Source: a virus
IMG/VR virus record: IMGVR_UViG_3300031857_001153
Span: 1 to 26,770 of that record
Reading direction: 5' to 3' (one strand)
DNA length: 26,770 nucleotides
Shown: positions 1 to 26,770 of the stretch, in pieces
How the letters are laid out: every line of letters begins with the position of its first letter
How positions within the stretch are numbered: the stretch's first letter is position 1
The notes under the pieces: model-generated
Told to the model about the DNA's origin: nothing
Databases searched by the model: none
Seen by the model: the letters and a program-made list of their open reading frames with translations, nothing else
Position numbers and translations under genes: made by a program

Positions 1-1034
1 CGCTGCGGGGTGCCGCCGTCGCTGTCGCCGAGCAGGGCGTCGGCGCGGGCGGGCTGAATGCCGGCGATCAGGGTGGCGCGGTAGGTGTGCGCGGGGACGA
101 ACACCCGGCGGGACACGTCCGCGTTCTGGAAGCCGAGGAGTTCGCCGGACCAGGCCGACCGCAGGATCGGCATGACGGTGGCGCCTTTGCGCTGGGCGGT
201 GGCGGTGAGGGTGTCGATCTCGGTGACCTTGAACAGGCAGGCGCGGCGCACGCGCTCCAGGCCGTCGCGGGTGTGCTTGACGTAGGCGTGGACCAGGCCC
301 TCACCGGAGCCCAGCGGCACCGCGTCGTAGTCGCCGACATCGATCGCGGCGGTGGCGGCGGCCTCGGCGGCGCCCTTGCCCTGCCCGGAGTGCCCGACCA
401 GGCCGATGAACAGGTTCAGCGACCCGTGGCCGCCGACCAGGGGCGGCAGGACGACCTGCTCGGGGACGCAGGTGACGACGTGGGCCAGGGCGCAGCCGAG
501 GACCGCCCACGGGCCGGTGCGCCTGGCCCGCGCCATGTCGCGGATGGTGGTCAGCGCCGGGCGAGCGGCCCAGAACGCCTCCACGTCGGCCGCTGACGGC
601 ATCTGAGGCAGGTCGGGCAGTACCTCCCCGGTCCGGGGGTTCACCAGTGTATGAGCCTCCTGTGGCCTCTGACGGGGTTCAGGCACGCCGCGCGGATGTT
701 CGGCCCCGGCCTTCAGTCCCGAGGCGATCGTGGCCCGCGACTCCTTCTCCGTCAGCCCCGCCGACCTGGCCGCCGCGAGCAGCCCGGCCTCGACCTCGCC
801 GCGCTCCAGCGCACCCCCGGCGACGAGCTGGCCGAGGCTGAACGCCGCCTTGTTGAGCGTGTCATTCCGCGTGCCCTCGCCCGCTTGCGCGACGGCCCCG
901 CACTCGCGCTCCAGCGCGGCGGCGGCGTACCCCGAACCGACCACCGTCAGCGCCGGCCTGGGCGCAGGCGCTACCGCCGGCTCAGGCTTGGTGACGCCGA
1001 AGATCAGGTCGATGATGTTGGGGGCCTCGCTCAC
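1..1034 (-). CDS. Replicative primase C-terminal/helicase ATPase protein (partial, runs off left edge)
   Basis: Reads from a GTG at 1034 that overlaps the stop of the MazG-like gene (GTGA) and continues past position 1. At least 344 codons are visible. Residues about 35-115 match the helical domain that normally follows the primase-polymerase catalytic domain in actinobacterial bifunctional primases (NDTLNKAAFSLGQLVAGG, then AGLTEKESRATIASGLKAG). A P-loop GHSGQGKG is at residues 214-221, and a Walker-B-like strand LFKVTEID at about 267-274, so the second half is a RecA-like/DUF3987-type ATPase. The likely role is DNA unwinding and primase support at the phage fork. The catalytic primase domain is not in this gene: it sits 2.4 kb upstream at 3494-4093. 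Domain assignment rests on remembered family patterns; the C-terminus is not visible. Confidence 0.8.
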   Translation of the reverse strand, partial: MSEAPNIIDLIFGVTKPEPAVAPAPRPALTVVGSGYAAAALERECGAVAQAGEGTRNDTLNKAAFSLGQLVAGGALERGEVEAGLLAAARSAGLTEKESRATIASGLKAGAEHPRGVPEPRQRPQEAHTLVNPRTGEVLPDLPQMPSAADVEAFWAARPALTTIRDMARARRTGPWAVLGCALAHVVTCVPEQVVLPPLVGGHGSLNLFIGLVGHSGQGKGAAEAAATAAIDVGDYDAVPLGSGEGLVHAYVKHTRDGLERVRRACLFKVTEIDTLTATAQRKGATVMPILRSAWSGELLGFQNADVSRRVFVPAHTYRATLIAGIQPARADALLGDSDGGTPQ

Positions 1035-1315
1035 CGGCTCAGTGCCTCCAGCCATGCGTGGCAGACGGCGGCGACCTGGATCAGTTCGTCGCGCAGGTCG
1101 GCGTCGCTGCGCTCCATGACGGCGCGGGCGACCTCGCCGGCCTCCTCGTGAAGCACGGCTAGGCGCAGCAGGTGGGCCACGTCCGGGTCGTTCGCTCGGA
1201 CGGCGACTGCCTCGCTGGAGCAGTCGCCCCGGCCCCACGAGTGCTCCCCGCCCCACTTCGCGCGCTGGCGATCGCGCTCGGTGGCGATCAGGTCCGTGAT
1301 GGCAGTGGGGGTCAC
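1031..1315 (-). CDS. MazG-like nucleotide pyrophosphohydrolase family protein
   Basis: A 94-residue protein starting at GTG 1315, which overlaps the methyltransferase stop; its own stop overlaps the start of the next gene. The core HEEAGEVARAV (near residue 55) followed by LRDELIQVAAVCHAWLEAL carries the EExxE and ExxxD-type acidic pattern of the all-alpha MazG-like NTP pyrophosphatases. The N-terminus (TDLIATERDRQRAKWG) is typical of the phage versions. Such proteins hydrolyse non-canonical or excess (d)NTPs, or alarmone-type nucleotides, to monophosphates, which fits its place in a replication operon. Substrate cannot be read from sequence. Confidence 0.8.
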   Translation of the reverse strand: MTPTAITDLIATERDRQRAKWGGEHSWGRGDCSSEAVAVRANDPDVAHLLRLAVLHEEAGEVARAVMERSDADLRDELIQVAAVCHAWLEALSR

Positions 1316-2205
1316 GCCGTGGCCCCGTCGAACAGTGAGGGCAGGTCGAGCGCGGCCTCGATGTCTTGGAGGTTGCGGACTGCCGTCTGCCAGTACGTTG
1401 GCTTCAGTTCGATCGCCAGGGCCTGCCTGCCGAGCTTGACGGCGGTGTACGGCTCGCTCCCGATGCCACCGAACGGGCTGAACACGGTCTCGCCCTCATT
1501 GCTCCAGAGCCGGATGCACCGCTCGATGAAGTCGAGCTGGAGGGGGCAGATGTGTCGCTCGTCCTCGTTGTCACGAGCGACACGGGCGTTGAGTGTGTTG
1601 GTCTCCTTGATGTCCCACCAGACCGGCTGCGCCCAGTCGATCCACTCCTCGTTCGTCACGTCGTTCTTGATCGGCACGGCGTTGTCGCCGGGCTTGCGGA
1701 ACAGGAGCAGGTAGTCGGCCAGCGCGGGGCGGGTCATCGATGAGTCGCGGTTCTTCGTGACAAACATCAGCGCCTGCGCCTTCGTGCGGATCGCCTGCGC
1801 CTGCGGGTCCTTGTTGACCGTGACCTCACCGTGGAAGATCCACCCGGCCTCAACGTAGGCGCGGATCACGTCGCCCCGAAAGTCCGTCAGCCCGACGAAC
1901 CCGTTCGTCGACTTCGTGGTGGTCAACTGCTGGACGTGGACGCACGCGATCCGACCGGGCTTCGTGATCCGCAGGTTCTCGCGGATGATGAACCCGTAGT
2001 GGTCGAAGAACTCGCCGCGAGAGGCCGAGTTGCCGAGGTCGCGCGGGCTCGGGGAGTAGGTGAACAGGCTGGCGAACGGCGGGGAGTAGACGGACAGGTC
2101 CACCGACTCGTCGGCCAGTTCGGTCATGCGCTCGCAGGAGTCGCCCAGGAGCATCGTCCAGTTCTTCCCGTGCGCCTCGTCGGTCGTGTAAATGTCGGTG
2201 GTCAT
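1312..2205 (-). CDS. Type II-style DNA methyltransferase (N6-adenine/N4-cytosine, beta-order motifs)
   Basis: A 297-residue protein. The start is ATG 2205, chosen because GGGAGGA lies just upstream and ATGA overlaps the helicase stop; the frame stays open further upstream but without support. Motif IV is SPPF at residues 41-44, and motif I comes late (FSPFGGIGS at 242-250, followed by AIELKPTYW). This is the beta-class order of the N6_N4_Mtase family. SPP(Y/F) is more typical of N4-cytosine enzymes, DPP(Y/W) of N6-adenine enzymes. The usual Asp of DPFxGxG is Ser here. No restriction nuclease is adjacent, so it is best seen as a solitary phage methylase, possibly for protection from host restriction. 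Target site is not predictable from sequence alone. Confidence 0.88.
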   Translation of the reverse strand: MTTDIYTTDEAHGKNWTMLLGDSCERMTELADESVDLSVYSPPFASLFTYSPSPRDLGNSASRGEFFDHYGFIIRENLRITKPGRIACVHVQQLTTTKSTNGFVGLTDFRGDVIRAYVEAGWIFHGEVTVNKDPQAQAIRTKAQALMFVTKNRDSSMTRPALADYLLLFRKPGDNAVPIKNDVTNEEWIDWAQPVWWDIKETNTLNARVARDNEDERHICPLQLDFIERCIRLWSNEGETVFSPFGGIGSEPYTAVKLGRQALAIELKPTYWQTAVRNLQDIEAALDLPSLFDGATA

Positions 2206-3497
2206 TCGGTCCTCCCGAGTTCGCCGGCGCGCTGCATCTCGCGCACCAGGGCGGTTGTGATTTCGGACGCCTCGCGCTCCTTGCGCCGGACGTTGGTGGC
2301 GATCTGCGACTCCAACGCGGACAAGACGATGTGCGCGTGGACCTTGCGCTGCTGGCCGTAGCGGTAGCAGCGGCGAATGGACTGGTAGTACGCCTCGTAG
2401 GAGTCGGACAGGCCGACGAACACCATGCGGGCACACCGCTGCCAGTTGAGTCCGAACGCGGCGATGGACGGCTTGGTGATGAGGCGGTCGATCGACCCGT
2501 CCGCGAACCCGAGCAGGGCTTCAGCCTTGTCCTCGGGCGACCACGAGCCGGACACGTTCACCGCGCCCGGAATGGCGCGAGCGAGCGCGTCGGCCTCGTC
2601 GTTCAGCCCGCACCAGATGAGCCACGGCTCGTCCGGTTCGGCGGCGACGATCTCGGCGGCGCGTGCCACGCGCGCATCCAGGGTTGACTTGCGAACCTTG
2701 GCGCGCCCGCCGACGCCTCCGATGTCGGTGGCGAACAGCTGCCCGTCCGGCACCACGTCCACATCCAGCGTGTGCGGGATGATGTCCAGGCCGGGGAGGA
2801 TGTATCCAGTGTCGTCGTATCCGAGGTCGGACGGGCGGCGCAGCGCCACGGCCCACGATGTCATCCATCGAAACATCGGCCCGCGCGCGTGGCCCTTCAT
2901 GCGCCACCCATCCGAGTCGTGGACGAAGTACGCCGCGAGCATGTTGACCCGCGTTGACACCCCCAGGAACTCGGCCTGATTGGTCAGCTCCTCCACGTCG
3001 TTCGGTGCCGGGGTCGCGGTGCAGGCGAGCCGGCGCGGCACGTCGGCGAAGTGCTGGATCAGGAGCGTGCGCGTCTTGCCGTTGCTCTGCTTCAGGATCG
3101 ACGCCTCATCGAGCACAACGGCGTCGAATGAGGCCGGGTCGAAGCGCGTGACCATCTCGTAGTTCGTGACGTACACGCCGGGGCCATCGACCTGCGCGGG
3201 CTCCCTGACGTACCGCGCGGCGACCCCGAGTCGCGAGGCCTCGCGGATCGTCTGCTGCGTCACCGCGAGCGGGGCAACGATCAGCGATGTGTCGCCGGAC
3301 AGCCGCGCCCATTCGACCTGCATGAACGTCTTGCCCAGGCCGGTGTCGGCCCATATGGCGGCGCGTCCGGTCCTGACGGCCCATCGCACGATCTCGGCCT
3401 GCCACCCGTGGAGCACCGGGCTCGTGTCGCCGACGACGACCTCGTCCGCGACCTTGACGGCGGCCTTGCGGGCCAGGAACTCGGCGTAGGTCCTCAC
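2202..3497 (-). CDS. SNF2/DEAD-like superfamily 2 helicase
   Basis: A 431-residue protein from GTG 3497, which overlaps the primase-polymerase stop (GTGA). It has a complete SF2 motif set: Q-motif-like HGWQ (30-33), Walker A ADTGLGKT (50-57), Walker B DEAS (130-133), motif III TATPAPN (160-166), motif V region FGLNWQ (348-353) and motif VI QSIRRCYRYGQ (372-382). The RxYRxGQ form of motif VI is typical of the SNF2 branch. It should be an ATP-driven dsDNA translocase or helicase. It is immediately upstream of, and overlapping, the methyltransferase; helicase-methyltransferase pairs occur in several phages. No nuclease domain is visible, so it is not a complete Type I/III restriction subunit. 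Confidence 0.9.
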   Translation of the reverse strand: MRTYAEFLARKAAVKVADEVVVGDTSPVLHGWQAEIVRWAVRTGRAAIWADTGLGKTFMQVEWARLSGDTSLIVAPLAVTQQTIREASRLGVAARYVREPAQVDGPGVYVTNYEMVTRFDPASFDAVVLDEASILKQSNGKTRTLLIQHFADVPRRLACTATPAPNDVEELTNQAEFLGVSTRVNMLAAYFVHDSDGWRMKGHARGPMFRWMTSWAVALRRPSDLGYDDTGYILPGLDIIPHTLDVDVVPDGQLFATDIGGVGGRAKVRKSTLDARVARAAEIVAAEPDEPWLIWCGLNDEADALARAIPGAVNVSGSWSPEDKAEALLGFADGSIDRLITKPSIAAFGLNWQRCARMVFVGLSDSYEAYYQSIRRCYRYGQQRKVHAHIVLSALESQIATNVRRKEREASEITTALVREMQRAGELGRTE

Positions 3498-4093
3498 ACC
3501 GACACCGCCAGGTTCAGCGGCGTCGACCAGGCGTACAGCCGCCCGGAGGCGTGGCGCGAGGGCGGCGCTACGACGTAGCCGCCGGTGGCGCGGGTGTCCA
3601 CGCCCTTCAGGTGGGCGCTGACGCTGTTCTTGCGCCGCTCATCGGCGGGGAGGTAGATGTGCGCCCCGCCCGAGCCGGTGCTGACGACGCCGACCGACTC
3701 CGCGACGAGCATCTGCCAGTGCGGGGCGATGGAGCGGTATCCGACCGGGCCGTCGATGTCGATCACGTCGACCAGGTGCCCGGTGGCGATGCCGATGTTG
3801 GCCTGCGGCTCCGCGGACCACCATGCGCGCACCTTGTCCGTGTCGGCGGTGGCGTCCTTGCAGCCGTGCGGCGCGAGGCGCCCGAGGGGGCGCTTGCCGC
3901 CGACCTCGACGGGGAACACGCGCAGCCCCTGGCCCGCGTACCACGCTGCGGCGTTCGCCAGTGCGTCGGGCGCGTTCAGCCTGCGCTCGCGCTCGGCGTC
4001 CTCGGCGTCCCACCGCGCCATCAGCGCGGCCAGCTTGTCCGCGTCGCCGTTGCACGCGGCGATCTCGGCGAACAGTTCGTCGTCGGTCGGCAC
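3494..4093 (-). CDS. Primase-polymerase catalytic domain protein (prim-pol N-terminal domain alone)
   Basis: A 199-residue protein. The start is GTG 4093, preceded by GAAGGAG at good spacing. From residue about 45 it matches the bifunctional DNA primase/polymerase domain (AEP superfamily): GLRVFPVEVGGKRPL, then the metal-binding VDVIDIDG with D112 and D114, the STGSGGAHIYL nucleotide-binding segment (138-148), and ATGGYVVAPPS near the C-terminus. It would synthesise primers for phage DNA replication. It stops right after the catalytic domain. The helical and ATPase regions that usually follow in the same polypeptide are encoded separately at 1-1034, so the two products probably act together. 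Confidence 0.88.
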   Translation of the reverse strand: MPTDDELFAEIAACNGDADKLAALMARWDAEDAERERRLNAPDALANAAAWYAGQGLRVFPVEVGGKRPLGRLAPHGCKDATADTDKVRAWWSAEPQANIGIATGHLVDVIDIDGPVGYRSIAPHWQMLVAESVGVVSTGSGGAHIYLPADERRKNSVSAHLKGVDTRATGGYVVAPPSRHASGRLYAWSTPLNLAVSV

Positions 4094-4179
4094 GTCGCTC
4101 CTTCGTCTGTCTCGGTCCTGGTCCGGCTCCGGGTCGGGGCCGCCCGCTTCCCCACGGACGACCCCTGCTCGTGGTCGGA

Positions 4180-4518
4180 TCAGAAGGGGGGCTTGTCGCC
4201 GGTCGCGGAGGGCTGGCCGACCTTGATCTCGAAGACCTTCTTCATGCCCTTCTCGGCCTTCTCGTCCTTGACGTAGGCGATGGAGATGGCCTGCCCGACG
4301 CTCGGCTTCAGCGCGACGATCTGGGACTTGAGGTTGGCCTGGCCGCAGGTCACGGTCCGCGGTCCGTCGGCGGTGTCGAGGTCGAGGACGGGGCAGGGGT
4401 TGCCGTTGAAGTCCTGGCCCGCGCGGACGCCGGTGATGGTCCCGGCTACGGCGTCGCCGATGGTGGCGAACTTCACGAAGTCCCCGGAGCCGAAGGCTCC
4501 CCAATCGAGGTCGCTCAT
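4180..4518 (-). CDS. Small OB-like protein, candidate ssDNA-binding protein
   Basis: A 112-residue protein from ATG 4518, overlapping the zinc-ribbon gene stop by ATGA. It is beta-rich, with alternating short strands (AVAGTITGVRAG, CPVLDLDTADG, RTVTCGQANL, QAISIAYVKDE) and an acidic/aromatic start. It ends in a flexible GDKPPF tail, recalling the DxPF-like tails of single-strand binding proteins. Its position between the Cas4-type exonuclease and the primase fits an SSB or OB-fold replication accessory. Family membership is inferred from context and fold impression only; no diagnostic motif is present. Confidence 0.5.
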   Translation of the reverse strand: MSDLDWGAFGSGDFVKFATIGDAVAGTITGVRAGQDFNGNPCPVLDLDTADGPRTVTCGQANLKSQIVALKPSVGQAISIAYVKDEKAEKGMKKVFEIKVGQPSATGDKPPF

Positions 4519-4838
4519 GCTGCTGTCTCGCTTTCGCTGTTGTTGGTGCTGGTGAACCGACCGCGCGGATGCGGGTCGGGGCCTGTGAGGTGGACCTGCT
4601 CGCACTGCCGGCAGCGGGCCGGGGGCGCGCAGTGGTGAACGGCATGGACCACGCCGCCGCGCCTGGGCTCGGGCCAGTACCGCTCCACGAAGCGGTCGTC
4701 GGCCAGGCGCTCGAAGTACGGCGGGGTCTCGGCGCGCACGTCGAGAACGGGGTGGACGCTGACGTGGATGTCGATGGAGCACGGCGGCTCGGTGACGACG
4801 CGGTGCACCGCCGCACGGCAGCGCGGGCAGGTGGTCAC
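4515..4838 (-). CDS. Hypothetical zinc-ribbon protein
   Basis: A 107-residue protein from GTG 4838, overlapping the exonuclease stop (GTGA). The N-terminus has CPRCRAAVH (C4, C7). A second knuckle, CAPPARCRQCEQVH, lies near residue 73, giving two CxxC pairs that could bind one zinc. The middle is acidic and aromatic (YFERLADDRFVERYW), and the C-terminus is Ser/Asn/Glu rich. No enzyme motif is seen. Translational coupling on both sides places it with the recombination and replication proteins. Confidence 0.7.
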   Translation of the reverse strand: MTTCPRCRAAVHRVVTEPPCSIDIHVSVHPVLDVRAETPPYFERLADDRFVERYWPEPRRGGVVHAVHHCAPPARCRQCEQVHLTGPDPHPRGRFTSTNNSESETAA

Positions 4839-5836
4839 GCCGCACCGCGCAGGATCGCGGCCTTGCGCTCGGCGGCGGCAGCGGTGTAGCGGTCGGTCCA
4901 CTCCGCGAGGTGCAGCGCGTAGACCCCGTTCAGGGCCTCCACGTCGTCGCAGGCGGCGATCATGGCGAGGATGGGGTCGGTGATCGGCTCGATGACGGAC
5001 ACGGCGGCGGCGGGCGTGACCTCGCGCGGCGCCCACGGCTTGCCGATGGACGCGCTCTCGCCGCGCTTGGCGCACCACCAGGTGTGCAGGTCGCGCCACT
5101 GCGCGGCGGCGGTCTCCAGGTCGACCGGGTACACGCGGTAGCCGTCTGGCTTGATGCTGACGATGAGCCCGCCGTCGAGGTCGGGCAGGCGCACCCGCTG
5201 GGGGCCGTCCACGATCAGGTACTCGGCGCTGGCATAGCCGCCGATCTGGCGGGCCTCGTCGGCGTAGGCGCCGTGCGAGGAGTCCGCGCCGCGCGACTTC
5301 CAGTCGATGATGTATGCCTTGCCGCCGATGCGGGCGATCACGTCGAGGGTGCCGCCGTAGCCGACGCCGTTCAGCGTCCGGTTCACCGCGACGACCTCGG
5401 CGGCGATCAGCTCGGGCTTGTGGTCGGCGATGAAGGCGTTGATGGCGTCGATGTAGTCGTTGCCGGGGTCGCCGGGGAAGGTCGTCGCCGGCTCGCCGCG
5501 CAGCGCGCGCTCCAGCTTGGCGTGGACGCTGGTGCCGCGGTCGGCGGCGGCGGCCAGGCCGGTCTTGTTGTACGCCTTCAGCCGCTCGTACCGCTCGTCC
5601 AGGGTGAGGCCGTCGAGGTCGCGGGGGCGGCGCTCCAGGGCCTCGGCGACGCGCTTGAGCGCGACGAACGACCAGTCCGAGGAGTTGGCCTTCTTGATGG
5701 TGCTGATCGCGGGCCAGTGCGCCTCGGTGGTCGGCGCGATGTCGCACGCCGGGAGCGGGTCGACGTAGAAGCGGCTGCCGAAGTTGCCGACCTTGATCCG
5801 GTAGTGGTCGGCGTCGGCCGGTCCCATGAGCGTCAT
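4835..5836 (-). CDS. Cas4/RecB-family PD-(D/E)XK exonuclease
   Basis: A 333-residue protein from ATG 5836, with GAGGAGG upstream and an ATGA overlap with the 32-residue gene. The nuclease core is clear: GTSVHAKLER (H105), VVAVNRTLNGVGYGGTLD (E147, D165), IIDWKSR (D178, K180) and EARQIGGYASAEYL (Q197, Y201), matching motifs I-IV plus the QxxxY motif of RecB/Cas4-type nucleases. Four clustered cysteines of true Cas4 are not seen (only one Cys in the protein), so an Fe-S cluster is unlikely. It probably resects phage DNA for recombination. There is no CRISPR locus, so this is not an adaptation protein. Confidence 0.85.
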   Translation of the reverse strand: MTLMGPADADHYRIKVGNFGSRFYVDPLPACDIAPTTEAHWPAISTIKKANSSDWSFVALKRVAEALERRPRDLDGLTLDERYERLKAYNKTGLAAAADRGTSVHAKLERALRGEPATTFPGDPGNDYIDAINAFIADHKPELIAAEVVAVNRTLNGVGYGGTLDVIARIGGKAYIIDWKSRGADSSHGAYADEARQIGGYASAEYLIVDGPQRVRLPDLDGGLIVSIKPDGYRVYPVDLETAAAQWRDLHTWWCAKRGESASIGKPWAPREVTPAAAVSVIEPITDPILAMIAACDDVEALNGVYALHLAEWTDRYTAAAAERKAAILRGAA

Positions 5837-5931
5837 GCGTTGTCCTCCTCGGTGCAGATGCCCGTGAGGGCTCCGCGGCAGTGATGCGGTCGGCGGTCGC
5901 AGACCGGGCAGCGGGCGTCGGGGTCGCTCAT
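5833..5931 (-). CDS. 32-residue zinc-knuckle miniprotein
   Basis: A short gene from ATG 5931 to TGA 5833, overlapping WhiB upstream and the exonuclease downstream by ATGA at both ends. The product starts MSDPDARCPVCDRRPHHCRG and has CxxC, HH and two further Cys, enough for one zinc site. Support is the double overlap, the coding-like composition and the good ribosome site it supplies for the next gene. Function unknown; it could also act mainly as a coupling leader. Confidence 0.6.
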   Translation of the reverse strand: MSDPDARCPVCDRRPHHCRGALTGICTEEDNA

Positions 5932-6365
5932 GCGGCGACCTGGCCCTTGAGCGGGTCGTGGCGGCGGCAGCAGCCGCGGGCCTTGGCGATGGACGGGCAG
6001 CCCTCCACCTGGCAGGTGGACCGCTTGCGCCTGCGGGTGCGGCTCATCAGGCGGCGGCACTCGCGGCACGCGCCGCAGGAGTCCCTGCCGACCTCGGCGA
6101 TGAGGTGCCCGCGGTGGCACTGCTCCGCGCCGCGGCGCATCCGCTGACGCTCCGGGAGCGTGGTGCCGCCCCAGATGCCGACCAGCGACGGGTCGCTGAT
6201 GGCGTAGCGCAGGCACTGCGCGAGCACCGGGCACGCGGCGCAGATGGCGCGCGCGGCCTGCGTATCGCGCGGCGACTGGTTCGCGGTCGGGAAGAAGATG
6301 TCCGGGTCGGTCTCGGTGCAAGCGGCGTCGTCGGTCCACGCCGGGGGCTTGAGCGCGAGGGTCAC
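5928..6365 (-). CDS. WhiB-family regulator with C-terminal zinc-finger extension
   Basis: A 145-residue protein. GTG 6365 was preferred because it forms a GTGA overlap with the preceding stop; a GTG at 6377 is the alternative. Residues 1-78 are a complete Wbl domain: C16, then C42-x2-C45-x5-C51 as 4Fe-4S ligands, GIWGG at 63-67, and the basic PERQRMRR after it. Wbl proteins bind sigma factor region 4 and tune transcription; phage WhiB of TM4 is known to interfere with host WhiB2. Residues 83-136 add an unusual Cys/His-rich tail (CHRGH, CGACREC, CQVEGC, CCRRH), nearly doubling the usual length. The tail resembles the fingers of the phage's HNH-type nucleases. Confidence 0.9.
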   Translation of the reverse strand: MTLALKPPAWTDDAACTETDPDIFFPTANQSPRDTQAARAICAACPVLAQCLRYAISDPSLVGIWGGTTLPERQRMRRGAEQCHRGHLIAEVGRDSCGACRECRRLMSRTRRRKRSTCQVEGCPSIAKARGCCRRHDPLKGQVAA

Positions 6366-6556
6366 GACCGCCCCCACTGCTCGCGGATCGTGTCGTGGAC
6401 CGAGCCCACCCGCTCCCGCAGGTTGACGCTGATCTGCGCGCGGCGTGCGGCGTCGCGGCGCACCTCGTCGCGCAGGCGGGCGGTGACGTAGCCGGCGACG
6501 TAGCCGATGCCGATCAGCAGGGCGACGGTCCAGAACAGCGTGGCGGGGGCCGACAT
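6362..6556 (-). CDS. 64-residue single-pass membrane protein
   Basis: Starts at ATG 6556, directly on the stop of the preceding gene (TGATG), and its TGA overlaps the WhiB GTG. One hydrophobic segment (residues about 6-25, LFWTVALLIGIGYVAGYVTA) is followed by a charged, amphipathic helix rich in Arg, a type I-like small membrane protein with a cytoplasmic tail. No recognised family. Early-operon membrane proteins in temperate phages are often superinfection-exclusion factors, but nothing here proves that. Confidence 0.65.
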   Translation of the reverse strand: MSAPATLFWTVALLIGIGYVAGYVTARLRDEVRRDAARRAQISVNLRERVGSVHDTIREQWGRS

Positions 6557-6708
6557 CAGCGCACCGTCCACTTGCCGTTGTAGAACGCCTCCCAGCGTTC
6601 GCGCTCCAGGCGCTCGGCCTCCTCGGCGCGGTGCTCGGCCGTCGCGTGCCAGCGGTCCAGGCCCCACCACAGCAGGGCGATGACGGCGAGGGTGACGAGG
6701 GCGGTCAT
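6556..6708 (-). CDS. 50-residue membrane-anchored miniprotein
   Basis: Starts at ATG 6708, overlapping the preceding gene's stop by ATGA. The product begins MTALVTLAVIALLWWGLDRW, a single hydrophobic segment, then a charged Glu/Arg-rich helix and an aromatic end (FYNGKW). No family is recognised. The overlaps on both sides and the coding-like composition support it. Confidence 0.6.
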   Translation of the reverse strand: MTALVTLAVIALLWWGLDRWHATAEHRAEEAERLERERWEAFYNGKWTVR

Positions 6709-6956
6709 GCCGCACCGCCACCGAGCAGTCCGAGCGCGCGGTCCATCTGCGAGGACAGGGCGTCGCGGATGAGTCCGTCGCGGACGGCGACGGTCTGCGA
6801 GTGCAGGTCCGCGAGGTCCGAGGGCGTGAGCAGGAGGGCGACGGTGGTGCCGTTGTCGGCGGTGGCCGTCAGGACGGCGGCGATGCCGTCGCCGTCCGGG
6901 GTGGTGGCGCTGACGGTGATGTACCGCGGCCGCAGGGCGGCGGGGTTGTGTGTCAT
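6705..6956 (-). CDS. Hypothetical early protein, 83 residues
   Basis: ATG 6956 was chosen over an in-frame ATG at 6992 because AAGGAC lies at correct spacing upstream. The product is beta-rich in its first half (YITVSATTPDGDGIAAVLT, TTVALLLTPSDLADL), with a helical C-terminal half. No cysteines, membrane segments or known motifs. It is the first gene after the Cro-like gene, so it should be among the earliest expressed. Confidence 0.65.
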   Translation of the reverse strand: MTHNPAALRPRYITVSATTPDGDGIAAVLTATADNGTTVALLLTPSDLADLHSQTVAVRDGLIRDALSSQMDRALGLLGGGAA

Positions 6957-6992
6957 GCTGTCCTTGCCTTTCCGTTGCTTCGGATGGGCCAT

Positions 6993-7021
6993 GCCCCCGG
7001 CCGTGTCAGCGGCGCGGGGGC
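6993..7021 (-). terminator. Hairpin after the Cro-like gene
   Basis: A 7-bp GC stem (6993-6999 with 7015-7021) with a partly pairing loop sits just after the Cro-like gene's TAA. There is no U-tract, as is common for actinobacterial terminators. It could act as a partial terminator or attenuator between the Cro-like gene and the early operon. Confidence 0.4.
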
Positions 7022-7025
7022 GTAC

Positions 7026-7256
7026 TTATGCGGCGTCCTCCCCGATGAGGGCGGACACGGAAACTCCGAGCCATCGCGCGATGGCCCGGAGTTCGGTGAT
7101 GGTGAAGTCGGTGCGCCCGCTCATCCGTCCGCTGACGGTCGGCTGGGTCAGTCCCAGGAGGTCCGCCATCTCGCGCTGGGTGCGCCCGTGGCGAGCCATC
7201 TCTGCCCGGATCGCGGCCCGCAGGTGGCCGACGGGCTGGCGCCGTGTCGTGCTCAT
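7026..7256 (-). CDS. Cro-like XRE-family HTH regulator
   Basis: A 76-residue protein. ATG 7256 is preferred; an in-frame ATG at 7283 lacks a ribosome site. Nearly the whole protein is a helix-turn-helix XRE domain: HLRAAIRAEMARHGRTQREM, then LLGLTQPTVSGRMSGRT and ELRAIARWLGVSVSALI. It is transcribed divergently from the repressor at 7374 and heads the early operon, as Cro does in BPs-type mycobacteriophages. It closely resembles the repressor's HTH (shared GRTQ, LLGL.Q, S.RM.G.T and WL.V.V), so the two probably compete for related operators. Confidence 0.85.
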   Translation of the reverse strand: MSTTRRQPVGHLRAAIRAEMARHGRTQREMADLLGLTQPTVSGRMSGRTDFTITELRAIARWLGVSVSALIGEDAA

Positions 7257-7373
7257 GGGTGAATGAATATCACCTCTCGGCATAACCGCGCAAGATATCT
7301 AGACCAGCGTGTCGTGACCGCCTATCGTGCGAGAGCACGGGCATTCCCCGCCCGTTATCACAGGAGGCACCGG
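7257..7373. promoter_or_regulatory. Divergent promoter/operator region of the lysis-lysogeny switch
   Basis: This 117-bp gap between divergent HTH genes must hold both promoters. Visible elements: a plus-strand candidate promoter TAGACC (7300-7305), 17 bp, TATCGT (7323-7328); a dyad CGTGC-gaga-GCACG (7326-7339); a dyad CGGGC-N7-GCCCG (7338-7354); the palindrome AGATATCT near 7293-7300; and TATCAC-type sequences near both ends. AGGAGG just before 7374 is the repressor's ribosome site. Promoter hexamers are only 4/6 matches, so exact positions are tentative. Confidence 0.6.
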
Positions 7374-7694
7374 ATGAACCGGACGACACGCCAGGAGACC
7401 ACCGCGAAGATCATCGGCGGCAACGTCCGCGCCGAGCTCGCCCGCAAGGGCCGCACGCAGACCGCAGCCGCGCACCTGCTCGGGCTCCCGCAGTCGGCCA
7501 TCAGCCGCCGCATGAATGGCGGCACGGCGTGGGAGATCGACGAACTGCTCGCCCTCGCCACCTGGCTGGACGTGCCCGTGACGACGTTTCTTGACGGGCT
7601 CCCCCGGATGGACTCGAACCATCAACCTGCCGGTTACTTGGCTCAAGTCCTCGCCCCCGCTGCCGACCCCTTTCTGGAGTTGACAGCAGCATGA
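7374..7694 (+). CDS. Immunity repressor (XRE HTH) with attP inside its 3' end
   Basis: A 106-residue protein starting at ATG 7374 after AGGAGGCACCGG. The HTH spans about residues 17-73 (NVRAELARKGRTQTAAAHLL, GLPQSAISRRMNGG, ATWLDVPVTTFL). Codons 76-88 are read through a sequence that is the antisense of a tRNA 3' half (7599-7636). The protein then ends YLAQVLAPAADPFLELTAA, a hydrophobic, Ala-ending tail that looks like an ssrA-type proteolysis signal. Its TGA overlaps the integrase ATG (ATGA). The arrangement equals rep in integration-dependent switches: the viral form is long and probably unstable, the prophage form truncated. In a tRNA-Asn target, codon 88 would become TAA, giving 87 residues. 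Confidence 0.88.
   Translation: MNRTTRQETTAKIIGGNVRAELARKGRTQTAAAHLLGLPQSAISRRMNGGTAWEIDELLALATWLDVPVTTFLDGLPRMDSNHQPAGYLAQVLAPAADPFLELTAA
7599..7636. other. Probable attP common core (3' half of a tRNA, best match tRNA-Asn)
   Basis: The minus-strand reading gives TAACCGGC (end of anticodon loop and 3' anticodon stem), a five-base variable loop, the T-arm GATGG-TTCGAGT-CCATC with perfect pairing, then CGGGGGA plus discriminator G. The 5' half of a tRNA is absent (no TCCCCCG, no D-arm), so it is not a functional gene but a tRNA-derived attachment core, as used by tyrosine integrases. Homology ends after 7636, where tRNA-Asn would have A and this sequence has C. Isotype is inferred from TTAACCGGC. 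Confidence 0.85.
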
Positions 7695-8506
7695 CCACGG
7701 GGGTAGGGGTGCCGGCGTTCCCTGACGCATGGCAGGAGCACGAGCGGGCGTACACGCGCTGGATGCAGGCGGGTGGATGTTCGGATGGCACAGTGCGGCT
7801 GCGCCGCCACTACCTCGCTCGGTTCTCATCGTCGGCCGCTGACCCCATCACGGCGACGACCGACGACCTCGCGGGCGTGCTGTCCTGCCCGGCGTGGAGC
7901 GCGGAGACACGGCGCTCGGCGCGGGCGGCGGCCCGGTCGTTCTTCGGCTGGATGGCCCGCGACGGACGCAGGCCCGACGACCCGTCGCTGAACCTGCCGC
8001 GCGTGCGGATGGCACCGCCCCGGCCGCGCCCGGCCTCGACGGAGGCGCTGGACGATGCGCTGGCGCACGCCGATCACAGGGTGCGGCTCATGCTCCTGCT
8101 CGCGGCCTACGCGGGCCTGCGCTGCTCGGAGATCGCCCGCCTGCACTCCGACGACGTGTACCAGGGCGAGATCCGGGTCAAGGGCAAGGGCGGGCGCGTG
8201 CGCTACGTCCCGCTCCACCCGCGCCTGGCCGAGTGCTTGCGGGTGACCTCGGGCGGATGGCTGTTCCCGAACGGGCAGGGCTCGCACGTCAGCGCCGGCC
8301 ACGTCACGCGGCTGCTGTCCATCGCGCTCGGACCGGGGACCACGGCCCACCAACTTCGGCACCTGTTTGCCTGCCGGGCCTACGCCTCGCAGCGGGACAT
8401 CCTGGCCGTGCGCGAGCTGCTGGGTCACGCCTCGGTCGCCACGACCCAGCGGTACACGAGGACCCCGGACGACGCGCTGCGGCGTGCGGTGGAGGCCATC
8501 GCCTAG
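7691..8506 (+). CDS. int: Tyrosine recombinase integrase
   Basis: A 271-residue protein from ATG 7691, overlapping the repressor stop. Residues about 12-95 form a SAM-like core-binding domain. The catalytic domain has all expected residues: R144 (AGLRCSEIARL), K166 (KGKGGRVRYVPL), H220 and R223 (HQLRHLFACRA), H246 (LLGHAS) and Y255 (TTQRYTR). It is short, with little room for a separate arm-binding domain. It would recombine the adjacent tRNA-derived attP with the host tRNA. Transcription and translation depend on the repressor upstream; after integration the core separates int from that promoter, which would lower Int in the lysogen. No excisionase was identified. Confidence 0.95.
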   Translation: MTTGVGVPAFPDAWQEHERAYTRWMQAGGCSDGTVRLRRHYLARFSSSAADPITATTDDLAGVLSCPAWSAETRRSARAAARSFFGWMARDGRRPDDPSLNLPRVRMAPPRPRPASTEALDDALAHADHRVRLMLLLAAYAGLRCSEIARLHSDDVYQGEIRVKGKGGRVRYVPLHPRLAECLRVTSGGWLFPNGQGSHVSAGHVTRLLSIALGPGTTAHQLRHLFACRAYASQRDILAVRELLGHASVATTQRYTRTPDDALRRAVEAIA

Positions 8507-8518
8507 CAACGCCGAAAG

Positions 8519-8551
8519 GCCCCCGCCCGGCCACGAAGGCTAGGCGGGGGC
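8519..8551. terminator. Bidirectional terminator between int and the endonuclease VII gene
   Basis: A perfect 9-bp stem, GCCCCCGCC (8519-8527) with GGCGGGGGC (8543-8551), around a 15-nt loop. It lies between the convergent ends of int (plus) and the endonuclease gene (minus). On the minus strand the stem is followed by CTTT, so it may work best for the late operon. Confidence 0.75.
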
Positions 8552-8571
8552 TGCGGCGGGGTCAGCGGCAA

Positions 8572-9249
8572 TCAGGCCGTGTCCTCCAAGTAGTCGGCAG
8601 CAGCACGCAGGATCGCGGGGTTGTCGAGGGCAAAGCCGAGCGCACGATTGCAGCCATTGCAGAGCAGGCCGCGGACCTTGCCCGTCGAGTGGTTGTGGTC
8701 AACGTGCAGGCTCTTGGGCCGCTCCCCCTCGGTGGGGTCCTGGCGGCAGATGGCGCACGCGCCGCCCTGCGCATCGAACATTGCCAGGTACTCGGCCAGG
8801 TCGATGCCGTAGTCCCGGCGCATCTGCCATTCCCTGCCCTTGCCAAAGCCCCGCTTCTCGCGGTATTGCCTGTCATACGCTCGCTGGTATGCCCGGTAGC
8901 ACGGCTTGCACTGGCGCTTCAGGTATCCGTAAAAGTTTGCTTCGTCGGTCTCTCCGCACTCGCGGCACTCCTTGCCGTCCCTCTTGTTGTGTACGGGCGG
9001 CTTGTCGAGCGATCCGTGGCGCTGCATCCGGTAGTCGTGGAGCCTGCAGTATTCGGCGGCCATGTTGCGGGCCGGGCGGTCGCAGCCCTCGGCGGCACAT
9101 TGGCTCTTGGGGGCCACCTCTAGAAACGGCTGCGCCGGCCCAAGGGCCCCGGTTCGCCTCAGCCGCTCGGTGTGCATGGAGCAGTAGTGGGCGGACCTCT
9201 TTTTGCGCCGCCGCTCACAGCCGTCGACGGAGCATGTAGCCTCGGTCAT
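8572..9249 (-). CDS. Recombination endonuclease VII-like protein with tandem N-terminal zinc fingers
   Basis: A 225-residue protein. ATG 9249 has GAGGG upstream; the frame remains open further upstream without support. Residues 6-34 and 51-79 are two copies of a finger of form C-x4-C-x11-C-x2-H with a basic RxxRxG end. A third Cys set follows (C95, C98, C114, C117). The C-terminal domain (about 160-212) is the endonuclease VII type of beta-beta-alpha-metal nuclease: ACAICRQ, SLHVDHNHSTGKVRGLLC, NGCNRALG and a final DNP. Such enzymes resolve branched DNA before packaging, or nick DNA. It is the last late gene, convergent with int, behind its own terminator hairpin. Confidence 0.9.
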   Translation of the reverse strand: MTEATCSVDGCERRRKKRSAHYCSMHTERLRRTGALGPAQPFLEVAPKSQCAAEGCDRPARNMAAEYCRLHDYRMQRHGSLDKPPVHNKRDGKECRECGETDEANFYGYLKRQCKPCYRAYQRAYDRQYREKRGFGKGREWQMRRDYGIDLAEYLAMFDAQGGACAICRQDPTEGERPKSLHVDHNHSTGKVRGLLCNGCNRALGFALDNPAILRAAADYLEDTA

Positions 9250-9279
9250 GCCGAGCCCTCCTACACAGGGTTTCGGTAT

Positions 9280-9309
9280 GGCCCTCAGGTGTTGACGCAC
9301 CTGGGGGCC
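9280..9309. terminator. Strong hairpin upstream of the endonuclease VII gene
   Basis: A 12-bp stem with one G-T wobble (9280-9291 with 9298-9309) and a 6-nt loop. It sits in the 79-bp gap between the end of the DUF6378-like gene and the endonuclease start. No other gene is seen in the gap. It likely terminates or attenuates the operon before the endonuclease. Confidence 0.65.
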
Positions 9310-9328
9310 GCTTTCGTTGATTGTACGC

Positions 9329-9667
9329 CTAGAGCCCGACGATTTCCGCGTACACGCTTGCGTACCCAGCAATGTCGACCACGGAGTCCCGGTGGTCTGG
9401 CGTGTTGAGCAGGCGCGACACCTTGACCTGGATCATGCACAGGGCGGCCTGCTGCGGCGTCACCTCGACGCCGAGGATGGGACTCCATAGCGCGGCGATG
9501 CGTTCGTGGTTCTCGCGCGCAGCTCCGTGGGTCTGCTGGCGATCGGTCGCGGTAATGCGGGCAGCCTCGGTCAGTACGGACTCGGTGGTGAGCGCCCCGG
9601 CCGGCGCGGGGTAGGCGCGTTGCCGCTCGGTCGCGGCGCGGTCCTGCCAGGCGTTGTAGTCAGCCAT
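9329..9667 (-). CDS. DUF6378-like phage protein
   Basis: A 112-residue protein from ATG 9667, overlapping the preceding small gene by 8 nt. The pattern DRQQTHGAARENHERIAALW, LGVEVTPQQAALCMIQVKVS, then HRDSVVDIAGYASV is that of a widespread all-alpha phage family (annotated DUF6378 in my recollection) usually found among nucleotide and DNA metabolism genes. Conserved His/Glu/Asp residues suggest a MazG/dUTPase-like helical hydrolase, but the activity is unproven. Length matches the core family. Confidence 0.75.
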   Translation of the reverse strand: MADYNAWQDRAATERQRAYPAPAGALTTESVLTEAARITATDRQQTHGAARENHERIAALWSPILGVEVTPQQAALCMIQVKVSRLLNTPDHRDSVVDIAGYASVYAEIVGL

Positions 9668-9818
9668 TCCGGTCCTCGTCCTCCCAGTAATCCGGCGGCG
9701 GGGCGAACCCCGGCGCCATCTCGGTCTCAGCGGTCACGCTCATGGCGGGGCCGTCGTCGTCGTCCGGTTCGATCGCCCACACGATGCGCCAGCGGGCGAT
9801 GCGTAGGGTGAGGTCCAT
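9660..9818 (-). CDS. Acidic 52-residue hypothetical protein
   Basis: Starts at ATG 9818, touching the exonuclease stop (TGATG), and overlaps the next gene by 8 nt. A basic, Trp-containing N-terminus (LRIARWRIVWAI) is followed by a strongly acidic, Pro-rich C-terminus (EPDDDDGP, APPPDYWEDEDRNG). No known family. Such a DNA-mimic-like composition is worth noting but not proof of function. Confidence 0.6.
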   Translation of the reverse strand: MDLTLRIARWRIVWAIEPDDDDGPAMSVTAETEMAPGFAPPPDYWEDEDRNG

Positions 9819-10615
9819 CAGATCGCCCTCCGCGTGGACACCGTGCCCTTGCGATGGTTCAGGCGGTTCCACGCCCCGCAGCCCTCGCAGCGCAGCAGCG
9901 CGTACAGCGTGGTCACGGCGGCGGTGTAGCCGTCCTGCGTCAGATCCTCCGACCCGCAGCGCCAGCAGCACCGCTCCACGCCGGTGATGACCCCGACGTG
10001 GGGCCAGGACGTGATCCATGGGCCGAGCCGGTCGGCGGCGGCCTCGGTGACGCGCACGTCCTGGAGGTTGTAGTCGCGCAGGGACCGCTGCGCCGAGCGG
10101 CTGCCCCGGTCGGCGGCGATGGCCTCGTCGGCGTTGTAGTGGCCCGCCTTCGACTCGATGCCGAGCCGCTGGCACAGGTGGTCCAGGGAGCGGGACTCGA
10201 AGTCGAACTGCTGCCGCGCCACGGCGTACAGGTCCACGGACTTGTACGGCTTCGGTGGGGCGAACCCGCCGACGACCCACTCCGAGCGCAGCCACTTCTC
10301 GTCGGCCTTGCGCCCGTTGTAGGTGATCAGGATGTCGGCGGCGCTGATCCACTCGTGGCACTTGCGGACGACGTGGAGCGGGTCGTCGCGGTTCTGCCAC
10401 GTCGCCGCGAACAGCATCCGGTCCGAGCCCCACCACTTGGCCCCGGCGCAGACGATCCGCGGCAGGCTCGACCACTGATCGGGGTGCAGCCAGTTGAGGC
10501 GCTGGAGGTCGCGCGGGTGCCAGATGTGGCGCTTGAACTCCCCGGGCACCCGCTCCAGGTCGATGGTGAGGATGCGGGGCTGCCTCGCGGCGATGGCCTC
10601 GCGGACCTTACCCAC
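9818..10615 (-). CDS. DnaQ/RNase H-like 3'-5' exonuclease with C-terminal zinc ribbon
   Basis: A 265-residue protein. GTG 10615, preceded by GAGG, overlaps the HTH gene end by 8 nt; the frame is open further upstream but only as an antiphase shadow of that gene. Exonuclease signatures: TIDLERVPG (D19, E21), ILITYNGRKADEKWL (N100, D105) and DYNLQDVRVT (Y182, D186), matching ExoI, II and III motifs of DEDD nucleases. After residue 215, C217, C220, C243 and C246 form a zinc ribbon. It probably trims or proofreads DNA or processes RNA. Its site downstream of lysis genes suggests late or separate expression. Confidence 0.85.
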   Translation of the reverse strand: MGKVREAIAARQPRILTIDLERVPGEFKRHIWHPRDLQRLNWLHPDQWSSLPRIVCAGAKWWGSDRMLFAATWQNRDDPLHVVRKCHEWISAADILITYNGRKADEKWLRSEWVVGGFAPPKPYKSVDLYAVARQQFDFESRSLDHLCQRLGIESKAGHYNADEAIAADRGSRSAQRSLRDYNLQDVRVTEAAADRLGPWITSWPHVGVITGVERCCWRCGSEDLTQDGYTAAVTTLYALLRCEGCGAWNRLNHRKGTVSTRRAI

Positions 10616-10868
10616 CGTGGACCTCGCAGCAGCGGCACAGCCCGCGGCGGTGGGCGTAGACCCGCTGATCGGACAGGGGCAGGCCGACGCCGGCGAGGAT
10701 GCCGGACACCTCCCGCGGCGGCAGCGACCCGGCGATGAGCTCGCGGATCGCGGCGCGGTCGTCGTCGTCCAGGTCGGCAGACGACAGAAAGCGCCGCAGC
10801 GCGCAGCACGATCCACTGTGCTGCGCCTGCGGCGCGATGCTGCTCAGGGTCTGAGCGATGGCCCCCAT
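10608..10868 (-). CDS. Small HTH DNA-binding protein
   Basis: An 86-residue protein from ATG 10868 with AGGAGGCACAGC upstream. The core RRFLSSADLDDDDRAAIREL, then SLPPREVSGILAGVG and RVYAHRRGLCRCC, resembles small phage HTH proteins in which a recognition helix is followed by a basic HRRGxCRC end. Cys residues at both ends might bind a metal. It could regulate the following nuclease genes; a terminase-small-subunit-like origin cannot be ruled out. Confidence 0.65.
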   Translation of the reverse strand: MGAIAQTLSSIAPQAQHSGSCCALRRFLSSADLDDDDRAAIRELIAGSLPPREVSGILAGVGLPLSDQRVYAHRRGLCRCCEVHGG

Positions 10869-10878
10869 GCTGTGCCTC

Positions 10879-11580
10879 CTAGCGGCACACGCCCATGCGG
10901 CGTGCCGTGCGACGGTCCACCCAGCCGGTGATCGGCAGGGATCGCTTGGCCTGCCACGACCGGACGGCCGCGGCAGTGGTGGCGGTGAACTCCGATGACG
11001 AGCTGTTCAGGAGCAGTTGGTTGACGCGGCGCACGATCGGCCCGGACGGGACCGCGCGCAGGCGTGCCCATCCGCGCAGGCCCGCGCGGTGGCCGTAGAA
11101 GCGGCCCCACGGCAGCGGCCACGGCAGGGGGGCCTTGGCCGCGAGGTACTGCTCCCACGTCCGCACCGGCAGCCCGAGGGCGGCGTGCGGGTCGGGACCG
11201 TTGCTCGCCAGCCCGTCGCGGCCGTTCCGCAGCGCCTCCACCTGACGGGCGGCGATGGGCGCAAGGTCGCGGCAGCCGACCGACACGGCGTGGACGTGCG
11301 CGGCCCACGGCCCCTGTGACGGCAGGCGGTGCCAGGCGGCGAAGCCGACCGTGCGAAGGCAGGCGACCATGTGCGTGATCTGCGAGGCGGTCAGCCCGGA
11401 CACCGAGAAGTCCAGCGCCCCGCCCCCGGAGTGCGTGCCCGCGCTGGCCCCGACGGAGGTGTTGTAGGAGCCCTGCGTCACGGTCAGGGTGCGGCCGAAC
11501 AGGCGCTGCGCCTCGCCCGCCTGCGCGGCGGTGCGGGTGTCGGTGCGCTTGCCGCCGAACGTGGTGACGGCCACGGTCAC
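10879..11580 (-). CDS. Endolysin: M15-like peptidase domain plus peptidoglycan-binding domain
   Basis: A 233-residue protein from GTG 11580, overlapping the holin stop (GTGA). The N-terminal domain has the LAS/M15-type zinc pattern: H50 in GTHSGGGALDFS with D57, and H95-x-H97 in AAHVHAVSVG, a fold that cleaves peptide cross-bridges or stem peptides of peptidoglycan. After a Pro/Trp-rich linker, residues about 180-233 are a PG_binding_1 domain (RVNQLLLN, ATTAAAVRSWQAKRSLPITG, DRRTARRMG). No signal peptide, so release depends on the holin immediately upstream. Confidence 0.85.
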   Translation of the reverse strand: MTVAVTTFGGKRTDTRTAAQAGEAQRLFGRTLTVTQGSYNTSVGASAGTHSGGGALDFSVSGLTASQITHMVACLRTVGFAAWHRLPSQGPWAAHVHAVSVGCRDLAPIAARQVEALRNGRDGLASNGPDPHAALGLPVRTWEQYLAAKAPLPWPLPWGRFYGHRAGLRGWARLRAVPSGPIVRRVNQLLLNSSSSEFTATTAAAVRSWQAKRSLPITGWVDRRTARRMGVCR

Positions 11581-11792
11581 TCGCCGTAGGGGTCCGTCGG
11601 CTCCACGCCGAACGACCCGCCGGGCAGGAGCGCGGACACCGCCGTGCGGATGCCGGCGGTGAGCCCGGCGATGGCGGCGGCGATCAGCGCGGCCTGCGTC
11701 CAGGCGAAGTCGGGGGCGGTGACCACCGGCACGACGGTGACCAGGAACGTGCTGACGAAGGTCAGCAGGGCGGAACGAACGACCTCGTTCAT
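11577..11792 (-). CDS. Holin (two transmembrane segments)
   Basis: A 71-residue protein from ATG 11792 with GAGGAGG upstream. It has two hydrophobic segments (about residues 8-25, ALLTFVSTFLVTVVPVV, and 33-55, AALIAAAIAGLTAGIRTAV) and a short polar, acidic tail ending DPYGE. Size and topology match small actinophage holins of the r1t-like type. It is directly upstream of, and overlapping, the endolysin gene. Confidence 0.8.
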   Translation of the reverse strand: MNEVVRSALLTFVSTFLVTVVPVVTAPDFAWTQAALIAAAIAGLTAGIRTAVSALLPGGSFGVEPTDPYGE

Positions 11793-11801
11793 CGGTCCTC
11801 C

Positions 11802-12884
11802 TCAGTTACGAACGGCCTGAGTCGCGGCGACCCAGGAAGCGGGGACAGGGGTGGACGGCCAGCCGGTGCCCCACCAGTCGTGGCGCTCGGTGTAGGCCCA
11901 CACGTAGCGGTCGGTGGCGGCCAGGGCGTTGCGGAGCGTGGTCGTCCAGATCGCCTCGTCCATCGGCGTGCCGAGCCACGGGCTGTCGAACACGCCGAAC
12001 GCCTGCGACGGCGACAGGGTGCGCTGGTAGGCGGCGAAGGTGGCGAACTGCGCCGGGGTGCGGAGCGTGTAGAGCTCGCCCCCGTCCACGGCCGACAGGC
12101 CCGCGACGAACGGCCCCATCAGTTCGTTCGCCCACGACACGTCGTTGCAGGCAGCGCCGCCGGTGTTCTGGCACGCCCGCGGGTCGCTGATCCACGGCCC
12201 GTACAGCGACAGGATCACCGCGTCGGGCCAGGCCGCGCGGATCGCCTGGCCGACCTGCGCGCCGCGCGAGCGTGCACCGGCCTGGCACTCGGCCAGGGTC
12301 AGGGCGCAGGCGTCGGGCCAGTTGTCGGAGCCGCCGAAGTACCGCTCGCTGTCGTACACGATGCCGGTGAACCCGGCCGCGCGGGCGGCGGTGGCGAGGT
12401 TCGCGGCGTTCTGCGCGGGCACCGTCCAGTCACCGACGTAGGCCGAGGGCGGGGCGTAGGCGATGACGAAGTTGTGTCGCAGCCGCGTCAGGGTCGGCAG
12501 GGTGCCGAGCGCGGCGGCGAACGTGGCGGTGCTGATCGGCGTGGGCCGCAGCACCTGATTGGACAGGCTGCCCATCGTCAGGACCACGCCGTCGAACGGC
12601 ATGGCGTCCATGCGCGCGGCGTTGGCCCGCAGGAAGGCCGGGGTGGGGATGTCCTGGCCGTGCTTGATGAGCAGCGACGCCGAGGCCGTCGCCGTGGGGC
12701 TCGAGGTCGCCGTCGGGGTGGGCGTCGCCGTGATCGTCGGGCTCGAGGTCGGCGTCGCCGTCGGCGTCACGGTCGGCGTGGGCGTCGGCTTCGGCGGCCG
12801 AGGCTTCTTGCCACGCGCGTCGGACGGTGCGGCGATCAGCAGCAGCAGGCAGGCGGCCAGGAGGCAGACCAGGGCGCGGCGCAC
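11802..12884 (-). CDS. Secreted protein: signal sequence, Pro/Thr linker, TIM-barrel glycosidase-like domain
   Basis: About 360 residues. GTG 12884 is favoured (GGGGGTG at 5-nt spacing); GTGs at 12890 and 12911 are alternatives. A basic start (VRRALVC), a hydrophobic LLAACLLLLIAAPS core and an Ala-rich cleavage region form a signal peptide or anchor. Then follow about 45 residues of PTPT/TATP/SPT repeats, and an approximately 280-residue domain with barrel-like strands (FDGVVLTMG, NFVIAYAPP, GIVYDSERYFG, AVILSLYGPW). The DSE after GIVY is a candidate acidic catalytic site. Its place beside holin and endolysin suggests a cell-envelope role (glycan hydrolysis, surface exclusion). No exact family recognised. 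Confidence 0.7.
   Translation of the reverse strand: MRRALVCLLAACLLLLIAAPSDARGKKPRPPKPTPTPTVTPTATPTSSPTITATPTPTATSSPTATASASLLIKHGQDIPTPAFLRANAARMDAMPFDGVVLTMGSLSNQVLRPTPISTATFAAALGTLPTLTRLRHNFVIAYAPPSAYVGDWTVPAQNAANLATAARAAGFTGIVYDSERYFGGSDNWPDACALTLAECQAGARSRGAQVGQAIRAAWPDAVILSLYGPWISDPRACQNTGGAACNDVSWANELMGPFVAGLSAVDGGELYTLRTPAQFATFAAYQRTLSPSQAFGVFDSPWLGTPMDEAIWTTTLRNALAATDRYVWAYTERHDWWGTGWPSTPVPASWVAATQAVRN
12685..12795. repeat. Short-period repeat encoding the Pro/Thr-rich linker
   Basis: GTCGGCGTCGCC-like 6- and 12-bp units recur imperfectly and translate on the minus strand as TP/TATP/SPT repeats. This is a low-complexity protein linker, prone to length change by slippage, not a CRISPR or minisatellite with independent function. 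Confidence 0.7.
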
Positions 12885-12910
12885 AGGCACCCCCGATAGG
12901 TGGTTTGGCA

Positions 12911-12955
12911 CCCCGGCACGGGGAGCGGGGACCGGGCGCTCGACCCGTGCCGGGG
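12911..12955. terminator. Perfect 12-bp inverted repeat upstream of the secreted-protein gene
   Basis: CCCCGGCACGGG (12911-12922) pairs exactly with CCCGTGCCGGGG (12944-12955) around a 21-nt loop, in the 90-bp gap between two minus-strand genes. No U-tract. It may terminate the tail operon before the lysis block, or hold an operator. Confidence 0.6.
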
Positions 12956-12974
12956 TGGATGGAGGGCGGTCCCC

Positions 12975-13487
12975 CTACTTCTTGGTTTCGGTGATTGCCT
13001 TGGTCGGCGTCAGCTCGGGGTTCGGGGTGATCGTGAACTGGTTGGAGGTGTTGTCCACCTCGACCACCCGCACGGGGTTCCACGGCGGCTTGTAGCGCAC
13101 CTCGTAGCGGATGCTGTAGACGCCCGGCGGCTGCGTCGGCGGTATCTGCACCCGCACCGTCGAGTCGTTGCAGCCGTCGTCGGCGTACTCCTCCGCCACG
13201 GACGGGAGGGCGAAGCCGTTGGGGAACCGGATCACGCCCAACTCCGACTCGGACACCGGCTTGACCAGCACGCGCGTCGCGGTGAACGGGGTGCCGTCCC
13301 AGCAGAATGTGTTGGTCAGGGTGATGATGTCGCCCGGCGCGTACACCTCGCGGTCGGTCTGGAACGGGGTGAAGGTGATGTTGTCGTAGGGGCGCAGCGC
13401 CCACACCGTCACCGCAGCCCACGCGACCGCCAGGGCCACGAGGATGACGTAAACGGCCCGAATGCGGACCGCGTGCCGGCGGCTCAT
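12975..13487 (-). CDS. Single-pass membrane protein with extracytoplasmic beta domain
   Basis: A 170-residue protein from ATG 13487, overlapping the XhlA-like gene stop by ATGA. Residues about 9-30 (IRAVYVILVALAVAWAAVTVWA) are a membrane segment or uncleaved signal. The rest is beta-rich and Ig-like (DIITLTNTFCWDGTPF, VLVKPVSESE, VYSIRYEVRYKPPW) with two Cys that could form a disulphide, and a Pro/Thr/Lys tail. No known family; it may be an envelope accessory of the lysis cassette. Confidence 0.65.
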   Translation of the reverse strand: MSRRHAVRIRAVYVILVALAVAWAAVTVWALRPYDNITFTPFQTDREVYAPGDIITLTNTFCWDGTPFTATRVLVKPVSESELGVIRFPNGFALPSVAEEYADDGCNDSTVRVQIPPTQPPGVYSIRYEVRYKPPWNPVRVVEVDNTSNQFTITPNPELTPTKAITETKK

Positions 13488-13732
13488 TGTCGGGTCACCA
13501 CCGCCACCAGCCCGCCGATCAGGCCCACGATCAGCGCCGTCACCGCAGCCCAAAACAGGCGCTCCAATGGGGTGAAGCGAGCCAACGTCACGAACCCCGC
13601 ATGGGCCTCGCGCAGTTGCTCGATGTCGTCACGGATGCCGTCGATGTGCGACCGCACAGCCTGATCGTTCAGGTCGACGCGAGCCGCCAATGCGTCCACC
13701 CGGCGCTCCAGGTCCCGCAACGGGTCGGTCAC
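13484..13732 (-). CDS. XhlA-like coiled-coil membrane protein (lysis accessory)
   Basis: An 82-residue protein from GTG 13732 with AGGAGG upstream. An N-terminal coiled coil (LRDLERRVDALAARVDLND, with a further helix IRDDIEQLREAH) is followed by one C-terminal membrane segment (LFWAAVTALIVGLIGGLVAV). This is the layout of the haemolysin XhlA family, found beside phage holins. It could assist the true holin at 11577. Confidence 0.7.
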   Translation of the reverse strand: MTDPLRDLERRVDALAARVDLNDQAVRSHIDGIRDDIEQLREAHAGFVTLARFTPLERLFWAAVTALIVGLIGGLVAVVTRQ

Positions 13733-13741
13733 GGATGCCTC

Positions 13742-15586
13742 CTAGATGACGGGCGACAGGTCGAGGCCGACGGAGAACTCCGACGTGGAGCAGGTCAGGG
13801 ACCAGCCCTCCACGAAGCCGTCGTAGGTGGAGGCACCGAACACCGCCGTGGGCAGGTTCGTGACGCTCACCCGGTCCAGGGGCACGAGTTGGAGCGTGGT
13901 GGACTCGATGCTGTTCGGCGTGGTCAGCAGGTCCACGGTGATGCGCCCCAGGCGGGGCTTGTTCGAGGACCGCTGCCCCAGGCGGTAGGACGCCGAGTAG
14001 GCGAGGTAGACGTAGGAGCTGACGATCGACGTGAAGGAGTCGATGACCTCGCTGCCGTCCACGGTGAGCGCAGACGACGACTGCTGGATCGCCTTGCCCG
14101 CAGGCCCCTCGGCGATGACGGTGTTGGCGTGGAGCGAGTCGTCCAGCACCAGCGACACGTCGCCGGCGAGGTCGGCGGTGGCCGAGGCCGTGAGGGTGAC
14201 CGAGGCGGTGTTGTTGCGCGCGGCGTATCCGCGGAACTTGGGGTCTCCCAGGCGGTCGATGTAGCACACGCCCTGCTCGGATGCGGCGATCTCCTGGTAG
14301 GCATCCAGCAGCGACTTGCCGCCCGTGTCCTGCCCGGACATGGTCATGCCCGAGATGTCGACGACGGACGGCGCCCCGTGGGATGCGAAGCCCGCCAGCG
14401 CGGACGTGCGGTCGGCAATCGAGTCGCCGCTGTCGCCGTCCCAGCCCGCGCCGTACATCGCGTCGATGTTTGCCTGCGCCACGGCCGCGGTCGTGCGGAA
14501 CACCGAGATCGCGGCCATGTCGCCGATGTAGCAGTAGGAGTTGTCCGTCCACCCGCTGTTGCGGATGCCGCCGAAGGTGATGCGGCGGTTGCTGCTGCCG
14601 ATGGTGCAGGCGGTGCCCCCGGAGTTGGCCGAGGTCCGCAGCGACCCGTCGATCCAGATGCCGGCCGTGGTGCCGCTGGCGGGCTGGAGCCGGACTGCGA
14701 CGTGATGCCAGGCCCCGTCCCACAACTTCTGCCCCGACACCGGGTTCGTGGGGTTGAGCGTGACCGATCCACCGGAGTCACCGACGACGCGCAGCGTGAG
14801 CCGCCCGTCAGCGGCGGCGAGTTCGAGCTGGACGTAGCCCGTGCCGCCGCTGGTGCGGTTCATGCGGAACAGGATGGTGTCGGTCACGTCCTCGGTGCGG
14901 AACCAGAAGGCGATGACGCCGTGCTGCGAGCCGGGGTCGAACGTCGTGGGGTGCTCCAGCACCGGGCCGATCTGCGACCACGGGCGGAAGCCGATGGCGC
15001 CACCGACAAACGGCGGGCCTTCGCTGATGAACTCGTGGTGGCCGGCGCTGCCGCCGTAGACCTGGATGTTGAACGGCGCGGCGTTGGAGCGCATCGGGTC
15101 CCATGCCGAGCCGGTGCCCGATCCGCGCTCGGCCATCGGGTAGGTGTACCCGGCGGCCTTGTCCGTGATGAGCGCGTGCTGCCGCTCCACGCCGTAGGGG
15201 TACAGCGTTGCCTTGGCGTACATCTTCATCAGGTCGGTGGCCTGGACGCGGCAGGTGGCGACCTTGCCGCCCGTGGGCTGGACCTCCCACGAGTCCACGA
15301 ACCCCTGCCAGACCTGGAGGCTGTTCACCTTGACCCGGATGGGGACGTTCTTGCGAACCTGCGACACACCGCCGGAGGTGAACGGCCCCGAGGTATTGCC
15401 CGGCGTGAAGCGGCCGTCCTCATTCCGCAGCACCAGCGACAGCGACCCCGCCGAGGCGGTGTCGAACTCATTGGAGCGTCCCCGCGAGCACGACACGCCC
15501 TCGTTGAGCAGGACGTAGGAGGAGATGTCCGACCAGGCGGTGGTGTCGAACCGCGCCTCGACGGTGACCGAGGGGATGCCGCTCAC
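13742..15586 (-). CDS. Large minor tail protein with LamG-like lectin domain
   Basis: A 614-residue protein from GTG 15586, overlapping the tape-measure stop by one base. The N-terminal about 130 residues (VTVEARFDTTAWSDISSYVL, SLSLVLRNEDGRFTPGN, VWQGFVDSWEV, CRVQATD) are the beta-sandwich of distal-tail or tail-hub proteins. The middle (about 220-400) has concanavalin/LamG features: VIAFWFRTED, DGAWHHVAVRL, AGIWIDGSLR, CYIGDMAAISVFR. The C-terminus resembles hub beta-barrel segments (FVEGWSLTCSTSEFSVGLDL). It follows the tape measure, as expected for a tail-tip protein; the lectin-like part may bind host glycans. Confidence 0.85.
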   Translation of the reverse strand: MSGIPSVTVEARFDTTAWSDISSYVLLNEGVSCSRGRSNEFDTASAGSLSLVLRNEDGRFTPGNTSGPFTSGGVSQVRKNVPIRVKVNSLQVWQGFVDSWEVQPTGGKVATCRVQATDLMKMYAKATLYPYGVERQHALITDKAAGYTYPMAERGSGTGSAWDPMRSNAAPFNIQVYGGSAGHHEFISEGPPFVGGAIGFRPWSQIGPVLEHPTTFDPGSQHGVIAFWFRTEDVTDTILFRMNRTSGGTGYVQLELAAADGRLTLRVVGDSGGSVTLNPTNPVSGQKLWDGAWHHVAVRLQPASGTTAGIWIDGSLRTSANSGGTACTIGSSNRRITFGGIRNSGWTDNSYCYIGDMAAISVFRTTAAVAQANIDAMYGAGWDGDSGDSIADRTSALAGFASHGAPSVVDISGMTMSGQDTGGKSLLDAYQEIAASEQGVCYIDRLGDPKFRGYAARNNTASVTLTASATADLAGDVSLVLDDSLHANTVIAEGPAGKAIQQSSSALTVDGSEVIDSFTSIVSSYVYLAYSASYRLGQRSSNKPRLGRITVDLLTTPNSIESTTLQLVPLDRVSVTNLPTAVFGASTYDGFVEGWSLTCSTSEFSVGLDLSPVI

Positions 15587-17541
15587 TAGAACGCAACCTG
15601 ACCGCGTGCGCCCGCACCGGACAGGACGCGCTTCACCTCGGCGGCGATGGCGCGGGGGTCACCGATGCCGGTGTTCACGACGATGGTGGTGCCGCCGAGG
15701 CCGCGTGCGCGGTTGAGCGGGATCACCGCTTCCGGCCCGGCCTCGCCGATCAGGGCCGTCGTCGGACCAGTGACGATGCCGCCCTTGGCGAGCGCGATCA
15801 TCGGCAGCAGCGGGATCTCGGGGATGTCGGGGCCAGGAAGGCGGTTGACGCCTCGGATGACCGCGTTCACCCCGCCGAGGATGAAGTTGATTTTGTCGGT
15901 GATCCAGTTCACGACGCCGACGAGGCCGCCCTTCAGCCCGTCCCAGAGGCTCTTAGCCTTGTCGGTGATGGACTTCTTGATGGACTTCAGCGTGTCGACC
16001 AGGCTCCAGAACTTCTGCGCCGCCCAGATGGCAACGTCGCGCGCCTTATCCTTGATCGTCTGCCAGATGTTGCCAGCGACGGTCTTGACGCGCTCCTTGA
16101 GGTTGCGGAAGAACTCGATCATCCCGTTCCACTTGTCCCTGATCCAGTTCCAGGCCGCGATGGCCTTGTCCTTCAGCCAGGTGAACGCCGCGCCGACAGC
16201 GCGCAGGACGCCCTGGACGATGTTGCGGAACGTCTCGCTGCGCTTGTAGGCGACCACGAACATCGCAATCAGTCCGACAATGGCGAGGACGATCAGGCCG
16301 ATCGGGTTGGCCGTCAGGATCACGTTAAGCACGGTCTGGATCGCTGCCCACGCTGCGGTCGCCGCGCGCACGATGCCCATGACCACGTTGTAGATCTTGA
16401 GCGATGCGACGATCGCGCCAATGCCCGCCGCGATGGGGATGAGCCAGCCCTGGTAGCGGACCAGCCACGCGCCGAAGTCCTTGACGGCGGGGATCACGGT
16501 GTCCTTGATGTAGCCGCCGAACTCCTTGAGCTTGGGCAGCACGTTGTCCTCGAACATGTGCCACATTTCCTTGGCGGCGGCGACCACCTTGTCCTTGAGC
16601 CAGTTACCGAGCCGCTTCAGCGCGGGGATGCCGGTGCCCTTGATCCAGGCGGCCAGTTCCTTGACCCGCTGGCCGAGGCCCTTGAAGAAGGGGATCAACT
16701 TGCCCCCGCCGCCGAACACGTTGTCCATCGCCACGGCGAAGTTGTCAACGGAGCCCTTGCTGCCGTTGAACAGGATGCCGATGGCATTGGCGATGCCGGA
16801 GAACTTGCTGCCCACCGACTCGACGATTGGCATGACCTGATTGGCGATGACGTTCATTAGCCAGGTCAGGACCGGCAGCAGCGCGCCGCCGATGGACTCC
16901 TTGACCTCGCCGAAGCGGTTCTTCAGAATCTCCAGTTGGCCCTGAGCGGTCTTAGCGTCCTTCGAGGCGAAGCCGCCGACCTTGGCCGCGAGGAGGCCCT
17001 GGATCGTAGTCAGGTCCTTGGCCTTGTCCCCGGTGGCCTTGAAGTTGATGCCCAGGGCCTTGAGCGCCCGGCCGTTGCCCATCATCGCCCGGCCGATGAG
17101 CCCCGCAGCGGTGGGAAGGTCCTGCCCGGTCTTGGCGGCGTAGTCGGCCAGGAGCGGCGACAGGTCCCGCAACTGGTTCTCATTGAGCCCGAACTGCGCG
17201 AGCACCGCCTGGCCCGATGCGAACGCATCGTCGTCGAAGCGGGTCTTGCGCGCCATCTCGGCGTTGTAGTCGCGCAGCGCGTCGATGTTGCCCCCGGCGA
17301 GCGCGGGGAATCGGGCGTAAGCGTCGGCGAGGCGGGTCTGCGCGGCCTGCGCCTCGGAGAACGCCCGCACCGACTCGGTGCCGAACGCTACGAGCCCGCC
17401 CACGGCGAGCGCGCCGCCGAGCGCAGCACCGAGCCCGGTGGCCTTGCCGGCGAGCCCGCCCATCTTCGAGCCGATGCTGCCGAGCGTGCGGCTTGCCCGG
17501 TCGACGGCGGTGATGGCGATGCTCAGGTTGGACGAAGCCAC
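15586..17541 (-). CDS. Tail tape measure protein
   Basis: A 651-residue protein from GTG 17541, with AGGAGG overlapping the end of the chaperone frame. It shows a long helical and hydrophobic profile: a Gly/Ala-rich region near residues 20-60, several membrane-like stretches in the centre (WLIPIAAGIGAIVASL, IGLIVLAIVGLIAMFVVAY), then repeated amphipathic Trp/Lys helices (WNWIRDKWNGMIEFFRNLKE). The C-terminus has the signature LAKGGIVTGPTTALIGEAGP followed by EAVIPLNRA, common to many tape measures. It sets tail length (predicting a rather short siphovirus tail, around 100 nm at about 0.15 nm per residue) and probably helps DNA passage through the envelope. Confidence 0.95.
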   Translation of the reverse strand: MASSNLSIAITAVDRASRTLGSIGSKMGGLAGKATGLGAALGGALAVGGLVAFGTESVRAFSEAQAAQTRLADAYARFPALAGGNIDALRDYNAEMARKTRFDDDAFASGQAVLAQFGLNENQLRDLSPLLADYAAKTGQDLPTAAGLIGRAMMGNGRALKALGINFKATGDKAKDLTTIQGLLAAKVGGFASKDAKTAQGQLEILKNRFGEVKESIGGALLPVLTWLMNVIANQVMPIVESVGSKFSGIANAIGILFNGSKGSVDNFAVAMDNVFGGGGKLIPFFKGLGQRVKELAAWIKGTGIPALKRLGNWLKDKVVAAAKEMWHMFEDNVLPKLKEFGGYIKDTVIPAVKDFGAWLVRYQGWLIPIAAGIGAIVASLKIYNVVMGIVRAATAAWAAIQTVLNVILTANPIGLIVLAIVGLIAMFVVAYKRSETFRNIVQGVLRAVGAAFTWLKDKAIAAWNWIRDKWNGMIEFFRNLKERVKTVAGNIWQTIKDKARDVAIWAAQKFWSLVDTLKSIKKSITDKAKSLWDGLKGGLVGVVNWITDKINFILGGVNAVIRGVNRLPGPDIPEIPLLPMIALAKGGIVTGPTTALIGEAGPEAVIPLNRARGLGGTTIVVNTGIGDPRAIAAEVKRVLSGAGARGQVAF

Positions 17542-17545
17542 GGCC

Positions 17546-17940
17546 CTAGCCCTCCTGCGCCTTGTTCCATGCCACGACGAAAGCCACGGCCGACTCGAAC
17601 TCCTCGACCGTCAACAGGTCGATCTCCCACGGACGGATTCCCATGACGTGCGCGAGCAGCCCCGCGTACCGGGCCTTGCGCTCGGTCAGCCCTCCGCTGG
17701 GGCCGGGGAAGGGTCCTCGGACTCGACCTCGACCTCCTCCAGCACGAAGTCGACATCGCGGAAAGCGAGGTCGGGCTGCTTGCGCTTCATGGCGACCCAC
17801 ACCATCGCGCGCAGGGCGGAGGCGGTGCCGGCCTCGGCGACCTCGGACATCTTCAGTCCGGTGACCTTCTCGATGGCCTCGGCCTCGACGATGGTCAGGC
17901 GGGAGAGGTCGTACTCCTCGCCGGAGACGGTGATCTTCAT
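17546..17940 (-). CDS. Tail assembly chaperone, -1 frameshift fusion product (gpGT-like)
   Basis: The second chaperone frame (ending at TAG 17546, with a final segment LTERKARYAGLLAHVMGIRP and WEIDLLTVEEFESAVAFVVA) has no good start of its own. It is open upstream through the first chaperone gene in the -1 frame. Fusion by -1 ribosomal slippage in the overlap (17686-17800) is the standard arrangement for genes just before the tape measure. The shift point is probably in the C-rich run at 17705-17713. The fused protein would be about 130 residues and act in stoichiometric assembly of the tail tube around the tape measure. Confidence 0.8.
17686..17940 (-). CDS. Tail assembly chaperone, unshifted product (gpG-like)
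   Basis: An 84-residue protein from ATG 17940 with GAAGGG upstream. MKITVSGEEYDLSRLTIVEA is followed by helices (LRAMVWVAMKRKQPDL) and a DVDFVLEEVEVE acidic segment, then PSPAPAEG at the stop. The beta-hairpin plus helices and acidic end are typical of actinophage TAC proteins. It lies after the major tail protein region and before the tape measure. The strong hairpin upstream (17962-17999) may lower its level relative to the tail tube protein. Confidence 0.85.
   Translation of the reverse strand: MKITVSGEEYDLSRLTIVEAEAIEKVTGLKMSEVAEAGTASALRAMVWVAMKRKQPDLAFRDVDFVLEEVEVESEDPSPAPAEG
17705..17713 (-). other. Candidate -1 frameshift site in the tail chaperone overlap
   Basis: The minus strand reads GAC CCT TCC CCG in the zero frame; the run CCCTTCCCC allows proline codons CCT or CCG to re-pair as CCC after a -1 step. 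No canonical XXXYYYZ heptamer exists in the overlap, so the exact shift position is uncertain. Confidence 0.4.
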
Positions 17941-17961
17941 GGTGCGGTCCCTTCGGTTGTG

Positions 17962-17999
17962 CCGCAGCCCCCGGTCGGGAGGGTGACCGGGGGCTGCGG
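17962..17999. terminator. Perfect 15-bp hairpin between HNH and tail chaperone genes
   Basis: CCGCAGCCCCCGGTC (17962-17976) pairs exactly with GACCGGGGGCTGCGG (17985-17999) around an 8-nt loop. It is the strongest hairpin in the window and lies just after the HNH stop. It should reduce transcription from the tail tube gene into the chaperones and tape measure. Confidence 0.8.
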
Positions 18000-18007
18000 G
18001 TGGAGCG

Positions 18008-18538
18008 TCAGATGACGCCGAGCAGCGCGCGCGCCTTGCGCTCGGCGTTGATGCGCCCGATGTCGTAGCGGCGGTGACACCGCTTGCACATGGGCTCGTA
18101 GTGCGACGGGTCAAGTGAGTACGGACCGTGCTGCCGCCCGTTCCTTTGGATGCCAGGCGGGCGCTCGCCGGGACTCCCGTGGATGTACGCCCAGTCGACG
18201 GCGACTACGCCGCACCGAGAGCACGAATGCTCCCGCGCCTTGCCGCGTTCGCGCAGCACGCGCTTGTGCGCCGCTTCGTACCCCGCGTCCGAGCTGTTGT
18301 TCGGAATGCGGAGCGGGGGGCCGTCTGTCGTGCCCGTAACTCGCAACCTCCGGCGGTGGCCCGAGCACATCCGCCCGCGCGGAGGGCACAGGCGCTCACA
18401 CCCATCGACGCAGCAGACGGCTCGCGGCTCGCGCGCCGCATACTGGTGGTAGTAGTCGCGGGCGGCAGCGCGGCAGTCATCACACTTGCACTTGCGGCCG
18501 TAGTAGCCCGTGATGGTGCCGCACTTGTCAGACTTCAC
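18008..18538 (-). CDS. HNH endonuclease with zinc finger, inserted among tail genes
   Basis: A 176-residue protein from GTG 18538, overlapping the major tail stop (GTGA). The N-terminus has CGTITGYYGRKCKCDDC, a start seen on many phage HNH or zinc proteins. The next finger, VCCVDGCERL to CSGHRRRLRVTG (43-69), is the same type as in the endonuclease VII and WhiB genes. The C-terminal HNH part has CSRCG, AVDWAYIHG, YSLDPSHYEPMCKRCHRRYD. This resembles free-standing homing endonucleases, which commonly sit between essential phage genes. No intron was seen in the neighbours. Confidence 0.85.
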   Translation of the reverse strand: MKSDKCGTITGYYGRKCKCDDCRAAARDYYHQYAAREPRAVCCVDGCERLCPPRGRMCSGHRRRLRVTGTTDGPPLRIPNNSSDAGYEAAHKRVLRERGKAREHSCSRCGVVAVDWAYIHGSPGERPPGIQRNGRQHGPYSLDPSHYEPMCKRCHRRYDIGRINAERKARALLGVI

Positions 18539-19572
18539 AAGGCCGTATCAGTCGAGATGGTGCGGATCTGGTACGGGTTGTTCGTGCCGTCGAACAGGGC
18601 CATGAGCGTGACCTTCTGCGGCAGGATGTCCGCGCCGTCCACGTTCACCTCGGCCTTGGTCACCTTCGCCGTGGCGACGGTGAACTCCAGCGTCGGGTAG
18701 TGCGAGCCGGTGATCGCGGTGGGCAGCGCCCACGTCAGCTGGATCGCCGTCGTGGTGTTCGCGGAGTAGAGGTCGTAGAGCGTGGTGCGCTCGATGAAGT
18801 CCATCTCCAGTTCGATCTCGCACGTCCGGTAGCCGTTCACGACCTGCTCGGACTTGATGCCGCTGGAGCCCGCGTAGTACCGCTCCGTGCTCAGCGGGTT
18901 CTCGATCTTCACCGTCGCGCCCTTGACGCCGGTCAGGGTCGTGCCGCCGCTGATCGAGGTCTTGCCGCTGGATGTCGACGGGGTGCCGCCGAGGCTCACC
19001 GTGAGGTCCGCTCCGGTGAACTGCGTCTGAGAGGCGGGGTAGGACGCCGATGCCAGGGCGGTGCCCGTGGCCTCGTTCCAGCCGTCGATGCCGACCTTCA
19101 GCGTCAGCGGGTCGGTGACGTTGCCGCCGAACTCGTAGGACGTGACCTTGCAGCCGTTGAACGTGAACGGCCGCACGGTGCCGGAGGCGACCTGCGGGCG
19201 ACCCACCTGAACCGTCAGCGACGAGCCCGCGGACTGCTGGTCGCCGGGGGCGAACACCGCCTCATAGGCCGAGCCCGACAGGACGGTGGGCGTGGTGGTG
19301 GAGCCGAGGGCGGCGCGGTGGAGCGTGCCCAGGCCCTTGTCGGTCAGCTCGACCTCGAAGTCGCCGCTGATCTGGCGGGTGGTGGTGACGTGCCGCGACA
19401 GCAGCGCGACACCGTTCGTGGAGCCGTACAGGCCCTCACCCTGTTGCCGCTCGATCTCCAGGTTCAGACCCTCGGAGACGTGCGGCTGGAACTTGGTCGG
19501 CGTGACCGCAGTGCCCGCGGTGGACTCGACGCCCCACCCGAGCTGCGACACGAGGCCGGTGACGAACGGCAT
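18535..19572 (-). CDS. Major tail (tube) protein
   Basis: A 345-residue protein from ATG 19572 with AAGGAGG upstream. It starts VTGLVSQLGWGVESTAGTAV and continues with long beta-rich stretches (ISGDFEVELTDKGLGTLHRA, VTSYEFGGNVTDPLTLKVGI, YRTCEIELEMDFIER), a pattern typical of phage_tail_2-like tube subunits of actinophages. The length suits a tube domain plus an extra Gly/Ser/Thr-rich insertion (about 180-225). It lies after the tail terminator-like gene and is followed by the chaperone/tape-measure block. Confidence 0.88.
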   Translation of the reverse strand: MPFVTGLVSQLGWGVESTAGTAVTPTKFQPHVSEGLNLEIERQQGEGLYGSTNGVALLSRHVTTTRQISGDFEVELTDKGLGTLHRAALGSTTTPTVLSGSAYEAVFAPGDQQSAGSSLTVQVGRPQVASGTVRPFTFNGCKVTSYEFGGNVTDPLTLKVGIDGWNEATGTALASASYPASQTQFTGADLTVSLGGTPSTSSGKTSISGGTTLTGVKGATVKIENPLSTERYYAGSSGIKSEQVVNGYRTCEIELEMDFIERTTLYDLYSANTTTAIQLTWALPTAITGSHYPTLEFTVATAKVTKAEVNVDGADILPQKVTLMALFDGTNNPYQIRTISTDTAL

Positions 19573-19575
19573 GGG

Positions 19576-19737
19576 TCAGTCCTCCTTGGACTTGTTAGCG
19601 GTGATGACCTCGTACAGGCCGGGGATGTCCCACTCGCGCCCGTCGTCGTCGGGAACCTCGAACACCTCGTCGGGCTCCACGACGCGCTGGAGCGCGACGA
19701 TGATGCGGGGCTCGTCGGCGGTCAGACGGACCTTCAT
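19576..19737 (-). CDS. 53-residue hypothetical protein before the major tail gene
   Basis: ATG 19737 has AAGGAG upstream; the stop lies 4 nt before the major tail ATG. It starts MKVRLTADEPRIIVALQRV and is acidic in the middle (DEVFEVPDDDG), ending in KSKED. The start MKVR-T is shared with the 69-residue gene after the capsid gene (24488-24697). Such small proteins are frequent head-tail region genes; no function assigned. Confidence 0.75.
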   Translation of the reverse strand: MKVRLTADEPRIIVALQRVVEPDEVFEVPDDDGREWDIPGLYEVITANKSKED

Positions 19738-19761
19738 GGCTCTCCTTGGGCAGGGCGAAGC

Positions 19762-19777
19762 ACCCGCCGTAGCGGGT
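19762..19777. terminator. Small hairpin before the 53-residue gene
   Basis: ACCCGC-cgta-GCGGGT (6-bp stem, 4-nt loop) in a 54-bp gap. On the minus strand it is followed by GCTTCG. It could be a weak terminator or attenuator upstream of the highly expressed tail tube gene. Confidence 0.35.
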
Positions 19778-19791
19778 CCGGGTGATGGGGG

Positions 19792-20256
19792 TCAGAGGTA
19801 GGCGCGGGCGTCGATGTCGAACGTGATGCGGACGGCCATGCCGGGGTCGAGGAGTTCCTGCGTGACCTGGACGTTGGTGAACGTCAGCGGGCCGATGTTC
19901 ACCGGGCAGTCGTCCCACGCCTCGCGCGTGAGCAGCACCCCGGCAACGTCGTCGAACAGGGCCGACGCCTCAGACCTCAGGTCGGCCCACTCGCCGGACC
20001 CGGACCAGGCGGTGACCTCGCACGGGATGGTCAGGTTCTCCTCGCGCGAGCCGGCACCGATCGGCACCGAGCGCCACTCCGCGTCCGAGGACCACGGCAC
20101 CGGGTCGTCGTCGTCGGCCCAGCCCTGCCCGCCGATGATGACGTAGGACGCGGGCTCGGCCTGCGAGAGCACGGGGCCGTCGTACACCTCCGCGTCGATG
20201 CCCTCCAGAGCCGCCAGAGCGGACGTGACGAGGGCGAACGCCGCCGTGGCGGTCAT
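19792..20256 (-). CDS. Tail terminator/neck-like protein
   Basis: A 154-residue protein from ATG 20256, overlapping the connector stop by ATGA. It starts with a helix (MTATAAFALVTSALAALEGI), then AEVYDGPVLS, SYVIIGGQGW, LTIPCEVTAWSG, helix ALFDDVAGVLL and a final strand AVRITFDIDARAY. This order (helix, paired strands, helix, closing strand) is the layout of lambda gpU/SPP1 gp17-type tail terminators. Its position between the connector and the major tail protein agrees. Assigned by position and pattern, not by a strict motif. Confidence 0.7.
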   Translation of the reverse strand: MTATAAFALVTSALAALEGIDAEVYDGPVLSQAEPASYVIIGGQGWADDDDPVPWSSDAEWRSVPIGAGSREENLTIPCEVTAWSGSGEWADLRSEASALFDDVAGVLLTREAWDDCPVNIGPLTFTNVQVTQELLDPGMAVRITFDIDARAYL

Positions 20257-21074
20257 GCGATCCCCGGCGTGGAGTAGCGGCGCAGGAAGTCCTGCACACG
20301 GTTCGGCAGGGAGTAGCCCTGGCCGGGGGTGTAGTCGTCGCCGCCGCGGCGCTGGATCGTGCCGCGCTGCGTCTGCCACAGGTGGCGGACCGTCTCCAGG
20401 ATCGCCTGCTGGAGCCCGGCCGGGATGGACGTGCGGCCCGCGATGTAGTCGACCTCGATGTTGTTGAAGCCCTCGGTCCACACGCTCGCGGAGTAGCCGG
20501 AGGTCTTCGTGAGGATGCCGGTGTCGATCTCCACCGCGTAGGACGACACGGGGTTGCCGTTCTCCATCACGTCCGTCACCTGGATCACCGGGGCCTGTCG
20601 GAGGATGACGCTCGCCCGGCCGCCGTTGTGCGTCTCGGACACCGAGCGGCGGGCCAGGGGGCCGACCTCACCCTCGACGAGATCGGTGGCGGCGAGGATG
20701 AAGAACCGCAACTCGTCGTCGTCGGCGTAGTCCGTGGCGGTCATGTTCAGGTGCCGCTTCACGTCCGCCAGCGCGATCGGCGGGGAAACCGTCAGATCGT
20801 CGACGTTGAAGCCCTCTTCGAGCGTGCCCGCGTTGACCCCGGTCGTGACCCAATAGACGCCGTAGTGGCCGACCTGGGACGGCTCGTAGTCCAGGTGGTA
20901 GATGCCCGGCAGCGGGTGTTCGATGCTGCCCGTCTGGTTGGTGCTCGTCCCATCGGGGGCGATCACCGTCACCGAGATGTCGTCGGGGTCGGCCAGCGCG
21001 CCGTCGAGGTCGTAGACCCGCAGCTCCAGGCGGACGAACCCGCTCACCCCTGCGGCCCCTGCGTAGATCGGCAT
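20253..21074 (-). CDS. Head-tail connector (HK97 gp6-like) with N-terminal Ig-like domain
   Basis: A 273-residue protein from ATG 21074 with CTAGGAG upstream. Residues 1-85 look like an immunoglobulin-type sandwich (FVRLELRVYDLDG, VTVIAPDGT, PGIYHLDYEPSQVGHYGVYW). From about 98, ALADVKRHLNMTATDYADDD with ELRFFILAATDLVEGEVG is the helical gp6/gp15-type adaptor. It ends with the conserved helix AGLQQAILETVRHLWQTQRG. The adaptor docks under the portal; the extra domain is not usual in gp6 and may project from the neck. Confidence 0.8.
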   Translation of the reverse strand: MPIYAGAAGVSGFVRLELRVYDLDGALADPDDISVTVIAPDGTSTNQTGSIEHPLPGIYHLDYEPSQVGHYGVYWVTTGVNAGTLEEGFNVDDLTVSPPIALADVKRHLNMTATDYADDDELRFFILAATDLVEGEVGPLARRSVSETHNGGRASVILRQAPVIQVTDVMENGNPVSSYAVEIDTGILTKTSGYSASVWTEGFNNIEVDYIAGRTSIPAGLQQAILETVRHLWQTQRGTIQRRGGDDYTPGQGYSLPNRVQDFLRRYSTPGIA

Positions 21075-21081
21075 GACGCTC

Positions 21082-22194
21082 CTAGGAGGTGATCGTGTTG
21101 GTGATGACGCGCGAGCGCAGCGTCCCCGGCGTCGTCTCGCCCTCGATGCGGACCTTCGCCGTCATCGCTGCGGCGGCGACCAACTGTGCGGCGGTGTTCG
21201 TCGCGGCGGTGCCGTTGAGCGTGGCGGCGGTCACGAGGTCGGCGACCATGCCGCGCGTCAGGCCCGTGCCGATCGCCGTGGCGGCGGTGGCCGCCAGGTA
21301 CGCCTCGGCGTTGTGCGTCGTGATGACCGCAGCATCGGACGAGGCGGTGGCCGTGGTCGTGAGGTCGGCCTGCGCGGTGACGACCTTGCCCGCGAGCGCG
21401 GTGAGGGTGTTAGTGGCCGACAGCGCCCCGGACACCGGCAGGGTGCGGGTCGCGGTGGAGGTCAGGGTGGCCGTCTCGGACAGAGCGGCCTGGACGTTCT
21501 GCGGCAGTCGCGTCGGGGCGGTGTCGACGTTGAACAGCACGTCATCGATGCGGATGTCAGCCGGAGGGGCGTCCCCGTTGAGCGCAAGGGACACCCAGTT
21601 CGAGAACGATCCGCCGTTCCAGGTGGTCGTCGCGGCGGTGGGCGTTGCGCCCTCGTTGCCGCCCACCGCGTCGGTCGGCAGCTCAGAACCCGTCCACAGT
21701 TCGGCCTTATTGACACCGAACTGCGTTGTCTTGATCCGCACCCGGCACCAGGCGTTGATCGCACCGGCAGTCACCGCTGCCGCGCGGGTGACGGTGCCGT
21801 TCACGGGGTCGTAGGACTCCAGCGCGATCGTGTAGTTGCCGCCCGAGGCGACCAGCTTCGCCCAGGAGTATTCAACGGCGGGATCGTTGCTGCACAAGCC
21901 GAGGGTGATCGCGCCCGTGACGGCGGTCGGGATGAACACCAGGAAGTCGATGAAGTACGCGCCGGGTGTGACATGGATCGTGTTGCTGCTGTATCGGAAG
22001 AAGATCGGTGAGGTAGTGGCGGTCGTCAGGAGCGCGCGGGAGCCTTCCCACGACGACGTTGTGCTGCTCGGCGCGTTGCCGCCAAGGACAGGAACCAGCA
22101 GGTAGTTGTTGTTGCCCGCGCTTGTGCCATCGCGGGTGATAGCCGTACCCGCCGCATACGACGTGTCGTCGAGCCGCCACCGCTCCTGCGCCAT
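21082..22194 (-). CDS. Lectin-like structural protein with Ala/Thr repeat tail
   Basis: A 370-residue protein from ATG 22194 with GAGGGAG upstream. The first about 230 residues are a jelly-roll-like domain (WRLDDTSYAAGTAI, FFRYSSNTIHVTPGAYFIDF, WCRVRIKTTQFG, DIRIDDVLFNVD), recalling carbohydrate-binding or polysaccharide-associated modules. Residues about 235-355 are Ala/Thr-rich with recurring (A/T)xLTA-type units, including VITTHNAEAYLAATAATA. The same type of repeat is in 24098-24472. It is probably a fibre or decoration protein; family unknown. Confidence 0.6.
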   Translation of the reverse strand: MAQERWRLDDTSYAAGTAITRDGTSAGNNNYLLVPVLGGNAPSSTTSSWEGSRALLTTATTSPIFFRYSSNTIHVTPGAYFIDFLVFIPTAVTGAITLGLCSNDPAVEYSWAKLVASGGNYTIALESYDPVNGTVTRAAAVTAGAINAWCRVRIKTTQFGVNKAELWTGSELPTDAVGGNEGATPTAATTTWNGGSFSNWVSLALNGDAPPADIRIDDVLFNVDTAPTRLPQNVQAALSETATLTSTATRTLPVSGALSATNTLTALAGKVVTAQADLTTTATASSDAAVITTHNAEAYLAATAATAIGTGLTRGMVADLVTAATLNGTAATNTAAQLVAAAAMTAKVRIEGETTPGTLRSRVITNTITS

Positions 22195-22204
22195 CCCCGC
22201 TCCC

Positions 22205-23602
22205 TCAGTAGGTGAAGACGACGTTGGTCTGGGTGACCCCGCCGGCGATGTTCGCCGCAGCGCCGCCGCCGTGGCCGTTCAGCCCGCCGCGCACGTTGAG
22301 CAGCGTCCCTGTGCCGGTCGCCGTGAAGATCGGGCTGGCGATGCTGGAGGCGTTGCCCGAGATCGTCATGTTGGACAACTGCGAACCGCTCGCCAGAGAT
22401 GCCGAGATCGCCAGCCCTCCGCGGACGGAGTTCATCGTGTTCCCGCTGATGACCCACGATTGGGCGGTCATGCTCGCCGCAGGCGAGAACAGGACGCACG
22501 CCGTAGACGGGTCCTCGAACGAGTTGTCCTCGATGCGGAAGTTCGTGGAGTACGTCTTGGCGGACGTGTTGGTAGCGGTGATCTGCTGCGCGAACTCGAT
22601 GGCGACCGAGCCGTTCTGGAAGTTCGTGCCGCGGATGTCCACGTCGCCACCGGACAGCCACTTGACCTGGGAGTGCCCCTGGCCCGCGTACTGCCCGGTG
22701 TCGGAGTAGGTGCGGCAGTCGAGAACGTGCCAGTCGCCCATGTCGGTGTCCGGGCAGTCGAGCAGGATGCCATGCGACACCGAGGCATAGGTCCACACGC
22801 GGCGGAAGTGCGCGCCCCACCCGGACACGGTGTGAGCGTTATTCCAGAACCCCGTGATCTCCAGGTCGTCGTACTCGGCCTTGATGTGTGCGTTCGTCCC
22901 GAGGTCGTCCTGGCGGATCGCCGCACCCGCCGTGGGGAGCGCCGGCGTGAGCCCGGAGAACCAGGCGTAGACCCCAAGGTTCAGGAGCCCGAGCTGCCGG
23001 ATCTTGGTGCGCTCCGCCCCGTTGCGGAACAGCGTCGCGGTGCGCGACGGCACCACGATCCGCGAGAACGACGGGTGCGTGCCCTCGACGATCGTCCCCG
23101 CCGTGGACAGGACGTGCCCGCCCTCGGTGAGCACGAACAGGTCGCCTGCGGGGAACGTGAGCGCCTGACCCTTGCTCATCGCGCCGAGCAGGGTGCCGAT
23201 CTGCGCGGTGTTGTCCGTGCCGAACACCGCCGAGTACGGACCCGACCCACCGGGCGCGGAGGCGATGGTCGCCACCGTCCCCGATGAGACGTTGGTGATC
23301 GTCGTCTTGTGGACCGTGGAGCCGGTGTCGATCCAGATGGACTTGCCGATGTACCCGGACGTGAAGTACGGGGCCGTGTGCGCCGCCGAGTCCACCGCCG
23401 TCACCGTCGTACCGGAGACGGTGCAGACGATGTGATTGCCGTCCTGCACCACGCCGTTCGCCGTGGCCGGGACCTGCGCGCGCCCGATCAGTACCTCGAC
23501 GGCCTCCAGGCCATCGGACAGCGCGTCCACGACCGTCGTCGCCGAGGTCGCCCCGCTGTTGCCGGGGTCTCCCGGAGCAGGCCGCGTGTACGGACCGGGC
23601 AT
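22205..23602 (-). CDS. Tail spike-like protein with pectin-lyase beta-helix
   Basis: A 465-residue protein from ATG 23602. After an N-terminal adaptor (about 1-125) comes FGTDNTAQIGTLLGAMSKGQ with LTFPAGDLFVL, the standard opening of phage pectate-lyase-like spikes. Successive coil-like turns follow (YDDLEITGFWNNAHTVSGWG, WHVLDCRTYSDTG, NFRIEDNSFEDPSTACVLF, NMTISGN). A trimeric right-handed beta-helix with possible polysaccharide depolymerase activity is likely; catalytic residues cannot be assigned. Location between capsid and connector genes is odd for a spike. Confidence 0.78.
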   Translation of the reverse strand: MPGPYTRPAPGDPGNSGATSATTVVDALSDGLEAVEVLIGRAQVPATANGVVQDGNHIVCTVSGTTVTAVDSAAHTAPYFTSGYIGKSIWIDTGSTVHKTTITNVSSGTVATIASAPGGSGPYSAVFGTDNTAQIGTLLGAMSKGQALTFPAGDLFVLTEGGHVLSTAGTIVEGTHPSFSRIVVPSRTATLFRNGAERTKIRQLGLLNLGVYAWFSGLTPALPTAGAAIRQDDLGTNAHIKAEYDDLEITGFWNNAHTVSGWGAHFRRVWTYASVSHGILLDCPDTDMGDWHVLDCRTYSDTGQYAGQGHSQVKWLSGGDVDIRGTNFQNGSVAIEFAQQITATNTSAKTYSTNFRIEDNSFEDPSTACVLFSPAASMTAQSWVISGNTMNSVRGGLAISASLASGSQLSNMTISGNASSIASPIFTATGTGTLLNVRGGLNGHGGGAAANIAGGVTQTNVVFTY

Positions 23603-23610
23603 CGGCTACG

Positions 23611-24000
23611 TCAGGCCGCGATGGGCGTGAAGGCCAGGGTCAGCGACGACAGGTTGAGCGAGTCGCCGTTGGACACGGCCTTGGACGCGGTGAGCGCGCC
23701 CGACCACAGGAAGTTGCCCGAGGTGGAGGCGTCCCACAGGGAGATGTGGGAGATCGTCTCGGTGGTCGTCATCGACCACGACGGGGTGTTCGTCATGGTG
23801 CCGACGCCGCCGGACGCCGCCGAGCCGAACGTCGCGGCCGAGCGAGTCGTCACCGCCGACGAGTTCGACGTGCCGGACGCGCCGGGGTCTCCGGTGTGCA
23901 GGCGGACCCACACCGTTCCCGCGGTCGGAGCAGCACCCGTCCGCGTGATGTTGTCCAGCCACTTGTTGGCGGCGTTCGCCGCACTCAGGCCAACGGCCAT
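23611..24000 (-). CDS. Phage tail fibre-like protein
   Basis: A 129-residue protein from ATG 24000 with GAGGAG upstream, touching the previous stop (TGATG). The pattern VWVRLHTGDPGASGTSN, then ISHISLWDASTSGNFLWSGA and a Thr/Ser-rich end is that of small phage tail-fibre proteins common in actinophages. It is entirely beta-rich without Cys. It should be a minor virion component working with the adjacent spike. Confidence 0.75.
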   Translation of the reverse strand: MAVGLSAANAANKWLDNITRTGAAPTAGTVWVRLHTGDPGASGTSNSSAVTTRSAATFGSAASGGVGTMTNTPSWSMTTTETISHISLWDASTSGNFLWSGALTASKAVSNGDSLNLSSLTLAFTPIAA

Positions 24001-24101
24001 CAGTCGTTCTCCTCATCGGTTGTGCCGTCCGCGTGAACGACCACGGCGGATGCGGTCATCGTGAGAGCCGCCACGACGGTCGGCTCGGGCTCAGTGCTCA
24101 T
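24000..24101 (-). CDS. 33-residue Ala/Thr protein
   Basis: From ATG 24101 (ATGA with the previous gene) to TGA 24000 (TGATG with the next). MSTEPEPTVVAALTMTASAV contains the same AALTxTASA motif as its upstream neighbour, followed by an acidic end (DGTTDEEND). It may be a fragment of the repeat protein or a small structural peptide. Confidence 0.55.
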   Translation of the reverse strand: MSTEPEPTVVAALTMTASAVVVHADGTTDEEND

Positions 24102-24472
24102 GCGGGTCCCTCCACTACTCGCCCCACCAGTGCTCCAGCGGGGACGTTCGCCCTCGGCACTCGAACGGCCGAGGCGGTCAATGCGGCCTCACCGGCCAGC
24201 GCAGTCGACGCGGAGTGTGTCGTGATGACCTGCGCGGAGGCGGTGAGAGCTGCGTCAGCGACGCACGACGTAGACGTGACCGCCCGCCGCGATGCGGACG
24301 CGGACAGGTCTGCCGCGGCCTGGAGGTTCGTGCCGGCGTTCGCGGCCTTCACCGACGACGCGGTGAGCGTTGCGGTGGTCGACGGCGACGCGGTGGCGGA
24401 TGCGCCGTTGACGACCCACCACGTCGACAGGTCGCCCCAGGTGGTGAGGTCGCCCCAGAGCGTTCCGGCCAC
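24098..24472 (-). CDS. Ala/Thr-repeat structural protein
   Basis: A 124-residue protein from GTG 24472 with GGAGG upstream. The N-terminus has Trp-rich repeats (LWGDLTTWGDLSTWWVVNGA), followed by roughly 21-residue Ala/Ser/Thr units each carrying an L(T/S)AS core: TATLTASS, AADLSASAS, AALTASAQVITTH, AALTASAVR. It shares the VITTH unit with the 370-residue protein at 21082. It is probably a virion fibre or adaptor; no family recognised. Confidence 0.6.
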   Translation of the reverse strand: MAGTLWGDLTTWGDLSTWWVVNGASATASPSTTATLTASSVKAANAGTNLQAAADLSASASRRAVTSTSCVADAALTASAQVITTHSASTALAGEAALTASAVRVPRANVPAGALVGRVVEGPA

Positions 24473-24487
24473 GGCGACCTCCGGGGG

Positions 24488-24697
24488 TTACTTGGCGGTG
24501 CGCTTGCGGGCCGTGCGCTTCTCGGCCTGCGGGCCGACCGCGCGCTCCACGGGCGGCTCGGAGACAACGGGAACCGCGAGGCCGCGCTGGCACAGTTCTG
24601 CGCCGTACTCGTCGGTCGTGTCGAGTTCCCCACCCACGGGCGGGTACGGAGTGCCGTCCACGCTCCCGGTGAGCGCGACTGTCATGCGGACCTTCAT
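24488..24697 (-). CDS. 69-residue protein with basic Lys/Arg tail
   Basis: ATG 24697 is favoured by AGGAAGG upstream; an in-frame start at 24727 would fall in the terminator hairpin. MKVRMTVALTGSVDGTPYPP is followed by DTTDEYGAELCQRGLAVPVV, then a basic tail (AEKRTARKRTAK). This is common for small proteins following actinophage capsid genes and may be a head-associated or DNA-contacting component. Confidence 0.7.
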   Translation of the reverse strand: MKVRMTVALTGSVDGTPYPPVGGELDTTDEYGAELCQRGLAVPVVSEPPVERAVGPQAEKRTARKRTAK

Positions 24698-24724
24698 TGG
24701 GCGACCTTCCTGTTCGCTCACCCC

Positions 24725-24750
24725 CACCCCTCGACCGGAGCCGAGGGGTG
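24725..24750. terminator. Terminator hairpin downstream of the capsid gene
   Basis: CACCCCTCG (24725-24733) pairs perfectly with CGAGGGGTG (24742-24750) around an 8-nt loop, in the short gap after the major capsid stop. It should limit read-through from the abundant capsid message. Confidence 0.7.
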
Positions 24751-24771
24751 AGAGTCAGCGGGCAGGCTGGA

Positions 24772-25968
24772 TCAGCTCGCCCCGCCGACGAAGTGCTTGA
24801 CAGCTCCGGTCTGGTCGCCCAGAACGCCGTCTGCGCGCATGATCGCCCGGAACGTCACGAGGTCGTTCTGGAAGGCGAACTCGTCGCTGCGCTCGAAGCG
24901 CACCCCGCCCGCGATGCGGACGAAGTAGGCGCTCATGTCGCCGAACACGATGGACTTGGCCGAGGTGGCCGCCGCAGCGATGTTCGGCTCGATGACGACC
25001 GGCTTGCCCAGGATGGTGTCGGGCGCGCCAGCGAGGCCCGGCGTCCACAGGTAGTTGCCGACGCCCGCGCCCCCGGAGTTGTCCTGGAGCTTGCGAATGT
25101 AGGCCGCCGTGGAGTCGCGGAACAGCCACACACACTTGTCGCTGTTGCGGTACGGGCTGATGACCGAGTAGTAGAGGTCGATCAGGTTGTCCGCGGACGC
25201 CTTGCCAGCGACCGAGGTGGCACCCGTCACGCCGAGGGTCGAGGTCTGCACCACGCCCGAGGGCTTCGAGGAGCCGTTGCCCGTGGCGAAGTCAGCGCCC
25301 GCGGCGTTGCCGAGGGCGTTGCCAGCCTGACGGGCGAAGTACCCGGTGAGGTCAACGCCGGCGTCGTTGAGCAGTTCCGACGACACCTGGAACGAGTAGG
25401 CGTACTTGTATGCGCCGAGGGTGCGCTTGGCGAACGCCGGGTCGCTCTCGGTGAGGGTCGAGCCCTCCGTGATGAGCGCGCCGGTCGAGTGCGTCGTGGT
25501 CACCGGGACCTCGAAGTTCTCGCCGCCTGCGGTGTTGAACACCGTCGCCACGCCCGCGATCGCGGCCGTCTCGATCAGGTGCTCCCACATGGAGTTGTAG
25601 AACGACGTGGGCACGGTGTTGCCGCCCGCGGTGGCCGAACCCTTGGTCAGGTCACGGGCCTCGGGCTGCGCCTCGAAGGAGCGGGTCTCGCCACGGACGA
25701 ACGCGCCAAAGGCGTCGGTGACCGGGGCGGACTGGCGCGCAGCGATGCGGCCCAGCGTCTCGTCGAGGTCACGGGCACGCTGCTCGTCCTCGTCGATGCG
25801 TGCGGCACGCTCGGCGAGCGCGTCGATGTCGGCGTTGATCCGCTGGTAGGACTGCTCCTCCTCAGCGGTGAGGTCGCGGTTCTCAGCGGCGGCGGTGTCG
25901 AGCAGGGCCTTGGCCTGCTCCCACGCATTCGCCCGCTGCTCCCGCAGGTGGTTGGCGAAGTCGCTCAC
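24772..25968 (-). CDS. Major capsid protein, HK97 fold, with N-terminal delta domain
   Basis: A 398-residue protein from GTG 25968 with AAAGGAGG upstream. Residues 1-75 are a charged coiled coil (LREQRANAWEQAKALLD, AEEEQSYQRINADIDALAER), the scaffolding delta domain normally removed by the protease encoded upstream. The fold proper starts near 95 (FVRGETRSFEAQ) and shows typical HK97-family segments: NTVPTSFYNSMWEHLIETAA, FEVPVTTTHSTGALITEGST, YKYAYSFQVSSELLNDAGVD, CVWLFRDSTAAYIRKLQDNS, IVFGDMSAYFVRIAGGVRFE. No separate scaffold gene is seen. Confidence 0.95.
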   Translation of the reverse strand: MSDFANHLREQRANAWEQAKALLDTAAAENRDLTAEEEQSYQRINADIDALAERAARIDEDEQRARDLDETLGRIAARQSAPVTDAFGAFVRGETRSFEAQPEARDLTKGSATAGGNTVPTSFYNSMWEHLIETAAIAGVATVFNTAGGENFEVPVTTTHSTGALITEGSTLTESDPAFAKRTLGAYKYAYSFQVSSELLNDAGVDLTGYFARQAGNALGNAAGADFATGNGSSKPSGVVQTSTLGVTGATSVAGKASADNLIDLYYSVISPYRNSDKCVWLFRDSTAAYIRKLQDNSGGAGVGNYLWTPGLAGAPDTILGKPVVIEPNIAAAATSAKSIVFGDMSAYFVRIAGGVRFERSDEFAFQNDLVTFRAIMRADGVLGDQTGAVKHFVGGAS

Positions 25969-25993
25969 GCGATCCGCCTCCTTTCATGCGAAA

Positions 25994-26019
25994 GCCCCCG
26001 AGCCGTTCATGTCGGGGGC
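25994..26019. terminator. Terminator hairpin between protease and capsid genes
   Basis: GCCCCCGA (25994-26001) pairs with TCGGGGGC (26012-26019) around a 10-nt loop. On the minus strand CTTTC follows, giving a short U-run. It would separate portal/protease transcription from the capsid gene, whose own promoter is not obvious. Confidence 0.7.
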
Positions 26020-26057
26020 GACGGTTGGGTTGAGGTCGCGGTGGGGGTGCCCTGCCG

Positions 26058-26765
26058 CTACTGCGCCTTCTGCTTCAGGTCCAACTCCCGGCGCAGGAGC
26101 TGGATGCGAGCCGGCGGAGTGGCGGGGGCCTGCTCCACCGGCTCGGGCTTGGGGTCCTCGCGCTGCTCGCCGAGGTCGATCACGACCGGCGCGGCGCTGA
26201 GGAGGTCGGACAGCCGCCCCTCGGCGGCGATGCGGGCCACGTCCTCCACCGGCATCTCGCGGCGCTCGGCCAGCGAGCGCAGGCCCGAGGACGTGTCGGT
26301 GTAGGCGGGGGTGTTCACCGGGGCCACGTCGATCAGTTGGCCCGAGATCAGCGAGCGCAGCGGGAAGCCGTTGTCGTCCAGCGTCCAGTCGTCCTCGAAC
26401 GTGATGAAGGCGAACGACGACTTCTGCACGTCGCCGCGCTGCACCAGCTCGAACACGTCGGACCGGAACGACGGCAGATCGACCTCGTAGTCCAGGCCGG
26501 TCTCGTCCACGCCGAGGCGCAGCGTCTGACCCGCGGTGGTGCCCAGGAGCCAGTTGTCGTCGTGGTTGTAGCGGGCCATCACGCCGGGGAAGCCGTCGCC
26601 CGCGGACTTGTTGAAGAACGTCGGCGTGATGGTCTCGGTGAAGCCGCCGAGGTTCTGCGAGCGGGTGTTGAACTTCGCGGCATAGCCGCCGATCCGCATC
26701 ACGCCGTCGGCCGCGCGGACCTCGACGAGACCGCGCACCGACCGGCGCTCGGTGGGCTTGCTCAC
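26058..26765 (-). CDS. HK97-family prohead maturation protease
   Basis: A 235-residue protein from GTG 26765. The TCAC at 26762-26765 would fit a GTGA overlap with an upstream portal gene outside the window. The protease core shows IGGYAAKFNTRSQNLGGFTE, ARYNHDDNWLLGTT (catalytic-type H68), VQKSSFAF (S116/S117 nucleophile region) and LIDVAPVNTPAY, the standard S78/U35 pattern. The C-terminal about 60 residues are Glu/Pro/Gln-rich and basic at the end. It cleaves the capsid delta domain during maturation. Confidence 0.93.
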   Translation of the reverse strand: MSKPTERRSVRGLVEVRAADGVMRIGGYAAKFNTRSQNLGGFTETITPTFFNKSAGDGFPGVMARYNHDDNWLLGTTAGQTLRLGVDETGLDYEVDLPSFRSDVFELVQRGDVQKSSFAFITFEDDWTLDDNGFPLRSLISGQLIDVAPVNTPAYTDTSSGLRSLAERREMPVEDVARIAAEGRLSDLLSAAPVVIDLGEQREDPKPEPVEQAPATPPARIQLLRRELDLKQKAQ

Positions 26766-26770
26766 GGGTT

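What the first reader, a model, noticed from the sequence alone, without database searches (positions are those of the whole stretch)
7374..8506. Integration-dependent immunity switch: attP lies inside the repressor gene
Seen: an HTH repressor whose 3' codons run through a tRNA-derived 38-bp core, ATGA-coupled to a tyrosine integrase and divergent from a Cro-like gene. Known: mycobacteriophages BPs, Brujita and Charlie use this plan, where the viral repressor is long and unstable and integration truncates it to the active form. Inferred: this phage uses the same logic with a different tRNA target and sequence-distinct proteins.
Basis: partly seen in the sequence, partly recalled or inferred. 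Interest (0 to 1): 0.93.

Follow-up and report, generated by a model that had tools for sequence, protein, structure and literature searches.

The report
Phage repressor truncated by its own integration
This uncultured actinobacterial phage carries its chromosome-insertion site inside its repressor gene, so that inserting into a host tRNA-Asn gene should cut a degradation tag off the repressor and switch immunity on; this is a well-formed new example of a switch already known from mycobacterial and Gordonia phages.

Summary
A 106-aa HTH repressor (7374-7694, +) overlaps a tyrosine integrase (7691-8506, +) by ATGA and diverges from a Cro-like gene (7026-7283, -). A 40-bp stretch inside the repressor (7597-7636) is the antisense of the 3' half of an actinobacterial tRNA-Asn(GTT): 38/40 to Kribbia tRNA-Asn, and 30 bp of it exact in tRNA-Asn of four other Actinomycetes genomes. 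Joining the phage core to a host tRNA-Asn puts a TAA in frame exactly where core identity ends, so the repressor drops from 106 to 87 aa and loses YLAQVLAPAADPFLELTAA, which ends in an ssrA-like AA. The hybrid tRNA-Asn stays intact. I tested the logic in natural lysogens of phages with 40-47% identical integrases: in 9 of 11 prophages with a repeat at both ends, attL holds an HTH repressor stopped by host tRNA sequence within two codons of the core, while the reconstructed phage form is 8-75 aa longer. The closest documented systems (Gordonia McGonagall/GMA5; mycobacteriophages BPs and Charlie) share the plan. Exact host, real attL/attR and repressor stability remain untested.

The parts
7026..7283 (-). 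Cro-like HTH gene (85 aa; an internal ATG at 7259 would give 77 aa), divergent from rep
   Evidence: HTH_3 E 3e-10; phrog_4583 E 1e-18; 52% identical to Rep over 56 aa
7284..7373 (.). cro-rep intergenic region, presumed divergent promoters and operators; Shine-Dalgarno AGGAGG at 7362-7367
   Evidence: Sequence. No sigma-70 consensus promoter found; only one 9-bp inverted repeat, arms 67 nt apart. Operator role inferred.
7374..7694 (+). rep, immunity repressor, virion form 106 aa; HTH plus antisense-tRNA-coded segment plus tail ending TAA
   Evidence: ORF; HTH_3/BetR; phrog_4583 E 1e-17; architecture shared with known repressors
7597..7636 (-). attP common core: 3' half of tRNA-Asn(GTT), lying antisense within rep codons 75-88
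   Evidence: 38/40 to Kribbia tRNA-Asn; 30-mer exact in tRNA-Asn of four genomes
7635..7691 (+). rep codons 88-106 (YLAQVLAPAADPFLELTAA): the tail predicted to be lost on integration, with ssrA-like C-terminus
   Evidence: Predicted attL gives TAA at codon 88 with five tRNA-Asn genes; known repressors mostly end AA
7691..8506 (+). tyrosine integrase, 271 aa, ATGA-coupled to rep, C-terminus -EAIA
   Evidence: Phage_integrase E 2e-21; phrog_1 E 6e-41; 45-46% to McGonagall/GMA5 Int, with R144, H220, R223, H246 and Y255 invariant

Best explanation
This is an integration-dependent immunity switch. In the free phage, rep codes for a 106-aa repressor whose last 19 residues end in an ssrA-like -LTAA and are expected to send it to ClpXP-type degradation, so the lytic pathway is open. 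The co-transcribed integrase recombines the 40-bp core inside rep with the 3' half of a host tRNA-Asn(GTT) gene. At attL the repressor frame then runs into the antisense of the anticodon loop, where the host supplies TAA, so the prophage makes a stable 87-aa repressor that keeps the HTH domain and gives immunity. The tRNA-Asn is rebuilt intact, and rep's tail and int are left at the far end (attR), away from the rep promoter. Shown from sequence: the anatomy, the core, the in-frame stop and the hybrid tRNA. Shown in relatives: truncation at attL in natural lysogens. Inferred: degradation of the long form, and that the short form alone gives immunity.
For: Core inside rep and equal to a tRNA-Asn 3' half. 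With five real tRNA-Asn genes, attL always gives 87 aa plus stop for crossovers inside the core; the other two frames of the antisense Kribbia tRNA read on. The host-phage hybrid tRNA is called tRNA-Asn(gtt) by ARAGORN. Known integration-dependent repressors share HTH + antisense-tRNA '(R)DSNxxP' + AA-ending tail (PMC5559632, PMC4557955). In natural prophages with related Int, 9 of 11 attL sites give Rep stopped within 0-2 codons of the core (e.g. Xylanimicrobium 144 vs 180 aa with tail ..DRAA; Microbacteriaceae VKM Ac-2854 103 vs 118 aa..EEAA; Curtobacterium 109 vs 117 aa..DQAA). Three further viral contigs carry the same tRNA-Asn core in an HTH ORF in the same frame followed by Int.
Against: No lysogen of this phage is available and the exact 40-bp core is absent from the genome collection, so attL/attR are predicted, not seen. 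Tag-dependent degradation is inferred from the last residues only. The Labedella prophage has a core inside a repressor ORF but a longer form in the prophage and no AA tag, so core-in-repressor alone does not guarantee the switch.
Confidence: 0.88

Rival explanations
1. The attP core lies in the end of rep only as a compact arrangement. Both the 106- and 87-aa forms are equally stable and active, and integration changes nothing about immunity.
For: The HTH domain lies wholly upstream of the core in both forms. In BPs both forms bind DNA similarly (PMC4557955).
Against: The tail ends in an ssrA-like AA as in the documented repressors. Several relatives keep an AA-ending tail and the frame that gives an immediate stop despite otherwise unrelated tails, which suggests selection.
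Confidence: 0.08
2. The gene at 7374-7694 is the Cro-like or Xis-like partner and the divergent gene at 7026-7283 is the true immunity repressor, so truncation would tune a lytic regulator.
For: Rep's best phage hits by sequence include genes on the Cro/excise side of known phages, e.g. Charlie gp36 and Guacamole gp41. The two genes in the window are paralogous, 52% over 56 aa.
Against: In all documented systems the repressor is the gene upstream of and co-oriented with int that holds attP. The 7374 gene has the tail and position of the repressor. Paralogy explains the cross-hits.
Confidence: 0.04

Closest known systems
Gordonia cluster CW phages McGonagall, Jeanie, GMA5, GRU3 (PMC5559632)
   Same: Int 45-46% identical; rep upstream of int; core antisense in rep; repressor tail ending AA
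   Different: tRNA-Lys target; 17-kb genomes; repressors only 23-26% identical
Mycobacteriophage BPs (PMC4557955; Broussard et al. 2013)
   Same: attP within repressor gene; long virion form with ssrA-like tag, short stable prophage form; divergent Cro-like gene
   Different: BPs: 136 to 103 aa (33 lost). Here: 106 to 87 aa predicted (19 lost); different tRNA (BPs target recalled as tRNA-Arg, not tested here)
Mycobacteriophage Charlie
   Same: cro / rep / int order; repressor with antisense-tRNA segment and AA end
   Different: Int 32% and Rep 24% identical to the window proteins
IMG/VR contigs L002 (3300037483_000513), L220 (3300042860_002533), L221 (3300044730_001309)
   Same: Same tRNA-Asn core in an HTH-type ORF, same antisense frame (LPRMDSNHQP), Int following
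   Different: Distant repressors (L002 34%); different tails; only L220 ends in AA

Membership tests
Integration-dependent immunity systems (BPs type) | attP common core inside the repressor coding sequence | tested here: met
   Core 7597-7636 within rep 7374-7694; equals tRNA-Asn 3' half
Integration-dependent immunity systems (BPs type) | rep upstream of and co-oriented with a tyrosine integrase, divergent from a cro-like gene | tested here: met
Integration-dependent immunity systems (BPs type) | Integration truncates rep through a stop supplied by host sequence at attL | tested here: inconclusive
   Predicted with five real tRNA-Asn genes and observed in 9 of 11 relatives' prophages; no lysogen of this phage available
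Integration-dependent immunity systems (BPs type) | ssrA-like C-terminal tag (ending AA) on the virion form only | tested here: met
   Rep ends -LELTAA; lost in the predicted attL form. Sequence only
Integration-dependent immunity systems (BPs type) | Integrase also bears an ssrA-like tag | tested here: inconclusive
   Int ends -EAIA; relatives end AAVA, SIVA, TSAA and similar
Integration-dependent immunity systems (BPs type) | Long form degraded; only the short form gives stable immunity | not testable with these tools
   Needs protein stability and immunity assays

The most novel reading that the evidence does not exclude
A minimal version of the switch: an 87-aa prophage repressor that is little more than an HTH, closely paralogous to its opposing Cro (52% over 56 aa), with its stop codon supplied by the antisense of the tRNA-Asn anticodon loop. 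The repressor frame through the tRNA in this phage family would be fixed by which frame of the target tRNA gives an immediate stop.
Probability: 0.3. Interest if true: 0.45.

Novelty: new member of a known kind. Interest (0 to 1): 0.3.

Why it matters
It extends a documented but unusual lysogeny switch to another uncultured actinobacterial phage and to a tRNA-Asn target. The survey shows the same truncation in natural prophages of Microbacteriaceae, Xylanimicrobium, Brevibacterium, Nocardioides, Actinomyces, Agromyces, Curtobacterium and Canibacter, so the switch can be recognised and its prophage form predicted from attP alone.

Tried and rejected
Exact core search in 84,980 genomes and in viral contigs: no match. 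Host search by pattern: the nearest is a Kribbia-type tRNA-Asn, 32 of 188 genomes of that family at 2 mismatches and none better, so no host was assigned. A single-sequence Int scan of viral contigs found nothing; an alignment of 12 integrases worked. No promoter consensus or clear operator repeats between rep and cro. A tRNA-Thr target was considered from the phage bases AGTAA next to the core and dropped, because the acceptor strand CGGGGGA-G fits tRNA-Asn and all matching genes called are tRNA-Asn. A tRNA gene encoded by the phage: none. Structure prediction was not run, as it would add little to an HTH with a short tail. Five genomes gave no usable repeat between prophage ends and were not counted.

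Full report
Observation. The window is a 26,770-base viral record. Rep (7374-7694, +, 106 aa) has a clear ribosome-binding site and an HTH domain. Its stop overlaps the start of a tyrosine integrase (7691-8506). A Cro-like HTH gene (7026-7283) points the other way. Rep and Cro are paralogous (52% over 56 aa).

The core. Positions 7597-7636 read, on the minus strand, TAACCGGCAGGTTGATGGTTCGAGTCCATCCGGGGGAGCC. This matches 38/40 of the tRNA-Asn(GTT) of Kribbia dieselivorans, which ARAGORN calls at L175:1466-1540; the two differences are one compensated T-stem pair. The 30-mer GGTTGATGGTTCGAGTCCATCCGGGGGAGC is exact in four of 395 sampled Actinomycetes genomes, each time inside a tRNA-Asn(GTT). 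The full 40-mer is in no held genome. In the family of Kribbia 32 of 188 genomes match with two mismatches and none better. The host is therefore most likely an actinobacterium, not further identified.

What integration would do. Joining the phage side of rep to five real tRNA-Asn genes, with crossover inside the core, always gives 87 residues and a TAA, because the host anticodon loop read antisense is TTAAC in rep's frame. The other two frames of the antisense Kribbia tRNA do not stop there. The prophage repressor would lose YLAQVLAPAADPFLELTAA. A hybrid of the Kribbia 5' half and the phage 3' half is still recognised as tRNA-Asn(gtt).

Test in relatives. The closest phage integrases belong to Gordonia phages McGonagall, GMA5 and kin, for which integration-dependent immunity with a tRNA-Lys attB is published (PMC5559632). 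Their repressors, and that of Charlie, have the same three-part build: HTH, a segment translated from antisense tRNA ((R)DSNxxP and the like), and a tail that mostly ends AA. A scan of bacterial genomes with the integrase alignment gave prophages. For 16 of them the sequence around and downstream of int was fetched and a repeat shared by the two ends was sought; 11 gave a repeat that was followed up. At attL, 9 of 11 have an HTH ORF that stops within two codons of the core in host tRNA sequence, while the reconstructed attP form runs on for 8 to 75 residues, in several cases ending in AA (Xylanimicrobium DRAA, Microbacteriaceae VKM Ac-2854 EEAA, Curtobacterium DQAA, Micrococcales 72-143 RLAA). 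Not all tails end in AA: Agromyces ends VRS and Canibacter RRC. Labedella is an exception: its prophage form is longer and there is no tag; it carries two repressor copies and may be a tandem prophage. The Microbacterium aoyamense repeat is not a convincing att site.

Same target elsewhere. Three other IMG/VR contigs carry the same 31-bp tRNA-Asn core inside an HTH-type ORF, in the same antisense frame, followed by an integrase. tRNA-Asn is not among the published Gordonia attB sites, but it is not unique to this phage.

Verdict. The system works like the BPs switch (PMC4557955) and meets the sequence-level criteria that could be tested. The functional criteria (degradation of the long form, immunity by the short form) and the actual junctions of this phage are not tested. 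It is a new member of a known kind.

Noticed in passing
window 7026-7283 and 7374-7694: Rep and Cro share 52% identity over 56 aa, more than in the ten reference phages compared (best 39%, JustASigh), which hints at duplication and shared operators.
   Followed up: partly
L032 (Labedella phragmitis) and its downstream loci L191-L193: Two HTH repressor ORFs with the same core about 16.7 kb apart, probably tandem prophages; [quoted passage not shown]
   Followed up: partly
window 5928-6377 (-): WhiB-like regulator upstream of the immunity region.
   Followed up: no
window 8572-9372 (-): Endonuclease VII protein with an N-terminal cysteine-rich stretch, convergent with int.
   Followed up: no
L120, about 143 and 220 bases upstream of the int match: Two copies of the tRNA-Lys-type core 77 bases apart upstream of the integrase.
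   Followed up: no
L222:4023-4053: Same tRNA-Asn core in a viral contig without an evident HTH repressor or int next to it; possibly a prophage end of another element.
   Followed up: no

Follow-up and report, generated by a model that had tools for sequence, protein, structure and literature searches.

A host tRNA-Asn anticodon loop as the predicted repressor stop codon in an integration-dependent immunity cassette of an actinobacterial phage

The stretch of DNA analyzed here (hereafter the window) is a linear IMG/VR metagenomic virus record of 26,770 nucleotides and 70% G+C from an actinobacterial virus, a phage known from sequence alone. It very probably carries an integration-dependent immunity cassette in which the repressor's stop codon comes from a host tRNA-Asn gene. 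The predicted cassette consists of a cro-like gene, a control region, a repressor gene containing attP, and an integrase gene, in this order. In the free phage, the repressor would be a 106-aa protein with an ssrA-like -AA tail, presumably destroyed by a host protease. The integrase would recombine a 38-bp core within the repressor gene with the host tRNA-Asn gene, exchanging the repressor 3′ end for the antisense of the tRNA gene's 5′ half, while the phage core would rebuild the tRNA 3′ half. The first altered codon would coincide with tRNA bases A37, U36 and U35 and change from TAC to TAA, yielding an 87-aa, tail-less and presumably stable repressor in the prophage.

The position of attP in the repressor gene, the reading frame, the tRNA isotype, the base following the core, the rebuilt tRNA and the attL/attR pairs of relatives all support this scheme. 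Proteolysis of the 106-aa form, and stability and activity of the 87-aa form, would be expected by analogy with phage BPs (PMC4557955). We further infer that the protein represses, that this particular phage integrates, and that integration separates the integrase gene from the repressor's promoter and transcript.

The repressor gene and its attachment core

The relevant features of the window are:
7026..7283, − strand: divergent Cro-like HTH gene, ending ...IGEDAA (Pfam HTH_3, 2.8e-10; PHROG 4583, 1e-18)
7284..7373, no strand: presumed divergent control region between the cro-like gene and the repressor (from gene layout)
7374..7694, + strand: viral form of the immunity repressor gene, containing attP and encoding an HTH protein of 106 aa with C-terminus ...ELTAA
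7574..7599, − strand: hairpin GCCCGU...ACGGGC, immediately past the 3′ end of the tRNA, within the repressor ORF but on the complementary strand
7599..7636, + strand: attP common core, corresponding to the tRNA-Asn 3′ half in antisense (discriminator base through U36)
7635..7637, + strand: codon 88, TAC in the phage and predicted TAA after integration (A37-U36-U35 of tRNA-Asn, opposite strand)
7635..7691, + strand: viral-only repressor tail YLAQVLAPAADPFLELTAA (from translation), 19 aa with an ssrA-like -AA end, predicted to be lost on integration
7691..8506, + strand: tyrosine integrase, 271 aa (Pfam Phage_integrase, 2e-21; PHROG 1 integrase, 6e-41)

The repressor gene starts at ATG 7374, with AGGAGG 7 bases upstream (7362-7367), and ends with TGA at 7692-7694, which the integrase start at 7691 overlaps (ATGA). 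Its product matches Pfam HTH_3 (1.6e-6) and BetR (6.9e-7) as well as PHROG 4583, transcriptional repressor (1.2e-17). The repressor HTH (7374-7691) comes closest to two divergent Cro/Xis-like genes, Guacamole gp41 and Charlie gp36, and is less like the annotated immunity repressors of these two phages. The assignment as repressor thus rests on position, attP and tail, and these similarities hint that the divergent HTH genes may have exchanged roles. Scans detected no sigma-70-like site in 7284-7373, and no promoter or terminator. Elsewhere, the window encodes a WhiB-family transcription factor (5928-6377, − strand; Pfam Whib, 3e-21), an N6/N4 DNA methylase adjoining an SNF2-type helicase (1312-3497, − strand) and, directly after the integrase and convergent with it, a gene resembling Endonuclease VII whose product has an additional cysteine-rich region at its N-terminus (8572-9372, − strand).

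As an earlier note on this DNA had read, the frame opened by ATG 7374 runs GCC (7629-7631), GGT (7632-7634), TAC (7635-7637). Since TAC is codon 88, a stop at this codon leaves 87 residues instead of 106. The viral C-terminus (...ELTAA) is ssrA-like as judged on its residues, and the 19-aa end that would be lost is probably a degradation tail; the integrase ends ...RRAVEAIA, not -AA.

The core lies inside the repressor coding sequence (7374-7694). Compared on both window strands with a ten-variant panel of antisense tRNA-Asn, the alignment proposed by the earlier note, 7599-7636, matched at 36 of 38 positions against 24/38 for the second-best site, so that the match is not due to chance; base 7598 (G) matches as well, making the core 38-39 bp. 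Identity is 36/38 to tRNA-Asn genes of Curtobacterium and others; the closest named match is the tRNA-Asn of Curtobacterium plasmids, with 94.9% over 39 bp and an end precisely at 7636. No exact match to the 38-mer, and thus no lysogen of this phage, was found in 84,980 species genomes, and when two positions were freed the Curtobacterium plasmid tRNA-Asn was the sole match. Allowing up to 3 mismatches, the core was detected in 23 of 398 genomes from Microbacteriaceae and, at class level, in 10 of 394.

This search was blind to isotype, and ARAGORN called tRNA-Asn(GTT) at every genomic match with a readable locus (31/31), each continuing ACAG after the core; one further locus outside that count (L043) also has TAA in the same frame. 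Hence codon 88 would turn into TAA and the product into 87 aa, as the earlier note had predicted, and a different isotype or a missing A after the core, named there as contrary to its reading, occurred at none of the 31 loci. A core derived from another tRNA, e.g., tRNA-Thr (NGU), would keep TAC on the antisense strand and leave the repressor untruncated; as derived from their anticodons, tRNA-Thr, -Ile and -Met all give TAC or TAT rather than a stop in this frame, and the phage codon is indeed TAC. Such an origin is extremely improbable in view of the unanimous isotype and ACAG continuation, of BLAST matches of the core among phage tRNAs (mostly tRNA-Asn), and of lysogens at tRNA-Asn that carry TAA; tRNA-Thr itself is ruled out by the isotype-blind matches.

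The tRNA-Asn anticodon loop, read backwards, would therefore be the repressor's stop codon, and the earlier note's reading is supported with two amendments. It had derived TTAAC from the GUU anticodon plus AA: the anticodon loop stands, but only U36 and U35 with A37 contribute to the stop, not the whole GUU. It had also expected the switch to work in any host with this tRNA, which holds for the stop codon; integration, however, also needs core homology, and no exact-core genome was found.

Joined to six different host 5′ halves, the phage core gave chimeric tRNAs that were all still called tRNA-Asn(gtt) (6/6). Rfam and ARAGORN found no tRNA and no RNA family in the window, as expected for a core that is only half a tRNA, and a relaxed core pattern had no match in viral contigs. 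The core could instead be what is left of a decayed tRNA-Asn, or a piece of a phage tRNA, with no working attachment site, in keeping with the lack of an exact match in any genome searched and with a window that, by itself, cannot show integration. We consider this very unlikely, since the 36/38 identity ends at the anticodon like tRNA attachment sites do, an integrase lies directly downstream, the chimeric tRNA is still recognized, and a working prophage arrangement (G058, below) has the same core end and next base.

The hairpin at 7574-7599 is only suggestive of a possible terminator for the rebuilt tRNA: the fold of 7550-7600 reaches −23.2 kcal/mol (z −3.0) and is without a U-run. Near the cores of L135 and L132/L133, too, terminator-like hairpins lie within the repressor ORF, opposite its coding strand. 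Among the prophages described below, the G036 hairpin lies within the shared core, and the G058 phage carries its own hairpin, unlike that of the host at attR. The terminator of the rebuilt tRNA may have to come from within the phage's own coding sequence.

Prophages and viral contigs with a tRNA-Asn core

Counting core copies in the 398 Microbacteriaceae genomes revealed five elements with two copies 37-47 kb apart flanking tRNA-Asn. In four of the five, a repressor-like ORF enters the tRNA in the same frame as in the window and terminates as ...PAG*, its TAA lying in the anticodon loop, the kind of prophage relative that the earlier note had suggested looking for, and the other junction (attR) retains the viral tail and integrase:
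G366 prophage: attR 950045, attL 988902, 38.9 kb, 35-bp shared core
G052 prophage: 42.2 kb, 65-bp core including the tRNA's terminator, integrase at attR
G036 prophage: 38.4 kb, 70-bp core, integrase at attR
G058 prophage: 46.7 kb, 39-bp core GCTCCCC...GGTTA, integrase at attR

The G366 repressor (34-43% identical to the window repressor) ends ...LPEMDSNHQPAG* at attL, its viral tail at attR ends ...VVNR, and the integrase beside attR is 35% identical to that of the window. The corresponding ends are ...LPRLDSNQQPAG and ...LFA for G052, and ...LPELDSNQQPAG and ...KVRAA for G036. In G058 (viral tail end ...AAI), the core is followed by ACAGCC at attL and CATGCC at attR, so that the codon is TAC in the virus and TAA in the prophage, just as predicted for the window. 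PHROG models recognized the G366, G052 and G036 repressors; that of G058 had no PHROG family match and is tied to G036 by weak similarity only. With no -AA on the G366 and G052 tails, and ...AAI in G058, the degradation signal varies. The fifth element, G074 (L136/L137), spans 37 kb between its two tRNA-Asn cores and had neither a repressor in this frame nor an integrase homologue within the 3.5-kb pieces analyzed; it seems to be a different kind of element at the same site, and was left out of the prophage count.

An alignment search with the integrase yielded 80 viral contigs, and the integrase alone as query had no confirmed match in viral contigs. These 80 contigs, L002 and the window together provided seven distinct contigs with a tRNA-Asn-type core in the repressor, all in the same frame (window, L044, L046, L047, L115, L002 and L062/L063). 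GGTTA is kept in five of them (window, L044, L046, L047, L115), where the third stop base differs to give TAC or TAT; L062 has AAA at the stop position, and the core homology of L002 ends a few bases earlier. The viral repressor has an -AA end in 6/7 (5/6 besides the window). At least two repressor groups are represented, without mutual BLAST similarity except via L062.

The shared frame reads the antisense T-loop as GAC TCG AAC (“DSN”) and places a codon on tRNA positions 37-36-35, which is TAA in tRNA-Asn. In several hosts, the second antisense frame meets its first host stop about seven codons later, and the third is open through most or all of the tRNA 5′ half. DSN is thus the only one of the three that stops at the junction without foreign residues, and all 11 distinct tRNA-Asn-core repressors (seven viral contigs, four prophages) use it. 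One might argue that the overlap of attP with the repressor 3′ end is incidental, with attP kept beside the integrase gene, as tRNA-integrating phages do, and a truncation devoid of regulatory role, a view favored by the viral tails without an -AA end and by G074, which occupies this tRNA and has no repressor in the shared frame. The odds are nevertheless well against it: a single frame recurs in 11/11 repressors from at least two dissimilar groups, -AA ends prevail among the viral contigs, and in BPs truncation is required for activity (PMC4557955).

Relation to known integration-dependent systems

Integration-dependent immunity has been described in mycobacteriophages BPs, Brujita, Charlie and relatives (Broussard et al., 2013, Mol Cell 49:237, as relayed in PMC4557955 and PMC9934374). 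A host-supplied stop at or near attL is a published feature of these systems (PMC9934374); in BPs, and shown for BPs only, the long repressor is degraded and inactive and the short form stable and repressing (PMC4557955). The principle is therefore known, and our finding is a new example: the window is a clean case of integration-dependent immunity, not a new switch. It shares with BPs, Brujita and Charlie an attP inside the repressor ORF, a divergent cro-like gene, a viral ssrA-like C-terminal tail, and a shorter prophage form through a bacterial stop at or near attL (for the window, TAA in the 31/31 host tRNAs and in the four prophages of relatives). Its tyrosine integrase is closely linked, co-directional and directly downstream, and aligns from near the N-terminus to integrases of integration-dependent phages. 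It differs in its attB, a tRNA-Asn probably outside Mycobacterium and Gordonia, and in a predicted stop placed exactly on tRNA 37-36-35 with no added residues.

In the Mycobacterium abscessus prophages MabC, MabK, MabN and MabO, the stop likewise arises at attL with the first bacterial base joined to phage sequence (PMC8092301). In agreement, attR of the MabK prophage prophiGD43A-5 reads TTC TGG, and a host A after the core would give TTC TGA. MabK differs from the window in reading its antisense tRNA in another frame (GFEP, not DSN), and for MabC, MabN and MabO no tRNA gene is named as the attachment site (PMC8092301).

The Gordonia phages McGonagall, GMA5 and GRU3 (cluster CW, tRNA-Lys attB-8; PMC5559632) share with the window the antisense frame, -AA tails and a related integrase (45-47% to that of the window). 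Their viral sequence reads ...CCC GCT GAT before diverging, and all 20 tRNA-Lys loci read continue TAA, so that the host tRNA-Lys supplies the whole stop codon, whereas the window would take only the last base. The core of Charlie derives from tRNA-Lys MSMEG_5758 (PMC7542560); its viral codons at the core end are GAT TAC, and no match to this core was found in 98 genomes of the class. Finally, tRNA-dependent lysogeny of the Fionnbharth type, with a short core (~10 bp), a destroyed host tRNA and a phage-encoded replacement tRNA, is ruled out for the window by its 38-bp core, the rebuilt tRNA-Asn and the absence of a tRNA gene.

A candidate frame rule

It is tempting to speculate that phages with attP in the repressor and attB in a tRNA are generally selected to read antisense 37-36-35 as a codon, because this codon is an invariant stop for certain isotypes, although we rate this rule slightly below an even chance. 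The predicted codons are TAA for tRNA-Asn and -Lys, TAG for Arg-NCU and Ser-GCU, and TGA for Asp and Glu. One viral contig (L066:2302), whose repressor reads its tRNA-Lys-like core in a different frame (GLEP) and has an RAA tail end, is a possible exception for tRNA-Lys. Within the open-licence literature, we found no description of a stop on tRNA 37-36-35 or in the anticodon loop; the one paper found to join attP, repressor, anticodon loop, stop codon and prophage discusses tRNA-dependent lysogeny. The anticodon-loop position of the stop and the frame rule may thus be undescribed so far in that literature.

Overall, natural lysogens confirm a prediction made from raw sequence alone, and extend a known switch to tRNA-Asn as a site and to prophages of Microbacteriaceae. 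As the stop would come from the conserved anticodon loop rather than from arbitrary host flanking DNA, truncation would be independent of the host strain. Existing phage collections allow a direct test of the frame rule, which would assist annotators in naming the correct prophage-form repressor, needed for immunity selection markers. If true, the rule would foretell the tRNAs used by such phages, and the conserved anticodon loop would act as a truncation signal regardless of host.
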